64,000 nt of DNA. Source: Hymenobacter oligotrophus. GTDB lineage: Bacteria; Bacteroidota; Bacteroidia; Cytophagales; Hymenobacteraceae. Location: assembly GCF_003574965.1 (NCBI RefSeq), contig NZ_CP032317.1:2480001-2544000 (forward strand), written 5' to 3'. The notes below the pieces were generated by a model that searched no databases, was not told the origin of the DNA, and saw only the letters and a list, made by a program, of their open reading frames with translations. Positions 1 through 64,000 of this stretch are shown piece after piece; position 1 is the stretch's first letter, and every line of letters starts with the position of its first letter. Made by a program: the position numbers and the translations under genes.

Positions 1-303
1 AATCTTCTTGTTGGCCTGATCAAAAGTGTATTTGCCGTTGATCGACTGCGTGGGCGAAGTCATTACGTACTGGCCGTTGGCGAAAAAGCGGATTTCCTCC
101 TGCTTTTGCTCCGAGGTTTGCTTCACCTTGTCGCCGGTGGCATCTTCTTCGCGGCGGGTTTTCCAGATTTTGCTTTCGGTGCCGTAGAGCATGTTCTGGC
201 CTTCTACCTTGCCTTCTTTGCTGCCGCAGGCATACATTACGAGCGTTAGCATCAGCAGCAAAGTGCCCAGGTAGTGGAGTGGTGTGTTAAATGCGCGTGT
301 CAT
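1..303 (-). CDS. Partial lipoprotein, lipocalin-like N-terminal part
   Basis: The reading frame starts at the ATG at 303 and is open through all 101 codons to base 1, so only the N-terminal part is present. It begins with a signal peptide (MTRAFNTPLHYLGTLLLM...) ending in VMYAC, a loose lipobox with Cys26 as the likely acylated residue, so I expect an outer-membrane or periplasmic lipoprotein. The mature part has a Trp near the start of a strand (KIWKT), then EIRFFANGQYV and NGKYTFD, a pattern common in small lipocalin-like domains of Bacteroidetes. That family call is a guess from pattern alone; function is unknown. It is divergent from the LysM gene. Confidence 0.7.
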   Translation of the reverse strand, partial: MTRAFNTPLHYLGTLLLMLTLVMYACGSKEGKVEGQNMLYGTESKIWKTRREEDATGDKVKQTSEQKQEEIRFFANGQYVMTSPTQSINGKYTFDQANKKI

Positions 304-512
304 GGGGTGTCTGGAATGAAATAGAACAGAAGAGTTCGGCGGGTGCCGCGCGGCCGAGTTGGCAAGCGCTGCGCCGTTACTTACGCGCCTTGCTGCAAAG
401 GGTTAAGCGCGCAACTATCTGCGGCAGGGTGCGTACACCCAAGCCGAGCCAATGGGCGCTTACTTAAGCCCCAACGCTCTGTTCCGCACCTACTTACCTA
501 GACCTCACAACC

Positions 513-821
513 ATGGGACTGTTCGATTTCCTCAGCGATAAGGGCGAGAAAAAGCCCGTACAACCTACGCAACCCCAAAAGCCAGCTGGCGGCGCGGCCG
601 ATTTCTTTGGCAATCCGCAACAAGCTCAGCAAGCACAACCTGCCGCCGCGCAAGGCGAAAGCTATACCGTAGTAAGCGGCGATTCGCTCTCGAAAATTGC
701 CAAAAAGCATTACGGCGACGCCTCCAAGTGGCACCAGATTTACGACGCCAATAAGTCGACGATTGGCTCCAACCCCGACCACATCGAGGTGGGCCAGGTG
801 CTGAAGCTGCCCAAATTGTAA
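513..821 (+). CDS. Small LysM-domain protein
   Basis: A 102-residue protein. Residues 1-45 are a Gln/Pro/Ala-rich linker with no signal peptide, and residues 50-100 form one LysM domain (YTVVSGDSLSKIAKKHYGD through IEVGQVLKLPKL). LysM binds N-acetylglucosamine polymers such as peptidoglycan. The layout resembles YgaU/Kbp-type cytoplasmic or periplasmic LysM proteins but without the BON domain. The ATG at 513 is the only sensible start. The gene stands alone, divergent from the edge lipoprotein, and is followed by an intrinsic terminator. Its true ligand and location are not clear from sequence. Confidence 0.85.
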   Translation: MGLFDFLSDKGEKKPVQPTQPQKPAGGAADFFGNPQQAQQAQPAAAQGESYTVVSGDSLSKIAKKHYGDASKWHQIYDANKSTIGSNPDHIEVGQVLKLPKL

Positions 822-845
822 GCCCAGCTTACTCCCAGAACTGCA

Positions 846-876
846 ACGCCTAGGTCCGACCCCTAGGCGTTTTTTT
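846..876 (+). terminator. Intrinsic terminator built from two CCTAGG sites
   Basis: A perfect 9-bp stem (846-854 with 862-870) with a 7-nt loop is followed by six T residues. Each arm contains one CCTAGG. It lies 24 nt after the LysM stop codon. Confidence 0.9.
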
Positions 877-992
877 ATGACTACTTGGCCCGCTATCAGA
901 CAAAGCAAATTGCTGATTGCAAATGAATTACACATCAGCATTCAGTTATTAGACTTACAGTTTTCATCACTCTGAAAAAACTTTTTGCCGGA

Positions 993-1023
993 TTTGCGTT
1001 TTAGGCAACCGGTACTACCTTTG
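993..1023 (+). promoter_or_regulatory. Bacteroidetes-type promoter of the met locus
   Basis: TTTG at 993-996 and TACCTTTG at 1016-1023 are separated by 19 nt, matching the -33/-7 consensus of the primary sigma factor of Bacteroidetes. Transcription would start near 1030, just upstream of the SAM riboswitch. Confidence 0.75.
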
Positions 1024-1061
1024 TGCCAGCCCGGCTTACGGCCCGGCGTTTTTTGAAGCAT

Positions 1062-1172
1062 GGTTTATTCCGAAGCGGCGAGAGAACAGGCTCGATGACC
1101 CGCTGGCAACCACCGGCAACGCACAAGCCGGCAGGTGCCAAGTCCTGCCCCCACCGAGGGGACAAATAAATA
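1062..1172 (+). promoter_or_regulatory. S-box (SAM) riboswitch
   Basis: The leader carries the S-box core: GAGAGAACAGGCTCGATGA, GGCAACC and GGTGCCAAGTCC in the right order. Helices I can pair by eye are P1 (TTTATT 1064-1069 with AATAAA 1165-1170), P2 (AGCGG 1074-1078 with CCGCT near 1101), P3 (CCGGC with GCCGG around an A-rich loop) and P4 (GTCC 1142-1145 with GGAC 1160-1163). It precedes metY, metX and hom, the expected targets of SAM repression. No poly-T terminator follows at once; the next element is a small Cys-rich ORF beginning 8 nt after the aptamer. The exact S-box subclass would need a covariance model. Confidence 0.88.
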
Positions 1173-1179
1173 GCGTGCT

Positions 1180-1341
1180 ATGGATACCTACCCGCACCCC
1201 TACCACACTCTTTCGCAGTTCCGCGCTACCGCGGCGCCCGCTACAGCTATGCTTGTAGCCGTTCGCCCCGCCCCCGCGACCATGATGCAGCCGCAAGCTA
1301 TGCGTGCTGCCGCAGCGGTGTGTTGTTGCTGTTGTTGGTAG
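1180..1341 (+). CDS. Cys-rich leader peptide ORF (ends in CCCCCW)
   Basis: An in-frame ORF of 53 codons starts at ATG 1180, right after the riboswitch, and ends with five Cys codons (TGT TGT TGC TGT TGT), a Trp codon and TAG. Internal ATGs at 1249, 1282, 1285 and 1300 would give shorter peptides; the last would read MRAAAAV followed by Cys5-Trp. The body is low-complexity Ala/Pro/Thr, with no domain or membrane segment. Five contiguous Cys codons, mostly TGT in a GC-rich genome, at the end of a leader ORF in front of a sulfur amino acid operon is the hallmark of ribosome-mediated attenuation. I infer that slow decoding when Cys-tRNA is scarce changes folding or Rho access of the region 1342-1548. 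Translation is not proven. Confidence 0.65.
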   Translation: MDTYPHPYHTLSQFRATAAPATAMLVAVRPAPATMMQPQAMRAAAAVCCCCCW

Positions 1342-1349
1342 TTAGCCCC

Positions 1350-2934
<1,585 letters not shown>

Positions 2935-2949
2935 AGGGAGGGAAAACTT

Positions 2950-3132
2950 GGAAGCCCATCCACTGCCATGGTACGGGGCTTCCCTTCCAGCAAGGCACCT
3001 AGGCGAAGCGCTTCGGGAGAAAGTGCTTCGCCGCCGCTTCGGCTCCTTTGCTTTCCGGCCCCCTTTATCTGCTCGAGGGGGCCGGGAGCAAAGAATGACT
3101 TACCACCGCACGCCTAGTGGTGGCGGTGTTTT
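2950..3132 (+). promoter_or_regulatory. Cluster of inverted repeats ahead of metX
   Basis: The metY-metX gap holds several hairpins: GGAAGCCC 2950-2957 with GGGCTTCC 2976-2983; a 10-bp stem 3055-3064 with 3076-3085, extended outward by TTTGCT/AGCAAA; and CACCGC 3104-3109 with GCGGTG 3123-3128 followed by TTTT at 3129-3132. The last resembles an intrinsic terminator and ends 35 nt before the metX ATG; an alternative pairing ACCAC 3102-3106 with GTGGT 3117-3121 is possible. It may tune metX-hom relative to metY, or may only be terminator/repeat debris. Confidence 0.45.
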
Positions 3133-3167
3133 ACCACTCCTTTCAGCCTTACCCGAAAGGACCTGCT

Positions 3168-4202
3168 ATGAGCCAACAACAAACCTTAACCCTGGCCCAA
3201 CCGCTGCCGCTGGAGTGCGGCGGCGAGCTGGCCGGGGCACAAATTGCCTACCACACCTACGGCACCCTTAGCCCCGCGCGCGACAACGTGCTGTGGGTGT
3301 GCCATGCCCTCACGGCCAATGCCGATGTAGTAAGCTGGTGGCCCGGCTTGGTGGGCGCTGGCCACTACTACGACCCGGCCGAATGGTTTATTGTGTGTGC
3401 TAATGTGTTGGGTTCGTGCTACGGCAGCGCTGGCCCACTCACGCCGGTGTTGCCGCACAACCGGCCGCTGTACCAAGCTTTTCCGCGCCTTACGGTGCGC
3501 GACTTGGTTGCCGCGCACGAGCAACTGCGTCAGCACCTAGGCATCGAGAAGATACATACCGTTATCGGTGGCTCCCTAGGTGGGCAGCAGGCGTTGGAGT
3601 GGGCCATTGCGCACCCCAAGCGGTTCGAACACCTGGTGCTGTTGGCCACCAACGCGCGGCACTCGCCCTGGGGCATTGCCTTCAACGAGGCGCAGCGCCT
3701 AGCTATTCAGGCCGATTGCACCTACCAGGGCGGCGGGCCCGAAGGCGGCGTGGCGGGTTTGCGGGCTGCCCGGGCTGTTGCCTTGCTCAGCTACCGCAGC
3801 TACGATGCCTACGGTCGCACCCAAGCCGAGCCCGACGAGGATACGCTGCCGGCTTTTTACCGGGCCAGCTCCTATCAGCAATACCAAGGCGACAAGCTGA
3901 CGGCGCGCTTCAATGCCTACAGCTACGTTACGCTGTCGCACATCATGGATTCGCACAACGTGGGCCGCGGGCGCAATGGCTTAGAAGCTGCGCTGGCGCA
4001 GGTGCAAGCGCGCACGCTGGTGCTCGGCATTTCGTCGGATGTGCTGTTTCCGCCGGCCGAACAGCAGTTTATTGCCCGCCACATACCCGGCGCCATGTAC
4101 GCCGAAATGGATTCGCCCTACGGCCACGACGGTTTTCTGATCGAAACCGCGCAAATCACGCATTTCCTCGAACGTTTCTATGTCCAAACCTTCGTCCACT
4201 AA
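3168..4202 (+). CDS. metX: Homoserine O-acetyltransferase
   Basis: A 344-residue alpha/beta-hydrolase that acetylates homoserine with acetyl-CoA, the committed step of methionine synthesis in the direct sulfhydrylation route. The catalytic triad is readable: Ser136 in GGSLGGQQ, Asp291 in SSDVLFPP and His320 in YGHDGFLIE; the family motif TNARHSPW is also present. I chose ATG 3168 over the longer frame from 3117 because AAAGGA lies 7 nt upstream and the family N-terminus begins here. It overlaps hom by 23 nt, so the two are translationally linked. A CCTAGG site encodes part of the nucleophile elbow. Confidence 0.93.
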   Translation: MSQQQTLTLAQPLPLECGGELAGAQIAYHTYGTLSPARDNVLWVCHALTANADVVSWWPGLVGAGHYYDPAEWFIVCANVLGSCYGSAGPLTPVLPHNRPLYQAFPRLTVRDLVAAHEQLRQHLGIEKIHTVIGGSLGGQQALEWAIAHPKRFEHLVLLATNARHSPWGIAFNEAQRLAIQADCTYQGGGPEGGVAGLRAARAVALLSYRSYDAYGRTQAEPDEDTLPAFYRASSYQQYQGDKLTARFNAYSYVTLSHIMDSHNVGRGRNGLEAALAQVQARTLVLGISSDVLFPPAEQQFIARHIPGAMYAEMDSPYGHDGFLIETAQITHFLERFYVQTFVH

Positions 4203-5451
4203 CCCCCACACCCGCATTGGGCTAATTGGTTTCGGCTGCGTTGGGCAGGGCCTGTTCGAGATTTTGGAGCGGCACCCCGAAGCTGGTTTTGAGGTGGTGC
4301 GCATCGCCGTGAAGACCCCCACCAAGCTGCGTGCCTTGCCGGTTAGCCGCTTTGAGTTTCAGGCCGATGAACTGCTGCACGACGCCGACCTGGATATACT
4401 GGTAGAGGTTATCGACGATGCGGCCGAAGCTTTCCGGCTGGTGAGTTCGGCCTTGCGCCTGGGCAAGCGGGTGATTACGGCCAACAAGGCCATGGTGGCC
4501 CGGCACTTGCCCGAACTGCTGCAATTGCAGCGCGATTTTGGCGGCACGCTGTTATACGAAGCAGCTGTGTGCGGTAGTATCCCAGTCGTTCGCACCCTCG
4601 ACAGCTACTTTGGCCAGGAGCCGCTGCGCTCGGTAAGCGGCATCTTCAATGGTTCCTCCAACTACGTGCTCACGCGCATGAGCGAGGGCGGCTCCGACTA
4701 CGCCGAGGCCTTGGCCGAAGCCCAAGCGCAAGGCTTTGCCGAAACCGACCCCACGCTTGACATGGCAGCTTTCGATCCTAGGTCGAAAGCGGTGATACTG
4801 GCCGCCCATGCCTACGGCTTGCTGCTGAACCCCGACGACGTGCTGAATCTAGGCATCGAAAACATTTCGTCGGCCGACATTCGCTACGCCGCCGAGCGCG
4901 GCCAGAAGATTAAGGTAGTGGCCAGCTTGCAGCCCTTGCCGGGCGGCGGCGCTACCGTGTTTGTAACCCCTCAGCTGGTTTCGGCCGATTCGCCGCTGTA
5001 TGCCGTGGAGCGCGAGTTCAACGGCGTAGTAGTGGAAGCCGAGTTTGCCGGCCAGCACTTTTGGCGCGGCCGCGGTGCCGGCGGCCACCCCACCGGCTCG
5101 GCCGTGCTTTCCGACCTAGCAGCCCTACGCAACGGCTTCCGCTACCGCTACGATAAGCTGAGCGCCGCTGCCACGGATACTGCTGAGGCAACGCCGGATC
5201 TGGAGCTGGAAGTGTACCTGCGCAATGCTCCCGAAGTGCTGCAGCACGCCCTAGGTGTTACCAACGAATTGGGCGCGGCCATAGCAGCTACTTCGGCACC
5301 GGTAGGCTTCCTAGGTTATGTCCGCCTGAAGCAGCTACACCAGCACCGCGATGCGCTACGCGCCGCCGGCGCATTCGTGGCCCGCACGGGCAAAACACGG
5401 CAAGCGGTTGCTCAGCCGCCGCAACTAGCCACCGAGCTTGTGGCCGAATAA
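4180..5451 (+). CDS. hom: Homoserine dehydrogenase
   Basis: A 423-residue NAD(P)-dependent dehydrogenase converting aspartate semialdehyde to homoserine, feeding metX directly. The N-terminal Rossmann motif reads LIGFGCVGQGLFE, followed by ITANKAMVARHLPEL (nucleotide-binding domain) and the catalytic-domain signature SGIFNGSSNYVLTRM with ETDPTLDM downstream. The C-terminal 95 residues are an ACT-like region (LEVYLRNAPEVLQHALGVT). It stands alone and is not fused to aspartokinase. The start ATG 4180 lies inside metX. Its stop codon is embedded in the large palindrome that separates it from the convergent esterase gene. Confidence 0.92.
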   Translation: MSKPSSTNPHTRIGLIGFGCVGQGLFEILERHPEAGFEVVRIAVKTPTKLRALPVSRFEFQADELLHDADLDILVEVIDDAAEAFRLVSSALRLGKRVITANKAMVARHLPELLQLQRDFGGTLLYEAAVCGSIPVVRTLDSYFGQEPLRSVSGIFNGSSNYVLTRMSEGGSDYAEALAEAQAQGFAETDPTLDMAAFDPRSKAVILAAHAYGLLLNPDDVLNLGIENISSADIRYAAERGQKIKVVASLQPLPGGGATVFVTPQLVSADSPLYAVEREFNGVVVEAEFAGQHFWRGRGAGGHPTGSAVLSDLAALRNGFRYRYDKLSAAATDTAEATPDLELEVYLRNAPEVLQHALGVTNELGAAIAATSAPVGFLGYVRLKQLHQHRDALRAAGAFVARTGKTRQAVAQPPQLATELVAE

Positions 5452-5490
5452 CCCGAACGGGCTGCCTACCTAGGCAGCCCGTTCGGGTTA
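5449..5490. terminator. Bidirectional terminator palindrome containing both stop codons
   Basis: A perfect inverted repeat with 20-nt arms (5449-5468 and 5471-5490) and a 2-nt centre, which folds as a hairpin of about 17 bp. The TAA of hom is the left end and the TAA of the minus-strand esterase is the right end, so one sequence gives stop codons and a terminator to both genes. CCTAGG lies at the centre. Confidence 0.85.
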
Positions 5491-6711
5491 TTGCAAGATG
5501 ATGGTTCGGCCCTGCAGCCCTTCGCCGCTGAGGTAATAAGCACCCTCGGGCAGGTTGCCGCGCGGAATCAGCATACGCGGCTTGTCCCACAGAAAGCGGC
5601 GCACCACGCGGCCTTGCGTATCAATCAACTCTACTTGCCGGGGCTTGAATACCGGCTGGCCAGTTGCCTCCAGCACGATGAGTTGCTGGGCGGGCACTGG
5701 GTAGATCTGCAATTCGCTGGCTTGGCGGTTGCTTGGGGCGGCGCTCAGCACCGTACCCGGCTGGCGCAGCAACGGCCGCAAAAAAGCCCGTACGGTCTGG
5801 TAAGTCGTGTCGAAATACGCGACACTGCTGGGGCTGCTGCCGTTGTAGGGCACGTGCGGCGCGTTGCTCAAGGTGCGCAGCACGTTGGGTATACCTAGGG
5901 CATCGGCGCGTGGCTTAATAACACCGCTGCCAAAAAGCCGGGGCGAAGCGGCGTAGCCCCAAGCTTTGCCTACGCCGTAGGGCACCACGCCATCGGCGGT
6001 GCCGTGCACGCTGCACAGGGGCACGTTGCCGGGCTCGAGCCAGCTTAGGCTACCTAGGGCGCCGCACAAATTAATAACACCTGCTACCCGACTGCTGTAA
6101 CCGAGATTGCCGCTGTTGCCCTCGAGGCCGCCTAACGAGTTCAGGTTGATGTACGAAGGCACTTCGCTGGGCTTATCGAGGTAACCAACTTGCAGGGCCA
6201 TGAATCCGCCCGCCGACGAACCGGCGGCAAAAATGTAGCTCGGGTGCACACGGTATTGGCGCGCAGTGGCTGCATCGCGCCGGAAAAACCGGATGGAGGC
6301 CCGCATATCCTGCGTGGCGCGCAGGGCGGCTTGGCCTACGTTGAGGCTATCAAGCGGAAAGAAACCTAGGCGGTAATCGATGCTGGCAGCCACGTAGCCT
6401 AGCTGGGCCATGCGCGTGCAAATGGCGTTCATGAACGCATCGTCGCGGTTGCCGGTGAGAAAAGCGCCTTCGTGAGCAAACACAATAAGCGGGCGTCGGC
6501 GCACGGTGTCGCCGGTGGGCTCGTAGAGGTTTAGGCGCAGTACCTGGGTAGTGCCGCTGAGGTTGGCCGCCGAGCCGTATTCCACCCCGCGCGTAACGGT
6601 TACCTGCTGAAAGCGCGGCTGCCAGTAGCGGCCACCTGTAGTATCGATTTGCGCTAGCACGGGGTAGCACCCCAGCAGCAACATAACCCAGGCAAGGAGT
6701 AGCTGTTTCAT
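5488..6711 (-). CDS. Secreted alpha/beta-hydrolase esterase with T9SS sorting domain
   Basis: About 407 residues from the ATG at 6711 (MKQLLLAWVM...), preferred to the ATG at 6720 because it begins with Lys followed by the hydrophobic core. The signal peptide ends PVLA before Gln21. The hydrolase domain (about 60-310) has the oxyanion-hole motif FAHEGAFLTGN, nucleophile Ser166 in GSSAG, an acid residue near HGTADGVVPY and a late His in APHVPYNG, as in carboxylesterase/lipase families. The last 75 residues (SELQIYPVPAQQL...GRTIILQ) form a Por-type (type A) sorting domain, so it should cross the outer membrane through the T9SS. The substrate is unknown. Confidence 0.85.
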   Translation of the reverse strand: MKQLLLAWVMLLLGCYPVLAQIDTTGGRYWQPRFQQVTVTRGVEYGSAANLSGTTQVLRLNLYEPTGDTVRRRPLIVFAHEGAFLTGNRDDAFMNAICTRMAQLGYVAASIDYRLGFFPLDSLNVGQAALRATQDMRASIRFFRRDAATARQYRVHPSYIFAAGSSAGGFMALQVGYLDKPSEVPSYINLNSLGGLEGNSGNLGYSSRVAGVINLCGALGSLSWLEPGNVPLCSVHGTADGVVPYGVGKAWGYAASPRLFGSGVIKPRADALGIPNVLRTLSNAPHVPYNGSSPSSVAYFDTTYQTVRAFLRPLLRQPGTVLSAAPSNRQASELQIYPVPAQQLIVLEATGQPVFKPRQVELIDTQGRVVRRFLWDKPRMLIPRGNLPEGAYYLSGEGLQGRTIILQ

Positions 6712-6780
6712 GGCCAACAACGTGAGCTTTAGCGTACGGCAATAAGCGGCATCGGTAGCATACTACCGCATTCTTCGGCG

Positions 6781-6788
6781 TAGGTTTG
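6781..6788 (+). promoter_or_regulatory. -7 promoter element of the LD-carboxypeptidase gene
   Basis: TAGGTTTG matches TAnnTTTG and lies 19 nt before the ATG. No convincing -33 TTG is present, so the site is only probable. Confidence 0.45.
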
Positions 6789-6807
6789 CAGCTCAGCTCT
6801 CCTTGCC

Positions 6808-7734
6808 ATGCCTACTACGCCTCCTGCGCTCCGCCCCCACGACCGGGTAGCCATTGTGTGCCCCGCCCGCAAAGTTTCGCACGATGAACTTGCCGCCGCC
6901 ATTGCCGTGCTCGAAAGCTGGGACCTGGAGGTAGTGCTGGGCGAAACAGTGGCCGCCGAGCATCACCAGTTTGCCGGCCCCGACGAAGTGCGCATCCGCG
7001 ACTTTCAGCGGCAGCTCGACGACCCCAGCATCCGGGCAATCCTGTGCGCCCGCGGCGGCTACGGCACCCCGCGCATCATCGACCACCTCGATTTTTCGCG
7101 CTTTGCCGAGCAGCCGAAGTGGATTGCAGGCTTCTCCGACATTACCACCCTCAACTGCCACCTGCTGGCCCTAGGTCACGAGAGCATTCATGGCGTAATG
7201 CCACTGCTGTTCAATCAGCCTGGCGGCGAGTTGGCCCTCGAAAGCCTGCGCCGGGCTTTGTTTGGCGAGCCGGTGAGCTACACAGCCCCCGCGCACGCAC
7301 TCAACCGCCTAGGTACTGCCGAGGGCGAGCTGATTGGCGGCAACCTTAGCCTGCTGCAAACCCTCAGCGGTACGCCCTCCGACTGCCCCACCGCCGGCCG
7401 TATTCTGTTTCTGGAGGATATCGATGAGTACCTCTACAACGTCGACCGCATGATGGTGCACCTCGACCGCTCGGGCAAGCTGCGCGACTTGGCTGGCTTG
7501 GTAGTCGGGCACTTCACCAACCCACAGGACAACGCCATTCCGTTCGGCCAAACCAGCTACGAAATCATCGACAGCTACGCCCGCAAGTACCAGTTTCCGG
7601 TGGCCTACAACTTCCCCGTAGGCCACGAGCCCGAGAACATGGCCCTGATTTGCGGCCGCCGCGCCCGGCTGGTAGTTACTGAAGCCGGCACTCGGTTGGA
7701 GTACGCTGGGAGTGCCGTAGCGCGGACTTTGTAG
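6808..7734 (+). CDS. ldcA: LD-carboxypeptidase (peptidase family S66)
   Basis: A 308-residue serine peptidase that removes the terminal D-Ala from murein tetrapeptides during peptidoglycan recycling, in the cytoplasm. The nucleophile is Ser110 in AGFSDITTL, preceded by the family motif CARGGYGTPRIID. The other S66 residues fit the Glu in FLEDIDEYLYNVDRM and the His in PVGHEPENMAL. There is no signal peptide. It is divergent from the esterase and convergent with glutaminyl cyclase. The last residues and stop codon (SAVARTL) lie inside a GC-rich hairpin that looks like a dispersed repeat, so the C-terminus may vary between related strains. Confidence 0.9.
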   Translation: MPTTPPALRPHDRVAIVCPARKVSHDELAAAIAVLESWDLEVVLGETVAAEHHQFAGPDEVRIRDFQRQLDDPSIRAILCARGGYGTPRIIDHLDFSRFAEQPKWIAGFSDITTLNCHLLALGHESIHGVMPLLFNQPGGELALESLRRALFGEPVSYTAPAHALNRLGTAEGELIGGNLSLLQTLSGTPSDCPTAGRILFLEDIDEYLYNVDRMMVHLDRSGKLRDLAGLVVGHFTNPQDNAIPFGQTSYEIIDSYARKYQFPVAYNFPVGHEPENMALICGRRARLVVTEAGTRLEYAGSAVARTL

Positions 7735-7832
7735 TCCGCGTCCGCGGATAGTAATTTCTGACCTATGGCGGCGCGTATAGCGCAGGCTTGGCTACGCCTT
7801 CCTGCGGTTCAGCCCGCGCTACACGCGCCGCC
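7721..7832. repeat. GC-rich REP-like inverted-repeat element
   Basis: It begins with an 8-bp stem CGCGGACT/AGTCCGCG (7721-7740, TTGT loop) overlapping the ldcA stop, then carries a larger inverted repeat whose 17-nt arms (7767-7783 and 7816-7832) match at 16 of 17 positions. It encodes nothing evident. The form suggests a REP/MITE-like intergenic repeat; copy number elsewhere cannot be judged from this window. Confidence 0.55.
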
Positions 7833-7843
7833 AGTTCTAGTAG

Positions 7844-7890
7844 AAACAGCGGCGCCCGTTCAGACTGATACTGAACGGGCGCCGCTGTTT
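7844..7890. terminator. Bidirectional terminator between ldcA and glutaminyl cyclase
   Basis: A perfect 20-bp inverted repeat (7844-7863 with 7871-7890) and a 7-nt loop. The arm ends AAA/TTT give short U-tails in both directions. It serves the convergent gene ends. Confidence 0.85.
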
Positions 7891-7906
7891 TGTAGCTCTG
7901 TCAACG

Positions 7907-8944
7907 CTACTCTTGGTACAACGTCGTCAGCACCGTTTGGCCCACGGCTTTCAGCGTGTTGCGGTCGATGATGCTCATGTTGTCCTGGGTGGTGTGGTGG
8001 TACGGCGGGAAGTACTCCTGGCCGAAAGGCACGTGGTCGATGATGTCGATGGTGCGCACGCCGGCTTGGTTCGTGAACACGTGGTCGTCGGTGATGCCGG
8101 GCGAGTCCTGTGCAATAAAGTAGTCGGAGTAACCCAGGCGGCCAGCTATGTTCCACACCTTGCCCACCACGTCGTTGGCGTACTGGCGCGAAATCTCCTC
8201 GCGCGAGAACCGGGCGCCCTTCGCCCCTACCATATCCAGCAGAATGCCGTACTCGGCCTTGTAGTTGGCGGGCATCTTGTTTTTGGCCCAGTACTGCGAA
8301 CCTAGGCACCAGCTTTCGAGGCCTTGCGCGGCCAGCTTGTTTTCCCTACTGCCCTGCGTGGAGGTGTCGTGGCCGTAGTCTTCGGCATCGAACAAAATGA
8401 TATCGACGCCCACCGTGGGCTGCAGCGAATCGGGCTGGGCGGCTAGCTGCCGGGCAATTTCCAGGGTTACGGCCACGCCCGAGGCCCCGTCGTTGGCGCC
8501 ATCAAAAGGCACGTTGGGCGTTTGCTTGTCCTTGTCGGCAAAGGGGCGGGTATCCCAGTGGGCAAACAGCGCCACCCGGCGTGCCGCTGTGGGGTTGAAA
8601 CGGGCAATGATGTTGCGGCTGCGCAGCATCGTGCCATCGAAGGCCATGGTGGTAAAAGGCTGCTCCTGCACCTGCAGGCCCATTTTGCGGAACTGGCCAA
8701 TAATCCAGTCGCCGGCCTGGGTGTGCGCCTTGGAATTGGGCACCCGCGGCCCAAAGCTCACCTGCTTGGCCGTGTACTGGTAGGCCGAATCGGCGCTGAA
8801 TACCGGTGCCTTGCGCAACGGCGGCTCGGCGGTGGTTTCGGCTTCGGAGGCAGCGGGCTTTTTATCGGGGCAGGCCGTAAGCAGCACCGTAGCAGCAAGC
8901 AAAGCGGCAGGGCGCCACAACAGGCGCAGGTAGTTGCGGGTCAT
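7907..8944 (-). CDS. Glutaminyl-peptide cyclotransferase, M28 fold, lipoprotein
   Basis: About 345 residues from the ATG at 8944; the slightly longer frame would need a TTG. The N-terminus has a lipobox (TVLLTACPD), so it is a lipoprotein facing the periplasm. The catalytic domain follows the bacterial type II glutaminyl cyclase pattern: FAHWDTRPF, GANDGASG, ILFDAEDYG, the ESWCLGSQYWA segment, ILLDMVGAKGA, TDDHVFTNQAG and HTTQDNM, with Asp, Glu and His zinc ligands. It would turn N-terminal Gln of exported proteins into pyroglutamate. This fits the window, where most signal peptides are predicted to release a protein starting with Gln. A plain M28 aminopeptidase is the alternative, but the Trp-Cys segment favours cyclase. 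Confidence 0.85.
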   Translation of the reverse strand: MTRNYLRLLWRPAALLAATVLLTACPDKKPAASEAETTAEPPLRKAPVFSADSAYQYTAKQVSFGPRVPNSKAHTQAGDWIIGQFRKMGLQVQEQPFTTMAFDGTMLRSRNIIARFNPTAARRVALFAHWDTRPFADKDKQTPNVPFDGANDGASGVAVTLEIARQLAAQPDSLQPTVGVDIILFDAEDYGHDTSTQGSRENKLAAQGLESWCLGSQYWAKNKMPANYKAEYGILLDMVGAKGARFSREEISRQYANDVVGKVWNIAGRLGYSDYFIAQDSPGITDDHVFTNQAGVRTIDIIDHVPFGQEYFPPYHHTTQDNMSIIDRNTLKAVGQTVLTTLYQE

Positions 8945-9033
8945 GTAAGTCAATCAGAAACTATATCAAGTAAGAGCGTCATGCTCAGCAAGCTCAGCAT
9001 GACGCTCAAAAAACGCAGTTAAGATGCGGCACG

Positions 9034-10536
9034 CTATTCTTCGTACGCCCAATCGACGCCGGCTTTGGTGTCCTTTACCAGAATGCCCTGCTCCTTGAGG
9101 GCCGCCCGAATGACATCGACCTTGGCGTAGTCTTTGGCGGCTTTGGCCTCTTGGTAGAACTGCAGCGTCAAGCCCAACAGTTCCTCGGCGTTGGCGCGGG
9201 GCTCGTCGCGTAAACCCAGAATATCCTGCACCAGCGTACGGAATGCCAACGTAGCCTCGCCCAGGGCCGCCTCGCCTACCTGAGCAAGCGTGGCCGGTTG
9301 GTTGTAGTACCCGTTGAACTTGCGCAGCAGGTTGAACAGCGAGGCAATGCAGCGCGCCGTATTCAGGTCGTCGTTCAGGCCCACGTAGCAATCGGCCACC
9401 AGCTTGCGCAGCTCGGCATCGGCTTCCTCGGTTTCGGGGGCGCGCTCGGTGCCTTCGGGCAGGTTGAGGCGCTCGATCTGGCGCAGGCCGTTCATCAGCT
9501 TGCGGTAGCCTTTGCGGGCCGCCTGTAGGCCTTCATCCGAAATATCGACGGTGCTGCGGTAGTGCGCCTGCAGCAGGAAGAAGCGCACCACCATGGGCGA
9601 GTACGGTTGTGAAAGCAGCGCGTGCTGGCCGGCAAACAACTCCGAGATGGTGATAAAGTTGCCGAAAGACTTGCTCATCTTCTGGCCGTTCACCGTAATC
9701 ATGTTGTTGTGCAGCCACACGCGGGCCTCGTCGGTATGCGAGTGGCTGGCTTGGCTTTGCGCAATTTCGCACTCGTGGTGCGGAAACATCAGGTCGAGGC
9801 CGCCGCCGTGGATGTCCGACACCTGCCCTAGGTACTTGCGGCTCATGGCCGAGCACTCGAGGTGCCAGCCCGGGAAGCCTTCGCCCCAGGGCGAGGGCCA
9901 GCGCATGAGGTGGCGCTCGTCGGCACGCTTCCAGAGGGCAAAATCCAGGGGACTGCGCTTTTCATCTTGCCCGGCGAGGTTCTCGCGCGAGCCCGAAAGC
10001 AGCTCCTCCGGCACACGGCCCGACAGCTTGCCGTAGTTGTTGCCGGAGCTGTTGTACTTGGGCACATCGAAGTACACCGAGCCGTTCGCCTCGTAAGCGA
10101 AGCCGTTGCTGATGATTTCTTCGATAAGCTGAATTTGTTCGATGATGTGCCCCGTGGCCAGCGGCTCGATATCGGGCGGCATGCAACCTAGGGCGTCCAT
10201 GTGGCGGCGGTAGCGGTTGGCATACTCTTGTGCCACCTGCATGGGCTCTACTTGCTGGGCGCGGGCCCGCTTGCTGATTTTGTCTTCGCCCTCATCGGCG
10301 TCGCCTTCCAGGTGGCCCACGTCGGTGATGTTGCGCACGTAGCGCACGGTGTAGCCTAGGTGGCGCAGGTAGCGCGTAAGCACATCAAACACCACCGGGC
10401 CGCGGGCGTTGCCCACGTGCGCCTCCGAGTACACCGTAGGGCCGCACAAGTACACACCCACAAAGGGCGAGTGCAGCGGTTCGAACGGTTCTTTGCGGCG
10501 CGTGAGCGTATTGTGGAGCGACAGTGGGTGTTGCAT
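9034..10536 (-). CDS. cysS: Cysteine-tRNA ligase
   Basis: A 500-residue class I aminoacyl-tRNA synthetase. It has the zinc ligand Cys31 in YLCGPTVY, the HIGH-type motif HVGN at 40-43, further zinc ligands in HLECSAMS and HHECEIAQS, and KMSKS near residue 285. The C-terminal helical domain (RTVLVQ-like stretch near the DALR region) ends with the anticodon-binding part. It charges tRNA-Cys in the cytoplasm, so its activity is what the Cys5 leader ORF at 1180-1341 would in effect measure. Downstream of the EEP gene on the same strand, it is separated from it by an AT-rich repeat. Confidence 0.95.
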
Positions 10537-10544
10537 GGGGCGAA

Positions 10545-10632
10545 ATTATCAATTACCAATGAGCAATGAAGAATGTGCAATTGTTCCTCCAGCCTAGCTG
10601 CCCATTGTTAATTGTTCATTATTCATCGTTCA
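10545..10632. repeat. AT-rich inverted repeat, copy A
   Basis: Arms made of words such as ATTGTTAATTGTTCATTATTCAT flank a short GC-rich core (CCTCCAGCCTAGCTGCCC). The right arm runs into the EEP gene and encodes its last residues INER and its stop codon. The style matches a second element at 33419-33520, so this is probably a dispersed intergenic repeat. Arms pair imperfectly here. Confidence 0.5.
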
Positions 10633-11792
10633 TTAATCTTCAGCCGGTACGTGGCCTCAATCGGGAAGTGGTCGGAGTACGGAATGTCGCGCCGTACTCG
10701 GCAGCTCAGCACCTGCCACTGCGGGCTGGCAAATTGGTTGTCGATGCGCACGAAGGGCAGCTTGCCGTTGTAGCTGGCGCCCACGCCTAGGCCGGCAGTG
10801 GCCCAGGCGTTCTGCATGTTATCAGCCAATTGGTCGTAGGTGTAGCTGTAGGGCAGGTCGTTCAGGTCGCCGCAGAGCAGCACGGGGTAGCGGCTGGCCT
10901 CGATGCGCCGCACCAGCGTATCGACCTGCACGCTGCGCCGTACCATGCCGCGCTTTAGGCGCCGCATCAGCCCAAGGCCTTTGGCCTTGAGGCCAGCTTT
11001 GCTCGAGTAGCTGTCCACGATATCCTGCTCGTCTAGGCTCATGCTTTGCAGGTGGGCGTTGAACACGCGGATGGTGTCGCCCTGCGGCAGGCGCAAATCG
11101 GCCCACATGGCGTGGTTTTGCGTGAGTTTGCCAAACTGAATAACCCCGCGCCGCACAATGGGGAAGCGCGAGAATATGGCCATGCCAAACTTGGCGCCAA
11201 CGCTGTTGGTAAGCGTGGTGGAAACGAAACTTTCGCGGCCGCTGAGCCGGCCAATTTGGCGCTCGGTATTGAACACCACGCCGTCGGCGGTGGGTTTGGG
11301 CTCGGTGTAAAATTCCTGCAGGCACAGCACGTCGGCGGGGTGCGCGGCCAACCACTTAATCATGGTTTTGGAGGAGTGCAGGTTGGCATCGCGCAGTTGC
11401 GGGTACACATTAAAAATGCGCACGTTGGAGCTGAGCAGGCGCACGGTGGCGGGCGCTTGCGCGTCGGGGCCGAAGGGGTGCAGCGCCAACCCGCGCATAA
11501 GGTGCGGCCAGGTAAGCAGCGCCACCGCCAAAGGCAGCAATGCCACGGGCCAGCGGCGCATCAGCCAATACACCAACATGGCTGCGTTGAGGGCCAATGC
11601 CCCCGGCAACGACAGCGCAATAAAAGCCGCGGGCCAAAACAACCTAGGCGGCACCTGGGTGCATCCTATGGCTACCAACAGCCACGCCACAACCAGTAAA
11701 GTGAACTTGAAAGCTAATGAACGACGCACCGATACCAACCAAGCTTGGAGCTGCAAACCTACAATGCAATTTGGCGCCTCCCACATCTGCAT
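10623..11792 (-). CDS. Membrane-anchored endonuclease/exonuclease/phosphatase (EEP) protein
   Basis: About 389 residues. Residues 20-100 hold three hydrophobic segments (FTLLVVAWLLVAIGC, FWPAAFIALSLPGAL, ALLPLAVALLTW), and residues 110-389 form an EEP domain: LLSSNVRIFN, DVLCLQEFY (metal Glu), FNAHLQSM, LLCGDLNDLPYSYTY and YSDHFPIEATY (catalytic Asp-His). EEP members cleave nucleic acids or phosphodiesters, including lipid-linked ones; the membrane anchor and outward-facing domain suggest envelope chemistry, which is inference. Two ATGs at 11792 and 11786 are possible starts. The last four residues are encoded by an AT-rich repeat arm. Confidence 0.8.
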   Translation of the reverse strand: MQMWEAPNCIVGLQLQAWLVSVRRSLAFKFTLLVVAWLLVAIGCTQVPPRLFWPAAFIALSLPGALALNAAMLVYWLMRRWPVALLPLAVALLTWPHLMRGLALHPFGPDAQAPATVRLLSSNVRIFNVYPQLRDANLHSSKTMIKWLAAHPADVLCLQEFYTEPKPTADGVVFNTERQIGRLSGRESFVSTTLTNSVGAKFGMAIFSRFPIVRRGVIQFGKLTQNHAMWADLRLPQGDTIRVFNAHLQSMSLDEQDIVDSYSSKAGLKAKGLGLMRRLKRGMVRRSVQVDTLVRRIEASRYPVLLCGDLNDLPYSYTYDQLADNMQNAWATAGLGVGASYNGKLPFVRIDNQFASPQWQVLSCRVRRDIPYSDHFPIEATYRLKINER

Positions 11793-11865
11793 GCGATGTG
11801 CACAATAAGGCCGCCGGTTCGTCGTACCTTCATGTCGATATTTTAGTTGCCTAGTTGCCTCCGCT

Positions 11866-14800
11866 ATGTTGCTTTCTACCCTTTACCGGGCCGGCTTTGC
11901 CTTAGGCTGTATGCTGCTGCCCCTCACTATGCTAGCTTCAGCGCCGCCCGAGCGCAGCCTCGAGTTTATCGAAAACAAAGGCCAGTGGGATGCACGCGCC
12001 CGGTACGCCGCGCCGCTGCCGGCCGGGGGGCGCATGTTTGTGGAGCCGGGCGGGCTCACCTACTCGCTTTTCGACCCTGCGGCTTTTAAACACGGCCACG
12101 GCCCCGATGCGGGCAAAAGTGTCGCGCTACCTCCTCAGCAAGACACTCGGATAAAAGCCCACGCCTACCGCATGCGCTTTGTGGGCGCCCGCAAAGGCAC
12201 CACGCTCGAGCCCATTGAGGCAACCAAGGAAGTGCGCAACTACCTCCTAGGTGCCGACCCGAAAAAGTGGGCCAGCAACGTGGGCAGCTACCGCGAGTTG
12301 CGCTACCGCGGGCTGTGGCCGGGCATCGACGCGCACCTGTACGAAAACAAGCAGGGCCTGTTTGAATACGACTTTGAGCTGCAGCCCAAGGCCGACCCAG
12401 CAGTGATTAAGCTGCGCTACGAAGGCGCCGATGCCATTCGGCTTCGGGCCGACGGTGCCTTGGAGATAAAAACCTCCGTCGGCACCGTAACGGAGCTGGC
12501 GCCGCGGGCGTGGCAGGTGGGGGCGGGCGGGGAGCGGGAGCCGGTGGCCTGCCGCTACGCCTTGCGCGGGCAGGAAGTAAGCTTCGCGCTGGGCCGCTAC
12601 GACCGGCAGCGCCCCTTGCTGATCGACCCCACCGTCGTCTTCTCCACCTTCACCGGGGCCACGGCCGACAACTGGGGCTTCACGGCCACCTACGACCCGC
12701 AAGGCAACATGTACTCCGGAGGCATCGCCGATGGCTCGGGCTACCCAACGTCCTCGGGGGCGTACGACACCAGTTTTGGCGGCGTGTGGGACATTGCCAT
12801 CATCAAGTATAACACGGCCACCACGGGTGCCGCCTCGCGCGTGTGGGCCACCTACCTAGGCGGCAGTGCCATGGAGGCCCCGCACAGCATGGTGGTGAAC
12901 AGCCGCGGCGAGCTGATCATTCTCGGCTCTACCTCGTCGAGCAACTACCCAACAACCAGCAGCGCCCACGACCGCAGCTTTGCCGGGGGCCGCAACTTTG
13001 CAGCCAACGGACTGCCCTACGCAAACGGAGTTGATATTGTGGTAACGCGGCTGAACGCGGCCGGCTCGGGGCTGCTGGGCTCGACGTTTGTGGGCGGCAC
13101 CAGCAACGACGGCGTACTCGAATCGATTACCTTGGCCAATAACTACGGCGACCAGTTTCGGGGCGACGTAATCGTGGATGCCAACGACAACATTTACTTT
13201 GCTTCGAGCACTAGCAGCGCCTCTAACAGCACCGGTTCCAACAACTTCCCGGTGGTGCGCGGTTTCCGCAACAGCTACCAAGGCGGCTCCTCCGATGCGG
13301 TGGTGTGTAAGCTCAACGCCGACCTCTCGACCTTGCTGTGGAGCACCTTTTTGGGAGGCGCCAACAGCGACGCAGCTTACTCCATTCAGTTGAACGCGGC
13401 CGGAGAGGTGTACGTATCGGGCGGCACCAACAGCGACAACATCGGCAATACCAACGGGGCCTACTTTGCTACGCGCCGCGGCGACATCGACGGGTTTATT
13501 GCGCGCATTGGCGCCGCGGGCAATCAGCCCAGCCTGGAGCGCGTAACGTACCTCGGCACTTCGGCCTACGATCAAGCCTTCTTTATCCAGCTCGATGACC
13601 AGGGCGGGGTGTATACCCTAGGCCAGACGCGCGGCACCGTGCCGGTAACCAGCGGGGTGTACAGCAACGCCAACGGCAAGCAGTTCATCCAAAAGCTTAC
13701 CCCCGACCTATCGACGCTGCTCATCAGCACCACTTTTGGCTCGGGCCGGTCGGCACCCGACCTTTCGCCGACTGCCTTCTTGGTAGACCAATGCGAGCGG
13801 ATTTACGTGTGTGGCTGGGGTGGCACCAACAACGTGGGCAACGGCAATGTGGCGGGCCTCATTACCACGGCCAATGCTATGCAGCGCACTTCCGATGGCA
13901 ACGACTTCTACCTGATTCAGTTTGCGCCCTACGCCACCGCGGTGGAGTACGCAACGTATTTTGGCGGCACAGAGGGGCGCGGCGAGCACGTCGACGGGGG
14001 CACCTCGCGCTTCGACCGCCGCGGATTTGTGTACCAGGCCGTGTGCGGCGGCTGCGGCGGCAGCTCCTCCTTTCCGATGCCTCCTGGTGCGGGCAATTAC
14101 TCCAACCGCAACAACTCCGGTAACTGCAACAACGCCGCGTTCAAAATTGATTTCGGCATAAACGCGGCGGTAGCGGGCCCAAACCAAAACATCTGTATCG
14201 ATGCCACTCCGCTGCGCCTAGGTGGCCAGCCCTCCGGCGGCACCTGGACGGGCACGGGGGTAACGGGCTCGGTGGCTGCGGGCTTTACGTTTACGCCCTC
14301 GGCAGCCCAAGCCGGCACGCACAAGCTCACCTACTCGGTAGCCAGCACCGGCACCTGCGTAACCACCAGCACGCTCGACATGACGGTGGTACCGATTAGC
14401 ACCATCAACTTTGCGCCGGTGGGCGCGGCTTGCGTCAACGGCAACTCGGTGACGCTTACCGCCACGCCAGCTGGCGGTACGTTCTCGGGCCCCGGCGTAT
14501 CGGGCACCACATTCTCGCCCGCTGCTGCGGGCACGGGCACCCATACCATTACCTACACCTTGCCGGCGCCGCTGTGCGGCAGCACTACCCAGCGCGTAGT
14601 GGTGAGCCCCACCCCGCAGGTAGCAGCCGGCCCCGACACCGCCTTGTGCAGCTTTCAGCGCGCGCCCTACATGCTGAAGGGGGCCTCGCCGGCCGGGGGC
14701 ACCTGGAGCGGCCCGGGCTGCACGCCGCAGGGCATGTTTACGCCGCCCGCCGGGCTGTATGGCCCCGTAATGCTAACCTACAGCTACACCAGCACCGACG

Positions 14801-15369
14801 GCTGCACCCAAACGGCACAGCGCCGCGTGATGCTCGTGCCGGAAAACCGCACCAACGTGCCGCTGCAGCTGCCCGACTGCCCCCTTACCCCCCGCCGCAG
14901 CGAGGGCATGCCGGCCTACACCGGACTAGCGCCGTTTACGCACGTCTTCAATCACGACATGCTTTTTGCCAGCCGCTACAGTTGGGATTTTGGCGACGGC
15001 ACCACCAGCACCGAGCAGTTTCCGACGCACACCTACGACAAGCCCGGCACCTACCAGGTAAGCTTTGCGGCTTACTACAACGGCAACTGCGAGTCAAAAA
15101 CGGTGTTTGCGCCGGTGTACGTCGGCACGCCTTTCGTCCCGAACATCATCACGCCCAACGCCGACGGCCAAAACGATGCGTTTGAGCAGCGCCTCAGCTG
15201 CCTGCCCGTTACGCTGAAGGTGTTTTCGCGCTGGGGCAAGGAGGTATACAGCACCGCCAATTACCAAAACAACTGGAACGGCGGCACGCTGCCCGACGGC
15301 GTGTACTACTACCACTTGGTAGATACCGAAGGACGCAAAGCCAAGGGCTGGCTGGAAATCCGGCGCTAG
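11866..15369 (+). CDS. Giant surface protein: DUF7948, SBBP propeller, Ig-like, PKD and CHU_C sorting domain (copy 1)
   Basis: A 1167-residue exported protein. After a signal peptide (to about 25) comes the DUF7948-type domain (LEFIENKGQWDARARY, about 30-250). Residues 255-750 carry SBBP beta-propeller repeats (WATYLGG, STFVGG, WSTFLGG, VTYLGT...) and end with HVDGGTSRFDRRGFVYQAVC. About 770-1005 are three Ig-like repeats of about 80 residues (GGTWTGTGVTG, GGTFSGPGVSG, GGTWSGPGC). A PKD domain (YSWDFGDGTTS) is near 1035, and the last 80 residues are a gliding-motility C-terminal (CHU_C, type B) domain: NIITPNADGQNDAFE...FSRWGKEVY. It is likely secreted and surface-attached through the T9SS. 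Function (adhesion or matrix) is unknown. A closely related gene follows. Confidence 0.85.
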   Translation: MLLSTLYRAGFALGCMLLPLTMLASAPPERSLEFIENKGQWDARARYAAPLPAGGRMFVEPGGLTYSLFDPAAFKHGHGPDAGKSVALPPQQDTRIKAHAYRMRFVGARKGTTLEPIEATKEVRNYLLGADPKKWASNVGSYRELRYRGLWPGIDAHLYENKQGLFEYDFELQPKADPAVIKLRYEGADAIRLRADGALEIKTSVGTVTELAPRAWQVGAGGEREPVACRYALRGQEVSFALGRYDRQRPLLIDPTVVFSTFTGATADNWGFTATYDPQGNMYSGGIADGSGYPTSSGAYDTSFGGVWDIAIIKYNTATTGAASRVWATYLGGSAMEAPHSMVVNSRGELIILGSTSSSNYPTTSSAHDRSFAGGRNFAANGLPYANGVDIVVTRLNAAGSGLLGSTFVGGTSNDGVLESITLANNYGDQFRGDVIVDANDNIYFASSTSSASNSTGSNNFPVVRGFRNSYQGGSSDAVVCKLNADLSTLLWSTFLGGANSDAAYSIQLNAAGEVYVSGGTNSDNIGNTNGAYFATRRGDIDGFIARIGAAGNQPSLERVTYLGTSAYDQAFFIQLDDQGGVYTLGQTRGTVPVTSGVYSNANGKQFIQKLTPDLSTLLISTTFGSGRSAPDLSPTAFLVDQCERIYVCGWGGTNNVGNGNVAGLITTANAMQRTSDGNDFYLIQFAPYATAVEYATYFGGTEGRGEHVDGGTSRFDRRGFVYQAVCGGCGGSSSFPMPPGAGNYSNRNNSGNCNNAAFKIDFGINAAVAGPNQNICIDATPLRLGGQPSGGTWTGTGVTGSVAAGFTFTPSAAQAGTHKLTYSVASTGTCVTTSTLDMTVVPISTINFAPVGAACVNGNSVTLTATPAGGTFSGPGVSGTTFSPAAAGTGTHTITYTLPAPLCGSTTQRVVVSPTPQVAAGPDTALCSFQRAPYMLKGASPAGGTWSGPGCTPQGMFTPPAGLYGPVMLTYSYTSTDGCTQTAQRRVMLVPENRTNVPLQLPDCPLTPRRSEGMPAYTGLAPFTHVFNHDMLFASRYSWDFGDGTTSTEQFPTHTYDKPGTYQVSFAAYYNGNCESKTVFAPVYVGTPFVPNIITPNADGQNDAFEQRLSCLPVTLKVFSRWGKEVYSTANYQNNWNGGTLPDGVYYYHLVDTEGRKAKGWLEIRR
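12481..12728 (+). repeat. Near-identical tract shared with copy 2 (left member)
   Basis: This 248-nt segment inside copy 1 matches 16250-16497 in copy 2 with only a handful of mismatches, clustered around 12538 and 12608-12616 plus one near 12639. The flanking coding sequence is visibly more diverged. It encodes the end of the DUF7948 domain and the first propeller strand. Confidence 0.85.
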
Positions 15370-15435
15370 CAGGCGGCCCCACGGCCGGCGGCAGCCTTGC
15401 ACGGGCGGTATGGGTAGCACCCTGCCGCCTGTTTT
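15370..15435 (+). terminator. Terminator after surface-protein copy 1
   Basis: CAGGCGGC at 15370-15377 pairs with GCCGCCTG at 15424-15431 and is followed by TTTT; the 46-nt loop can itself fold. It begins directly after the stop codon. Confidence 0.6.
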
Positions 15436-15572
15436 GCTTTTATCACCTAGGGCCGGGCACCCGCCAGCGCCCGGCCCTGCGTGCCGTAGCGCACTTGGTA
15501 GCCAAGCAACAAGCCAAACAGCGGGATAACCGGGCGCGCTAAAATTCTTCGGGCCAACGCCGTAGCAGTGTG

Positions 15573-15580
15573 TAGCTTTG
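15573..15580 (+). promoter_or_regulatory. -7 promoter element of surface-protein copy 2
   Basis: TAGCTTTG matches TAnnTTTG, 75 nt ahead of the ATG at 15656; a poor -33 (TTCG at 15548-15551) lies 21 nt upstream. It also explains why the open frame upstream of 15656 is leader rather than protein. Confidence 0.55.
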
Positions 15581-15655
15581 CCCAATTATCTACCAAGTTG
15601 TGGGCCGGGCACAAGGTTAATCAAGTGCTCGGGGCCAAACTGCTTTGTTTATTCG

Positions 15656-18600
15656 ATGCTTTCTTCGGCCTGGTACCGAAGCCTTGTGGCTTGTTGGCTT
15701 TTGTTATTGATTGATGCCGCCCCAGGCACCCTGTTGGCGGCCCCAGCTCCGGCGCAGCACATCGAGTTTGTTCCGAACCAAGGCCAGTGGCCGCAGCCGG
15801 TGCGCTACGTGGCGCCGCTGGTACACGGCCGCGTGTTTTTGGAAGCCACGGGCTGGACGTACGCTCTGGCCGAACCCGTCGACCCGCACGTGCGGTCGGC
15901 CCGGCCGGAGCAGGAGCAATTGCGCGCCCACGCCGTGCGCATGGAGTTTGTTGGTGCCCGTCCCCAAGCGCAGTTGCAGCCCGCCGCCCCCACCGGCGAG
16001 GTACGCAACTACCTAATCGGCAATAACCCCGACCACTGGGCCCGCCAGGTAGGCAGCTACCGCGAGCTGCGCTACCAGGGTGTGTGGCAGGACATCGACG
16101 TGCGCCTGTACGAAAACACGCGGCAGCAGCTCGAGTACGACTACGAGCTGGCCCCCGGCGCCGATGCAGCCCTGATTCGGCAACGCTACACCGGCACCGA
16201 GGAGCTGCGCCTGGGCGAAGGCGGCACGCTTCAGATCAAGACAACCCTAGGCACCGTAACGGAGCTGGCGCCGCGGGCGTGGCAGGTGGGGGCGGGCGGG
16301 GAGCGGCAGCCGGTGGCCTGCCGCTACGCCTTGCGCGGGCAGGAAGTAAGCTTCGCGCTGGGCCGCTACGACCGCGCACGCCCCCTGCTGATCGACCCCA
16401 CCGTCGTGTTCTCCACCTTCACCGGGGCCACGGCCGACAACTGGGGCTTCACGGCCACCTACGACCCGCAAGGCAACATGTACTCCGGAGGCATCGCGTT
16501 CAACCTGGGCTACCCCGTTACGGCCGGCGCCTACAACACCACTTTCAACGGCAACATCGATATTGCCATCATCAAGTACAACACAGCCACCACGGGTGCC
16601 GCCTCGCGCGTGTGGGCCACCTACCTAGGCGGCAGCAGCGCCGAATACCCACAGAGTTTAGTGGTGAATAGCCGCGGCGAGCTGGTAATCCTGAGCACCA
16701 CTGGCTCGGCCAACTACCCCACCACCGCAGGCGCCTTCGACCGCAGCTTTGCCGGCGGGCCGTCGGTGAGCCCTTACGGATTTGGCGACGCGCTGTATAC
16801 CATGGCCCAAGGCACCGATCTGGCCATTACCAGCCTTAACGCCACCGGCTCGGCGTTGGTGGGCTCGACGTACCTAGGCGGCAACAGCACCGAGGGCCTG
16901 AACATGCGCACGGGCATGGTGGCAGAGCTGATGCGCAACTACGGCGACCAGTTCCGGGGCGACGTGCTGGTGGATGCCAACGACAACATTTACATTGCTT
17001 CCAACAGCGCCTCGCCCGATTTCCCAACCCGCAACAACTTTCAGGCGGCACGCGGCGCCGGGCTCGATGCCGTGGTGTGCAAGCTTACGCCTGCCCTTAC
17101 TAACCTAGTGTGGAGCAGCTATCTAGGCGGCGGCAACCCCGATGCGGCCTATTCGCTGCAGCTCGATGCGGCGGGCCGGCTTTTCGTGTGCGGCGGCACC
17201 ACCAGCGTTAATTTCCCGACCACCGCGGGGGCGCTGCAAACCACCCACCGCGGCGACGTCGACGGCTTTGTGGTGCGCATAAGCGCCGATGGCAGCACCC
17301 TGGAGCGCTCTACCCTGCTCGGCACGGCCCAGTACGACCAAGCCTACTTTGTGCAGCTCGATACCAACGGCGACGTGTACCTGCTGGGCCAAAGCCTAGG
17401 CCAATACCCGGTTACGGCGGGCCGGTACGCCAACGCCAACGGCCGGCAGTTTATCCATAAGCTGAACGCCGACCTTACCGCCACCACCTTCTCCACGGTG
17501 TTTGGCGCTGGCCGCCCCACCGTCGACATTTCCCCCACGGCGTTTCTGGTCGACCAATGCAACCGCATTTACGTGAGCGGCTGGGGCGGCAGCACCAACG
17601 CCGGCTACGGCAACGGCTACACCACCAACCTGCCCACCACGCCCAGCGCCGTGCAGCCCACCACCGACGGCAGCGATTTTTACCTGATGCAGCTGGCCGA
17701 GGGCGCCACGCACCTGGAGTACGCCACTTTCTTCGGCGGCTCCAGCACCGACCACGTCGATGGCGGCACCTCGCGCTTCGACCGGCGCGGCTTTGTGTAC
17801 CACGCCGTGTGCGCCTGCGGCGGCACCAACACCACTTTCCCAATTCCTCCTGGCGCTGGCACCTACAGCACCCGCAACGGCTATTCCAACTGCAACAACG
17901 CCACGTTCAAGTTTGACTTCGAGCCTCAGCGCGCCGTGGTGGGCCCCGACCGCGAGGTGTGCATTACCACTGGCTTGGTGCCGCTAAACGGTACGCCGGC
18001 GGGCGGCACCTGGGCTGGGCCCGGCGTAAGCGGCTCGCCCAGCACCGGCTACACCTTCGACCCCGCCGTGGTGGGCGTAGGGCAAAGCGCCACGCTCACT
18101 TACACCGTGTACAACAACCTGTGCCAAAGCCAAACATCGCTGCGCTTTGCAGTAGTGCCGGCCCCTACGGTGCAGTTCAGCCCCTTGGCGCAAACCGAAT
18201 TGTGCCCCGATTCGCCGAATTTGCAGCTCGCCGCTACGCCGGCCGGCGGTACCTTCTCAGGGCCGGGTGTTGTAGGCAGCAGCTTTTCGCCCGCGCAGGC
18301 GGGCCTTGGCACTCATACCCTCACTTACACCTATGCCCTAGGTGGCTGCACCGTAACGGCCACGCGGCAAGTAAGCGTGCTGGCTGCCACAGCCGGCCCC
18401 GACTTTACCATGTGCCTGCCGGCTGCTCCGGTGCGCCTAGGTGGCTTGCCGGCGGGCGGCGTCTGGAGCGGGCAGTACGTAACCGGCTCCGCAGCTACCG
18501 GCTATTTCTTCTCGCCGCCGTCCACACTGAACGCCAGCGTAAGGCTTACCTACACCATCACCACGGCCAGCGGCTGCACCAGCAGCAGCGCCCTGCAAGC

Positions 18601-19558
18601 CAATGTTTATGCCGCTGCGGTGGTAGCGGCGCCCAGCCAAACCAATTTCTGCGCCACCGATACCAACCCGCTTAGGCTACCCAGTGCCGCTTATTGGGCT
18701 GGGCGCGGCGTGCAAGGGCCCGGTTGGCAAGGCTTTACCTTCTCGCCGGCAGTGGCTGGCCCCGGGCAACACACCCTAACGTACGTAACCTGGAACGGCC
18801 CCTGCGAAACCCGTGGCACGGTTACCATGCTGGTGGGTGCTCCGCTGACTATTGCGCTACCGCCCGATACGCTCCTGTGCCCAGGCAGCACGCAGCCGTT
18901 TCGCCTGCGGGGGCAGCCGCAAGGCGGCACCTGGACGGGGTTGTCCGTAACCCCCGATGGGATTTTCACGCCCCCGGCTAGCTTCACGGGTACGGCTACG
19001 TTCACCTACACCGTCAACAATGGCGGCTGCATTAGCACGGCCACGCGCCGCGTGGGCGTGGCCGCCATGCCGTCTTTTGGCCCTAGGTGGCAAGCGGCCC
19101 TGTGCCCCGCCGACAGGCAGGCCCCACTACGGGTTCAGTTCCGTGATGTCGATGCCGGCGAGGTGCAGTGGGAATTTGGCGACGGCACCACCGCTACGGG
19201 GCTAAACCCTGAGCACGTGTACGAACAGCCCGGGCGTTACCAACCCAAGGTTGTTATGTACTACAACAACCGCCGGTGCCGCTCCGAGCTGCAGCTGGCC
19301 CCCATCGAGGTGCTCGAAACCAAGCCCGTTCCAAATATCATTACGCCCAACGCCGACGGCAAGAACGACGTGTTTGAGGTTTCGGCCGGCTGCCCGCCCA
19401 GCTTGCAGGTGTTTTCGCGCTGGGGTCAAAAAGTGTACAACGACGACGCTTACCGCAACAATTGGGGTGGTGGCAACCAACCCGCCGGCACGTATTATTA
19501 CTTGCTGCGTTATGTGGGTGGCCGCACGGTAAAAGGCTGGCTCGAGGTGCAGCGTTGA
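15656..19558 (+). CDS. Giant surface protein: DUF7948, SBBP propeller, Ig-like, PKD and CHU_C sorting domain (copy 2)
   Basis: A 1300-residue paralogue of the preceding gene. I start it at ATG 15656 (MLSSAWYRSLVACWLLLL...), since the frame open from 15578 has only a TTG inside the promoter. The signal peptide ends near APAPA before Gln, then HIEFVPNQGQWPQPVRY opens the DUF7948 domain. SBBP repeats fill about 250-740 and end with HVDGGTSRFDRRGFVYHAVC. The Ig-like part is longer than in copy 1, with about five repeats (GGTWAGPGVSG, GGTFSGPGVVG, GGVWSGQYVTG, YWAGRGVQG, GGTWTGLSV). PKD (WEFGDGTTATG) and the CHU_C type B sorting domain (NIITPNADGKNDVFE) close it. Secretion by the T9SS is inferred. 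Confidence 0.85.
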   Translation: MLSSAWYRSLVACWLLLLIDAAPGTLLAAPAPAQHIEFVPNQGQWPQPVRYVAPLVHGRVFLEATGWTYALAEPVDPHVRSARPEQEQLRAHAVRMEFVGARPQAQLQPAAPTGEVRNYLIGNNPDHWARQVGSYRELRYQGVWQDIDVRLYENTRQQLEYDYELAPGADAALIRQRYTGTEELRLGEGGTLQIKTTLGTVTELAPRAWQVGAGGERQPVACRYALRGQEVSFALGRYDRARPLLIDPTVVFSTFTGATADNWGFTATYDPQGNMYSGGIAFNLGYPVTAGAYNTTFNGNIDIAIIKYNTATTGAASRVWATYLGGSSAEYPQSLVVNSRGELVILSTTGSANYPTTAGAFDRSFAGGPSVSPYGFGDALYTMAQGTDLAITSLNATGSALVGSTYLGGNSTEGLNMRTGMVAELMRNYGDQFRGDVLVDANDNIYIASNSASPDFPTRNNFQAARGAGLDAVVCKLTPALTNLVWSSYLGGGNPDAAYSLQLDAAGRLFVCGGTTSVNFPTTAGALQTTHRGDVDGFVVRISADGSTLERSTLLGTAQYDQAYFVQLDTNGDVYLLGQSLGQYPVTAGRYANANGRQFIHKLNADLTATTFSTVFGAGRPTVDISPTAFLVDQCNRIYVSGWGGSTNAGYGNGYTTNLPTTPSAVQPTTDGSDFYLMQLAEGATHLEYATFFGGSSTDHVDGGTSRFDRRGFVYHAVCACGGTNTTFPIPPGAGTYSTRNGYSNCNNATFKFDFEPQRAVVGPDREVCITTGLVPLNGTPAGGTWAGPGVSGSPSTGYTFDPAVVGVGQSATLTYTVYNNLCQSQTSLRFAVVPAPTVQFSPLAQTELCPDSPNLQLAATPAGGTFSGPGVVGSSFSPAQAGLGTHTLTYTYALGGCTVTATRQVSVLAATAGPDFTMCLPAAPVRLGGLPAGGVWSGQYVTGSAATGYFFSPPSTLNASVRLTYTITTASGCTSSSALQANVYAAAVVAAPSQTNFCATDTNPLRLPSAAYWAGRGVQGPGWQGFTFSPAVAGPGQHTLTYVTWNGPCETRGTVTMLVGAPLTIALPPDTLLCPGSTQPFRLRGQPQGGTWTGLSVTPDGIFTPPASFTGTATFTYTVNNGGCISTATRRVGVAAMPSFGPRWQAALCPADRQAPLRVQFRDVDAGEVQWEFGDGTTATGLNPEHVYEQPGRYQPKVVMYYNNRRCRSELQLAPIEVLETKPVPNIITPNADGKNDVFEVSAGCPPSLQVFSRWGQKVYNDDAYRNNWGGGNQPAGTYYYLLRYVGGRTVKGWLEVQR
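16250..16497 (+). repeat. Near-identical tract shared with copy 1 (right member)
   Basis: This is the partner of 12481-12728. The high DNA identity, limited to this stretch, suggests gene conversion between the tandem paralogues more recently than their duplication. Confidence 0.85.
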
Positions 19559-19567
19559 CGCAGCTCC

Positions 19568-19598
19568 TTGCGTTTGGCCTCCGGAAGTTGTATATTTG
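19568..19598 (+). promoter_or_regulatory. Promoter of the rimP-nusA-infB operon
   Basis: TTG at 19568-19570 and TATATTTG at 19591-19598 are spaced 20 nt apart, a good match to the Bacteroidetes consensus. Transcription would start near 19605, just before a terminator-like hairpin. Confidence 0.75.
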
Positions 19599-19620
19599 CC
19601 GTAGTTAATCGTAATCAGAG

Positions 19621-19650
19621 GAGGGGACGCGTAGTCCCCTCTTTCTTTTG
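19621..19650 (+). terminator. Terminator-like hairpin in the rimP leader (putative attenuator)
   Basis: GAGGGGAC 19621-19628 pairs with GTCCCCTC 19634-19641 around a 5-nt loop, followed by TTTCTTTT. It lies after the promoter and only 12 nt before the rimP ATG, so it cannot belong to the upstream gene alone and may attenuate the operon, perhaps as NusA feedback. Confidence 0.65.
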
Positions 19651-19661
19651 CTACCTTTTCC

Positions 19662-20135
19662 ATGAGCTTCGAACGTACCCGCATCCAACAAATGCTTGAG
19701 GCCAGCCTACCCGGCCCCGAGTACTTTGTGGTGGGCCTGACGGTAAGCGATACGGCTGTCCGTCCGAAAATCACGGCGACCATCGACGGCGACCAAGGCA
19801 TCGGCATCGATGAGCTTGGCTCTATCACCCGTCGCCTAACCCGCCAAATCGACGAGGCGTACGGCGAAGACGCGGCGTACTCGCTGGAAGTAACCTCGCC
19901 CGGTGCCGATCAGCCCCTCGTGAGCCCGCGCCAGTATCCCCGCCACGCCGGCCGTATGCTCAGCCTGAAAATGGCCGACGGTACCGAAAAAACCGGCACC
20001 CTCGAAGAAGCCACCGCCGACGGCGTGGTGCTGAGCGAAGTGGTAAAAGAAAAGAACAAGAAAAAAACCTTGGAGCCCGCGCTCGTTCCGTTTTCGGACA
20101 TCAGCGAGGCCAAAGTGGTTATCTCATTTAAGTAA
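19662..20135 (+). CDS. rimP: Ribosome maturation factor RimP
   Basis: A 157-residue cytoplasmic protein needed for assembly of the 30S subunit. The two-domain RimP layout is visible: an N-terminal alpha/beta domain with the motif ATIDGDQGIGIDELGSITRR, the SLEVTSPGADQPL signature (usual form EVSSPGLDRPL), and a C-terminal SH3-like domain (GRMLSLKMADGTEKTGTLEEA). It is first in the conserved rimP-nusA-infB order. The start follows a hairpin with a T-rich tail, described separately. Confidence 0.92.
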   Translation: MSFERTRIQQMLEASLPGPEYFVVGLTVSDTAVRPKITATIDGDQGIGIDELGSITRRLTRQIDEAYGEDAAYSLEVTSPGADQPLVSPRQYPRHAGRMLSLKMADGTEKTGTLEEATADGVVLSEVVKEKNKKKTLEPALVPFSDISEAKVVISFK

Positions 20136-20236
20136 ACACCTGACTGGTTTATTGTTGCACCGATAGTTAGCATCTTGCCTAGGTAATAGGCGCTTGCTTT
20201 TCAACGGCAGCAGTTCAGCATTCAATCACCACCCAT

Positions 20237-21529
20237 ATGAACACGCTCAACCTCATCGAGTCGTTCTCGGAGTTTGCCAAGTTCAAGAACATCGACCGTC
20301 CTACCATGATGAGCATCCTCGAAGAGGTGTTCCGGACGATGATTCGCAAGAAGTACAACGACGACTCCAACTTCGACGTCATCATCAACCCCGATAACGG
20401 CGACTTGGAAATTTGGCGTAACCGCGAAATCGTGGACGACGAATCCGAGGACATCTGGGACCACGACAAGATTCCGCTGGCTGAAGCCCGCAAAATCGAG
20501 CCCGACTTTGAGGTAGGCGAAGAAGTATCGGAGCAGGTGAAACTAGAAGAGTTTGGCCGCCGCGCTGTGCTTATGGCCCGCCAAACGCTGATTCAGCGCA
20601 TTAAGGACCTAGAGCGCGACAACCTGTACCAGAAGTACAAAGACATGGTCGGCGAAATCATTGCCGGCGAAGTGTACCAAGTGTGGGGCCGCGAAACGCT
20701 GGTGCTCGATCAGGAAGAAAACGAACTGAGCCTGCCCAAAACCGAGCAGATACCCAAGGACCGCTACCGCAAAGGCGACACCATCCGGGCCGTAGTGCAC
20801 CGCGTGGATGTGCTCAACGGTGCCCCGAAGATCATTCTGTCGCGTGCTGCTCCGGCTTTCTTAGAGCGCCTGATGGAGCAGGAAGTGCCCGAAATCTTCG
20901 ATGGACTGATCACCATCAAGAACATCGTGCGCGAGCCCGGCGAACGTGCCAAAGTAGCCGTTGAAAGCTACGACGACCGCATCGACCCGGTAGGCGCCTG
21001 CGTGGGCATGAAAGGCTCACGTATCCACGCTGTGGTGCGCGAACTCGAGAACGAGAACATCGACATCATCAACTACACCGACAACCTCGAGCTGTACATC
21101 CAGCGCGCGTTGTCGCCGGCCAAAATCTCATCGATGAAAATCAATGAACAAACTGGCCGTGTTTCGGTGTTCTTGAAACCCGACCAAGTGTCGCTGGCCA
21201 TTGGCCGCGGTGGTGCCAACATTAAACTGGCTTCCCGCCTCGTGGGCATGGAAATCGACGTGTTCCGCGAAGCCGATTCTTACGAAGAGGATATTGCGCT
21301 AGAGGAATTCAGCGACGAAATCGACCAGTGGATTATCGATGAGTTGAAGAAAATCGGCCTCGACACGGGTCGTGCCGTATTGGCGGTGAACAAAGCCGAT
21401 ATCGTACGCCGTACCGAACTGGAGGAGGAGAACGTAGAAGACGTTTTCCGCGTCATCCAGGCCGAATTCGACGGCGAGGACGAAGCTGCGGAGCCTGCTG
21501 AAGGCGAAGCCGCGGAACCCAACGCGTAA
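20237..21529 (+). CDS. nusA: Transcription termination/antitermination factor NusA
   Basis: A 430-residue RNA polymerase-binding factor controlling pausing, termination and antitermination. Domains in order: NusA N-terminal domain (about 1-130, with MMSILEEVFRTMIRKKY), S1 domain (about 135-200), KH1 (about 235-300, VGACVGMKGSRIHAVVREL) and KH2 (about 305-375, SLAIGRGGANIKLASRLVG). It ends with a short acidic tail (DGEDEAAEPAEGEAAEPNA) and lacks the long C-terminal repeats of enterobacteria, as usual in Bacteroidetes. The gap to rimP is 101 nt. No CCTAGG occurs in this gene or in infB. Confidence 0.95.
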   Translation: MNTLNLIESFSEFAKFKNIDRPTMMSILEEVFRTMIRKKYNDDSNFDVIINPDNGDLEIWRNREIVDDESEDIWDHDKIPLAEARKIEPDFEVGEEVSEQVKLEEFGRRAVLMARQTLIQRIKDLERDNLYQKYKDMVGEIIAGEVYQVWGRETLVLDQEENELSLPKTEQIPKDRYRKGDTIRAVVHRVDVLNGAPKIILSRAAPAFLERLMEQEVPEIFDGLITIKNIVREPGERAKVAVESYDDRIDPVGACVGMKGSRIHAVVRELENENIDIINYTDNLELYIQRALSPAKISSMKINEQTGRVSVFLKPDQVSLAIGRGGANIKLASRLVGMEIDVFREADSYEEDIALEEFSDEIDQWIIDELKKIGLDTGRAVLAVNKADIVRRTELEEENVEDVFRVIQAEFDGEDEAAEPAEGEAAEPNA

Positions 21530-21581
21530 CCAGCGGACCGGCCTCCAACGTAGGCGACCGACACCCGCTTCGGATATCATC

Positions 21582-21617
21582 GGCGGAAGGCCTGTCCGTA
21601 CTGGCAGGTTTTCCGCC
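21582..21617 (+). terminator. Hairpin downstream of nusA
   Basis: GGCGGAA 21582-21588 pairs with TTCCGCC 21611-21617, with an inner CCTG/CAGG stem. Only GTTTGG follows, so it is a weak terminator or mRNA-processing/stability structure between nusA and infB. Confidence 0.5.
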
Positions 21618-21637
21618 GTTTGGCAATAATTAAATCG

Positions 21638-21645
21638 TACTTTTG
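21638..21645 (+). promoter_or_regulatory. Possible internal promoter for infB
   Basis: TACTTTTG fits TAnnTTTG and lies 34 nt before the infB ATG. The nearest TTTG (21619-21622) is only 15 nt away, so the spacing is poor. Confidence 0.4.
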
Positions 21646-21678
21646 CAACAAACTACGAGTATCGCACGCGACCAAAGA

Positions 21679-24600
21679 ATGGCGGAAGCAGCAAGCAAAC
21701 GACTGAAACAAGCGGCCACGGACCTGAACGTCGGGACCCACACAATTGTGGATTTTCTCGCGACGAAGGGAATTTCTGTTGAAAATAAACCCACCACCAA
21801 GCTGTCGGCCGATCAGGTTGCACTGCTGAACAAAGAGTTTGCGTCGTCGGCTCAGGATAAAGCCGAGGCGACCAAACGAAGCCAGTCGCTGCGTCATACC
21901 GAGCTTGAGCAAGCTTCCCAAGCCAAAGTGGTGGCCACTCCCAAGCCAGCCGAACCGGCTGCGCCGGCTCCGCAACCGGCACCTGCTCCGACGGCAGAAG
22001 CTAAGCCCGCAGCCTCGGCTCCGCAGCCGGCGCCCGCGCCAAGTGCCGACAACGGCCGCCCCGTACCCGGCTTGAAGGTGCTAGGTAAAATAGAGCTCGA
22101 CGCTAAAGGTCGGCCCGTTCCGCCAAAGCCCGCGCAGCCGGCTCCGGCCCCGGCTGCTCCGGCCCCGGCTGCTGCAGCTCCGGCTCAGCCCGCGCCCTCC
22201 GCGCCTGCGCCGGCACCGGCTCCTAAGCCTGCTCCGGCCCCGCAGCCGGCGCCTGTAGCGCAGCAACCTGCAGCGCCCAAACCTGCTCCGGCACCTGCTC
22301 CGGTTGCAGCGCCGGCACCTGTAGCTGCGCCGCAAGCCGCGAAGCCGGCTCCTGCTCCGGCCCCGGCTGCTGCAGCTCCGGCTCAGCCGGCTGTGGCAGC
22401 AACAGCCCCGGCGCCTGCTCCGACTCCGGCTCCTGAGCCTCAGCTCGCCGCCCCAGCGCCGGCCGCTGCGGCACCCGCCTCGGCCGAGCAAACTACTGAG
22501 CAAGGCACTATCATTGCGCGTGCCGATCAGCTGAAAGGCCTGACGGTACTTGGCAAGATTGAGCTTCCCACCGATGCTTCGCGTCGCGGAGGAGGAAATC
22601 GTGGCGCCCGCCCGGTTGCTTCTTCGGATGTGCGCAAAGCAGGCATCGGCGATAAGAAAAAGCGCCAGCGTATTACTACGCCTGGTGGCCAGCAGCAAGG
22701 CCCCGGCCAAGGTGGCAACCAGCAGCAAGGCGGCAACCGCGCCCCCGGCACCGGCAACGACCGCCCGACGCGTCCGGCCAACCAAGGCAACCGCCCGGGT
22801 GGGCACGGCGGCCGCGACAACCGCGGTGGCAACCCCAATCGTCCGGCTCCGGCTGTTTCGCCCGAACAGAGCGACAAGCAGATTCAGGACCAGATCAAGG
22901 CTACGCTGGCTCGTTTGAGCGGTGGCCGTGGCGGCAACCAGCAAAACCGCGCTAAATACCGCCGCGATAAGCGTGCTGGTATTGCCGAAGCACAAGAGTT
23001 GGCCCGCCAGCAAAGCGAACTGGCCTCGAAAACGTTGAAGCTGACCGAATTTATTTCGGCCAACGACCTGGCCTCGCTGATGAACGCCTCGGTGAACGAC
23101 GTTATCAAGGTGTGCTTGAACATGGGCATGTTCGTGTCCATCAACCAGCGCCTCGACGCCGAAGCCATTACGGTTATTGCCGATGAATTCGGCTACGATG
23201 TTGAGTTCCTGTCGGCTGAAGACGAGCAGGATGTTGCCATCGTTGACGAAGACGATCCGGACGCCCTGCAAGATCGTGCTCCGATTGTGACCATCATGGG
23301 CCACGTCGACCACGGTAAGACCTCGTTGCTTGACTACATCCGTAGCGCGCAGGTGGCAAAAGGCGAAGCCGGCGGTATTACGCAGCACATCGGTGCTTAC
23401 GAAGTAACCACCGACTCGGGCCGCAAAATCACCTTCCTTGATACTCCTGGTCACGAAGCATTTACCGCTATGCGTGCCCGTGGTGCCAAGGTAACTGACA
23501 TTGCCATCATCGTGGTGGCTGCCGACGACTCGGTGATGCCGCAGACGAAGGAAGCCATCAACCACGCACAAGCAGCCGGTGTACCGATTGTAATTGCGCT
23601 GAACAAGATTGATAAGCCGGGTGCAAACCCCGACAAAGTCCGCGAGGAACTGTCGGCCATCAACATCCTGGTTGAAGAATGGGGCGGTAAGTACCAGTCG
23701 CAGGAGGTGTCGGCCAAAACCGGTGCCGGCATCAGCGACCTGCTTGAGAAAGTTCTGCTAGAAGCCGAATTGCTCGAACTGAAAGCCAACCCCGATCGTC
23801 GGGCTGTGGGCTCGGTTATCGAAGCCTCGCTCGACAAAGGCCGTGGCTACGTAACCACCATTCTGGTTCAGACGGGTACGCTCAACGTAGGCGACATCGT
23901 GCTGGCAGGCCCGCACTACGGCCGCGTAAAGGCCATGACGGACCACCGCGGCAAGAAAATGAAATCGGCTGGTCCTTCGACCCCGGTTCAGCTCCTGGGT
24001 CTGCAGGGTGCACCGCAAGCCGGCGACAAGGTTGTGGCTATGGAAACGGAGCGCGAAGCCCGCGAAATTGCTACCCAACGCCTGCAGTTGCAGCGCGAGC
24101 AGTCGATGCGCACGAAAAAGCACATCACGCTCGACGAGATTGGCCGCCGCTTGGCAATCGGTTCGTTCAAAGAGCTTAACATTATTGTTAAGGGCGACGT
24201 GGACGGCTCGGTGGAAGCACTGTCGGACTCGCTGCTGAAGCTCTCGACCGGCGAAGTAGCCGTAAACATCCTCTCGAAGGGTGTGGGCGCCATCTCCGAA
24301 TCGGACGTGTTGCTGGCCTCGGCTTCCGACGCCATCATCATCGGTTTCCAGGTGCGCCCGTCGCTGGGTGCGCGCAAGCTGGCCGAGCAGGAGCAAATCG
24401 ACATCCGCCTCTACTCGATTATCTACAACGCCATCAACGAGGTGAAGGATGCCATGGAAGGCATGCTGGCCCCGACGGTGCAGGAGGTAACGGTAGCCAC
24501 GGTGGAAGTTCGCCAGGTGTTCAACATCACGAAGGTGGGTACGATTGCCGGCTGTATGGTTACGGACGGTACCATTGCACGCAACACCAAAGTGCGCGTG

Positions 24601-24780
24601 GTACGCGACGGTATCGTGCAGCACACCGGAGCTATCCTGGCCCTCAAGCGCTTCAAGGACGACGCCTCGGAAGTGCGCCAAGGCTACGAATGCGGTATCT
24701 CGATCAAAAATTACGATGACTTGCGCGAAGGCGACATCATCGAAGGCTTCGAGGAAAAAGAAGTTAAGCGTACGCTGTAA
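21679..24780 (+). CDS. infB: Translation initiation factor IF-2
   Basis: About 1033 residues from ATG 21679; the frame open from 21643 would need a TTG that overlaps a promoter element. IF2_N is at about 5-60 ([25 protein letters not shown]). Residues 80-290 are a low-complexity Ala/Pro linker with imperfect DNA repeats, followed by a Gly/Arg/Gln-rich stretch ([13 protein letters not shown]). A second IF2_N-like helix region comes before the GTPase domain, whose G motifs are GHVDHGKTS near 540, DTPGHEAF and NKID. Domains II-IV follow. It delivers initiator tRNA to the 30S subunit. It is larger than E. coli IF-2 because of the linker, as in other Bacteroidetes. Confidence 0.96.
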
Positions 24781-24803
24781 GCCAGCCGCTTAGCACCATA
24801 CCT

Positions 24804-24835
24804 AAAACCCCAGCCCGCAACGGCTGGGGTTTTTT
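24804..24835 (+). terminator. Terminator of the rimP-nusA-infB operon
   Basis: A 12-bp stem (24804-24815 with 24822-24833) with a 6-nt loop; A residues upstream and a T-run downstream. It begins 23 nt after the infB stop. Confidence 0.92.
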
Positions 24836-24926
24836 GTTGTGGCTCAGGCAACGCCTTTGGGCTTTTGCGCCTCTATGTGGCCGGTGTGTTGTATCTTATG
24901 TCTGCGCCACCGACACTTGCTAGCAA

Positions 24927-27926
24927 ATGAAATACCTGTTACTCGGCGTATACCTGTGCTTGTTGACAACTTTGGGGGCGGCTGCACCTAGGCCCGATGC
25001 AGTAGTTGTGAAGGACACCGCGCGCGTGTACCAACTACGCAACCAGGGCTCGGTGCTAGCCACCAATCAACCTTTGGCCTTTGCGCAAGTACGTTCGGCC
25101 AGCTGGCGCGAGCGTTTTGTGCCGGTGACACAAGCCGGAGCTCCGGTTTCTGCAGCGGCGGAGGTATGGCTGCGCTATACCTTAATATCAGCAGGGCACC
25201 CGGCCACGCACTGGGTGTTGAGCACCAATACCGAATACATGGATGGGTTGGACGTGTACGTGGTGCAAGCCAGCGGACAGGTGCAGCACCGGCGCATGAG
25301 CAATGCGCTACCGCATCAGCAAACCCATACGCTGCGCACGCGCCACTTCAATCTAGGACTGAGTTTGCCGCCTGGGCAAAGCGTTACGGTGTACCTGAAA
25401 GTGCCGTCCGGGCAGGTGGTGTACCCTGCCGTGGCGGAGCAAGCGCACCTGCTGCAGCAGTACCGCGAGGCCGATTGGGCCATGGGGCCTTACTTCGGCA
25501 TACTACTGGCGCTGCTGGCTTACAACCTGTTGCTGTATTTCTCGGTTCGGGACAAAAGCTATTTGTTGTACGTGCTGTACGTGGGCTTCTTTGCCGTCCT
25601 GCAGTTCGACATGACAGGTTACTGGCGGCAAGTGTGGCCCAACGATTGGTCGGGTTTTGCCTTGGAGATGCGCCAGAACGTGGTACTGGCCTGCACTATT
25701 TTCTTTGGCACGCTCACGGCCCGGGCTTTTCTGGACTCATGGCGTTTGTTGCCACGCTTCGATTGGGCTTTGAAAGCTACGTTGCTGGTGGCCTGGCTGC
25801 CTTTGCTGGGCGCTTTTTTCAGCAACCCCGATCAGGCTATTTGGTGGCAAGCGCTTCCTGCCCTCTGGACGTGCGTGGTGCTATTGGTGGCCGGGGTGCT
25901 GGTATTGCGCACCGGCTACCGCCCGGCCAGGTATTACATGGCCGGCTGGACGCTCCTGCTCGTGGCGGTAGCCAACTTTTACCTAGGGCTGTTGGGCATT
26001 ACCCCACGTTCCGGTTTTTGGGCCGCGCACGGTGTGCACGTAGCCTCGGCCCTGGAGATGCTGCTACTTTCGTTTGGCTTTGCCGACCGCATCAACTTGG
26101 CGAAGCGTGACAAAGAGCTAGCGCAAGAAGCGGCCATGCAAGCGCTGCAAGAAAAGGAAGCAGCGCAAAGCCAGGCGCTGGTGGCCTTGCGCGAAACCCA
26201 ACGCGCCCAGGAAGTTGCGTTGGTCGTATCGCGCGAGAATGAGGAGTTGCAGGAACGCGCCAACCACGAGCTGGCCGAACGCGCCGCCGAATTGCAACGC
26301 GCCTACCACGAGCTGCACGAAAGCATCCGGACCTCGCACCACCTGCAAGAGCTTGACGAACTCAAAACCAAGCTCTTTACCAATATTTCGCACGAGCTGC
26401 GCACGCCGCTTACCCTGATTATTAGTCCGCTGGAGCAACTGCTGAGCGAGGCGAGGCATACCACGGACGCACCCACCCCACCCGAGTACGCGCTGATGCT
26501 GCGCAACGCCCGCCGCTTGTTGCAGCTGATCAACCAGCTGCTCGACGTTGCCCGCCTGGAGGCTGGCCAGATGCACCTGGCCGCGGCGCCCACCGATATG
26601 GTGCGCACCGTGCGTACGGGCGTTTCGTCCTTTGAGTCGTTGGCGGTGAGCTGTGGCGTGGGGCTGCGCTTCGAAACGAAGTTGGAAAACCTGGAGGTGT
26701 ACCTCGACGCCGATCAGTTCGATAAAATTCTGTACAACCTGTTGGGCAACGCGCTCAAGTTTACGCCCGCCGGCGGCGAGGTAGTGGTAAGCCTGGGTCA
26801 GCAAGCCGGGCAGGCGGTGCTGCGCGTGCAGGACACGGGCGTAGGCATACCCGCCGAGCACGTGCCGCTCATCTTCGATCGTTTTCACCAAGTCGACGAC
26901 ACCCACACGCGCCGGCACGGGGGCTCAGGCATCGGGTTGGCGTTGGTAAAAGAGTTGGTAGCGCTCCATCGGGGCAACATTCGGGTACTGAGCGCCCTAG
27001 GTGAGGGCAGCACGTTTGTGGTAGAGTTGCCGCTGGGCAACGCACATCTGCAAGCCCACGAGCTGTGCCCCGCCGCACCTATGAGTTCGGCCGTGGCCGT
27101 ACCGCTACCCGACTTTATCGATCAACCCGACACGGCGTTGCCCGTTGCGCCTGCCGATGCGCGCCCCCTGGTGCTGGTGGTGGAAGACAACCCCGAGGTG
27201 CGCGACTACATCCGCACGTGCCTGGCTACCGAGTTTAGGGTGCGCACCGCCAACGACGGCGCACAAGGGTTGGCGTTGCTGAAAGACCTGGAGCCCGACC
27301 TGATTGTGTCGGATTTGATGATGCCGCAGCTCGACGGGCTTGAGCTGTGCCGCCGCCTGCGCGCCGACGAACAAACAGCGCACATTCCGCTGGTATTGCT
27401 TACGGCCCGCGCCGGCGACGAAACGCGCCTAACCAGCTTTGGCCTAGGTGCCGACGAGTACCTCACGAAACCGTTTCAGCCGGCCGAGCTGCGGGCGCGC
27501 ATTCATAACCTGGTGCAGCAACGCCGCTTGCTGCGGCAGCGCTTTGGCCGCGCGGTTACGTTGCAGCCTCGCGACATTGCCATCACCTCGGCCGACGAAG
27601 CTTTTCTCAACCGCGCCATGGCCGTGGTGGAGCAGCACATGGCCAACACCGAATTCAGCGTGGAGCAGTTTGCCGACGAAATGGCCCTAAGCCGTGTGCA
27701 GCTGCACCGTAAGCTGAAAGCCCTAACCGATCAGTCAACCTCGGAATTTGTGCGCACCGTTCGGCTGCGGCGAGCGGCTGCGCTGCTGCAAGCCCACGCC
27801 GGCAACGTAGCCGAAGTAGCCGAAGCCGTAGGCTTCTCCAACTTATCTTACTTCAGCAAATGCTTCCGCGAGCTGCACCAACAGTCGCCCTCGGAGTACG
27901 CCACACAGGCAATTGCCGCCAGCTAA
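24927..27926 (+). CDS. Hybrid sensor kinase: 7TMR-DISM, HisKA, HATPase, REC and AraC-type HTH
   Basis: A 999-residue one-protein two-component system. After the signal peptide (MKYLLLGVYLCLLTTLGA) comes a periplasmic 7TMR-DISM sensor domain (about 25-180), seven membrane helices (about 185-400) and a coiled coil (about 400-475). HisKA carries the phospho-acceptor His489 in FTNISHELRTPL. The HATPase domain follows, with DTGVGIP and a GGSGIGLALVKEL G-box. A receiver domain (VLVVEDNPEVRDY) has the phospho-acceptor Asp796, and the last 100 residues are an AraC-type DNA-binding domain (FSVEQFADEMALSRVQLHRKL...VGFSNLSYFSKCFREL). Such hybrids sense a ligand and bind DNA themselves, often controlling a neighbouring locus, but no carbohydrate locus adjoins it here. 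The ligand is unknown. Confidence 0.9.
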   Translation: MKYLLLGVYLCLLTTLGAAAPRPDAVVVKDTARVYQLRNQGSVLATNQPLAFAQVRSASWRERFVPVTQAGAPVSAAAEVWLRYTLISAGHPATHWVLSTNTEYMDGLDVYVVQASGQVQHRRMSNALPHQQTHTLRTRHFNLGLSLPPGQSVTVYLKVPSGQVVYPAVAEQAHLLQQYREADWAMGPYFGILLALLAYNLLLYFSVRDKSYLLYVLYVGFFAVLQFDMTGYWRQVWPNDWSGFALEMRQNVVLACTIFFGTLTARAFLDSWRLLPRFDWALKATLLVAWLPLLGAFFSNPDQAIWWQALPALWTCVVLLVAGVLVLRTGYRPARYYMAGWTLLLVAVANFYLGLLGITPRSGFWAAHGVHVASALEMLLLSFGFADRINLAKRDKELAQEAAMQALQEKEAAQSQALVALRETQRAQEVALVVSRENEELQERANHELAERAAELQRAYHELHESIRTSHHLQELDELKTKLFTNISHELRTPLTLIISPLEQLLSEARHTTDAPTPPEYALMLRNARRLLQLINQLLDVARLEAGQMHLAAAPTDMVRTVRTGVSSFESLAVSCGVGLRFETKLENLEVYLDADQFDKILYNLLGNALKFTPAGGEVVVSLGQQAGQAVLRVQDTGVGIPAEHVPLIFDRFHQVDDTHTRRHGGSGIGLALVKELVALHRGNIRVLSALGEGSTFVVELPLGNAHLQAHELCPAAPMSSAVAVPLPDFIDQPDTALPVAPADARPLVLVVEDNPEVRDYIRTCLATEFRVRTANDGAQGLALLKDLEPDLIVSDLMMPQLDGLELCRRLRADEQTAHIPLVLLTARAGDETRLTSFGLGADEYLTKPFQPAELRARIHNLVQQRRLLRQRFGRAVTLQPRDIAITSADEAFLNRAMAVVEQHMANTEFSVEQFADEMALSRVQLHRKLKALTDQSTSEFVRTVRLRRAAALLQAHAGNVAEVAEAVGFSNLSYFSKCFRELHQQSPSEYATQAIAAS

Positions 27927-28005
27927 AGCGCTGGTATCAGAGCTTTAAAGCGTAGTTAATCAGCAAAATATACTTTTACAAGCAATTGATTTACAGGTAA
28001 ATAAC

Positions 28006-28043
28006 ACCCATGAAACATATGCAACAGCATTTGAAACATGGGT
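28006..28043. promoter_or_regulatory. Inverted repeat, possible operator
   Basis: ACCCATG (28006-28012) and CATGGGT (28037-28043) form a perfect 7-bp inverted repeat, and inside it ATGAAACAT and TTGAAACAT form a direct repeat. It lies in an AT-rich gap just downstream of the AraC-type hybrid kinase and upstream of the DUF4870-like gene, a plausible binding site for either product, unproven. Confidence 0.35.
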
Positions 28044-28192
28044 ATTAGCGCTTCTGGCGTTGGCGCCTACACCTTTGTGATGTCGTAAGCAAAGGAGGCC
28101 CGCTCACCACGCACAATGACTTCTTTGCTTGCAACACCGGCTGCCCACCTAGGCGCCGGCCCAGTTACACCTATCACTTTTTTCTCACCGTT

Positions 28193-28654
28193 ATGCTTGC
28201 TCTGGAGAGGTTGTTGGCTGCTGATGTAGTGTTGCGCTTAAGTAGCCGCTTAGGAAGTTGGTTGGGCGATTTCGACGAAGTAGGAATGGCTCCTTGGAGC
28301 TCGCACGAACAACGCGGCAATGCCGAACAACTCGACCGGAAGATGGCCATTATGTGCTACCTCTCGGTGTTCGGTTGGCTGGTAGCGTACCGCGCGTCGC
28401 GCCTCGAGCGCGGCCCCCTGGCTACCTTTCACCTGCGCCAAATGACGCTGCTTTTGCTGCTGAGCCTGGGCATACTGGTGGCCCAAATTGCGTTGCTGCC
28501 GTTTTTCGGCTGGAGCAGCTTGGTGGTGGCCGGCGGCGGCCTTGCCCTTACATTGCTCATGCGCATGCTCGGCGTAATGGCCGCCCTCAGCGGGTTGCAG
28601 GAGCCGTTGCCGCTGGTTGGCCGCTGGGCTTACCGCCTGCTTCCGGGTTTTTAA
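28193..28654 (+). CDS. Small membrane protein, DUF4870-like
   Basis: A 153-residue protein with three hydrophobic segments in the C-terminal two thirds: MAIMCYLSVFGWLVAYR, MTLLLLLSLGILVAQIALLPFFGW and VVAGGGLALTLLMRMLGVM. The pattern of a first helix, a GPLATFHLRQ motif, two helices and then a PLPLVGRWAYRL tail is that of DUF4870/import-component-like proteins common in Bacteroidetes, whose role is not known. The ATG at 28193 gives a 30-residue polar extension before MAPWSSHEQ; ATG 28283 is a possible alternative start. It is a lone gene followed by a strong hairpin. Confidence 0.65.
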   Translation: MLALERLLAADVVLRLSSRLGSWLGDFDEVGMAPWSSHEQRGNAEQLDRKMAIMCYLSVFGWLVAYRASRLERGPLATFHLRQMTLLLLLSLGILVAQIALLPFFGWSSLVVAGGGLALTLLMRMLGVMAALSGLQEPLPLVGRWAYRLLPGF

Positions 28655-28737
28655 GCTGCCGCACCTAGGCCACCCCATCACATAAACGGGGCGCCTGGCA
28701 CCGGCTTTCAATTCGCTTCCCTCCTTCCGTTTTCTGC

Positions 28738-28781
28738 GCGTGCCCCGCACCTAGGCCCATTGGCCCGGGTGCGGGGCACGC
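28738..28781 (+). terminator. Strong hairpin after the DUF4870-like gene
   Basis: A 13-bp perfect stem (28738-28750 with 28769-28781) with further pairing in the loop, which includes CCTAGG. The tail TCGTTTGTC is only partly T-rich. Confidence 0.65.
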
Positions 28782-28844
28782 TCGTTTGTCGCGGTTGTGG
28801 CGAAGCAAACGAGCCGCAGCCGGTGTGCTCACATCATTATGCTA

Positions 28845-28876
28845 TTGCCGCTGGGCGGGGGCACAGGGTAGCTTTG
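28845..28876 (+). promoter_or_regulatory. Promoter of the outer-membrane protein gene
   Basis: TTG 28845-28847 and TAGCTTTG 28869-28876 are 21 nt apart; the ATG lies 73 nt downstream. Confidence 0.65.
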
Positions 28877-28948
28877 TCGCAGACGGTTGGCCGCAATGGC
28901 AGCCGCTCCCTTAGCCCGATTCCAACACCGTTCTAACCCAAAAGCCCT

Positions 28949-29704
28949 ATGAAAACGCTTGGCATTTCTACCCTCATTGCCGTTTCGGCGCTGGCCACTA
29001 ACCCAGCCGTTGGCCAAACGCGCCCCGCCACCAAACCAACCGCTGCCAGCACCAGCAAAACCGTTGCAGCCAAGCCGGCTGCTGCCAAGCCATCCCCGGC
29101 GGCGGCCAAACCGGCCGTTGTAGCTCCGGCTGCCGAGCCGGCTGCGCAAGCAACACCCGAAACCACCGCCAAAGCCGCCGCACCCGCCAAAACGCAGGCA
29201 ACCGGTGCGCACACGTTTGGCAAGGGCAGCATGGCTGCCAACTTAGGCATAGGCTTTGGCTTAGGCTACGGCTACTCCTTGTTCTCGGGTATCCGCTCGA
29301 CCCCGGCCCTGAGCCTGTCGGTGGAGCGCGGCATTATCGACAACCTAGGGCCGGGCGTCATCGGTGTGGGCGGCATGATTGGCTACAAGGCCTATTCCTG
29401 GAAATCGGGCGACTACAAAGGTTCCTGGAAAAACTTCCTGGTATCGGCTCGCGGCGCTTACCACTACAACGTGTTCGACATTCCGAAGCTCGACACCTAC
29501 GCCGGCATCAGCCTGGGCGTGCGCGTTGAGTCGTATTCCGATAACTACCTCGACCGCGAGTACACCCGCGAGTACGGCGGCAGCTACGTTACTTCGGGCT
29601 TTTTCTTGGGTGGCCGCTACATGTTCACCGATAACCTCGGGGCATTTGGCGAGGCCGGCTACGACATGTCGTACCTGAAGCTTGGACTGACGGCCCGGTT
29701 CTAA
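28949..29704 (+). CDS. Outer-membrane beta-barrel-like protein with Ala/Pro/Lys-rich linker
   Basis: A 251-residue exported protein. The signal peptide ends NPAVG before Gln24; residues 25-90 are a repetitive Ala/Lys/Pro/Thr linker (KPAAAKPSPAAAKPA). From about 95 to the end there are alternating hydrophobic strands rich in Gly and Tyr (NLGIGFGLGYGYSLF, PGVIGVGGMIGYKAYSW, NFLVSARGAYHYNVF, AGISLGVRVESYS) that end in a terminal aromatic, LKLGLTARF. This is the pattern of a small outer-membrane barrel of about eight strands. I do not recognise a specific family. The lipoprotein and OmpA genes that follow on the same strand suggest an envelope cluster. Confidence 0.7.
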   Translation: MKTLGISTLIAVSALATNPAVGQTRPATKPTAASTSKTVAAKPAAAKPSPAAAKPAVVAPAAEPAAQATPETTAKAAAPAKTQATGAHTFGKGSMAANLGIGFGLGYGYSLFSGIRSTPALSLSVERGIIDNLGPGVIGVGGMIGYKAYSWKSGDYKGSWKNFLVSARGAYHYNVFDIPKLDTYAGISLGVRVESYSDNYLDREYTREYGGSYVTSGFFLGGRYMFTDNLGAFGEAGYDMSYLKLGLTARF

Positions 29705-29744
29705 CCCGGCGCGGGCTCCTTCTTCCACCCCCAACCCTCCACCC

Positions 29745-30365
29745 ATGAACGTCCTGCGCCCCCTTGCCGGCATTGCCGCATTGCTCGCGCTCATGGGTTG
29801 CGGCCAAGTGCATCGGCCGGAAGCTCCGGCCGATGCCAGCCTCAACGCCGCGCAGCAACCGGCGCAGCAATTGGTGGAGGCCGAGCGGCGCTACCAACTG
29901 CGCGCAATGCGCGGCGATACGCTCTCGTTGCATCACCAAGAGCTACAACGGTTTCTGCCACCAGTAGTAGCCGGTTTTGTGCACGAAGGCAAGCCGCAAG
30001 GCGAATCGGTAGACCTGGGCAGTGTGCGTTATTCCACCTGCGAGCAACGATACCGCAAGGGCAACCAGCAGTTGAAGGTGCAACTCGTCGATTACAACGG
30101 CGCCAACGCGCTGTACGTCGGCGCCACCGCGCTTATGGACCTAGGCTCGCAAGAGAGCGACGAGCAGTTGATGCAAAGTTGCGACCTGGGCTTGCCCGAC
30201 GTGCGCGGCTACGCTACCCTGCAAAAGAAAGAGCACCGGGCCACGGTGGCCCTAGGTGTCGGCGACCGGTTTTTCGTGTCGGTCGAGTCGACGCAGCAAC
30301 ACGATACCCGGCTGGTAAAGGAGGTAGCGCGCCAACTCAACCTTGCCCGCTTGGCCGGGCTTTAG
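29745..30365 (+). CDS. Uncharacterised lipoprotein
   Basis: A 206-residue protein with a clear lipobox (ALLALMGCGQ, Cys19) and therefore probably anchored in the envelope. The mature part has an N-terminal Ala/Gln-rich helix, then a region alternating strands and helices (FLPPVVAGFVHEGKPQGESVDLGSVRYST, LKVQLVDYNGANALYVGATALM, GVGDRFFVSVESTQQHD). Two Cys residues (YSTCEQR and MQSCDLG) could form a disulfide. I recognise no family. It lies 40 nt after the barrel gene and 80 nt before the OmpA gene, so co-transcription is likely. Confidence 0.7.
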   Translation: MNVLRPLAGIAALLALMGCGQVHRPEAPADASLNAAQQPAQQLVEAERRYQLRAMRGDTLSLHHQELQRFLPPVVAGFVHEGKPQGESVDLGSVRYSTCEQRYRKGNQQLKVQLVDYNGANALYVGATALMDLGSQESDEQLMQSCDLGLPDVRGYATLQKKEHRATVALGVGDRFFVSVESTQQHDTRLVKEVARQLNLARLAGL

Positions 30366-30445
30366 GCATCGACTTCGGGCGGCGGCAAAGCGCGGCTGCC
30401 CGGGGCCAGCCGATTTAACCCAACTCATCCCGCAGTTACCCCGTC

Positions 30446-30958
30446 ATGAAAACGTTGTTGTTTATTCTGAGCGCACTGCTGCTGCATCCGGCGGTGTCGC
30501 AGGCCCAATACGGCATTTTGGAGCGGGCCGTGCAGCGCGCCGCCGAACGCAAGATCGAAGCCGCTGTGGAGCGCAAAATCACCGAGCGCACCGGCGACTA
30601 CTACACGCAGTTGCTCGAAAACGGCCGCATCGTATCGCACACCATCCAGTTCGAAGAGGGCTCGGCTACGCTGCTGCCCGATTCGCAACCCTTCGTGAAA
30701 GGCCTAGCTGACATGCTGCGCCGCGACGCCACCGTGCGCGTGCGAATTGAGGCCCACACGCTGCTCGCGGGCGAGGCCGCCGCCAATCAAAAACTCTCGC
30801 AACGCCGCGCCGATGCCGTGCGAGCCGCTTTGGTGGCCCTAGGTATCGATGGCTCGCGCCTCGCGGCCAAGGGCCTGGGGGCCTCACAGCCGCTCTACTC
30901 CGAACCCGACGACGAGTACGCCCCGCTCAACCAGCGCGTGGAGCTCGTTAAGTTGTAA
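30446..30958 (+). CDS. Small exported OmpA-family protein
   Basis: A 170-residue protein. The signal peptide ends SQA before Gln21; residues 25-55 are a charged helix (RAVQRAAERKIEAAVERKI). Residues 65-170 are an OmpA C-terminal domain: HTIQFEEGSATLLPDSQPFVKGLADML, then VRIEAHTLLAGEAAANQKLSQRRADAVRAALVALGI and LAAKGLGASQPLY. Such domains bind the peptide stem of peptidoglycan. The usual G(H)TD motif is replaced by EAHT, so the canonical Asp contact is shifted or lost. No barrel is present, so it is a soluble or tethered periplasmic form. Confidence 0.82.
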   Translation: MKTLLFILSALLLHPAVSQAQYGILERAVQRAAERKIEAAVERKITERTGDYYTQLLENGRIVSHTIQFEEGSATLLPDSQPFVKGLADMLRRDATVRVRIEAHTLLAGEAAANQKLSQRRADAVRAALVALGIDGSRLAAKGLGASQPLYSEPDDEYAPLNQRVELVKL

Positions 30959-30969
30959 GTCGTGGCCTT

Positions 30970-31047
30970 ATGCACAGCGTGGTGCTGCGCCGCTGCGCGG
31001 GCTTGCTGCTGGCTGCCCTGCTCGGCTGTACGCTAAGTATTATCTAG
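30970..31047 (+). CDS. Possible 25-residue mini-lipoprotein
   Basis: An ATG 12 nt after the OmpA stop opens MHSVVLRRCAGLLLAALLGC, followed by TLSII and a stop. It reads as a basic start, a hydrophobic core and a lipobox (LLGC), like an entericidin-sized lipoprotein with a five-residue mature peptide. It could also be chance in GC-rich DNA. Confidence 0.35.
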   Translation: MHSVVLRRCAGLLLAALLGCTLSII

Positions 31048-31174
31048 GGCCGGTGTTGCCTGCCGGCCGATTCGTCCGTCTCTCAACCCAAGTTTACTAG
31101 TTGCGCTTACGCAACACCCAGCAATTCTTCTGCGACTCAGAGGCGAACGGTGGCTCTGAACGATACGAAGAAGC

Positions 31175-31207
31175 AAAAAGCCCCGGAGCGTTGCGCCGGG
31201 GCTTTTT
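31175..31207. terminator. Bidirectional terminator
   Basis: AAAAAGCCCCGG (31175-31186) pairs with CCGGGGCTTTTT (31196-31207) around a 9-nt loop. It serves the OmpA side and the minus-strand basic protein. Confidence 0.92.
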
Positions 31208-31227
31208 CATGGGTAAATAGTAGCGGC

Positions 31228-31668
31228 CTACTTGAAGAACAAGAAGCCCTTTTTCGGATGCTTGTGCTTGAGCGGCTTGCCTTTGGGGTCAATGCCGGGC
31301 GCCGGGCGGGTTTGACCGCGCTTCTGCGGGCGCACGCCCACGCGCTTGTCCTTGAATTTGCGCACCGTAAAGCCACCCGATGCTCGGTCGTACTGCCGCG
31401 CCGACGACGAACCGCGCGTAAGGCTGCTGTTGCCCACGCCCGAGCGGGCCTCCAGTACCTCAATTTGCTGGTCGCGCTTTACCTCGTCGGCGTTCATGCT
31501 CATGCGTTGCTGCATGCGCGCAATATCCTGGTTTGAGGCCTTGCGCTTCTTGGGTGCCTCGCGGCGAGGTCCGCTGCCCGTAAAAGGCGTAGCCGTTTGG
31601 GCCTGCGCGGCAACGGTGGTCAGCAAAGCAGCGGCCAGCAGGGCCGCGGCGGCAAGGTTCTTTTTCAT
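31228..31668 (-). CDS. Exported basic protein of unknown function
   Basis: About 146 residues from the ATG at 31668 (MKKNLAAAALLAAALL...); the longer frame upstream adds a non-signal-like segment. The signal peptide ends AAQA before Gln. The mature protein is polar and very basic, with an acidic-basic helix (SNQDIARMQQRMSMNADEVKRDQQIEVLEARSG) and a Lys/Arg/Gly/Pro-rich tail (VRKFKDKRVGVRPQKRGQTRP, KHKHPKKGFLFFK). No family is recognised; such basic periplasmic proteins may bind polyanions. It has its own terminator. Confidence 0.7.
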   Translation of the reverse strand: MKKNLAAAALLAAALLTTVAAQAQTATPFTGSGPRREAPKKRKASNQDIARMQQRMSMNADEVKRDQQIEVLEARSGVGNSSLTRGSSSARQYDRASGGFTVRKFKDKRVGVRPQKRGQTRPAPGIDPKGKPLKHKHPKKGFLFFK

Positions 31669-31837
31669 GTCGGCAGAAACGAAAGAATGGCGGCTACGCG
31701 GGGGCAACGGGCACCCAAGCAAGTTAGTTCAAACAACCCGGCACCGGCACGGGCGAGCCGCACAAACGCTGGCCCGCACACAACCGTTGCAAGTAACGCA
31801 GTTCTGGCAAAAACAATGCCTCTCTAAGGTAGCAAAG

Positions 31838-31894
31838 CAACGCAGCCGGCGCCGGGCCTGCCCGTGGGCAGGTGTTCCGGCACCGGCTGCGTTG
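31838..31894. terminator. Large hairpin downstream of mscL
   Basis: A 12-bp stem (31838-31849 with 31883-31894) with more pairing inside. Read on the minus strand it follows mscL and is followed by a short CTTTGCT tail. Confidence 0.65.
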
Positions 31895-31915
31895 GGGCAC
31901 CTAGGGTTTTGGCCG

Positions 31916-32341
31916 CTAGGCGCGGGCCCGCAAGGCGTCGCGAATCTCGGCTAGCAACAGGGCCTCTTTGGTGGGCGCAGGCTCCGAAACCACGGCTACT
32001 GGAGCCGGTTTTTTAAAGCGGTTGGCCAGCTTCACCACCCAGAAAATGACAAAGGCAATAACCAGGAAGTAAATCAGGGCATTGATGAAATTGCCGTAGT
32101 TGAGCGTCGCGGCTTTGGCGGCCTGGGCGGCCTCCAGCGTATCGTACTGGTTGCCGTCGAGCGACACAAACATCTGCTTGAAATCGATACCGCGCGTAAA
32201 CAAGCTCAGCACCGGCATAATGATGTCGTCGGTCAGCGACGTTACGATTTTGCCAAACGAGGCGCCGATGATGACACCGACGGCCAGATCGAGTACGTTG
32301 CCTTTGGAAATAAACTCTTTGAATTCGGAAACGAAGCCCAT
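31916..32341 (-). CDS. mscL: Large-conductance mechanosensitive channel MscL
   Basis: A 141-residue inner-membrane channel that opens under hypo-osmotic stress. The N-terminal amphipathic helix and TM1 ([37 protein letters not shown]) are the family signature. A periplasmic loop of about 30 residues precedes TM2 ([21 protein letters not shown]), and the cytoplasmic C-terminal helix ([17 protein letters not shown]) closes the protein. The length is typical. It is monocistronic, with a near-perfect AT-rich palindrome about 50 nt upstream of the start. Confidence 0.96.
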
Positions 32342-32390
32342 AGTAAGGTGGAGAAGAAGGGTTTGAAGGATTGCCGTTGGGGTTAAGTAT

Positions 32391-32413
32391 AGGAGAAATT
32401 ATAATTATCTCCT
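32391..32413. promoter_or_regulatory. AT-rich palindrome upstream of mscL
   Basis: AGGAGA (32391-32396) and TCTCCT (32408-32413) flank the near-palindromic AATTATAATTA. The 23-bp symmetry and position between divergent mscL and echA suggest an operator; no regulator can be assigned. Confidence 0.4.
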
Positions 32414-32571
32414 TTCTGCGCTTTGCCGGATCAGTATGGGCGCGGTGGCCAGTACAAAGGTGCGCGGCGCCGTGTGGCGGCGCAGTGGCACCTCGTCGGA
32501 GGCTGCATTTCGCTGGCCGAACCACGCTTGCTGCTTTCCCGATGCCGCAAAGCCGAGGTGCGCAATGTCTC

Positions 32572-32579
32572 TATCTTTG
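32572..32579 (+). promoter_or_regulatory. -7 promoter element of the enoyl-CoA hydratase gene
   Basis: TATCTTTG matches TAnnTTTG, 33 nt before the ATG at 32613; no good -33 element. Confidence 0.45.
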
Positions 32580-32612
32580 CCGGCACGCTTCGCAAACCAC
32601 CTTGTTTTCATC

Positions 32613-33401
32613 ATGCTACCAGAACTCGAAAACCTCGCGCTCGACCGCACCGACGACGGCATTCTAACCATTACCCTCAACCGCCCCAGCAAGCTCAACG
32701 CCCTGAACGCGGCCACCATCGAGGAAATTGGCCAAGCCATGCAGTTTGCTCTCGACGAGCCTTCGGTGCGCGGCGTAATCCTAACCGGCGCCGGCGAGAA
32801 GGCGTTTGTGGCCGGTGCCGACATTGCCGAGCTTGCGGCCCTGAGCGAGCCGCTGGCCCGCCGCACGGCCGAGCGTGGCCAAGAGGTGTTTTGCTCCATC
32901 GAGGAAAGCAACAAACCGGTAATTGCCGCCGTCAACGGCTTTGCCCTAGGTGGCGGCTGCGAGCTGGCCATGGCCTGCCACATCCGGGTCGCTTCCGACA
33001 ATGCCCGCTTCGGCCAGCCCGAAGTAAACCTAGGGCTGATTCCGGGCTACGGCGGCACGCAACGCCTAACCCAACTGGTGGGCAAAGCCAAAGCCCTGGA
33101 GCTGATGATGACCGCCGACTTGGTGAAAGCCGATGAGGCCCTGCGCCTGGGCTTGGTAAACCACGTGGTGCCGCAGGCCGAGCTGCTGGGCTTCTGCCGC
33201 CAGTTGCTCGGGCGCGTTCTTACCAAAGCCCCGTTGGCCGTGGGTCAGGTAATCGACTGTGTAAATGCTTACTTCGAGCCCGAGCGCCACGGGTACCAAA
33301 CCGAGGTAAATGCCTTTGCCCGCTGCTTCGCCTCCGAGGATTTTAAAGAAGGCACGCAGGCATTCCTCGAAAAGCGCCCGGCCGTGTTCCGCGGCGAGTA
33401 A
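32613..33401 (+). CDS. Enoyl-CoA hydratase/isomerase family protein
   Basis: A 262-residue crotonase-fold enzyme that probably hydrates short-chain enoyl-CoA in fatty-acid or amino-acid breakdown. I start at ATG 32613 because the frame open from 32436 overlaps the promoter. Signatures: ITLNRPSKLNALNAATIEEI (substrate backbone), GAGEKAFVAGADIAEL (oxyanion Ala-Gly), AVNGFALGGGCELAMACHI (oxyanion Gly pair and first catalytic Glu) and QPEVNLGLIPGYGGTQRL (second Glu). Both glutamates of a true hydratase are present. There is no partner beta-oxidation gene in the window, so the pathway cannot be fixed. Confidence 0.88.
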   Translation: MLPELENLALDRTDDGILTITLNRPSKLNALNAATIEEIGQAMQFALDEPSVRGVILTGAGEKAFVAGADIAELAALSEPLARRTAERGQEVFCSIEESNKPVIAAVNGFALGGGCELAMACHIRVASDNARFGQPEVNLGLIPGYGGTQRLTQLVGKAKALELMMTADLVKADEALRLGLVNHVVPQAELLGFCRQLLGRVLTKAPLAVGQVIDCVNAYFEPERHGYQTEVNAFARCFASEDFKEGTQAFLEKRPAVFRGE

Positions 33402-33418
33402 TTCAATTGAAAATGAAT

Positions 33419-33520
33419 AATTAAAAATTGAAAATGAGGAAAGGCAGGCATCCAGACCAGGCCAAGCGGTTTGCCGGGCGCTCTGCTAACTCCTCATTTT
33501 TAATTGTCAATTTTTAATTC
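33419..33520. repeat. AT-rich inverted repeat, copy B
   Basis: The left arm (33419-33439, AATTAAAAATTG then AAAATGAGG) matches the reverse of the right arm (33492-33520) except for a 7-nt insertion, and flanks a GC-rich core of about 50 nt. It fills the echA-flippase gap, its right end reaching 6 nt from the flippase GTG. It resembles the element at 10545-10632. Confidence 0.6.
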
Positions 33521-33525
33521 CTCCC

Positions 33526-35049
33526 GTGAGCGGACTCGCAAAACGGCTGGCCGGCCAAACTGCCATCTACGGCGTGAGTAGCATCGTGGGGCGGGTGCTC
33601 AACTTTTTGCTGACGCCGCTTTACACCGGGCGGTTCGCGCCCGCGGCGTTCGGCATTATTACCGGGCTGTTCGCTTACATGTCGTTTCTGAACGTGGTGT
33701 TCACTTACGGCATGGAAACCACCTACCTGCGGTTTGCCAACCGCCCGGGCACCAACCGCCGCGACCTGTACAACCGCGTGCTCACGCTGCTCTTGTTAAG
33801 CAGCTTTGGGCTAACGGCCCTGCTGATAGCTTTGGCCCCCACGTTGATGCGTTTGCTTGGCATTCCGCCGGGCAGCGAACGGTACGCCGTGTGGCTGACC
33901 TTGATTTTGGGGCTCGATGCCGTGGCGGCCATTCCGTTTGCGCGGCTGCGCTTGGAAAACAAGGCCGTAAAGTTTGCCTCCATCCGGATGGCCAACATCG
34001 TGCTCAACGTGGGGCTAAACCTGTTCTTTCTGGTTCTTTGCCCCGATGTGCTGGCCGGTAAATACCTATCGGGCCTGGCGCCGCTGCTGCGCCCTCTCTA
34101 CAACCCCAGCATTGGCGTGGGCTACGTGTTTCTGTCGAATTTGGCAGCCAGTGCCTTTACGCTGCTGCTGCTGGGCCGCGAGCTGCTCGATTTCCGGCCG
34201 CGCTTGCAGGTTACGTACCTAGGGCCGCTGTGGCGCTACGCTTACCCGATTATGCTGATGGGCTTGGCGGGCATGGTTAACGAAACGCTCGACCGCGTTC
34301 TGTTGGCGCGCTGGTTGCCCGAGGGTTTCTACCCAGGGCGCAGCAGCCTAGCAGCGGTGGGCATTTACGGAGCTTGCTACAAGCTTGCCATTCTGATGAG
34401 CTTGGTCATTCAGGCTTTTAAGTACGCCGCCGAGCCGTTTTTCTTTGCCCAAAGCGAAGACAAAAACTCGCCCCGCACCTTTGCGCTGGTGTTGAAATGG
34501 TTTACCATCAGCTGCACCATTCTGTTCGTGGCGGTAAGCGTCAATATCGATCTGATTGCCCCGCGGTTTCTGACCAGCCCCGAGTACCTAGAGGGCCTGC
34601 CGGTGGTGCCGGTGCTGCTGCTGGCCAACCTGTTCCTGGGCGTGTACTACAACCTGTCGGTGTGGTTTAAACTCACCGACAAAACCTACTTCGGCACGTA
34701 CATCAGTTTCGGTGGCGCGGCCCTAACCATCGCGCTAAACTTTGCACTTATCCCGGTACTGGGCTACATGGGCTCGGCCATTGCCACTCTGGTGTGCTAC
34801 GTCACCATGGCCGTGGTTTGCTGGTTGCTAGGCGAGCGACACTTTCCGGTTCCTTACCCAATGAGCCGGCTCCTGCTGTGGCTGCTGGCAGCCGTGGCCG
34901 TGGTGGCAGGCAGCTGGGCCTTGCCGCCTTTGGGCTCCTGGATAGCCCATATGGTGCACCTTCTGATTACGCTGGCCTTCGTGGCGGCAGTGTGGCTGGT
35001 GGAGCGGCCCGAGCGGGCATTCCGCCGCACCCAGGCCAAAGCGGCCTAA
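33526..35049 (+). CDS. Polysaccharide/lipid-linked oligosaccharide flippase (Wzx/MurJ-like)
   Basis: A 507-residue inner-membrane protein with about 14 hydrophobic helices, of the MOP exporter superfamily. The opening AKRLAGQTAIYGVSSIVGRVLNFLLTPLYTGRF is the usual start of the polysaccharide biosynthesis branch in Bacteroidetes, followed by MSFLNVVFTYGMETTYLRFA. It would move undecaprenyl-linked sugar units across the membrane. The start is a GTG at 33526 with no in-frame ATG nearby; the family N-terminus fits exactly. It is followed after 30 nt by dut and then by a sugar nucleotidyltransferase, an association conserved in related genomes as far as I recall. The substrate is unknown. Confidence 0.87.
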   Translation: MSGLAKRLAGQTAIYGVSSIVGRVLNFLLTPLYTGRFAPAAFGIITGLFAYMSFLNVVFTYGMETTYLRFANRPGTNRRDLYNRVLTLLLLSSFGLTALLIALAPTLMRLLGIPPGSERYAVWLTLILGLDAVAAIPFARLRLENKAVKFASIRMANIVLNVGLNLFFLVLCPDVLAGKYLSGLAPLLRPLYNPSIGVGYVFLSNLAASAFTLLLLGRELLDFRPRLQVTYLGPLWRYAYPIMLMGLAGMVNETLDRVLLARWLPEGFYPGRSSLAAVGIYGACYKLAILMSLVIQAFKYAAEPFFFAQSEDKNSPRTFALVLKWFTISCTILFVAVSVNIDLIAPRFLTSPEYLEGLPVVPVLLLANLFLGVYYNLSVWFKLTDKTYFGTYISFGGAALTIALNFALIPVLGYMGSAIATLVCYVTMAVVCWLLGERHFPVPYPMSRLLLWLLAAVAVVAGSWALPPLGSWIAHMVHLLITLAFVAAVWLVERPERAFRRTQAKAA

Positions 35050-35079
35050 GCCCAACTTTTACTTCTTTATCTTCTTCGC

Positions 35080-35514
35080 ATGCAAGTTGCCGTTATCAAC
35101 CGTTCGCATCACCCGCTGCCAGCCTACCAAACCGAGCACGCGGCCGGGCTGGATGTGCGTGCCAACCTTACCGAGCCGGTTACCCTAGGTCCGCTGCAAC
35201 GGGCACTTATCCCCACGGGTCTTTTCCTCGAAATCCCGGCTGGCTACGAGGCGCAGGTGCGCCCCCGCAGCGGCTTGGCCTACAAGCACGGCATTGGCCT
35301 CGTCAACAGCCCAGGGACTATTGATGCCGATTACCGCGGCGAAGTGAAAGTGTTGTTGGTGAATCTGTCGAACGAAGAGTTCGTGGTAAACGACGGCGAA
35401 CGGGTTGCCCAACTGGTATTTGCACGCTACGAAGCCATCGAGTGGCAAGAGGTAGCCGAGCTTAGCCAAACCGTGCGTGGCGCGGGTGGCTACGGCAGCA
35501 CGGGTACGAAATAG
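35080..35514 (+). CDS. dut: dUTP diphosphatase
   Basis: A 144-residue trimeric dUTPase that makes dUMP and keeps uracil out of DNA. All five motifs are visible: AGLDVRANL (motif 1), [12 protein letters not shown] (motif 2), [16 protein letters not shown] (motif 3, catalytic Asp), [10 protein letters not shown] (motif 4) and the Gly-rich [10 protein letters not shown] tail (motif 5). Cytoplasmic. It is 30 nt downstream of the flippase and probably co-transcribed with it. Confidence 0.96.
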
Positions 35515-35654
35515 CCTTGATGTTTCGTTAAGTAGAATGCAGAAAATATTCGCCCAACGCTAGATATTACTTTGCCAAGAGCGAATTTTACACAGCGTTT
35601 CGTAGCAACTTACGTACACGCCCTCTGAACTAAATTTTTCACAACGCACCCCTT

Positions 35655-36665
35655 ATGAAAATCATCGTCCCGATGGCCGGCATGGGCAAGCGCATGCGCC
35701 CGCACACGCTTACCGTTCCTAAGCCGTTGATTCCTATTGCTGGTAAGCCTATCGTTCAGCGCCTCGTCGAGGACATTGCCAAAGTTGTAGGCCAGCAGGT
35801 TACGGAGGTTGCGTTTATCGTAGGCCGTTTCGGCGAAGAAGTTGAAAAGAGCCTGGTGAAAATCGCCGAATCGGTGGGCGCCAAAGGCACTATTCATTAC
35901 CAAGACGAGCCCCTAGGTACGGCCCACGCCATTTTGTGCGCCCAATCGGCCCTCACCGGCCCCGTGGTAGTGGCTTTTGCCGACACCCTGTTCAAAGCCG
36001 ATTTTACCCTAGATACCTCGGCCGACGGCACCATTTGGGTGCAGCGCGTGGAGGATCCGCGCCCGTTTGGTGTGGTAAAACTCAACGAGCAAAGCCAGAT
36101 TACCGAACTGATTGAGAAGCCGCAGGAGTTCGTATCCGATTTGGCCATCATCGGCATATACTACTTCCGCGACGGGGAGTACCTGAAGCGCGAACTGCAG
36201 TACCTGCTTGATAACGACATCATGGACAAGGGCGAGTACCAGCTCACCAATGCCCTCGAAAACATGAAAAACCAAGGCGCGGTGTTTATTCCGGGCCGCG
36301 TTACGGAGTGGCTCGATTGCGGCAACAAGGATGCGACCGTGTACACCAACCAACGCTACCTCGAGTATCTGCAGGAAGCCGGCGAAGACACCGTTGCTAA
36401 ATCCGCCAAGCTCACCAATACCGTACTCATCCCGCCGGTGTACATTGGCGAGAACGTGGTGCTCGAGCACAGCATCATCGGCCCGCACGTATCGGTAGGC
36501 GATGGTTCGACGGTGCGCCACTCGGTGGTCGTTAACAGCATCGTGCAGAAGTCGGCGGCCGTGCAAAACGCCAACATCACCAACTCCATGATTGGCAGCT
36601 TTGCCACGCTCACCGGTACCCCCGCCGACCTAAGCGTGGGTGATTACAACGCCTTGAAACTGTAG
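35655..36665 (+). CDS. Sugar-1-phosphate nucleotidyltransferase with left-handed beta-helix tail
   Basis: A 336-residue enzyme. Residues 1-235 form the nucleotidyltransferase domain, with the activating motif PMAGMGKRMRPHTLTVPKPLIPIAGKP, the substrate loop GTAHAI and GVVKLNEQSQITELIEKP. Residues 255-336 carry hexapeptide repeats (IGENVVLEHSIIGPHVSVGDGSTVRHSVVVNSIV). It resembles glucose-1-phosphate thymidylyltransferase/GlmU-like enzymes that activate sugars for cell-surface glycans; the exact NTP and sugar cannot be read from sequence. It lies between dut and the TPR gene, with a large hairpin after it. Confidence 0.82.
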   Translation: MKIIVPMAGMGKRMRPHTLTVPKPLIPIAGKPIVQRLVEDIAKVVGQQVTEVAFIVGRFGEEVEKSLVKIAESVGAKGTIHYQDEPLGTAHAILCAQSALTGPVVVAFADTLFKADFTLDTSADGTIWVQRVEDPRPFGVVKLNEQSQITELIEKPQEFVSDLAIIGIYYFRDGEYLKRELQYLLDNDIMDKGEYQLTNALENMKNQGAVFIPGRVTEWLDCGNKDATVYTNQRYLEYLQEAGEDTVAKSAKLTNTVLIPPVYIGENVVLEHSIIGPHVSVGDGSTVRHSVVVNSIVQKSAAVQNANITNSMIGSFATLTGTPADLSVGDYNALKL

Positions 36666-36672
36666 AGACAGC

Positions 36673-36734
36673 CGGGTGGTTTCGGGGTAAATGCCGTATC
36701 TTTTCCTAGGGCCGGCCTGGCCCGAAACCACCCG
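36673..36734 (+). terminator. Long-armed hairpin after the nucleotidyltransferase gene
   Basis: A 14-bp perfect stem (36673-36686 with 36721-36734) and a TTTCTA tail. The 34-nt loop holds TATCTTTT, close to a -7 promoter element, and a CCTAGG, so the next gene may start transcription from inside the terminator loop. Confidence 0.65.
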
Positions 36735-36767
36735 TTTCTACGTTTTCCGTTGCTGCCGCTTTTTGCC

Positions 36768-38579
36768 ATGATCCGCTCCGCTTCCCTTCTGCTTCTTGTG
36801 TTAGGCCTGCTTGCGGCCGAGCCCGGCTATGCCCAGCAGAAGCGCGCTACGGACAAGGCGGGTACCGAAAAGCCGCGCAAGCTTACGCGCCGCGAAAAAA
36901 AGGAAATGCAGCGCCAGGCGGCGCTCGAAGCGGCCAAAGCCCAGCAGCAAAGCCAACTTACCGAGAAAGACCGCGAAATGAGCGCGGCCTACTTCGTGGA
37001 CGGCGTAAAGTACATGCTGCTGGAGGATTACCCCAAGGCTCAGGAGCGGCTGCTGAAGGCTTACCAGATTGACCCCAACAACGCAGCCATTAACTACAAG
37101 ATTGCCGAGAACAACCTGCTCATCGGCAACCTGAAAGATGCGGCCAACTTTGCACAGGCCGCCCTGCGCCTCGATGCGAAGAACCCGTACTACTACCTGA
37201 TTTTGGCGCAGATTTACGCCACCCAAAAGCAGTACGACCAAGCCGCGCAGGTATACACGCGCCTGATTCAGGACGTGCCCGAGTCGAAGTCCTATCTGTT
37301 CAACCTAGCCGATTTGTACCTGGCCCAAGGCAAACTCAACGAAGCCTTGAGCACCTTCGATCAGGCCGAAAAGGAATTTGGTACGCTCGACGAGGTGTCG
37401 TTTAAAAAGCAGCAGATTTACCTCAAGCAAAATAACCTCGACAAGGCGCTGAAAGAAGGCGAAGCCCTAATATCGGCTAACCCCGAGGACATCCGCTACG
37501 TGCTGGCGCAAGCCGAAATGTACGCGGCTAACAACCGCCTGCCCGATGCTATTCGGGTAGCCAACCAAGCCCTGCGCAAAGACCCCGAGAATCCGCAGGC
37601 TCACATGATTTTGGCCGATGCCTACCGGCAGCAAGGCAACCAGGCCGAGTCGGAAAAGCAAATCAAACAGGCCTTCCAGAGCCCGGCCCTAGGTATCGAC
37701 CAGAAGGTGCGCATCCTCGTCGACTACCTGAAGCAGCTGCCCAACCCAGCCGTGCAGCAAACCGCCCTCGAGCTGGCCGACATAACTACGCGCGTGCACC
37801 CCAAAGAGGCCAAAGCGTACTCGGTAGCCGGCGATGTGCAGCTGTTGTCGGAGAAAAAAGCCTTGGCGCGCGATAATTATCTCCGCGCCCTGCGCCTCGA
37901 CAACTCGCACTTCAAAATCTGGCAACAGGTGGTGCTGATTGATGCCGAGCTGACGCAAACCGACTCGTTGCTGCGGCACACCAACCAAGCGCTGGAGCTG
38001 TTCCCGAACCAAGCAGTGTTTTGGTTTTATAACGGCGTGGGGCACATGTTTGCCAAGCAGCCGCAAAAGGCGGTGAAAGCGCTGGAGCAAGGCAAAAAGC
38101 TCACGACCGACAACCCCGAGCTGGCCGCGCAGTTCGACACGCAGTTGGGCGACGCGTACCACGAGCTCAAAGACTACGATAAGTCAGATGCGGCGTACGA
38201 GGCAGCGCTTACCTTCGACGCCAACAACGCCCAAGCCCTCAACAACTACAGCTACTACCTGTCGTTGCGCGGCAAGGAGTTGGCCAAGGCCAAGGAGTTG
38301 GCGGGCAAGTTGGTGAAGCTTTTCCCCGACAACGACACTTACCTCGACACCTACGCCTGGGTGTTGTACAAATCGAAAGATTACGCCGGCGCGCGCCAAT
38401 ACCTCGAAAAAGCTATCAAGACCTCGAAAGATGGCACTGTATTGGAGCACTACGGCGATGTGCTGTATCAGCTTGGCGATACGGCGGCGGCCGTGGAGCA
38501 GTGGCAGCAGGCCAAAAAGGCCGGCGGCACCTCTGCCCTCATCGACCGCAAGATCAAAGAACGAAAACTGTATGAATAG
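36768..38579 (+). CDS. Exported tetratricopeptide-repeat protein
   Basis: About 603 residues from ATG 36768; the frame from 36750 would need a TTG. The signal peptide ends GYA before Gln23. A basic segment rich in Lys/Arg/Gln follows (RKLTRREKKEMQRQAAL), then about twelve TPR-type helix pairs from about 65 to 590 (YPKAQERLLKAYQIDPNNAAINYKIAENNL, LDKALKEGEALISANPEDI, PDAIRVANQALRKDPENPQAHMILADAYRQ...). TPR superhelices hold protein complexes together; here probably in the periplasm. Its stop overlaps the next gene by 8 nt, and it is followed by a DUF4292 lipoprotein and an EnvC-like factor, so a role in envelope assembly or division is suggested. Confidence 0.85.
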   Translation: MIRSASLLLLVLGLLAAEPGYAQQKRATDKAGTEKPRKLTRREKKEMQRQAALEAAKAQQQSQLTEKDREMSAAYFVDGVKYMLLEDYPKAQERLLKAYQIDPNNAAINYKIAENNLLIGNLKDAANFAQAALRLDAKNPYYYLILAQIYATQKQYDQAAQVYTRLIQDVPESKSYLFNLADLYLAQGKLNEALSTFDQAEKEFGTLDEVSFKKQQIYLKQNNLDKALKEGEALISANPEDIRYVLAQAEMYAANNRLPDAIRVANQALRKDPENPQAHMILADAYRQQGNQAESEKQIKQAFQSPALGIDQKVRILVDYLKQLPNPAVQQTALELADITTRVHPKEAKAYSVAGDVQLLSEKKALARDNYLRALRLDNSHFKIWQQVVLIDAELTQTDSLLRHTNQALELFPNQAVFWFYNGVGHMFAKQPQKAVKALEQGKKLTTDNPELAAQFDTQLGDAYHELKDYDKSDAAYEAALTFDANNAQALNNYSYYLSLRGKELAKAKELAGKLVKLFPDNDTYLDTYAWVLYKSKDYAGARQYLEKAIKTSKDGTVLEHYGDVLYQLGDTAAAVEQWQQAKKAGGTSALIDRKIKERKLYE

Positions 38580-39351
38580 AAGTTGGCCGCTTTTGCTGGC
38601 CTTGGCCGGAAGCCTTGCCCTAGGTGCTTGTCAGCGCCGCGCCATCCCGACTAAATCTACCGCCGCTGCCCGCTCCCAAGCGCCCGAGGTGCGTGCTCGC
38701 AACCTCGAGTTTACGTACCTGGCGGCCAAAGGCAAAGCGCAGATCAACGCCAACGGCGAGCAGTACACGGCCAACCTGAACGTGCGCATGCGCAAGGACA
38801 GCGTTATTTGGGTTTCGGCCTCGTTCCTAGGTATCGAAGGCATTCGGGCGCGCATCACCCCCGATTCGGTGCAGGTGATGAACAAGCTGGAGAAAACCTA
38901 CTACGCCGGCAATTTCGATTACCTAAGCCGCCAGTTTAATGTGCCCGTAACGTTTGCGCAGCTGCAGGCGCTGCTAGCCGGCGACTACCTGCCCGCCGCC
39001 GCACCCAATGTGCAGCTTACGGCCGTGGAAGAAGGCCCCGTTCAAAAAGTCAGCTACAAGCAAGCCGGCCTGCTGGTGCAACAGCTGATTGAGCTGAACC
39101 GTGCCCGCCTGCAAAAGCTAACCGTGCAAGACGACAGCACCAAAAGCTCTTTGGATGTAACTTACGCCGACTTTCAGCCGCTCGAGCCGGGTGGGCAGCT
39201 GTTTGCGCGTGGCGTAATGCTGCAGGCGCAGCAACCGGGCCGCGCCGCGGCCACCGTGATGATTAATTACCGCAACGTGGACCTCGACAAAGAACGGCTT
39301 TCTTTCCCCTTCTCCGTACCGGCCGAGTATGGGCGCAAAAACCGCAAGTAG
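38572..39351 (+). CDS. DUF4292 lipoprotein
   Basis: A 259-residue lipoprotein (lipobox SLALGACQ, Cys21) starting at ATG 38572, which overlaps the TPR stop by 8 nt. The body fits DUF4292: FTYLAAKGKAQINANGEQYTANLNVRMRKDSVIWVSASFLGIEGIRARITPDSV, then NKLEKTYYAGNFDYLSRQFNVPVTF and a late YRNVDLDKERLSFPFSVP. The strand-rich fold is reminiscent of LolA/LolB/outer-membrane lipoprotein-sorting folds, but that is inference. It overlaps the EnvC-like gene by 23 nt, so the three genes are tightly coupled. Confidence 0.85.
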   Translation: MNRSWPLLLALAGSLALGACQRRAIPTKSTAAARSQAPEVRARNLEFTYLAAKGKAQINANGEQYTANLNVRMRKDSVIWVSASFLGIEGIRARITPDSVQVMNKLEKTYYAGNFDYLSRQFNVPVTFAQLQALLAGDYLPAAAPNVQLTAVEEGPVQKVSYKQAGLLVQQLIELNRARLQKLTVQDDSTKSSLDVTYADFQPLEPGGQLFARGVMLQAQQPGRAAATVMINYRNVDLDKERLSFPFSVPAEYGRKNRK

Positions 39352-40723
39352 CCGCTGGCCTGCCTGGCTGCTGGCTGGCGCACTGCTGCTTGCTCTTACT
39401 GCAGCCCCTGCCCAGCAGCGCCGCCCCACCCGCCGGGAGCCGGCTAAATCCAAGGTTCAGCTGGAGCGTGAGCGGCGTAACAATTTGCGCCGCATACAAG
39501 AGGCCAGCCGCATTCTGGAGCAAACCAAGCAGCAGAAGCAAAGCACCCTAGGTCAGCTGAATGCCCTGAAGGAAAAGATTACCGTGCAGCAGAAGGTAAT
39601 CAAGTCGACTTCTACGGAGCTGCGCTACATCGATACCGGCGTAAAGCAAACCACCACCAACGTACAGCTTACCAAAGCCGAGCTCGACCGCCTCAAGGTC
39701 GAGTACGCGCAGCTGATTTACGCCTCGGCTAAAACGGCCAACTCGTACAACCGCCTGATGTTCTTGTTCGCCGCCGACTCGTTCAACGAGTTTATGCGGC
39801 GCTTGCACTACGTGCGGCAGTACGCCGAGGCGCGGCGGCAGCAGGTAAGCGGCATTTTGCGCACCCAGCAAGAGCTAAGCCAGCAGCTAACCAGCCTCAC
39901 CGAAAAGCGCCAGCAAAAAACCTCGTTGCTAACCACGCAGCTAAGCGAGCGGCGCAGCCTGCAAACCATGAAGGTGCAGCAGGACCAAGTGGTGCAGCAG
40001 CTTAGCCAAAAAGAGCAACAGTTGCAGAAAGAGCTGGCGCAGCGGCAACAAGCCGTTCGCAAGCTCGATAACCTTATTGCCCAGCGCGTACGCGAGGAAA
40101 TTGCCCGCGCTGCGCGTGCAGCTGCCGCGCGTGCCGCTGCCAAAGCTGCCGCAGCCAAAGCCGCCGCCGAACGTGCCGAGCGCACCGACGCCACAGCAGC
40201 CGAGCGCACCACCGCCCGCCGCGAGGCCGCCGAGGCTGCCGAAGCCGCCGATGCAGCTGCCAACACCTCCACCAGCCGCGTAACCCTCACGCCCGAAACG
40301 GCGGAGCTTTCCTCGTCGTTTGCCGAAAACCGCGGGCGTTTGCTGTGGCCGGTGGCCCGTGGGTTTATTTCGCAGCCCTTCGGCCGGCATCCGCACCCAG
40401 TGCTCAAAAACGTTACCGTCGACAACCGCGGCGTCGACATCCAGACCGGCGCCGGCGAGTCGGTGCGGGCTATTTTCGACGGCAAAGTGCTAACAGTGGC
40501 CAACATTGCCGGCATGAACAACGTGGTGATGGTGCAGCACGGCGAGTACTTCACGGTGTACGCCAAACTGCGCTCCGTAAACGTGGCCGAAGGCCAGCAA
40601 GTGAAGATGCGCCAACCCATCGGCACGGTTTCCACCAACGCCGAAGGCACCACCGAACTGCAGTTTCAGGTTTGGAAGAACAGTACCAACCTTAATCCTG
40701 AACAATGGCTAGGCCGCAAATAG
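39329..40723 (+). CDS. EnvC-like murein hydrolase activator with degenerate LytM domain
   Basis: A 464-residue exported protein; the signal peptide ends APA before Gln29. Residues 40-265 form long coiled coils (LERERRNNLRRIQEASRILEQTKQQKQ..., SQKEQQLQKELAQRQQAVRKL), then comes an Ala/Arg/Glu-rich helix (about 250-310). Residues 335-464 form a LytM/M23 domain (PVARGFISQPFGRHPHPVLKN). The zinc-site motifs are degenerate: NRGVD instead of HxxxD, YAKL instead of YAHL, and ELQFQVW instead of HxHF, so it should not hydrolyse murein itself. This is the architecture of EnvC, which activates amidases at division. No amidase gene is in the window. Confidence 0.87.
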   Translation: MGAKTASSRWPAWLLAGALLLALTAAPAQQRRPTRREPAKSKVQLERERRNNLRRIQEASRILEQTKQQKQSTLGQLNALKEKITVQQKVIKSTSTELRYIDTGVKQTTTNVQLTKAELDRLKVEYAQLIYASAKTANSYNRLMFLFAADSFNEFMRRLHYVRQYAEARRQQVSGILRTQQELSQQLTSLTEKRQQKTSLLTTQLSERRSLQTMKVQQDQVVQQLSQKEQQLQKELAQRQQAVRKLDNLIAQRVREEIARAARAAAARAAAKAAAAKAAAERAERTDATAAERTTARREAAEAAEAADAAANTSTSRVTLTPETAELSSSFAENRGRLLWPVARGFISQPFGRHPHPVLKNVTVDNRGVDIQTGAGESVRAIFDGKVLTVANIAGMNNVVMVQHGEYFTVYAKLRSVNVAEGQQVKMRQPIGTVSTNAEGTTELQFQVWKNSTNLNPEQWLGRK

Positions 40724-40772
40724 TGTTGCTACACCGTTGCCGACAATTTGCCACTGGCTTAAAATAAAAAAA

Positions 40773-40791
40773 CACCGTACAGCGTACGGTG
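40773..40791. terminator. Terminator between EnvC-like and GAF-LytTR genes
   Basis: CACCGTAC 40773-40780 pairs with GTACGGTG 40784-40791 around AGC; seven A residues precede it and CCTTTCT follows, so it may work in both directions. Confidence 0.7.
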
Positions 40792-40982
40792 CCTTTCTGA
40801 GCTATGAAAACAAACTTAGCTATCAGTTAATCCCTCCTTGGCAAGCCCGAAAGCTCGTCGCCAAAAGATTAATCCCCCGACAACAGCCGAAAGATACAGC
40901 ACCCGAGGTATTCCTTGAGTACTATTTTCGGCGAATACACTAAAATTCTTTTTAAACCACCAAAAATTCTTAGCGGGGTACG

Positions 40983-41912
40983 CTACACCAAATTCAGGCG
41001 CCCCATAAGGTCTTGCTTATAGGAATTTCCGATGGGCACCGACGAGGCGCGGCCACCGTCAACCACTAGCGAATCCCCGTCAATGGTTACGATACGGTCG
41101 AGGCGCACGATGTACTTGCGGTGCACGCGCACAAAGTCGCGCGGCGACAGGCGCGTGAGCATGTCCTTCATGGTAGTGTACACGGTGTAGCGTTCGGTGC
41201 CCACGTAAATGTTCACGTAATCACCTAGGGCCTCTACGTACGAAATATCGGCGGCGCACACCCGTACCAGTTTGTGGTCCTGCTTCACGAACAGTTCCGT
41301 ACGGCCGTTCGAGTACAACGAAGCGGCCGTGTCGTTGGCCATGCGGAGCAAGCCTTCGAGTTTGGCGCGCTCCTGCTCTAGTTGCAGCCGTGCGCGGCGG
41401 AGCTCCAGGTGCGAAACCACCTCGCGGGCCAGCGTTTTAAGCGCATCGCGCTGCGCGTCCGTTAGGTTGCGTGGCTGCGTATCGATGGCACATAAGGCAC
41501 CTAGGGGCTGCCCAGTTGGGGTAATTAACGGGGCGCCGGCGTAAAACCGGATGTTGGGGTCGTTGGTAACGAGCGGGTTGTCGCGAAACAGCGGGTCGTT
41601 TGTGGCGTTTTCCACTTCGTACACTCCTCCCGAAACCATTGCGTACTGGCAAAACGAATACTCGCGCGGCGTTTCGCTCACGCCCAACCCGTAGCTCGAC
41701 TTAAACCATTGCCGGTCACTGTCAACCAACGATACCAAGGAGATGGGCGTGCCGCAGATGTAAGCCGCCAGCCGCGTCAGGGCATCAAAATCCTCTTCGG
41801 GCGAGGTATCCAGAATGCGGTACGCCCGTAGGGCCTCAAGGCGTTCTTCTTCGCTGGATACATTGGCCACACCAGTACGCAGAAGGGAGGAAGAAATGGG
41901 TGGAACGTTCAT
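40983..41912 (-). CDS. GAF-domain LytTR transcriptional regulator
   Basis: A 309-residue cytoplasmic protein. Residues 20-165 are a GAF domain (RLEALRAYRILDTSPEEDFDALTRLAAYICGTPISLVSLVDSDRQWFK...GALCAIDTQPR), of the type that often contains Cys/His positions for redox or ligand sensing (here CQYAMVSGG). Residues 168-200 form a linker helix, and residues 205-309 are a LytTR DNA-binding domain (ISYVEALGDYVNIYVGTERYTVYTTMKDMLTRLSPRDFVRVHRKYIV). There is no receiver domain, so it would act as a one-component sensor. Targets are unknown; the divergent tat genes are possible neighbours under its control. Confidence 0.85.
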   Translation of the reverse strand: MNVPPISSSLLRTGVANVSSEEERLEALRAYRILDTSPEEDFDALTRLAAYICGTPISLVSLVDSDRQWFKSSYGLGVSETPREYSFCQYAMVSGGVYEVENATNDPLFRDNPLVTNDPNIRFYAGAPLITPTGQPLGALCAIDTQPRNLTDAQRDALKTLAREVVSHLELRRARLQLEQERAKLEGLLRMANDTAASLYSNGRTELFVKQDHKLVRVCAADISYVEALGDYVNIYVGTERYTVYTTMKDMLTRLSPRDFVRVHRKYIVRLDRIVTIDGDSLVVDGGRASSVPIGNSYKQDLMGRLNLV

Positions 41913-42205
41913 GACTTATGAAGTGTGGTAGCGGCAGTGGCAATGCCATCTAGGCACAACAAGACCCCTAATTACCTACGAACAATGGCAATTTGGTGGT
42001 TTGTCTCGCCAAAACGCACTTTATGCTCGTCAAACAAGGTTATTGGCGTGACGAACAAATTAGCTTGCCTTGGCCACGCAGAGCACTAACCATTCCATTA
42101 TGCGGATTGTTGGAATCGGGTTTGGAAATTATCGGGTACCTTTACAATCCGTTTGGCAGGCCTGGCCGTAAGCCTAACTATCATTCACTTTCCCCTACGG
42201 AAACC

Positions 42206-42430
42206 ATGCTAGCTTCTCTTTTTCTGTTTGTCGGTGGCCTCGGCACTACCGAGGTTTTGCTGATAGTTGTTGCTTTAGTTCTGCTGTTTGGGGCTAAGCG
42301 CATTCCGGAGCTGTTCCGAGGCATGGGCCAGGGCATTCGCGAGTTTAAGGACGCCTCGAAAGAGCAAAAGCCCGAATACCGCGACAACAACCCGACGAGC
42401 CCGCAAGACCCGCAGCAACCCATCCGCTAA
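42206..42430 (+). CDS. tatA: Twin-arginine translocase subunit TatA, first copy
   Basis: A 74-residue protein from ATG 42206; the frame open from 41993 has no membrane logic upstream. It has one N-terminal helix (LASLFLFVGGLGTTEVLLIVVALVLLFGAKRIPELFRGMGQGIREFKDASKE), i.e. the TatA transmembrane helix, the FGAKRIPEL hinge and the amphipathic helix, with a short polar tail. TatA forms the pore that exports folded proteins with TatC. No tatC is in the window. A second, longer copy follows after 11 nt. Confidence 0.9.
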   Translation: MLASLFLFVGGLGTTEVLLIVVALVLLFGAKRIPELFRGMGQGIREFKDASKEQKPEYRDNNPTSPQDPQQPIR

Positions 42431-42441
42431 CCTTTGTAGCG

Positions 42442-42819
42442 ATGAGCACGCCGTTTCTGCTTTTCCTAGGCGACATTGGCGGCAGCGAAATGCTGCTGAT
42501 CATGGTCGTCATCCTGATTTTTTTCGGGGCCAACAAAATACCGGAGTTGGCACGTGGCTTGGGCAAGGGCATCCGCGAGTTCAAAGATGCCTCTCGCGAG
42601 ATTCGCAGCGAGATAGAAAACGCCAATACCCAACCCAACGGGTACCAACAGCCCGCCTCCCAGCCGCAACCGTACCAGCAGGCACCGCCTGCCCCGGTAG
42701 CCTACCAGTCCTCGGGTCTCGATCAGCCACAAAGTGGCCCCGTTCCGGCCCCGGAGCAACCCACCGTTACCCCGGCCGGTTTGCCCCACCCCCCCTCCGA
42801 TCAGCATCCTATCACTTGA
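42442..42819 (+). CDS. Twin-arginine translocase TatA/E-family subunit, second copy
   Basis: A 125-residue protein. The N-terminal helix and hinge are FLGDIGGSEMLLIMVVILIFFGANKIPELARGLGKGIREFKDASREIRSEIE. The remaining 70 residues are a Gln/Pro-rich tail (QPNGYQQPASQPQPYQQAPPAP) not found in the first copy. It may be a functional TatB stand-in or a specialised TatA; Bacteroidetes usually lack a true TatB. It lies 11 nt after the first copy, and gatA begins 17 nt after it. Confidence 0.85.
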   Translation: MSTPFLLFLGDIGGSEMLLIMVVILIFFGANKIPELARGLGKGIREFKDASREIRSEIENANTQPNGYQQPASQPQPYQQAPPAPVAYQSSGLDQPQSGPVPAPEQPTVTPAGLPHPPSDQHPIT

Positions 42820-42835
42820 TCTAAGCCAAGCTCCC

Positions 42836-44281
42836 TTGAGACGCTTCAACTCCCTAACGGAAGTTCGTAACGAGCTGGCGGCCGGTAACATCACCTGCCG
42901 CCAGCTCGTGGAGTATTATCTGGATAACATCGCCGGCAAAGCCCACCTCAACGCTTTCTTGGAAGTGTGGGCCGACGAAGCCCGCGCGCAGGCCGATGCC
43001 GTTGACGCCAAACTAGCCTCCGGCACGGCCGGCAAGCTGGCCGGCATGGTTATCGGGCTGAAGGACGTGCTAGCCTACCAGGGCCACACGTTGCAATCCA
43101 GCTCCCACATCCTCGATGGTTTTAAGTCGCTGTTCACGGGCACGGCCGTGCAGCGCCTGCTCGACGAAGACGCCATTCTGATCGGCCGCCAGAACTGCGA
43201 CGAGTTTGCGATGGGCGCGTCCAACGAAACGTCGTACTTCGGTCCGGTTCGCAACGAGCTCGACCCCGAGCGCGTGCCGGGCGGTTCGTCGGGCGGCTCG
43301 GCGGTGGCGGTGCAGGCCGATTTGTGCTTGGCTTCTATCGGCTCCGATACGGGCGGCTCGGTGCGTCAGCCAGCGGCATTTTGCGGCGTGGTGGGCCTCA
43401 AGCCCACGTACTCGCGCATTTCGCGCTACGGCCTGATTGCTTACGCTTCGTCGTTCGACCAAGTAGGTCCCATTACCCGCTCGGTAGAGGACGCCGCTTT
43501 GCTGCTGGAAGTAATGGCCGGCCCCGACGAGTTCGACTCCACCGTGAGCCAGCAGCCCGTGCCGGCCTACAGCCAGTTGCTCGAACCGCAGGCGCACTAC
43601 CGCATTGGCTACATCCGCGACACGTTGGAGCGGCCGGGCCTGGCTCCCGATATCAAGCAGGCCACCGAAACTGTAATTGAGCAGCTGCGTGGCCAGGGCC
43701 ACGTGGTGGAGGCGGTCGACTTCCCGTACCTGGATTACATGGTGCCCACGTACTACATCCTCACCACGGCCGAAGCCAGCTCCAACCTAGGGCGCTACGA
43801 CGGGGTGAAGTACGGCTACCGTGCGCCCGATGCCACCGATTTGGCTTCGCTGTACAAAAAATCGCGCAGTCAAGGGTTTGGGAAAGAAGTGCAGCGCCGC
43901 ATTTTGCTGGGCACTTTTGTACTCTCGGCCAATTACTACGACGCCTATTACACCAAAGCCCAGCGCGTACGCCGCCTGATTAAGGAGCAAACCGACGAGC
44001 TGCTGCGCCAATACGACTTCCTGATTTTGCCGACTTCGCCCACCACAGCGTTCCGCATCGGCGAAAACACGAAAGATCCGCTGGCAATGTATTTAGCTGA
44101 TATATTTACTGTTCAGGCTTCGCTGGCCGGCGTGCCCGCCATTTCGCTGCCGATCGGAAACGACCAAGGCGGGCTGCCCATCGGCATGCAGGTAATGAGC
44201 GGCGCTTTCCGCGAAGCTGAAATGCTGGCCTTTGCCAAGCACCTGACCGAAAGTGTTGTTGCCTCTGCTGTAGCTCCGTAG
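42836..44281 (+). CDS. gatA: Asp-tRNA(Asn)/Glu-tRNA(Gln) amidotransferase subunit A
   Basis: About 481 residues if read from the TTG at 42836, which gives the usual family N-terminus RRFNSLTEVRNELAAGNITCRQLVEYYL; the only upstream ATG (42734) lies inside the tat gene. GatA hydrolyses Gln and passes ammonia to GatB. The amidase-signature triad is visible: Lys in VIGLKDVLAYQGH, the cis-Ser and nucleophile Ser in PGGSSGGSAVAV and SDTGGSVRQPAAFCGVVGLKPTYSRISRYGLIAYASSFDQVGP. gatB and gatC are not in the window. It is followed by mltD after 4 nt. Confidence 0.95.
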   Translation: MRRFNSLTEVRNELAAGNITCRQLVEYYLDNIAGKAHLNAFLEVWADEARAQADAVDAKLASGTAGKLAGMVIGLKDVLAYQGHTLQSSSHILDGFKSLFTGTAVQRLLDEDAILIGRQNCDEFAMGASNETSYFGPVRNELDPERVPGGSSGGSAVAVQADLCLASIGSDTGGSVRQPAAFCGVVGLKPTYSRISRYGLIAYASSFDQVGPITRSVEDAALLLEVMAGPDEFDSTVSQQPVPAYSQLLEPQAHYRIGYIRDTLERPGLAPDIKQATETVIEQLRGQGHVVEAVDFPYLDYMVPTYYILTTAEASSNLGRYDGVKYGYRAPDATDLASLYKKSRSQGFGKEVQRRILLGTFVLSANYYDAYYTKAQRVRRLIKEQTDELLRQYDFLILPTSPTTAFRIGENTKDPLAMYLADIFTVQASLAGVPAISLPIGNDQGGLPIGMQVMSGAFREAEMLAFAKHLTESVVASAVAP

Positions 44282-44285
44282 TCGC

Positions 44286-46337
44286 ATGAAAAATCCGTTC
44301 CGCGCCTCTGCTTTGCTGTTGTTGGCTGCTGCCTTTGCGCACCCGGTTGCGGGCCAAACGCAATTGCCACCCGCAGCACCGCCAGCGGCCGGAACGGATT
44401 TGGACTCGACGCAGGTGCAGCTGGAGCTGGCGCCCGACTCGCTGGTAGCCGAGCCTGCCCTTACCCCCGAACAGCTGGCGTGGATGCAGACCCCGCCCGC
44501 CATGCGCGATTTAGTGTGCGACCGGATTGGCTGCATCGACTCGGACATGCCGCTGGTGTTCAACAACGTGGTAATGGCGCACGTGACGTACTTCACACAG
44601 CGCAACCGCACGTACATGCAGCGGGTACTGGAGCGCGAAAACCTTTACTTTCCGCTGTTCGAAAAGTACCTGGCCAAGTACAACCTGCCGCAAGATCTTA
44701 AGTACTTGGCCGTAGTAGAGTCGGCGTTGATTCCGACGGCCAAGTCGCGGGTAGGCGCTACCGGGCTGTGGCAATTTATGGGCCCCACTGCCGGCGACCT
44801 TCGCCTACGCCGCGACGACTGGGTAGACGAGCGCATGGACCCCGAAAAAGCCACTGAGGCCGCTTGTAAGCACCTGCGTTTTCTGTACGGCATGCTCCAC
44901 GACTGGGAGCTGGTGCTGGCTGCCTACAACTGGGGCCCCGGCAATGTGCAGCGCGTAATGCGCCGCACGGGCAAGCGTAACTACTGGGACCTGCACCCGC
45001 ACATGCCGCAGGAAACGCGCAACTACGTGCCCAGCTTCACGGCCATTTTGTACGCCATGAAGTACGCGCAGCAGCACAACCTACACGCCCCCGACCTGCG
45101 CTACCAGTACGCGCAGCCCATGGATACGCTGCAAATTGGCGGCCGCGCTTTCGACGTAAGCCGCCTTGGCCAAGCCGCCGGCCTCGATTCGGTAGCCCTG
45201 CTGCGCATGAACCCGGAGTTGCGCAAAACCTACTTGCCTGCCGGCTACCGCCCCTACGCCGTTAAGTTCCCGGCCGCGGCAAGGCCGTTGCTGCAAGAGG
45301 TAGACCGAGCCACCTTGTTTGGCTACTGCACGCCCCAAGCCGCCCTGCCGCAGCCCATAGCCGCTTTGCCACCTAGGTTGCAGGGCGTAGAGCCGTTCCC
45401 GTCGGCGCTGGCGGCCAATGCTAACAACACCCCCAGGAACGCCAATCGCGAAGTAGCCGCCGCGGCCGAAACGCCGCGCTCGCGCCGCAAGGTGCACACC
45501 GTGCGCAAAGGGCAAACCCTAGGTGAGCTAGCCGAATGGTACGGCGTGAGCACCGCGCAACTCCGGCGCTGGAACCACTTGCCCAAAGGCCAGGCTCTGC
45601 GTTCGAAGCAACAGCTTGTGGTATTTCTGCCGGCTCAGGAAAGCAGCAATGCTGCCACCGTGGCCATGGCCCGTAAGCCTGCCGCCCCGGCCGTTGCCGC
45701 CGCACCGCGCACACCCGGCGAAATGGGCGTTAAAGTAACCAAGCGCCCCGTTGCTGCTTCGGATAAAGCTGAGCCAGCAACGGTGGCAACGCCAGAACCA
45801 GCTGGCACGGCCGCAGTAGCCGCTGCTACGCCCCGCCTCGCTACCCGCTCGGCGCGGACGGCAACCGAGCCAACCCCAACCACTGAGCCTACCGCATCCG
45901 AAGCAACCGTTGCGCAGGCCCAGGCGCAAATTGAAGCTGCCACCGAGTACGTGGTGCGCAAAGGCGACTACCTCAACAAGGTAGCGCGCGAGCGAGGTGT
46001 TACGGTGGCCCAGCTGATGGAGTGGAACAAGTTGCAGTCGGCGGCGGTAGCACCCGGCCAAAAGCTGCGCCTCACCCAACCCGCCGACACTGAAACGACC
46101 CTGCCGGTTTCTTCACCTGCAAAAACGGTTGCCTTGGCCCCCAAGCCTGCTGCGCCTACCAAGCAGCGGCAGCACCTAGGGTCCGAGCAGCAGCGCGTGC
46201 ACGTGGTGCAGCCCGGCGATACACTGTTCAACATTTCGCGCCGTTACCAGGGGCTTACCGTTGAGCAGTTGCGCAAGCTCAACAACCTCAAATCCGACGA
46301 GGTAAAACCTGGCCAGAAGTTGATTGTGGCCGGTTAA
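44286..46337 (+). CDS. mltD: Membrane-bound lytic murein transglycosylase D-like, with LysM domains
   Basis: A 683-residue exported protein; the signal peptide ends PVAG before Gln24. Residues 115-260 are an SLT/goose-lysozyme-like transglycosylase domain with catalytic Glu145 in AVVESALIPTAKSRVGATGLWQFM and the motif LVLAAYNWGPGNVQRVM. Three LysM domains follow at about 400-450 (HTVRKGQTLGELAEWYGVS), 555-600 (YVVRKGDYLNKVARERGVT) and 637-683 (HVVQPGDTLFNISRRYQGL). They are joined by Ala/Pro/Thr-rich linkers. It cleaves glycan strands by non-hydrolytic cyclisation in the periplasm. The 4-nt gap to gatA suggests shared transcription. Confidence 0.93.
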   Translation: MKNPFRASALLLLAAAFAHPVAGQTQLPPAAPPAAGTDLDSTQVQLELAPDSLVAEPALTPEQLAWMQTPPAMRDLVCDRIGCIDSDMPLVFNNVVMAHVTYFTQRNRTYMQRVLERENLYFPLFEKYLAKYNLPQDLKYLAVVESALIPTAKSRVGATGLWQFMGPTAGDLRLRRDDWVDERMDPEKATEAACKHLRFLYGMLHDWELVLAAYNWGPGNVQRVMRRTGKRNYWDLHPHMPQETRNYVPSFTAILYAMKYAQQHNLHAPDLRYQYAQPMDTLQIGGRAFDVSRLGQAAGLDSVALLRMNPELRKTYLPAGYRPYAVKFPAAARPLLQEVDRATLFGYCTPQAALPQPIAALPPRLQGVEPFPSALAANANNTPRNANREVAAAAETPRSRRKVHTVRKGQTLGELAEWYGVSTAQLRRWNHLPKGQALRSKQQLVVFLPAQESSNAATVAMARKPAAPAVAAAPRTPGEMGVKVTKRPVAASDKAEPATVATPEPAGTAAVAAATPRLATRSARTATEPTPTTEPTASEATVAQAQAQIEAATEYVVRKGDYLNKVARERGVTVAQLMEWNKLQSAAVAPGQKLRLTQPADTETTLPVSSPAKTVALAPKPAAPTKQRQHLGSEQQRVHVVQPGDTLFNISRRYQGLTVEQLRKLNNLKSDEVKPGQKLIVAG

Positions 46338-46362
46338 GCCAAACTTGCGGCATTCATTTACT

Positions 46363-46370
46363 TAATTTTG
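46363..46370 (+). promoter_or_regulatory. -7 promoter element of the malic enzyme gene
   Basis: TAATTTTG matches TAnnTTTG. The nearest TTG (46345-46347) is 15 nt upstream, closer than ideal. Transcription would start about 10 nt before a terminator-like hairpin. Confidence 0.5.
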
Positions 46371-46386
46371 TCGCAACTTGCTTTCG

Positions 46387-46420
46387 GGCGCTGCCTTAGC
46401 AGGCGGCGCCTTTTGTTTTT
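46387..46420 (+). terminator. Terminator-like hairpin ahead of maeB
   Basis: GGCGCTGCC 46387-46395 pairs with GGCGGCGCC 46402-46410 (one mismatch), followed by TTTTGTTTTT. It is either the mltD terminator or an attenuator in the maeB leader, since a promoter element lies upstream of it. Confidence 0.75.
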
Positions 46421-46435
46421 TGCCCACACCTGTTT

Positions 46436-48706
46436 ATGCTGAAAATAAATAAGGAAGACGCGCTTAACTACCACGAACAGAACCCGGCCGGGAAGATCGA
46501 GGTGGTACCTACCAAGCCCGTCAGTACGCAGCTCGACCTAGCCCTGGCTTACTCGCCGGGCGTAGCCGAACCGTGCAAAGAAATTGCCGCCAACCCCGAC
46601 GACGTTTACAAGTACACCGCCAAGGGCAACCTCGTGGCCGTTATCAGCAACGGCACGGCGGTGCTGGGCCTGGGCAACATTGGCGCCGCGGCCTCCAAGC
46701 CCGTGATGGAGGGCAAAGGCGTGCTGTTTAAAAAGTTTGCGGGCATCGACTGCTTCGATATTGAAATCGACGCCACCGACCCCGACGAGTTTATCCGTAT
46801 TGTGAAGGCCTTGGAGCCCACGTTTGGCGGCATCAACCTCGAGGACATCAAGGCGCCGGAGTGCTTCCGCATCGAAACGGAGCTGCGGGAGAAGATGAAC
46901 ATTCCGCTGATGCACGACGACCAGCACGGCACGGCCATTATTTCGGCGGCTGCGCTGCTGAGCGGCCTGGAGCTGGTGGGCAAAAAGATCGGCGAAATTA
47001 AGGTGGTGGTGAGCGGCGCCGGTGCGGCGGCCATCAGCTGCTTGCGCCTGTACCTCGAGCTGGGCCTGAAGCGCGAAAACGTGGTGGTGTTCGACAAGGA
47101 CGGCATCATCAACCGGCAGCGCACCAACCTGGCCGAGCTGCAAATGCAGTTTGCCACCGAGCGCCCCATCAGCACATTGGCCGAGGCCATGGAAGGTGCC
47201 GACTTCTTCCTAGGTCTATCGGCGGCCAATGTGCTGGCACCGGAGCTGTTGCTGAAGATGGCCAAAGACCCCATCGTATTCGCGCTGGCCAACCCCGACC
47301 CCGAAATTGCCTACGAGGTGGCCATGGCCACGCGCGAGGACATCATCATGGCTACGGGCCGCTCCGACCACCCCAACCAGGTGAACAATGTGCTGGGCTT
47401 CCCCTACATTTTCCGCGGGGCCCTCGACGTACGCGCTACCGAAATCAACGAGGCCATGAAGCTGGCCGCTGTGCGCGCCCTTACGGAACTGGCCAAAGAG
47501 CCCGTGCCCGAAATGGTGAACAAGGCTTACGGCGATAACACGCTGAGCTTCGGCCGCACGTACCTCATTCCGAAGCCGCTCGACCCACGTCTGATTACCA
47601 CCATTTCGCCGGCTGTGGCCAAAGCGGCCATGGAAAGCGGCGTGGCCCGGCGCCTGATTACCGATTGGCACGGCTACGAGGACGAGCTTCGTTCGCGCCT
47701 TGGTGTCAACCAGAAGCTGATGAACCGCATTACCTCGCGGGCCCGCGCCACGCCCAAGCGTGTGGTGTACCCCGAGGCCGACAACTACAAAATCCTGAAG
47801 GCCGCCCAAATCGTGCACGACGAGGGCATTGCCACGCCCATTTTGCTGGGCAACCGCGCTAAAATCGAGCAGATTGCCCGCGAAAACTCGCTCGACCTCG
47901 AGGGCTGCGAAATCATCGACATTCTGGAGGACGAGGCCAAGCGCCACGAGTACGCCGAAATCCTGTTCCGGAAGCGCCAGCGCAAAGGCATGACGCTTTA
48001 CGAAGGCAAGCGCCTGCTGCGCGAGCGGAACTACTACGGCGCGCTCATGCTCGACAACGGCGAGGCCGACGCCTACATTACGGGCCTGACCAAGGATTAC
48101 GGCAAGAGCATTTTGCCGGCCCTGCAGATTATTGGCGTGGAAGACGGTGTGCAGCGCGCGGCGGGCATGTACATCATCTTGCACAAAAAGGGCCCGTTCT
48201 TTTTTGCCGATACCACCGTCAACATCGACCCTACGGCCGAGGAACTCGTGGACATTATCGGCCTGACGGCCCGCGCCGTGCGCTTCTTCGACACGGAGCC
48301 GCGCATTGCCGTGCTGAGCTACACCAACTTTGGCTCGAACGTGGGGCCGTTGCCCGACAAAATGCGCCGCGCTACTGAAATGGCTAAGCGCCGCTTCCCC
48401 GACCTGATCCTGGACGGCGAAATGCAGGCCAATACGGCCCTGAACCCGCAGCTGCTGCGCGAGCATTACCCCTTCTCGGAGCTGGCCGAGAAAGGCGCCA
48501 ACACGCTTATTTTCCCGGGTCTTACTTCGGGCAACATTGCCTACAAAGTGCTGCAGGAAATCGGCGGCGCCGAGGTTATCGGGCCCGTGTTGATGGGCAT
48601 GCGCAAGCCGGTGCACATTCTGCAGCTGGGCGCCTCGGTGCGCGACATCGTGAACATGACGTCCATTGCCGTGGTAGACGCGCAAACCTACAATCACCCG
48701 CTGTAG
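46436..48706 (+). CDS. maeB: NADP-dependent malic enzyme with phosphotransacetylase-like C-terminus
   Basis: A 756-residue MaeB-type enzyme that decarboxylates malate to pyruvate and yields NADPH. Residues 10-425 are the malic enzyme part: [36 protein letters not shown], the metal site in [11 protein letters not shown], and the Rossmann motif [20 protein letters not shown]. Residues 430-756 are a phosphate acetyltransferase-like domain ([64 protein letters not shown]), which in MaeB is regulatory (acetyl-CoA) and not catalytic. The full length is normal. It has its own promoter-like and hairpin leader. Confidence 0.95.
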
Positions 48707-48748
48707 AGGCTGGGGCCAGAATTAAGCCGCCGGTATTTTACCTAGGTC

Positions 48749-48783
48749 GCCCAGGGCTGCTCCAGCTCTGGGCGGCTTTTTTT
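48749..48783 (+). terminator. Terminator of maeB
   Basis: GCCCAG 48749-48754 pairs with CTGGGC 48768-48773, and an outer arm AAGCCGCC 48724-48731 can pair with GGCGGCTT 48771-48778; seven T residues follow. Confidence 0.85.
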
Positions 48784-48814
48784 GCCCAGAACCTAGGGCA
48801 ACAACACCGCGGGC

Positions 48815-48853
48815 CCTAGGTGCCAGCAGCCCTTGCGCGCCGTGGCACCTAGG
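48815..48853. repeat. Inverted repeat made of CCTAGGTGCC arms
   Basis: CCTAGGTGCC (48815-48824) and GGCACCTAGG (48844-48853) form a perfect 10-bp stem. Two more CCTAGG sites lie just upstream (48741 and 48792), so the maeB-ruvA gap has four in about 115 nt. Confidence 0.7.
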
Positions 48854-48967
48854 CGAATTGTTTGCCCGGTTTTACTGTTGACCTAAGACCCGAACGCCAC
48901 CGCGCGGCTGCGTTCGGAATGTCGGCTTAACTTAGCCCGAGTTACCTGTCATCACACCGCTGCCTAC

Positions 48968-49573
48968 ATGATTGCCTACCTCGACGGTAAGATTGTCTAC
49001 AAAGACCCCACGCAAGTAATCATCGACGTACAAGGCGTCGGATACGAAGTAAAAATTTCGCTGGCCACCTACGCCAAGCTGCCGGCCGAGGGCGACAAGA
49101 TCAACCTCTTCACCTACCATCACATCAAGGAAGACGCGCAGGCGCTCTACGGGTTTCTCGACCCGAACGAGAAGGCCTTGTTCATGCACCTGATTTCGGT
49201 GTCGGGCATCGGGCCGGGCACAGGCATCGTGATTGTGTCATCGATGTCGGTGGGCGAAATTCGCCAGGCTATTATTCAGGAGGACGTACGCTCCATTCAG
49301 GCTATCAAGGGCGTAGGCCCGAAAACGGCACAGCGCATCGTGCTCGATCTGCGCGACCGGCTCCGCAAAGACGAACTATTGGCCAAAGCCGGCGTAGAAA
49401 CCGTGCCTTTGGCCAAGCAACACAATACCAACCGCTCCGAAGCGTTAGCCGCACTGGTTACCCTGGGCTTTGCGCGGGCGGCTGCCGAGAAAACGCTCGA
49501 CCAGATTCAGCAACGACACGGCAACGACCTGAGCGTGGAGGATTTAATTAAATTTGCTCTTAAGTCGAATTAG
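48968..49573 (+). CDS. ruvA: Holliday junction branch-migration protein RuvA
   Basis: A 201-residue protein that binds four-way junctions as a tetramer and loads RuvB. The N-terminal OB fold (MIAYLDGKIVYKDPTQVIIDVQGVGYEVKIS) is followed by two helix-hairpin-helix motifs (LISVSGIGPGTGIVIVSSM and IQAIKGVGPKTAQRIVLDLRDRL), an acidic linker and the RuvB-binding C-terminal domain (SEALAALVTLGFARAAAEKTLDQI). It is the first gene of a ruvA-sprA-gcvH run, an order I know from related Bacteroidetes. A hairpin with a T-tail follows after 8 nt. Confidence 0.96.
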   Translation: MIAYLDGKIVYKDPTQVIIDVQGVGYEVKISLATYAKLPAEGDKINLFTYHHIKEDAQALYGFLDPNEKALFMHLISVSGIGPGTGIVIVSSMSVGEIRQAIIQEDVRSIQAIKGVGPKTAQRIVLDLRDRLRKDELLAKAGVETVPLAKQHNTNRSEALAALVTLGFARAAAEKTLDQIQQRHGNDLSVEDLIKFALKSN

Positions 49574-49581
49574 TTTTTCCT

Positions 49582-49603
49582 GGGCCTTCGGGCCCTTTTG
49601 TTT
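49582..49603 (+). terminator. UUCG-tetraloop terminator between ruvA and sprA
   Basis: GGGCC 49582-49586 pairs with GGCCC 49591-49595 around TTCG, followed by TTTTGTTT. The very stable tetraloop compensates for the short stem. The sprA start codon lies only 10 nt past its end, so some read-through or a hidden promoter is needed. Confidence 0.7.
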
Positions 49604-49612
49604 CGCCTTTGC

Positions 49613-52600
49613 TTGACACCTGGTACTAAGAAGTACGTTGCCGCTTTTTCATCCGTTGCCGTAGCTTTCCTGCTGACCTGGTGGTCGCAGGCAGGGCCGG
49701 CGCGGAATCGCACTTTCGAGTTTTCGCAACTGTGGAGCTGGTTGCGGGTGCGGCCGCATGGGCCGTTGCTTGCGGCTTTGCCCGATACCACGCGCCCCGC
49801 GGCCGATACCGCGCGTTACCGCAGCAGCCGGCGCCCCAAGGTGGCTCCGCGCGACCGGCAGGGCAACTTCCTGACGGAGCGCCGCCGCTCGCCCTTGGTG
49901 CTGCCGCTGCCCGCCAACGTGAAACCGCAAATCACGGTGAGCGACTCGCTCGACTACGTGGACGTGGAGGAGAACATCGGTACCGACCTCGACTACCGCG
50001 ACCCAGCACGTTTGTCGTTCCGGGAGTTTGAGCGCCTGCAGCAGCAGCAAGCCATTCGCAACTACTTCCGCACCAAAGCCGAGGGCGGCGTAGCCGGCGA
50101 GGCAGGCAACGCTACCGCAGCCAAGCGTCTGATTCCAAAAATTGCGCTGGCACCGGGCCTAGGTCGCATTTTCGGCGGCGAGTTCATCGACATCCGGCCC
50201 AACGGCGCGGCCACTATTTCCCTGGGTTGGCGCCAGAACTTCAACGACAACCCGGCCCTTACGCTGCGCCAGCGCCGCAACGGCGACTTCAACTTTCAGC
50301 AAAACTTCAATCTGAACCTGACGGGCCAGATTGGCGACAAGCTGCGCCTGCTGTTCAACTACGACACGCGGGCGGCGTTCGACTTCGAAAACCAGATTAA
50401 GGCCGACTTTACGGGCTACGATACCGACATCATCCGCAAAGTGGAGATGGGCAACGTGTCGTTGCCGCTGAACAACTCGCTGGTGCAAGGCGGGCAAAAC
50501 ATGTTTGGCATTAAAACGCAGCTGCAGTTTGGCAAGCTGAGCGTAACGGGCGTGGCTGCCCAACTGCGCGGCACCGCCGACGAGGTGCGGGTGCAAAACG
50601 GCGCCCAAAGCCGCAACTTCGAAATTAAGGCCTCGCAGTACGAGGCCAACCGGCACTTCTTCCTGTCGCACTTTTTCCGCGAGCGGTACGATGCCGTGCT
50701 GCGCAACCTGCCCACGGTGCAGAGCGGCGTTGAGATTCGGCGTTTGGAGGTGTACATCACCAACGACAACCGCACCACCGAAACCCTGCGCAACGTGGTG
50801 GCCCTGCAAGACGTGGCCGAGCCGCGCCGCCTCTACCGCGGCACGCTGGCCAAGCCCGGCCGCGAGCTTTCGCCGGCTGCCAACGACGCCAACCAAACGC
50901 TGGAGCTGGCTCGCCGCGGCCCGCGCGATGTGCAGCAGATTGATGGCTACCTGCAAAGCCAGAACCTAACCAAAACCGTGGACTACGAGCTGGTGCGCGC
51001 CCGCAAGCTCGATCCGCGCGAGTACACCTTCAACTCGCAACTCGGTTACCTTTCGCTGAACACGCCGCTGCTGCCCGAGCAGGTGCTGGCTATTTCGTGC
51101 GAATACATGTTTAACGGCCGGCCCTACCAGATTGGCGAGACCGTAACCGAGTACGGCAACGTGCCCGATACGGGCGTCATCTTCCTGAAGCTGCTGCGCG
51201 CCACCAACCCCGGCGTTGGCCTGGCCGACCCCGCGCAGAACCCCACCAACGACCGCCTGCAAACGCGCAACCTGCCGGTGTTCGATTTGATGATGAAGAA
51301 CATTTACGCGCTGAATGCCTCGCAGCTCAGCCGCGACCAGTTCCGCCTCGACATCATCTACAAAGACGATATTACCGGCCTCGATTTGTTGTCGCTGAAG
51401 GAAGGCGAGCGAATTCAGAACGTGCCGCTGACGCAGGTTTTCAACCTCGATAACCTTAACCCCAACAACGACCGGCCCGCCGACGGCAACTTCGACTTTC
51501 TGCCCGGCCTCACGATTGACCCCGAACAGGGGCGCGTCATTTTTCCGGTGATTGAGCCGTTTGGCGCTTACCTGCAAACGCAGTTCAACCCGAGCGAGGA
51601 GGCCTTGATTCGGCGCTACGTGTACCCCGAGCTGTACACGCAGGTACAAAGCGATGCACAGCAGCGCCAAGAAAAGGACAAGTTTTTCCTGAAGGGCCGC
51701 TACGCCGCTACCTCCAGCGACGAAATTACCCTGCCCGGCATTCGTATCCCGGAGGGCTCGGTGCGGGTGTACTCGGGCTCGACGCTGCTGCAGGAAGGCA
51801 CCGACTATCAGGTGTTCTACGATCAGGCCAAGGTCAAAATCCTGAACCCGAGCTACCTCAACTCAGCCAACGAGCTGCGCGTGCAGTTCGAGCGCGATGC
51901 GGTGGTGCAGGTGCTGCCGCGCAAGCTGGTGGGTGCCCGCCTCGACTACAAGGTATCCGACGACCTGAACTTCGGCGGCACGGTGCTGCACCTGCTTGAA
52001 AACCAGGCACCCGGCATCAACCGCGTGAACATAGGCGAAGAGCCCGGCAACAACACCATCTACGGCCTCGACGTGAACATGCGGCGCGAATCGCGGGTGC
52101 TCACGAAGTACCTCGATGCGCTGCCCTTCCTGAGCACCAAAGCACCGTCGTCGGTGGCTTTCAGTGGCGAGTTTGCGCAATTTGTGCCGGGCCAATCGAA
52201 GCTAGGCCGCGGCGAAGACGGTGCCTCCTACCTCGACGACTTTGAAAACGCCCGCACGCCGTTCACCCTAGGTGGCCTGAACTCGACCAGCACCTGGCGG
52301 CTGGCCTCTACCCCGCTGCCGCTGGGTGGCGCCCTGCCCGGCCTGCAGTATAGCTACCGCCGCGCTAAGCTGGCCTGGTACACCATCGACCAGACCTACT
52401 TTACCAACGGCCGCTCCAAGCCGAGCAACATCGGTGTGGAGGACCTCAAAAACCACTATTCGCGCGGCGTGCCTCGCTCGGAGGTGTTCCCCAACCGCGA
52501 CAACGGCGCCCTAGGTAACACTTACGAAAACACCTTTGACCTGGCCTACTACCCCACCGAGCGGGGGCAGTACAACTACTCGCCGCGGGTTTCGGCCGAT

Positions 52601-55600
52601 GGCCGGTTCCTTAGCACGCCGGCCGCTTCGCACTACGGCGGTATCTCGCGCGAAATCGCGTTCGATACCGACTTCGACAACGCCAACGTGGAGTATTTGG
52701 AGTTCTGGCTGATGGACCCGTTCATCAAAAACCAGAGCGGCAAGAACTACAACACCGTCGACGACTCGGACCCTGCTACGCCGAGCGGCCCCAATACCTC
52801 GGGCGGCGAACTGTATTTCAACCTAGGTTCCGTTTCGGAAGACTTGCTGAAGGACGGGGTGTACGAGTTTGAGAACGGCCTGCCCGATACCAACGACCAA
52901 ACCAACGTGCAGCCCACTGTCTGGGGCCGCGCCACGCGTTTGCAGTTTCTGACGGACGCTTTCTCGACGGCCCCCGGCGGCCGCGAGCGGCAGGATATCG
53001 GCCTCGACGGCCTCACGCAAACCGAAGAGCAGCAGTTCTTCGCCAGCATTCCGGGCTACGGTTCCTTCGCCGATCCTTCGGCCGATAACTTCCGCCACCA
53101 CCTCGACGGCTCCTTCGATCAGGCCGACGTGAAGATCCTAGGTCGTTACAAGGACTTCAACGGCATGGAGGGCAACTCGCGCGCCGATGGCACGCAGAGC
53201 TCCACGGCCTACCCCGACAAGGAAGACCTCAACCGCGACAACGTCATCACCGACACGGAGCGCTACTACGAGTACCGCGTGCCGCTGCGCCCAGACCAGC
53301 TGCGCGTGGGCGAAAACTTTATTGTAGACCAGGTTACGCGCCCCGTAAACGGCGACCAGGTAACGTGGTACCAATTCCGCATTCCCATTCGGCAGTACTC
53401 GGGCATTCAGGGTGCCAACGCCGAGTTTGGCTTTAAGTCGATTCGCTTCATCCGGATGTACCTCACGGGCTGGCAGCAGCCCACGGTGCTGCGCTTCGTG
53501 CAGATGCAGTTTGTGGCCAACCAGTGGCGCCGCTACCTAGGTGTAATTGCGCAGCCCAACAGCGGGCAGCCTATCAACGTGACGAACGATGCCGACGCCT
53601 TTGCCATTTCGACGGTGAGCGTGGAGGAAAACGGTGCCACCAGCGGCCAGAGCGACGCCATTCCGTACGTAACGCCGCCCGGCATTCAGCGCGACCGGGA
53701 ATACGGCTCGAGCACCGTAAACCGCCAGCAAAACGAGCAGTCGTTGCGCCTGTGCGTGGAGGGCCTGAAGGATGGTTACGCCAAGGCGGCTTACAAAAAC
53801 GTAAACCTCGACCTGCTCCGCTACAAGCGCCTGAAGCTGTTTTTGCACGCCGAAAGCGAAAACCGCAACCTGCAGGATGGCCAAGCGCAAGGCTTTGTGC
53901 GCTTCGGTACCGACTACACCCAGAACTACTACCAGTACACGCTGCCACTGGAAGTTACCCGCCCCGGCGCCACCACCGCCGACCAGATTTGGCCGGTAGC
54001 CAACCGCATCGACATTGCCCTGCAAGACTTTATCGATGTAAAGGCCGAGCGCAACCAAGCCCGCGCCAGCTTCTTGGTGCCGTACTCCAAAACCTTGGCC
54101 AACGGAGCCGTTATTACGGTGCTGGGCAACCCCGATTTGAGCGCCTTGCAGGGCCTGATGATTGGCGTGCAGAACCCCTCCGACAACGGGCAGGGCCCCG
54201 ACCAATCGTTGTGCCTCTGGGCCGACGAGCTGCGCGTGCTGAACTTCGACCAGAACCCCGGCTGGGCTGCTACAGCTCGTTTTAACACGCGCCTGGCCGA
54301 CGTGGCCAACATTACGGCTACGGGCAGCTTTACCTCGGTAGGCTTTGGTGCCCTGCAAGACCGCCCCTCGCAACGCTCGCTCGACAACATTGCCCGCGGC
54401 GACGTGAATGCCGCTGTGGCCGTGGACAAGTTCTTGCCCGAAAAGCTAGGCTTGCGTGTGCCGGTGCTGCTGCAAGCCGGCCACGAAAGCCGCTCGCCCA
54501 AGTACGACCCGCTCGACCCCGACACGCCGTTGGAGCAGTCGTTGCAAAAGTTCGACTCGGAGCAGGACCGCGCCGCGTACCGCCGCGAGGTAACCGACCA
54601 AACGCGCAGCCGTTCCATTAGCCTGCTGAACGTACGGAAGGAACGCCTCAACCCCGATAAAAAGGTGCGGCCGTACGATGTCGAAAACCTGGCCCTGAGC
54701 TACTCGCTTACGGAGCGCTTACACACCGACATCCGGACCGACCGCGACTTCACGCGCACCTACACCGGGGCCCTGGCCTACACGTACCAGCCCACGCCCA
54801 AGTCGTACGCGCCGCTGAGCTCGGTGCAGGCGCTCAACTCGCCCTACCTGAAGTTTTTGCAGGAGCTCAACTTCACGCCCCTGCCCTCGCGCTTTGCCTT
54901 CCGCGCCGACCTAGACCGCCGCTACAACGAGCGTTTCTTGCAACGCACGCTGGTGCCGGGCGAAGTGCCCTCGCCCGATGGCATTCCGGGGGTGTTTCAG
55001 AAAAGCTTCTTTATCAACCGCATCTACGACCTGAAGTGGGACCTGACCAAGAGCCTGATTTTGGACTACACGGCCAACAACCGCAGCAGTGTAGACGAAG
55101 GCATTGGCCGCTCCATCGGCGATTCGCCGGAGGCGCAGCGCAACCAGGATTTGCTGCGCCGCAACCTGCAGCGCGGCGGCCGCACCACCAACTTCAACCA
55201 AACCGTTGCGCTTACCTACCGTTTGCCGCTCGATAAGTTTCCGCTTACCGACTGGCTCTCGGCCGATACGCGCTACGCGGCCAACTACTCGTGGCAAGCA
55301 GCCTCCACAGCCTTGCGGGCCCCGGTTGGCGGGCTCAACGACACGATTACCCAGCGCGTTAACATCGGCAACACCATCCAGAACAACCAAGACATTAGCG
55401 TCAATGGCCGCATTGATCTGGTGAAGCTGTACAACAAGGTGCGGTTCCTCAACATCATCAACAACGCACCGGCCCCCACTGCGCAGCGCCGGCAGCCCGG
55501 CTCGGAGTTGGAGCGTCTGCGCCGCGGCAATGTCCCCGACGCCTCAGGTGCCCAAACGCCGACGGCTTCCGACTCGGCCAAAGGCCCCGAGCTGCGCGCC

Positions 55601-57058
55601 CTGAAGGCCGTATTGCGCTCATTGATGACGGCCCGCTCGCTGAACTTCACGTACACCCGCACCGCGGGCACACTGCTGCCGGGCTACCTGCCGGGCACCC
55701 GCTTCTTCGGGCTGAACAGCGACTTGTCGGCGCCGGGCCTGCCGTTCATCCTGGGGCAGCAGTACAACGAGTTGGACGACCTGTACAACCGAGCCAACTC
55801 GCGCGGCTGGTACACCCAACGCAGCGACCTGCTGAACACGCCGCTGAGCTCGTTGAAGACCGAAAATCTGAACGCCCGCACGGCCTTGGAGCCCTTCCGC
55901 GATTTCAACATTCAGCTGGATATACGCCGGCAGCGCGTGGAAAACAACGAAGTGTTTTACCGCTTGGCCGTCGACAGCATCAACCTGCAACCCTTCATCG
56001 ACCCGAACACCGGCGCGTTTGCCTTGGCTCCGCGCCTGCCGCTGGGATCGGGTACGTTCAGCACCTCGTTCTTCGCGCTGAATACCTTGTTTGGCGACGT
56101 AAACCGCCAGAACGCCTCGAAATCGTTTGACCGGTTTGTGAGCAACCGCCAGCCCATACGGGAGAGCCTGCAATCGGCCAACCCCAACAACGGCTACTAC
56201 GGCTACAACTCGCAGGAAGTGTTAATTCCGGCTTTCATCGAAGCATACCGCGGGCGCTCGTCGGGCGGGCACAAGGCGAAGGTCTTTAACCCGTTTGGCC
56301 AACTGCCCCTCCCCAACTGGCGCATCGATTACAACGGCTTGGCCAACCTGCCCTTCGTGCAGCAATACCTGCGCTCGGTGTCGATTACGCACCAGTACTC
56401 CTCGGAGTACCAGATCCTGGGCTACACCACCTCCACGCTCTACGACACCAAGCCCAAGGAGGGCGAATTCTCGAAGCAGGTAAACCAGGACAGGCTGTAC
56501 GTGCCCTACTACGTGGTAAACCAAGTAACCATTACGGAGCGCCTGGCCCCGCTGGTGGGTATCAACTTCCAGACGCTGGAGAAGGTGAACGGCCGCGTGG
56601 ACTACGGCCTGGAGCGTAACCTGTTCCTGAACACCACCAACGCGCAGGTAACGGAACTACGCAACAAAACTCTCACCATTGGCCTGGGTTACACCACCAA
56701 CCGCTTCCGCATTCCGTTCCGGATTGGGGGCGAGCAGCGCATACTCCGCAACGAGCTCAACGCCCGCCTCGACCTCTCCATCCGCGACAACGTGACGTTC
56801 CAGCGCAGCATTGTGGATATCGCGCGCCTCGACCCCAGCACCGGCGACCCGGGCCCGGTGGGCCGCGCCGAGCAGCAGGTTACCAACGGCAACCGCCAAT
56901 TCCAGCTGCGCCCCACCATCGACTACGTCGTGAATCAGCGCCTGAACCTGCAGTTCTTCTTTACGCGCAACGTGTCGCAGCCGAAGGTGGTGAGCAACTC
57001 CTACAAAAACGCCGCTACCGAAGGCGGTATTCAGCTGCGCTACAGCCTATCGCAGTAG
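49613..57058 (+). CDS. sprA: T9SS outer-membrane translocon protein SprA
   Basis: About 2481 residues, the usual giant size of SprA/Sov, the 36-strand barrel that moves T9SS cargo across the outer membrane. No ATG opens the gene; TTG 49613 gives TPGTKKYVAAFSSVAVAFLLTWW, a proper signal peptide, while TTG 49598 lies inside the preceding terminator tail. SprA landmarks are the SprA-N-type segments (RDPARLSFREFERLQQQQAIRNYF; DFNFQQNFNLNLTGQIGDKLRLLFNYDT), the long barrel-and-cap middle part (GKLSVTGVAAQLRGTADEVRVQNGAQSRNFEI; KSSVAFSGEFAQF-like region at about 860), and amphipathic strands to an end at QLRYSLSQ. It is the exporter for the sorting-domain proteins seen elsewhere in the window. Confidence 0.95.
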   Translation: MTPGTKKYVAAFSSVAVAFLLTWWSQAGPARNRTFEFSQLWSWLRVRPHGPLLAALPDTTRPAADTARYRSSRRPKVAPRDRQGNFLTERRRSPLVLPLPANVKPQITVSDSLDYVDVEENIGTDLDYRDPARLSFREFERLQQQQAIRNYFRTKAEGGVAGEAGNATAAKRLIPKIALAPGLGRIFGGEFIDIRPNGAATISLGWRQNFNDNPALTLRQRRNGDFNFQQNFNLNLTGQIGDKLRLLFNYDTRAAFDFENQIKADFTGYDTDIIRKVEMGNVSLPLNNSLVQGGQNMFGIKTQLQFGKLSVTGVAAQLRGTADEVRVQNGAQSRNFEIKASQYEANRHFFLSHFFRERYDAVLRNLPTVQSGVEIRRLEVYITNDNRTTETLRNVVALQDVAEPRRLYRGTLAKPGRELSPAANDANQTLELARRGPRDVQQIDGYLQSQNLTKTVDYELVRARKLDPREYTFNSQLGYLSLNTPLLPEQVLAISCEYMFNGRPYQIGETVTEYGNVPDTGVIFLKLLRATNPGVGLADPAQNPTNDRLQTRNLPVFDLMMKNIYALNASQLSRDQFRLDIIYKDDITGLDLLSLKEGERIQNVPLTQVFNLDNLNPNNDRPADGNFDFLPGLTIDPEQGRVIFPVIEPFGAYLQTQFNPSEEALIRRYVYPELYTQVQSDAQQRQEKDKFFLKGRYAATSSDEITLPGIRIPEGSVRVYSGSTLLQEGTDYQVFYDQAKVKILNPSYLNSANELRVQFERDAVVQVLPRKLVGARLDYKVSDDLNFGGTVLHLLENQAPGINRVNIGEEPGNNTIYGLDVNMRRESRVLTKYLDALPFLSTKAPSSVAFSGEFAQFVPGQSKLGRGEDGASYLDDFENARTPFTLGGLNSTSTWRLASTPLPLGGALPGLQYSYRRAKLAWYTIDQTYFTNGRSKPSNIGVEDLKNHYSRGVPRSEVFPNRDNGALGNTYENTFDLAYYPTERGQYNYSPRVSADGRFLSTPAASHYGGISREIAFDTDFDNANVEYLEFWLMDPFIKNQSGKNYNTVDDSDPATPSGPNTSGGELYFNLGSVSEDLLKDGVYEFENGLPDTNDQTNVQPTVWGRATRLQFLTDAFSTAPGGRERQDIGLDGLTQTEEQQFFASIPGYGSFADPSADNFRHHLDGSFDQADVKILGRYKDFNGMEGNSRADGTQSSTAYPDKEDLNRDNVITDTERYYEYRVPLRPDQLRVGENFIVDQVTRPVNGDQVTWYQFRIPIRQYSGIQGANAEFGFKSIRFIRMYLTGWQQPTVLRFVQMQFVANQWRRYLGVIAQPNSGQPINVTNDADAFAISTVSVEENGATSGQSDAIPYVTPPGIQRDREYGSSTVNRQQNEQSLRLCVEGLKDGYAKAAYKNVNLDLLRYKRLKLFLHAESENRNLQDGQAQGFVRFGTDYTQNYYQYTLPLEVTRPGATTADQIWPVANRIDIALQDFIDVKAERNQARASFLVPYSKTLANGAVITVLGNPDLSALQGLMIGVQNPSDNGQGPDQSLCLWADELRVLNFDQNPGWAATARFNTRLADVANITATGSFTSVGFGALQDRPSQRSLDNIARGDVNAAVAVDKFLPEKLGLRVPVLLQAGHESRSPKYDPLDPDTPLEQSLQKFDSEQDRAAYRREVTDQTRSRSISLLNVRKERLNPDKKVRPYDVENLALSYSLTERLHTDIRTDRDFTRTYTGALAYTYQPTPKSYAPLSSVQALNSPYLKFLQELNFTPLPSRFAFRADLDRRYNERFLQRTLVPGEVPSPDGIPGVFQKSFFINRIYDLKWDLTKSLILDYTANNRSSVDEGIGRSIGDSPEAQRNQDLLRRNLQRGGRTTNFNQTVALTYRLPLDKFPLTDWLSADTRYAANYSWQAASTALRAPVGGLNDTITQRVNIGNTIQNNQDISVNGRIDLVKLYNKVRFLNIINNAPAPTAQRRQPGSELERLRRGNVPDASGAQTPTASDSAKGPELRALKAVLRSLMTARSLNFTYTRTAGTLLPGYLPGTRFFGLNSDLSAPGLPFILGQQYNELDDLYNRANSRGWYTQRSDLLNTPLSSLKTENLNARTALEPFRDFNIQLDIRRQRVENNEVFYRLAVDSINLQPFIDPNTGAFALAPRLPLGSGTFSTSFFALNTLFGDVNRQNASKSFDRFVSNRQPIRESLQSANPNNGYYGYNSQEVLIPAFIEAYRGRSSGGHKAKVFNPFGQLPLPNWRIDYNGLANLPFVQQYLRSVSITHQYSSEYQILGYTTSTLYDTKPKEGEFSKQVNQDRLYVPYYVVNQVTITERLAPLVGINFQTLEKVNGRVDYGLERNLFLNTTNAQVTELRNKTLTIGLGYTTNRFRIPFRIGGEQRILRNELNARLDLSIRDNVTFQRSIVDIARLDPSTGDPGPVGRAEQQVTNGNRQFQLRPTIDYVVNQRLNLQFFFTRNVSQPKVVSNSYKNAATEGGIQLRYSLSQ

Positions 57059-57078
57059 CAACGGCCGAGCCGCAACCA

Positions 57079-57124
57079 AGCGGGCCCGGTACGCCGTATG
57101 TGCGTGCCGGGCCCGCTGCTTTTT
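57079..57124 (+). terminator. Terminator of sprA
   Basis: AGCGGGCCCGG 57079-57089 pairs with CCGGGCCCGCT 57107-57117, with an inner ACGC/GCGT pairing, followed by GCTTTTT. Confidence 0.88.
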
Positions 57125-57161
57125 ATGCGGCACCTAGGCTGCGCGCAATGCGGCTAAAGCT

Positions 57162-57169
57162 TACCTTTG
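57162..57169 (+). promoter_or_regulatory. -7 promoter element of gcvH
   Basis: TACCTTTG matches TAnnTTTG and lies 49 nt before the gcvH ATG; no clear -33 TTG. Confidence 0.5.
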
Positions 57170-57218
57170 GCCGCGGCTAAGCCGCAACTCCCATTCTACA
57201 TTTCCGTTTTTGCCTGAC

Positions 57219-57599
57219 ATGAACCTGCCCAGCACCCTGAAGTACACCAAAGAGCACGAGTGGATCCGCGTTGAAGGTGATGTTGCCTACGTGGGCATCA
57301 CTGATTTTGCCCAGAAGGAGTTGGGTGACATCGTGTACGTGGACATCGACACCGTTGACAAGGAAGTAAGCAAAGACGAAGTATTTGGCACCGTTGAGGC
57401 CGTTAAAACGGTATCCGACCTGTTCAGCCCCCTCTCGGGCACGGTGCTGGAGGTAAATTCTGCTTTGGGCGACGCTCCCGAGACGGTAAACTCCGACCCC
57501 TACGGCGACGGCTGGATGATCAAAATGTCGATCAGCAACCCTGCTGAACTCGACGAGCTGCTGACCGCCGAAGCTTACGGCGACCTGGTAGGCGCCTAA
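57219..57599 (+). CDS. gcvH: Glycine cleavage system H protein
   Basis: A 126-residue lipoyl carrier that shuttles the methylamine group between the P and T proteins of glycine cleavage. The start is ATG 57219 ([36 protein letters not shown]), the family N-terminus; the upstream frame only adds a TTG. The lipoyl lysine is Lys63 in [13 protein letters not shown]. The C-terminus ([15 protein letters not shown]) is complete. Other gcv genes are absent here; gcvH next to sprA is a known Bacteroidetes arrangement. Confidence 0.96.
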
Positions 57600-57616
57600 C
57601 ACTCCCTGCCGCAGCC

Positions 57617-58060
57617 ATGGCCCAACCGCGCACCCTGTTGGCCGGAAGCCGGGTCTGGCTGCTGCTATCCGTAGCCTGGACGGCCTTTATGCTCTGGGGT
57701 ACGCTCAGCCCGCTGAACCGGCTGCCGCCGCTGCCCCACTGGGAGCTGCTGTCGTTTGACACTGCCGCGCACGCCGGCATGTTTGTGGTTACGGCCGTGC
57801 TCTACATCCTTACTGCCCGCCGGCAACGACTCTACCCGAGTCTGCGCCTGCGGGCTTTTTGGTGGGTGCTGGCCGTGTGCATCTTCCTAGGTGGCTTTAT
57901 CGAACTGGTGCAAAGCTTCATGGACTTAGGCCGCCTAGGTGACTGGACGGACATGCTGAGCGACAGCCTAGGGGCCGTGGCCGGGGTGCTGTTGATGTGG
58001 CTCCTCCGCCGCTGGTGGGATGCCCCTGCTCCTGCCGTTATGGCCCGTACCCATGCCTAG
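57617..58060 (+). CDS. VanZ-like membrane protein
   Basis: A 147-residue protein with four hydrophobic helices (VWLLLSVAWTAFMLWGTLSP, HAGMFVVTAVLYILTARR, AFWWVLAVCIFLGGFIELVQSF, MLSDSLGAVAGVLLMWLLRR). The motifs DTAAHAGMFV and GGFIELVQSFMDLGRLGDWTDMLSDSLGAVAG are those of the VanZ-like family, whose function outside teicoplanin resistance is unclear. It follows gcvH by 17 nt and overlaps the M28 peptidase by 8 nt, so the three probably share a transcript. Confidence 0.88.
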   Translation: MAQPRTLLAGSRVWLLLSVAWTAFMLWGTLSPLNRLPPLPHWELLSFDTAAHAGMFVVTAVLYILTARRQRLYPSLRLRAFWWVLAVCIFLGGFIELVQSFMDLGRLGDWTDMLSDSLGAVAGVLLMWLLRRWWDAPAPAVMARTHA

Positions 58061-59351
58061 GTGCCACTGCCTCCGCTACCTAGGGGCAGCCTTGCTGCTT
58101 GGGCTTGCGCCCGGTGGCAGCACCTCGGCGCAGGACATGCAGCGGGTGCGCAAAACCGTGGCTTACTTGGCCAGCCCTAAGCTGCACGGCCGCGGCTACG
58201 TGCAGCACGGCGACCGTAAAGCGGCCGATTACATACGGCGCCGTTTTTCGGCCCTTAAGCTGGAGCCACTTGCGGCCAATTATCTTCAGCCGTTTCAGCT
58301 ACCGGTAAATACTTTTCCGGGCAAGCTACAGCTTCGGGTAGGCAAGCAAGCGCTCCGCGTCGGCGAGGATTTCATTGCTGAGCCGCACTCGGGCTCGGGT
58401 ACGCTCCGCGGCCCTGCCGTACTCCTCGATACCCTGATCTTCACCGACGAGCAAGCCGGTTACCGCTTTTTAGCCGACTCCCTGCGCGGGCGCATTTTGG
58501 TGCTGCGGCAGCGCGATGCGGAACGCATTCGCACGCTGCCTGCTGCCTTCGAGCGGCACCTTGCCTCGGCAGCGGCCCGTATTGTGCTTGTGCCCGATAA
58601 GCTTACGGCCTCGGTAAGCGGGCAGCAGGCTTCGCAAGTTCGTCTGCAAGTACTGGCTAGCCGCTGGCCTAAACCGGCAGCTCTTGGCACAGCCGTGTCG
58701 CTTGACGTAGTGGCCAAACTAGAGCCTGCTTACACCACGCACAACGTGGTAGGCATGGTGCGCGGCAGCGTGCAGCCCGATTCCTTTTTAGTCGTTTCCG
58801 CCCACTACGACCACCTAGGGCGCATGGGCAAGCGGGCCTACTTTCCGGGTGCCAACGACAATGCCAGCGGTACCGCCATGCTGCTGGAGCTGGCCGCTTA
58901 CTACGCCGAGCACCGCCCTAGGTATTCGATAGCGTTTTTGGCATTTGGGGCCGAAGAAGCAGGTTTGGTGGGGTCGCGCCACTTTGTGCAACAGCCCTTA
59001 GTGCCGTTGGGCAACATTCGGTTTCTGCTGAACCTGGACTTAGAAGGCACCGGCCAGGCCGGAACCACCGTGGTGAATGGCCGGCTGCACGAGCGCGAGT
59101 ACCAGCTGCTGCTGCGCCTCAACCAACAAGGCAGCCACCTGCCCGATGTGGCACCTAGGGGCCGCGCCGCTAACTCCGACCACTACCCTTTTTCGGAGGC
59201 CGGTGTTCCGGCCTTCTTCGTGTATTTGCGTGGCACGCCCACGCACTACCACGACGTACACGACCGCGCCGCAACGCTGCCGCTCACCGGCTTTCAAGGC
59301 ATGTTTAAGCTGGCTGCAGCCTTTTTGAATCGGCTGCAACGCTGCCTTTAA
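58053..59351 (+). CDS. Exported M28-family metallopeptidase
   Basis: About 432 residues from ATG 58053 (MPRCHCLRYLGAALLLGLAPG...), which overlaps the VanZ stop by 8 nt. The signal peptide ends TSA before Gln. Residues 35-100 are the N-terminal cap, about 110-220 a PA-like insert (AVLLDTLIFTDEQAGYRF), and 235-432 the zinc aminopeptidase core: SAHYDHLG, GANDNASGTAML, FGAEEAGLVGS, LDLEGTG and NSDHYPFSEAGVPAFF give the His, Asp, Glu, Asp/Glu and His ligands plus the catalytic Glu. It probably trims peptides in the periplasm. It differs from the glutaminyl cyclase at 7907-8944 by having the EE pair. Confidence 0.9.
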   Translation: MPRCHCLRYLGAALLLGLAPGGSTSAQDMQRVRKTVAYLASPKLHGRGYVQHGDRKAADYIRRRFSALKLEPLAANYLQPFQLPVNTFPGKLQLRVGKQALRVGEDFIAEPHSGSGTLRGPAVLLDTLIFTDEQAGYRFLADSLRGRILVLRQRDAERIRTLPAAFERHLASAAARIVLVPDKLTASVSGQQASQVRLQVLASRWPKPAALGTAVSLDVVAKLEPAYTTHNVVGMVRGSVQPDSFLVVSAHYDHLGRMGKRAYFPGANDNASGTAMLLELAAYYAEHRPRYSIAFLAFGAEEAGLVGSRHFVQQPLVPLGNIRFLLNLDLEGTGQAGTTVVNGRLHEREYQLLLRLNQQGSHLPDVAPRGRAANSDHYPFSEAGVPAFFVYLRGTPTHYHDVHDRAATLPLTGFQGMFKLAAAFLNRLQRCL

Positions 59352-59403
59352 TTAGGCCGTTGTGCCTCGCCGAAGCTGGCAGCACACTTTGGTAAAAAGC
59401 AAG

Positions 59404-59445
59404 CGTCCCAGAATCATCCGAGGTGGAACGGACGATTCTGGGACG
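59404..59445. terminator. Terminator between the M28 peptidase and the exported-protein gene
   Basis: CGTCCCAGAATC 59404-59415 pairs with GATTCTGGGACG 59434-59445, with inner TCCG/CGGA pairing. On the minus strand a T-run follows within 10 nt, so it mainly ends the minus-strand gene. Confidence 0.8.
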
Positions 59446-59474
59446 AACAAAACAGTGGCTTTAGGCCGACCTGT

Positions 59475-60020
59475 TTAGCTGTTGCTGCGCAGCGAACCCA
59501 TTACTTGCTTAGCTACCGATTCCCACTCCGGCTTCTGACGGTCGGGGCAAGAGAAGGTGCACATCAGCAGGCGGCCTTCCACGTCGGTGAAGAAAATCAG
59601 GTTGTACACCTGGTGGCCCAACTCGGGCTTCATCATTTCGATGAAACCAACTTTGCGGCCGTTGATTTCGCGAACACCATCGGCGAAGAACGTGGCATCG
59701 GAGTACTGCTTCCGGTACGTCTTCATGAAGTTGGCCGCGTACATGTCAACCATGTCCTGGTCAGCCGTGTTGTCGGTGTACGAAAACGCGAGGCTGGCGT
59801 GCGAGGTGTTGGTGTAGATGACGCTCGGACGGCTCTGCGCCTTGGCGTAGAGGAAGTCCATTTGCTGCTCGCTCATCACCTCGAAGCCTTTCGGGATCAG
59901 AATTTCAACACGCTCGCTCAGAACGCGCTTTTTGATGAGCTCCACTTCAGCAAAGGGCCGAGCGGCCATGAGCAGCACTGCGAGGCAGAGCAACGGGGCG
60001 AGTAGAACTTTTTTCATCAT
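59475..60020 (-). CDS. Exported protein of unknown function
   Basis: A 181-residue protein with a signal peptide (MMKKVLLAPLLCLAVLLMAARPF). The mature part reads as one alpha/beta domain: KKRVLSERVEILIPKGFEVMSEQQMDFLYA, PSVIYTNTSHASLAFSYTDNTA, a helix DQDMVDMYAANFMKTYRKQYSD, then GVREINGRKVGFIEMMKPE and YNLIFFTDVEGRLLMCTFSCPDRQKPEWESVAKQVMGSL. The order of an IPKGFE strand, a small strand set and a final EWESVAKQVMGSL helix is like PsbP/DUF1795-type folds, but I cannot name a family. Monocistronic, with its own terminator. Confidence 0.7.
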   Translation of the reverse strand: MMKKVLLAPLLCLAVLLMAARPFAEVELIKKRVLSERVEILIPKGFEVMSEQQMDFLYAKAQSRPSVIYTNTSHASLAFSYTDNTADQDMVDMYAANFMKTYRKQYSDATFFADGVREINGRKVGFIEMMKPELGHQVYNLIFFTDVEGRLLMCTFSCPDRQKPEWESVAKQVMGSLRSNS

Positions 60021-60335
60021 CTAAAGCGAAAAAAAGTGGAAATCTTTCTAGGTAAACTACCTAACAAAGGAGAGGCAGTCTGTTTGGATAACACAATTTA
60101 GGAAGAAACCCGGACAACACAAGAGCTTCATACAAAAATAATTTTGTGCAAGTCGGCTATGCGGTGCTCGTGCTGCAAAATTAGGGCTAAAATGCTGTAA
60201 ACCCACATTCTGCTAAACTTTCCTTTTGCTGTTCAGCTTGGTTAAGGCTACTTACGAGGCCGAACATTGATTGGTTTGAATCTATAAAAAAGATCCTAAA
60301 TCGTATCGGAAACGAGCACTAACGCTCGTTAGGAC
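60021..60335. promoter_or_regulatory. AT-rich spacer with possible divergent promoter elements and yicC terminator
   Basis: No gene is visible in these 315 nt. CAAAAATA (60133-60140) read on the minus strand is TATTTTTG, and the overlapping TAATTTTG (60139-60146) fits the same TAnnTTTG consensus on the plus strand, so a promoter for the exported-protein gene probably lies here. AACGAGC 60311-60317 pairs with GCTCGTT 60324-60330 and may end yicC transcription. Confidence 0.45.
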
Positions 60336-61229
60336 TTATAGGATATTGTTTAGTTGTTCTTTTATTTTTTCAAGCTCCTCCTTCATTCCCACCACCAAAT
60401 GCTGGATAGTGGAGTCGTTGGCTTTGGAGCCGATGGTGTTGATTTCGCGGCCGATTTCCTGCGAGATGAACACCAGCTTTTTGCCGCTTGGCTCGGGCAG
60501 GTGCACGGTTTCGGCGAAGTAGTGCAAGTGGCTGATCAGGCGCACTTTCTCCTCGGCTATGTCGAGCTTCTCTATATAATAAAGAAGTTCCTGCTCGAAG
60601 CGGCTGGGGTTGAACTGGTCGTTTTGCACCAACTCCCCTAGCCCTTCGTGCATGCGGCGGCGCACGTTTTCGAGGCGGGTGGGATCGTGGCGTTCCACAT
60701 CCGAAAGCAAAATGCGAATGTGGTCGATGTAACTCAAGATTTCAGTGGTGAGGGCCTGCCCCTCGGTGCGGCGGAAATCCAGCACGCGGTCGAGGGCATC
60801 TTGCACAAGCGGCTGCAGGTCGTCCCACGACAGGGCCAGTTCTTCCTCGGTGGGGGCGGCGGCTTCGGCGGGGGTTTGCACCACGCCGGGCATGCGCAAA
60901 GCCAGCTCCAGCAGGTTGTTGGAGCCGTCGCCGAGCTCTTGCGCTACGCTTTTCAGCTCTTGGTAAGCCGCCAGCAGGGCATCGCGGTTGAGGGTAGCGC
61001 GCGAGCGGGCGGCCGCCGGCCGGGTAATATCGATGCTGACGTTGACCTTGCCGCGCACCAGCTGGCGGCTCACGAGGTTGCGCAGCTCCAGCTCGTAGGC
61101 GGCAATGGAGCGCGGCGTACGCAAGCCTAGGTCGAGGCCTTTGGAGTTGAGCGACTTAATTTCGATTGTGACGGTGTATTGCTCGGTTTCGTGGTGAGCA
61201 ACCCCGTAGCCAGTCATGGACAGCAGCAT
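60336..61229 (-). CDS. yicC: YicC-family endoribonuclease
   Basis: A 297-residue cytoplasmic protein of the YicC family, known as metal-dependent endoribonucleases that take part in small-RNA turnover. The N-terminus MLLSMTGYGVAHHETEQYTVTIEIKSLNSKGLDL is diagnostic, and the C-terminal part has the conserved EELVQNDQFNPSRFEQELLYYIEKLDIAEEKVRLISHLHYF and ISQEIGREINTIGSKAND. An Ala/Glu-rich insert is normal. It is divergent from the TonB receptor gene. Confidence 0.93.
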   Translation of the reverse strand: MLLSMTGYGVAHHETEQYTVTIEIKSLNSKGLDLGLRTPRSIAAYELELRNLVSRQLVRGKVNVSIDITRPAAARSRATLNRDALLAAYQELKSVAQELGDGSNNLLELALRMPGVVQTPAEAAAPTEEELALSWDDLQPLVQDALDRVLDFRRTEGQALTTEILSYIDHIRILLSDVERHDPTRLENVRRRMHEGLGELVQNDQFNPSRFEQELLYYIEKLDIAEEKVRLISHLHYFAETVHLPEPSGKKLVFISQEIGREINTIGSKANDSTIQHLVVGMKEELEKIKEQLNNIL

Positions 61230-61371
61230 AGGCAGAACGCAGAAGAGGAAGGCGCAAAAGTAAGACCTCCTTGCAGATGTTCAGCAGGTTGCGCAAAGTG
61301 CGTAACGCAAGGGTAACGGTGGCGTCATGGTAGCATAACCAGGGCTTCACACTGGCGTAACAGCATTAAAA

Positions 61372-61379
61372 TAGCTTTG
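61372..61379 (+). promoter_or_regulatory. -7 promoter element of the TonB-dependent receptor
   Basis: TAGCTTTG matches TAnnTTTG and lies 22 nt before the ATG; there is no clear -33 TTG. Confidence 0.5.
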
Positions 61380-61401
61380 CGACGCAAACCAGCAGACCGC
61401 T

Positions 61402-64000
61402 ATGCGCCGCTTACTACTACTCTTTTTATTGCTGACAATCAGCATTTTAACCTTTGCTCAGCAAGGGTCAATTGTCGGCAAAGTACTCGACAAAAAAACC
61501 GGGGAGGCCGTGATTGGCGCCACCGTGGTAGTGGCTGGCACCACCCAGGCGGCCCCCGTGGGGGTTGATGGCCAGTACGAGCTCAAACTCGCGCCCGGCA
61601 CCTACAACATCCTGATGACGAACATCGGCTACAAGCCCATGAACTTTTCGGGCATCGAGGTAAAAGCTGGTGAAGAAACCACCCTGAACGGCACCCTAGA
61701 GGAAAACGTGCAGGCCTTGCAGGAGGTAACCATTACGGGCCAAAAGCAAACCGGCACCGAGGTAGCCCTGATCCAAGACCTGAAGAAAAGCGAGGTGGTG
61801 GTGAGCGGTATGTCGAACGACCAAATCGTGAAGACGCTGGACCGCGACGCCGCCGAGGTAGTAAAGCGCATACCGGGCGTAACCATCCAGAACAACAACT
61901 TCGTGGTGATTCGGGGTTTGGCCGAGCGCTACAACACCGTAATGCTGAACGACGCCCTCACGCCTTCGGCCGAAACCGATACGCGTGCCTTCAGCTTCGA
62001 CATTCTTCCCTCGTCGGTAATGGACCGCGTGCTGGTATTTAAGTCAGGTGCGCCGGAGCTGCCGGGCGAGTTCGGCGGCGGCGTGGTGAAAGTGTACACC
62101 AAAAACTCGGTGCTCGACAACGGTACCACGTTTTCGCTGTCGTCGTCGTACCGCAGCGGCACCACGTTCAACAACTTCTCGACTACGCAAGGCAGCAGCA
62201 CCGATTGGCTGGGCTTTGACGGCGGCCGCCGCCAGCTGCCCTCGGGCACGCCGGGCATGGTGCAGCAAGGCAAGGTGAGCAACGACGAGCTAAACGCCCT
62301 AGGTCAGCGCCTGCGCAACGATTGGGTGGCCCGCCGCACGCAAGCCTCGCCCGACGTGCGCGCTTCCCTAGGTTTGCTGCGCAAGTTTGAGCTGGGCAGC
62401 GCCTACCTCAGCAACGTTACTTCGGTTTCGTACAGCCTCACGCGCGAGCAATACAACGTGGAGCGCGCCGACTACGAAGACCAGAAAGACGAGAACGGCA
62501 ACTACAAAGCCAAGTACCGCTACAACGATTTGCAGTCGAACACCAACGTGCGCCTAGGTGTCATTCATAACTGGCAGCTGCGCCTGAACGACCGCCACCG
62601 CATCGAGTTCCGTAACTTCCTCAACCAGTTCGGCCAAGACCAGGTAGTGGCCCGCACCGGCACCTCGCTGGAGCGCCGCCTCGATAAGCGCGACTTTGCC
62701 TTGCACTACACCAGCCGCAGCATTTACTCCGGTCAGCTGCAGGGCACCCACGACCTAGGGCCGCAAACCACCGTTACCTGGCTGGGCGGCTGCAACTACG
62801 TAAAGCGCGACGAACCCGACTTCCGTCGGTACCGCTCGCAGCGCGATGCCGGCACCAACGACCGGTTCCTGATCCAGATTCCGCCGGGCGGCAACCCCTA
62901 CGACGCGAGCCGCTTCTACTCGAACCTCACTGAAAACACCTTGGCTGGCAGCGGCCAGTTGGAGCGCCGCTGGGCCGGCCGCGACACTACCAAGGCCAAC
63001 GAGTACAAGCTGCGCGTAGGGTTTTACGCCGAGCAGAAGGACCGCTCGTTTGCGGCGCGCTACTTCTCCTACAAGATTGGCAACGAGGATAATTTCCGCT
63101 ACGAAATTCTGGAGCAGCCCATCGAAACCATCTTCAGCTCCGAAAACATCAACGCCCGCACGGGTTTGGTGCTTGATGAAGGCACAAACCAGGACGACAG
63201 CTACACCGGCGACAACCGCCTGCTGGCTTCGTACGTGAGCTTGGTGGCGCCCATCTCCGACCGCTTTAATGTATCGGGTGGGGTGCGCGTGGAGAACAAC
63301 GTGCGCGCTGTGCGGGTACCGGGCAACCCTAGCAAAAACGCCGACTACAACCGCACGGTGGTGCTGCCCTCGTTCAACGCCACTTACAACTTCAACCTTC
63401 GCTCGCTGTTGCGCGTGGCCGGCAGCACCTCGGTAAACCGCCCCGAGTTCCGCGAAATGGCCAGCTTCCAGTACTTCGACTTTGCCAACAACTGGCTGGT
63501 AGTGGGCCAACCCTCGCTGCGCGAAGCCACAATTTACAACGGCGACCTGCGCTACGAGTTTTACCCCTCGCGCTCCGAGATGATTTCGGTAGGCGCTTTC
63601 TACAAGCACTTCGACCGCCCCATCGAGAGCGTGATTGAGCAAAATGCCGGCGACTTGCTGAAAGTATCGTACCGCAACGCCGACGGCAACGCCTACGACT
63701 ACGGCCTGGAGGTGGAGGTGCGCAAGTCGCTGATCGACCTGGCCGCCTCGCCGGTGCTGCAGCGCCTGTCGTTTGTGCTGAATGCTTCGTGGATTCGCAG
63801 CCAGGTGCGCATCAGCGACGCTACCCAAATTCAGCGCCGCCCGCTGCAAGGCCAGTCGCCTTACGTGGTGAACCTAGGTGCCTTTTACCAGGACGACGAC
63901 CACGGCCTGCAGATGTCGGCGCAGTACAACATCATCGGCCGCCGCATTGCCTTCGTGGGCAACGTGGATAACGGCAGCATTTACGAGATGCCGCGCAACG
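61402..64000 (+). CDS. TonB-dependent receptor, 3' end outside the window
   Basis: The frame runs from ATG 61402 to the window end without a stop (866 codons). The signal peptide (MRRLLLLFLLLTISILTFA) is followed by Gln20-Gln21. Residues 24-105 are a carboxypeptidase-regulatory-like domain (GSIVGKVLDKKTGEAVIGATVVVAGT...). Residues 120-260 form the plug (EVTITGQK, VVKRIPGVTIQNNNFVVIRGLAERYNTVMLNDALTP, FKSGAPELPGEFGGGVVKVYTKNS), then barrel strands follow. It is the outer-membrane gate for energised uptake. There is no SusD partner at this end and the plug is not of the SusC type, so the substrate is open. The protein is probably 930-1000 residues when complete. Confidence 0.93.
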   Translation, partial: MRRLLLLFLLLTISILTFAQQGSIVGKVLDKKTGEAVIGATVVVAGTTQAAPVGVDGQYELKLAPGTYNILMTNIGYKPMNFSGIEVKAGEETTLNGTLEENVQALQEVTITGQKQTGTEVALIQDLKKSEVVVSGMSNDQIVKTLDRDAAEVVKRIPGVTIQNNNFVVIRGLAERYNTVMLNDALTPSAETDTRAFSFDILPSSVMDRVLVFKSGAPELPGEFGGGVVKVYTKNSVLDNGTTFSLSSSYRSGTTFNNFSTTQGSSTDWLGFDGGRRQLPSGTPGMVQQGKVSNDELNALGQRLRNDWVARRTQASPDVRASLGLLRKFELGSAYLSNVTSVSYSLTREQYNVERADYEDQKDENGNYKAKYRYNDLQSNTNVRLGVIHNWQLRLNDRHRIEFRNFLNQFGQDQVVARTGTSLERRLDKRDFALHYTSRSIYSGQLQGTHDLGPQTTVTWLGGCNYVKRDEPDFRRYRSQRDAGTNDRFLIQIPPGGNPYDASRFYSNLTENTLAGSGQLERRWAGRDTTKANEYKLRVGFYAEQKDRSFAARYFSYKIGNEDNFRYEILEQPIETIFSSENINARTGLVLDEGTNQDDSYTGDNRLLASYVSLVAPISDRFNVSGGVRVENNVRAVRVPGNPSKNADYNRTVVLPSFNATYNFNLRSLLRVAGSTSVNRPEFREMASFQYFDFANNWLVVGQPSLREATIYNGDLRYEFYPSRSEMISVGAFYKHFDRPIESVIEQNAGDLLKVSYRNADGNAYDYGLEVEVRKSLIDLAASPVLQRLSFVLNASWIRSQVRISDATQIQRRPLQGQSPYVVNLGAFYQDDDHGLQMSAQYNIIGRRIAFVGNVDNGSIYEMPRN

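Follow-up and report, generated by a model that had tools for sequence, protein, structure and literature searches.

SAM-I riboswitches that hide the ribosome-binding site in P1 have been described (Barrick and Breaker 2007, PMC2258182); in these the initiation region lies on the 3' side of P1. Actinobacterial cys operons, in turn, carry upstream of their sulfur genes a short leader ORF in which a run of Cys codons directly precedes the stop; a conserved terminator is absent, Rho having been suggested by the authors (PMC1262725). Canestrari et al. 2020 reportedly also deal with such actinobacterial poly-Cys leaders, and the mycobacterial poly-Cys attenuators are reported to be leaderless, with the ORF at the 5' end of the transcript. 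An interplay between riboswitches and the translation of uORFs is known from the Mbox and B12 riboswitches of Mycobacterium tuberculosis, the Mbox case combining a translational platform with Rho-dependent termination (PMC12810186, PMC11260477). Two inputs meet on one met mRNA in the Xanthomonas SAM-I riboswitch, which joins SAM to tRNA charging (PMC7270179), and on one sulfur operon in Clostridium acetobutylicum, where SAM and cysteine both bear on the methionine-to-cysteine operon (PMC2258182). A Cys T-box is present at that operon. Finally, the Cys codons of uORFC-8-2, a leader of cysS in Rhodobacterales, have been proposed to form an attenuator (PMC8632094), and an unspecified leader-peptide attenuation has been reported for Flavobacterium psychrophilum (PMC9723704).

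Here we compare with these systems a locus of Hymenobacter oligotrophus at which a SAM-I aptamer is followed directly by a poly-cysteine leader ORF and then by metY (Table 1; by "the window" we mean the whole stretch of 64,000 nucleotides that was analysed). The first-pass annotation had placed a 53-codon ORF ending in five Cys codons, a Trp codon and a stop at 1180-1341 behind a SAM aptamer, with 8 nt from aptamer to ORF, 8 nt from the leader stop to a stem-loop and 207 nt to metY. The ORF held exactly and so did the distances: the leader ATG starts at the eighth base past the aptamer end, with 7 bases between, the stem-loop lies 8 nt past the stop, and 207 nt separate the stop from the metY start at 1549. 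The aptamer scores 65.5 bits against a gathering score of 44.4 and spans the full model (1-108), and no U-tract follows the stem-loop. Downstream, the metX-like gene reaches 355.1 bits with TIGR01392, under the cut-off of 500, and has an internal ATG at 3168 as an alternative start. The -7 promoter consensus has been given as TAnnTTTG (PMC9723704), and promoters of this kind have a TTTG element further upstream; the TTTG at 993-996 is a candidate for it, read from sequence alone. A small GC-rich hairpin (GGTACTCCCCCGC..GGGG, then TTTT) was also seen just 5' of the aptamer in Hymenobacter relatives (for example L012 and L013).

Table 1 Parts of the metY leader locus and adjoining genes, in window coordinates
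Feature	Position	Strand	Basis or remark
Candidate promoter: TTTG 993-996 and TACCTTTG 1016-1023	993..1023	+	read from sequence only
SAM-I riboswitch aptamer (S box), GAGAGA..GGCUC subtype	1062..1172	+	Rfam RF00162
P1 3' strand AAUAAAUA	1165..1172	+	pairs with 1062-1069; -15 to -8 of leader start codon
Leader ORF, 53 codons and TAG	1180..1341	+	ATG start, peptide MDTYPHPYHTLSQFRATAAPATAMLVAVRPAPATMMQPQAMRAAAAVCCCCCW
Five Cys codons TGT TGT TGC TGT TGT	1321..1335	+	sequence
Trp codon TGG (1336-1338) and stop TAG (1339-1341)	1336..1341	+	end of window leader ORF
Stem-loop GCGGGC-GCUUAAA-GCCCGC, 6 bp, loop GCUUAAA	1350..1368	+	sequence, RNAfold
C-rich, G-free tract behind stem-loop	1369..1393	+	candidate Rho-loading region (inferred)
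metY, O-acetylhomoserine aminocarboxypropyltransferase	1549..2934	+	NCBIfam TIGR01326, 673.7 bits (cut-off 495.1)
metX-like homoserine O-acyltransferase	3117..4202	+	NF001209, 331.3 bits (cut-off 331); TIGR01392 below cut-off
Homoserine dehydrogenase	4180..5451	+	NF004976, 302.3 bits (cut-off 205)

A run of Cys codons is weak evidence on its own, because (TGY)4 runs are abundant in the window's genome (189 on both strands, against 75 for the reversed pattern). Raw counts of such runs were accordingly rejected as evidence, and comparison with relatives was therefore used to decide. Within the window itself, the 330 nt past the aptamer were dinucleotide-shuffled, and an ORF that starts within 60 nt and has at least five Cys in its last 12 codons arose in 2 of 20000 shuffles. 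For the comparison we took the best 80 metY loci in named genomes, a set that includes Hymenobacter, Pontibacter, Chryseolinea, Mucilaginibacter and Pedobacter, a Sphingobacterium MAG, and MAGs labelled Saprospiraceae and Flavobacteriales. An RF00162 aptamer was found upstream of metY on the same strand at 76 of these 80 loci, the Rfam search giving no match at L030, L031, L032 and L074. Right behind the aptamer, 70 of the 76 relatives carry a Cys-rich short ORF, 69 by the rule that at least three of the final 12 codons be Cys, and one (L079, whose Cys-rich end is looser) by eye. In the 77-locus set formed by the 76 aptamer-bearing relatives and the window, ORFs starting within 60 nt with at least three Cys in the last 12 codons were present at 70 of 77 loci, as against 2.3% of 7700 shuffles; for at least four Cys the figures were 66 of 77 and 0.16%, and for at least five, 51 of 77 and 0 of 7700.

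The first-pass annotation had proposed such an alignment of metY leaders as a check, and had named leaders without the Cys run, or with frameshifts in it, as findings that would refute its reading. With the window included, a Cys leader is present at 71 of 77 aptamer-bearing metY loci, and frame, start spacing and stop are kept whereas the peptide bodies diverge. Specifically, the first ATG past the aptamer opens the Cys ORF at 68 of 77 loci, and the distance from aptamer end to first ATG is 7-10 bases at 61 of 77. A run of at least three TGY codons is in frame with that ATG at 57 of 77 loci and out of frame at two (L064 and L080, where a later ATG fits); the remaining 18 have no such run or no near ATG, and their frame could not be tested. 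Judged by eye, the peptide bodies seem unrelated across genera and the number of Cys differs widely; position, start, stop, frame and the Cys/Met end are what the leaders have in common. Against the reading, no Cys run was found in 6 of 76 aptamer-bearing relatives: L050 (Belliella), L059 and L077 (Algoriphagus), L060 (a MAG), L065 (Spirosoma) and L071 (Aquiflexum). Because of these six, the second input can evidently be missing. The comparison nonetheless demonstrates a conserved architecture, with conservation of the reading frame, the Cys/Met codons, the start spacing, the A-rich start region and the sulfur-gene context, and the window leader is a member of a large conserved class.

In seven Hymenobacter relatives (L011, L016, L018, L019, L021, L022 and L027) the riboswitch and leader precede a peroxiredoxin-like gene and then metY, and in other genera (L036, L043 and L069) they precede an OsmC-like gene, both gene names having been assigned by eye. 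At one locus, L063, the SAM riboswitch of the metY leader (2613-2729) is preceded on its own strand by another (1061-1172), the two lying within 1.7 kb. Rfam matches to DUF805 RNA and Flavo-1 RNA were also recorded near metY loci (L050 1692-1759; L054 7056-7134).

The first-pass annotation had read the tail as a sensor of Cys-tRNA alone, and this part needed refining. Across 87 leaders (the near copies L207 and L167 being excluded from codon counts), the last 14 codons are 42% Cys and 10.8% Met, internal Met making up 20 of 2405 codons (0.8%) elsewhere in the leader ORFs. TGT (330) and TGC (213) swap freely, and all three stop codons occur. Such Cys/Met tails, we infer without ribosome data, are the kind of sequence on which a ribosome would pause when short of Cys-tRNA and perhaps of Met-tRNA. 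One metY leader of the same class, L328, has a Met-rich end (..MCSPSMRMRMPMSCFSYMCA), just two of its final 12 codons being Cys. Most Hymenobacter leaders (for example L012, L010 and L204) also carry CGAATG (Arg-Met, with a CGA codon) once or twice before the Cys run; this motif is kept though the rest of the peptide diverges, is absent from the window leader, and might act as an RNA element or as slow codons. The window ORF fits no family in NCBIfam or Pfam, and when the leader ORFs of ten relatives were searched against NCBIfam, the sole matches were two weak ones to FliQ, both from one protein (E 0.085 and 0.1). A protein-family identity for the leader ORF was rejected, since no family explains it.

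How might the aptamer act on the leader? In Flavobacterium johnsoniae, A at -3, -6, -12 and -13 are initiation determinants that mark well-translated genes, the start region tends to be unpaired, and the phylum is without Shine-Dalgarno sequences (PMC6847099). Upstream of the start of 71 leaders we found A at frequencies of 63% at -3, 70% at -6, 75% at -12, 52% at -13 and 73% at -14. The leaders are A-rich at -3, -6 and -11 to -14, the distal part of this region being the 3' strand of P1; the A-rich element lies at about -8 to -18, varying with the spacing. The aptamer helix hence overlaps the initiation region of the uORF. Terminator-like sites were found at 0 of 18 class SAM aptamers with a leader, as against 70 of 119 without one (Fisher p 7e-7), and between the aptamer and the leader stop in 3 of 71 metY leaders. 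At L150 an aptamer of this subtype is followed immediately by the apparent start of metX, with no Cys leader in between (the gene was identified by eye). From the start spacing, the A-rich P1, the known P1-type SAM-I switches, L150 and the scarcity of terminators we infer, without SAM-binding data, that the GAGAGA..GGCUC subtype most likely governs initiation of the ORF that follows it, here the leader. (Note that at the window start -3 is G and -6 is C, the A-rich part being kept only around -8 to -15; A is missing from both positions in 7 of 71 leaders, this one included, and present at both in 31 of 71. Our confidence in the main reading was lowered slightly on account of the window start. 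Among the 23 leaders of Hymenobacter and the window, 9 have A at -3.)

The first-pass annotation had also recognised cognate codons near the end of the ORF as the mark of ribosome-mediated attenuation. That mark held; a canonical intrinsic terminator past the leader was found neither in the window nor in 66 of 71 metY leaders, terminator-like sites between -45 and +140 of the stop being present in the other five (L014, L017, L048, L055 and L068). A canonical terminator/antiterminator arrangement was sought and not found in most leaders. A classical attenuator is therefore not demonstrated, and neither is it the case that every leader is free of terminator-like sites. Between +10 and +29 past the stop, 89 leaders are 64-68% pyrimidine and 11-16% G; in the same leaders G is equally low again from +80 onwards, where A rises. 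The window's own genome contains a rho gene. As to output, we infer in the absence of RNA data that Rho-type termination is the preferred candidate and translational coupling the second choice.

Predicted structures around the leader stop differ between clades. For 12 loci forming a Cytophagales clade, none of 200 column shuffles was as stable as the structure around the stop, 84.6% of cells pair on the named structure, and both the number of cells changed on two sides (27) and the covariation score exceeded all 500 shuffles; the number of pairs with two-sided changes was matched by 4 of 500 shuffles and that of further pair types by 28 of 500. These 12 loci had themselves served to derive the structure, and shuffles of this kind can be exceeded by sequences that are related. 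In this clade (L029, L036, L041, L043-L045, L047, L049, L051, L058, L069 and L078) a hairpin, UAGC-GUACGAYCUGCC-RRGUGACA-GGYAUGGUUACGGCUA, with compensatory changes, lies just past the leader stop. A cmscan at gathering score listed no family at this hairpin, and its candidacy as a terminator was dropped, no partner for such a role having been found. A post-stop CAACA block complementary to the Cys run was invariant (12 of 12); the helix that the two would form has 82% of its cells paired, with a two-sided change in only 1 of 8 pairs. For Mucilaginibacter relatives, 0 of 200 column shuffles were as stable as the structure near the stop. Here ACACG is predicted to have two competing partners, the UGUGU of the Cys run and a UGUGU-like segment further downstream. 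Because support falls to 9 pairs under default scoring, where the structure is weak (-4.8 kcal/mol), this putative helix switch is a possibility to be treated as a lead only. For Hymenobacter the structure or hairpin at the stop did not reach significance, its stability being equalled or surpassed by 60 of 200 column shuffles.

The first-pass annotation had taken the arrangement to belong to a methionine locus. Instead, it appears to be a feature of a sulfur regulon rather than a peculiarity of metY. There are five RF00162 matches in the window's own genome, and a leader, starting with GTG in three cases, lies behind four of them; the metH SAM riboswitch has none. Besides the metY leader, one (L228) precedes cysH-cysD-cysN-cobA-cysJ, one (L227) an ATP-grasp protein and an LLM-family monooxygenase whose best NCBIfam match, under the family cut-off, is dimethylsulfone monooxygenase SfnG, and one (L226) an amino-acid permease. 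SAM aptamers were present in 107 of 149 genomes of the class, one 27.6-bit match being left out of the loci examined. Of 145 class and own loci, 138 could be anchored (own loci included) and 7 lacked a core findable by pattern; an ORF with at least four Cys was found at 19 of the 138, and a further locus, L134, has a leader with three Cys. As read from the sequences, the aptamers of the class leaders are all of the GAGAGA..GGCUC type or a near variant, except that of L195. There a terminator-like hairpin belonging to the aptamer comes first, and the poly-Cys leader stands apart from it, starting 154 nt past the aptamer core and preceding a gene that by eye is cysH-like.

Within the order, the model R1 matched 92 of 118 genomes, a figure that is not a leader count since SAM aptamers of other kinds, such as those of the metH-type loci L264 and L268, are matched by R1 as well. 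At least three Cys were found in 24 of the best 30 order loci and, among 60 further loci chosen by hand and not at random, in 29 of the 56 that gave an ORF (4 of 60 gave none); the 27 lower-ranked loci with fewer than three include some metX or metH-type loci. Downstream genes in the order, named by eye, were metY, metX, cysH, the ATP-grasp gene, a permease and SusC/TonB-type receptors. A phylum search with R1 matched 160 of 198 genomes, and 20 further phylum loci showed at least three Cys in 3 of 10 from the same class and a leader in 0 of 10 from other classes. On this small sample, confinement of the pairing to the class Bacteroidia is no more than a possibility. (Note that the named, class and order sets overlap, with the same or near-identical sequences in them, so that counts are not additive, and that part of the relatives' gene names was assigned by eye.)

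Taken together, these results favour a two-stage, cis-acting sulfur sensor that reads SAM first and Cys/Met codons second, a reading to which we assign a probability of roughly 0.7 in the absence of expression or ribosome data. At high SAM the aptamer would close P1 and, as its position and sequence suggest, the closed helix would sequester the A-rich element and block leader initiation. At low SAM the leader would be translated, and pausing at its terminal Cys/Met codons would report the supply of Cys-tRNA and probably of Met-tRNA. A ribosome paused at the Cys run would keep the RNA open and the sulfur genes expressed; if the leader were untranslated, or if the ribosome ran off at the stop, the structure and the pyrimidine-rich, G-poor tract would be exposed, and the exposed region would bring about shut-off, most likely by premature (Rho-type) termination. 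That SAM gates initiation and that the ribosome stalls are inferences, as are the direction of the response and the way in which termination or translation is altered, and the step from stalling to output, with its sign, has not been shown. The first-pass annotation had proposed that the mRNA senses SAM first and Cys-tRNA charging second. This two-input reading is supported by the comparison of metY leaders, its function not being directly shown, and the order is refined to an apparently serial one, in that P1 overlaps the initiation region and any translation of the leader probably depends on SAM.

Four other explanations can be considered. The parts may be two independent devices, the SAM riboswitch acting alone and the Cys leader forming a separate attenuator without SAM gating. 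The uncoupled layout of L195, with its own hairpin and its distant leader, establishes that the parts are separable; however, the leader start lies 7-10 bases past P1 at most metY loci, P1 supplies the A-rich start region, and the class leaders have no terminator-like site, and independence seems unlikely. Alternatively, the sign may be reversed, such that stalling for cysteine lowers metY expression and spares sulfide for cysteine synthesis. MetY and cysteine synthase both use sulfide, and the predicted structures leave the sign unfixed, but the cysH operon for sulfate assimilation, which cysteine starvation would be expected to induce, has a like leader; we doubt this alternative as well. 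Less plausible still is that the Cys run is kept only for RNA pairing (UGUUGC with GCAACA), the ORF being no codon sensor. The invariant CAACA block of the Cytophagales clade speaks for such pairing, but the downstream structures vary by clade while the Cys codons stay, the frame and start site are kept, and TGT/TGC and all stop codons interchange. That the peptide itself works, for instance by binding metals or thiols through its Cys residues or by nascent-chain arrest, is very improbable: Cys-rich C termini do persist and the bodies have a pN of 0.24, lower than the pS of 0.38 (27 hand-chosen, non-independent pairs), but the bodies are unrelated between genera by eye, the Cys number varies and no family fits.

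For the serial sensor, then, the architecture is well supported, the initiation gate is plausible and the output is unsettled. A bolder reading, for which we see the chances as evenly balanced, is that the riboswitch and codon-reading leader in series form a low-SAM AND low-cysteine gate that runs a sulfur regulon without a protein regulator; as part of that reading, and with no better odds, the regulon in Hymenobacter and other members of the class Bacteroidia would cover sulfate assimilation, homocysteine synthesis, and amino-acid and outer-membrane transport. If the serial sensor is real, a single leader RNA combines a metabolite signal, SAM, with the charging of amino acids, Cys and probably Met, and sulfur uptake and homocysteine synthesis would be controlled in this way by many Bacteroidia, in a phylum without Shine-Dalgarno sequences. 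It would also supply an expression platform for the terminator-less SAM-I subtype, a role for the phylum's A-rich start regions and a ready two-input RNA gate, and the short ORFs, which lie outside the NCBIfam models tried, would be probable regulators.

The first-pass annotation did not recall the pairing of a SAM riboswitch with a Cys leader as a described class, and we found no description of it in the open-access literature searched (which excluded supplements, preprints and most subscription papers), nor any paper there that brings together SAM riboswitch, leader peptide, cysteine and Bacteroidetes. Both parts are of known kinds; the combination and the regulon are probably new within reach of that literature. 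Compared with the SAM-I riboswitches that have a ribosome-binding site in P1, the aptamer class is the same, but the ORF proposed to be gated is a poly-Cys leader rather than a biosynthetic gene, and the phylum is without Shine-Dalgarno sequences (PMC6847099). Unlike the actinobacterial leaders, those described here belong to another phylum, stand behind a SAM riboswitch and are enriched in Met codons as well; of the two features of the mycobacterial attenuators, the 3' Cys run is met and the leaderless start is not, a 111-nt aptamer preceding the ORF (the transcript start is unmapped). The uORFC-8-2 system differs in having two Cys codons, an intrinsic terminator and no riboswitch, and the C. 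acetobutylicum operon in that its SAM-I riboswitch resides on an antisense RNA and not before a translated leader. In Xanthomonas the platform binds uncharged initiator tRNA directly, without codon-dependent pausing, and reports on methionine only. The M. tuberculosis uORFs, lastly, are not described as amino-acid codon sensors, whereas the uORF behind the SAM aptamer is proposed here to serve as the second sensor.
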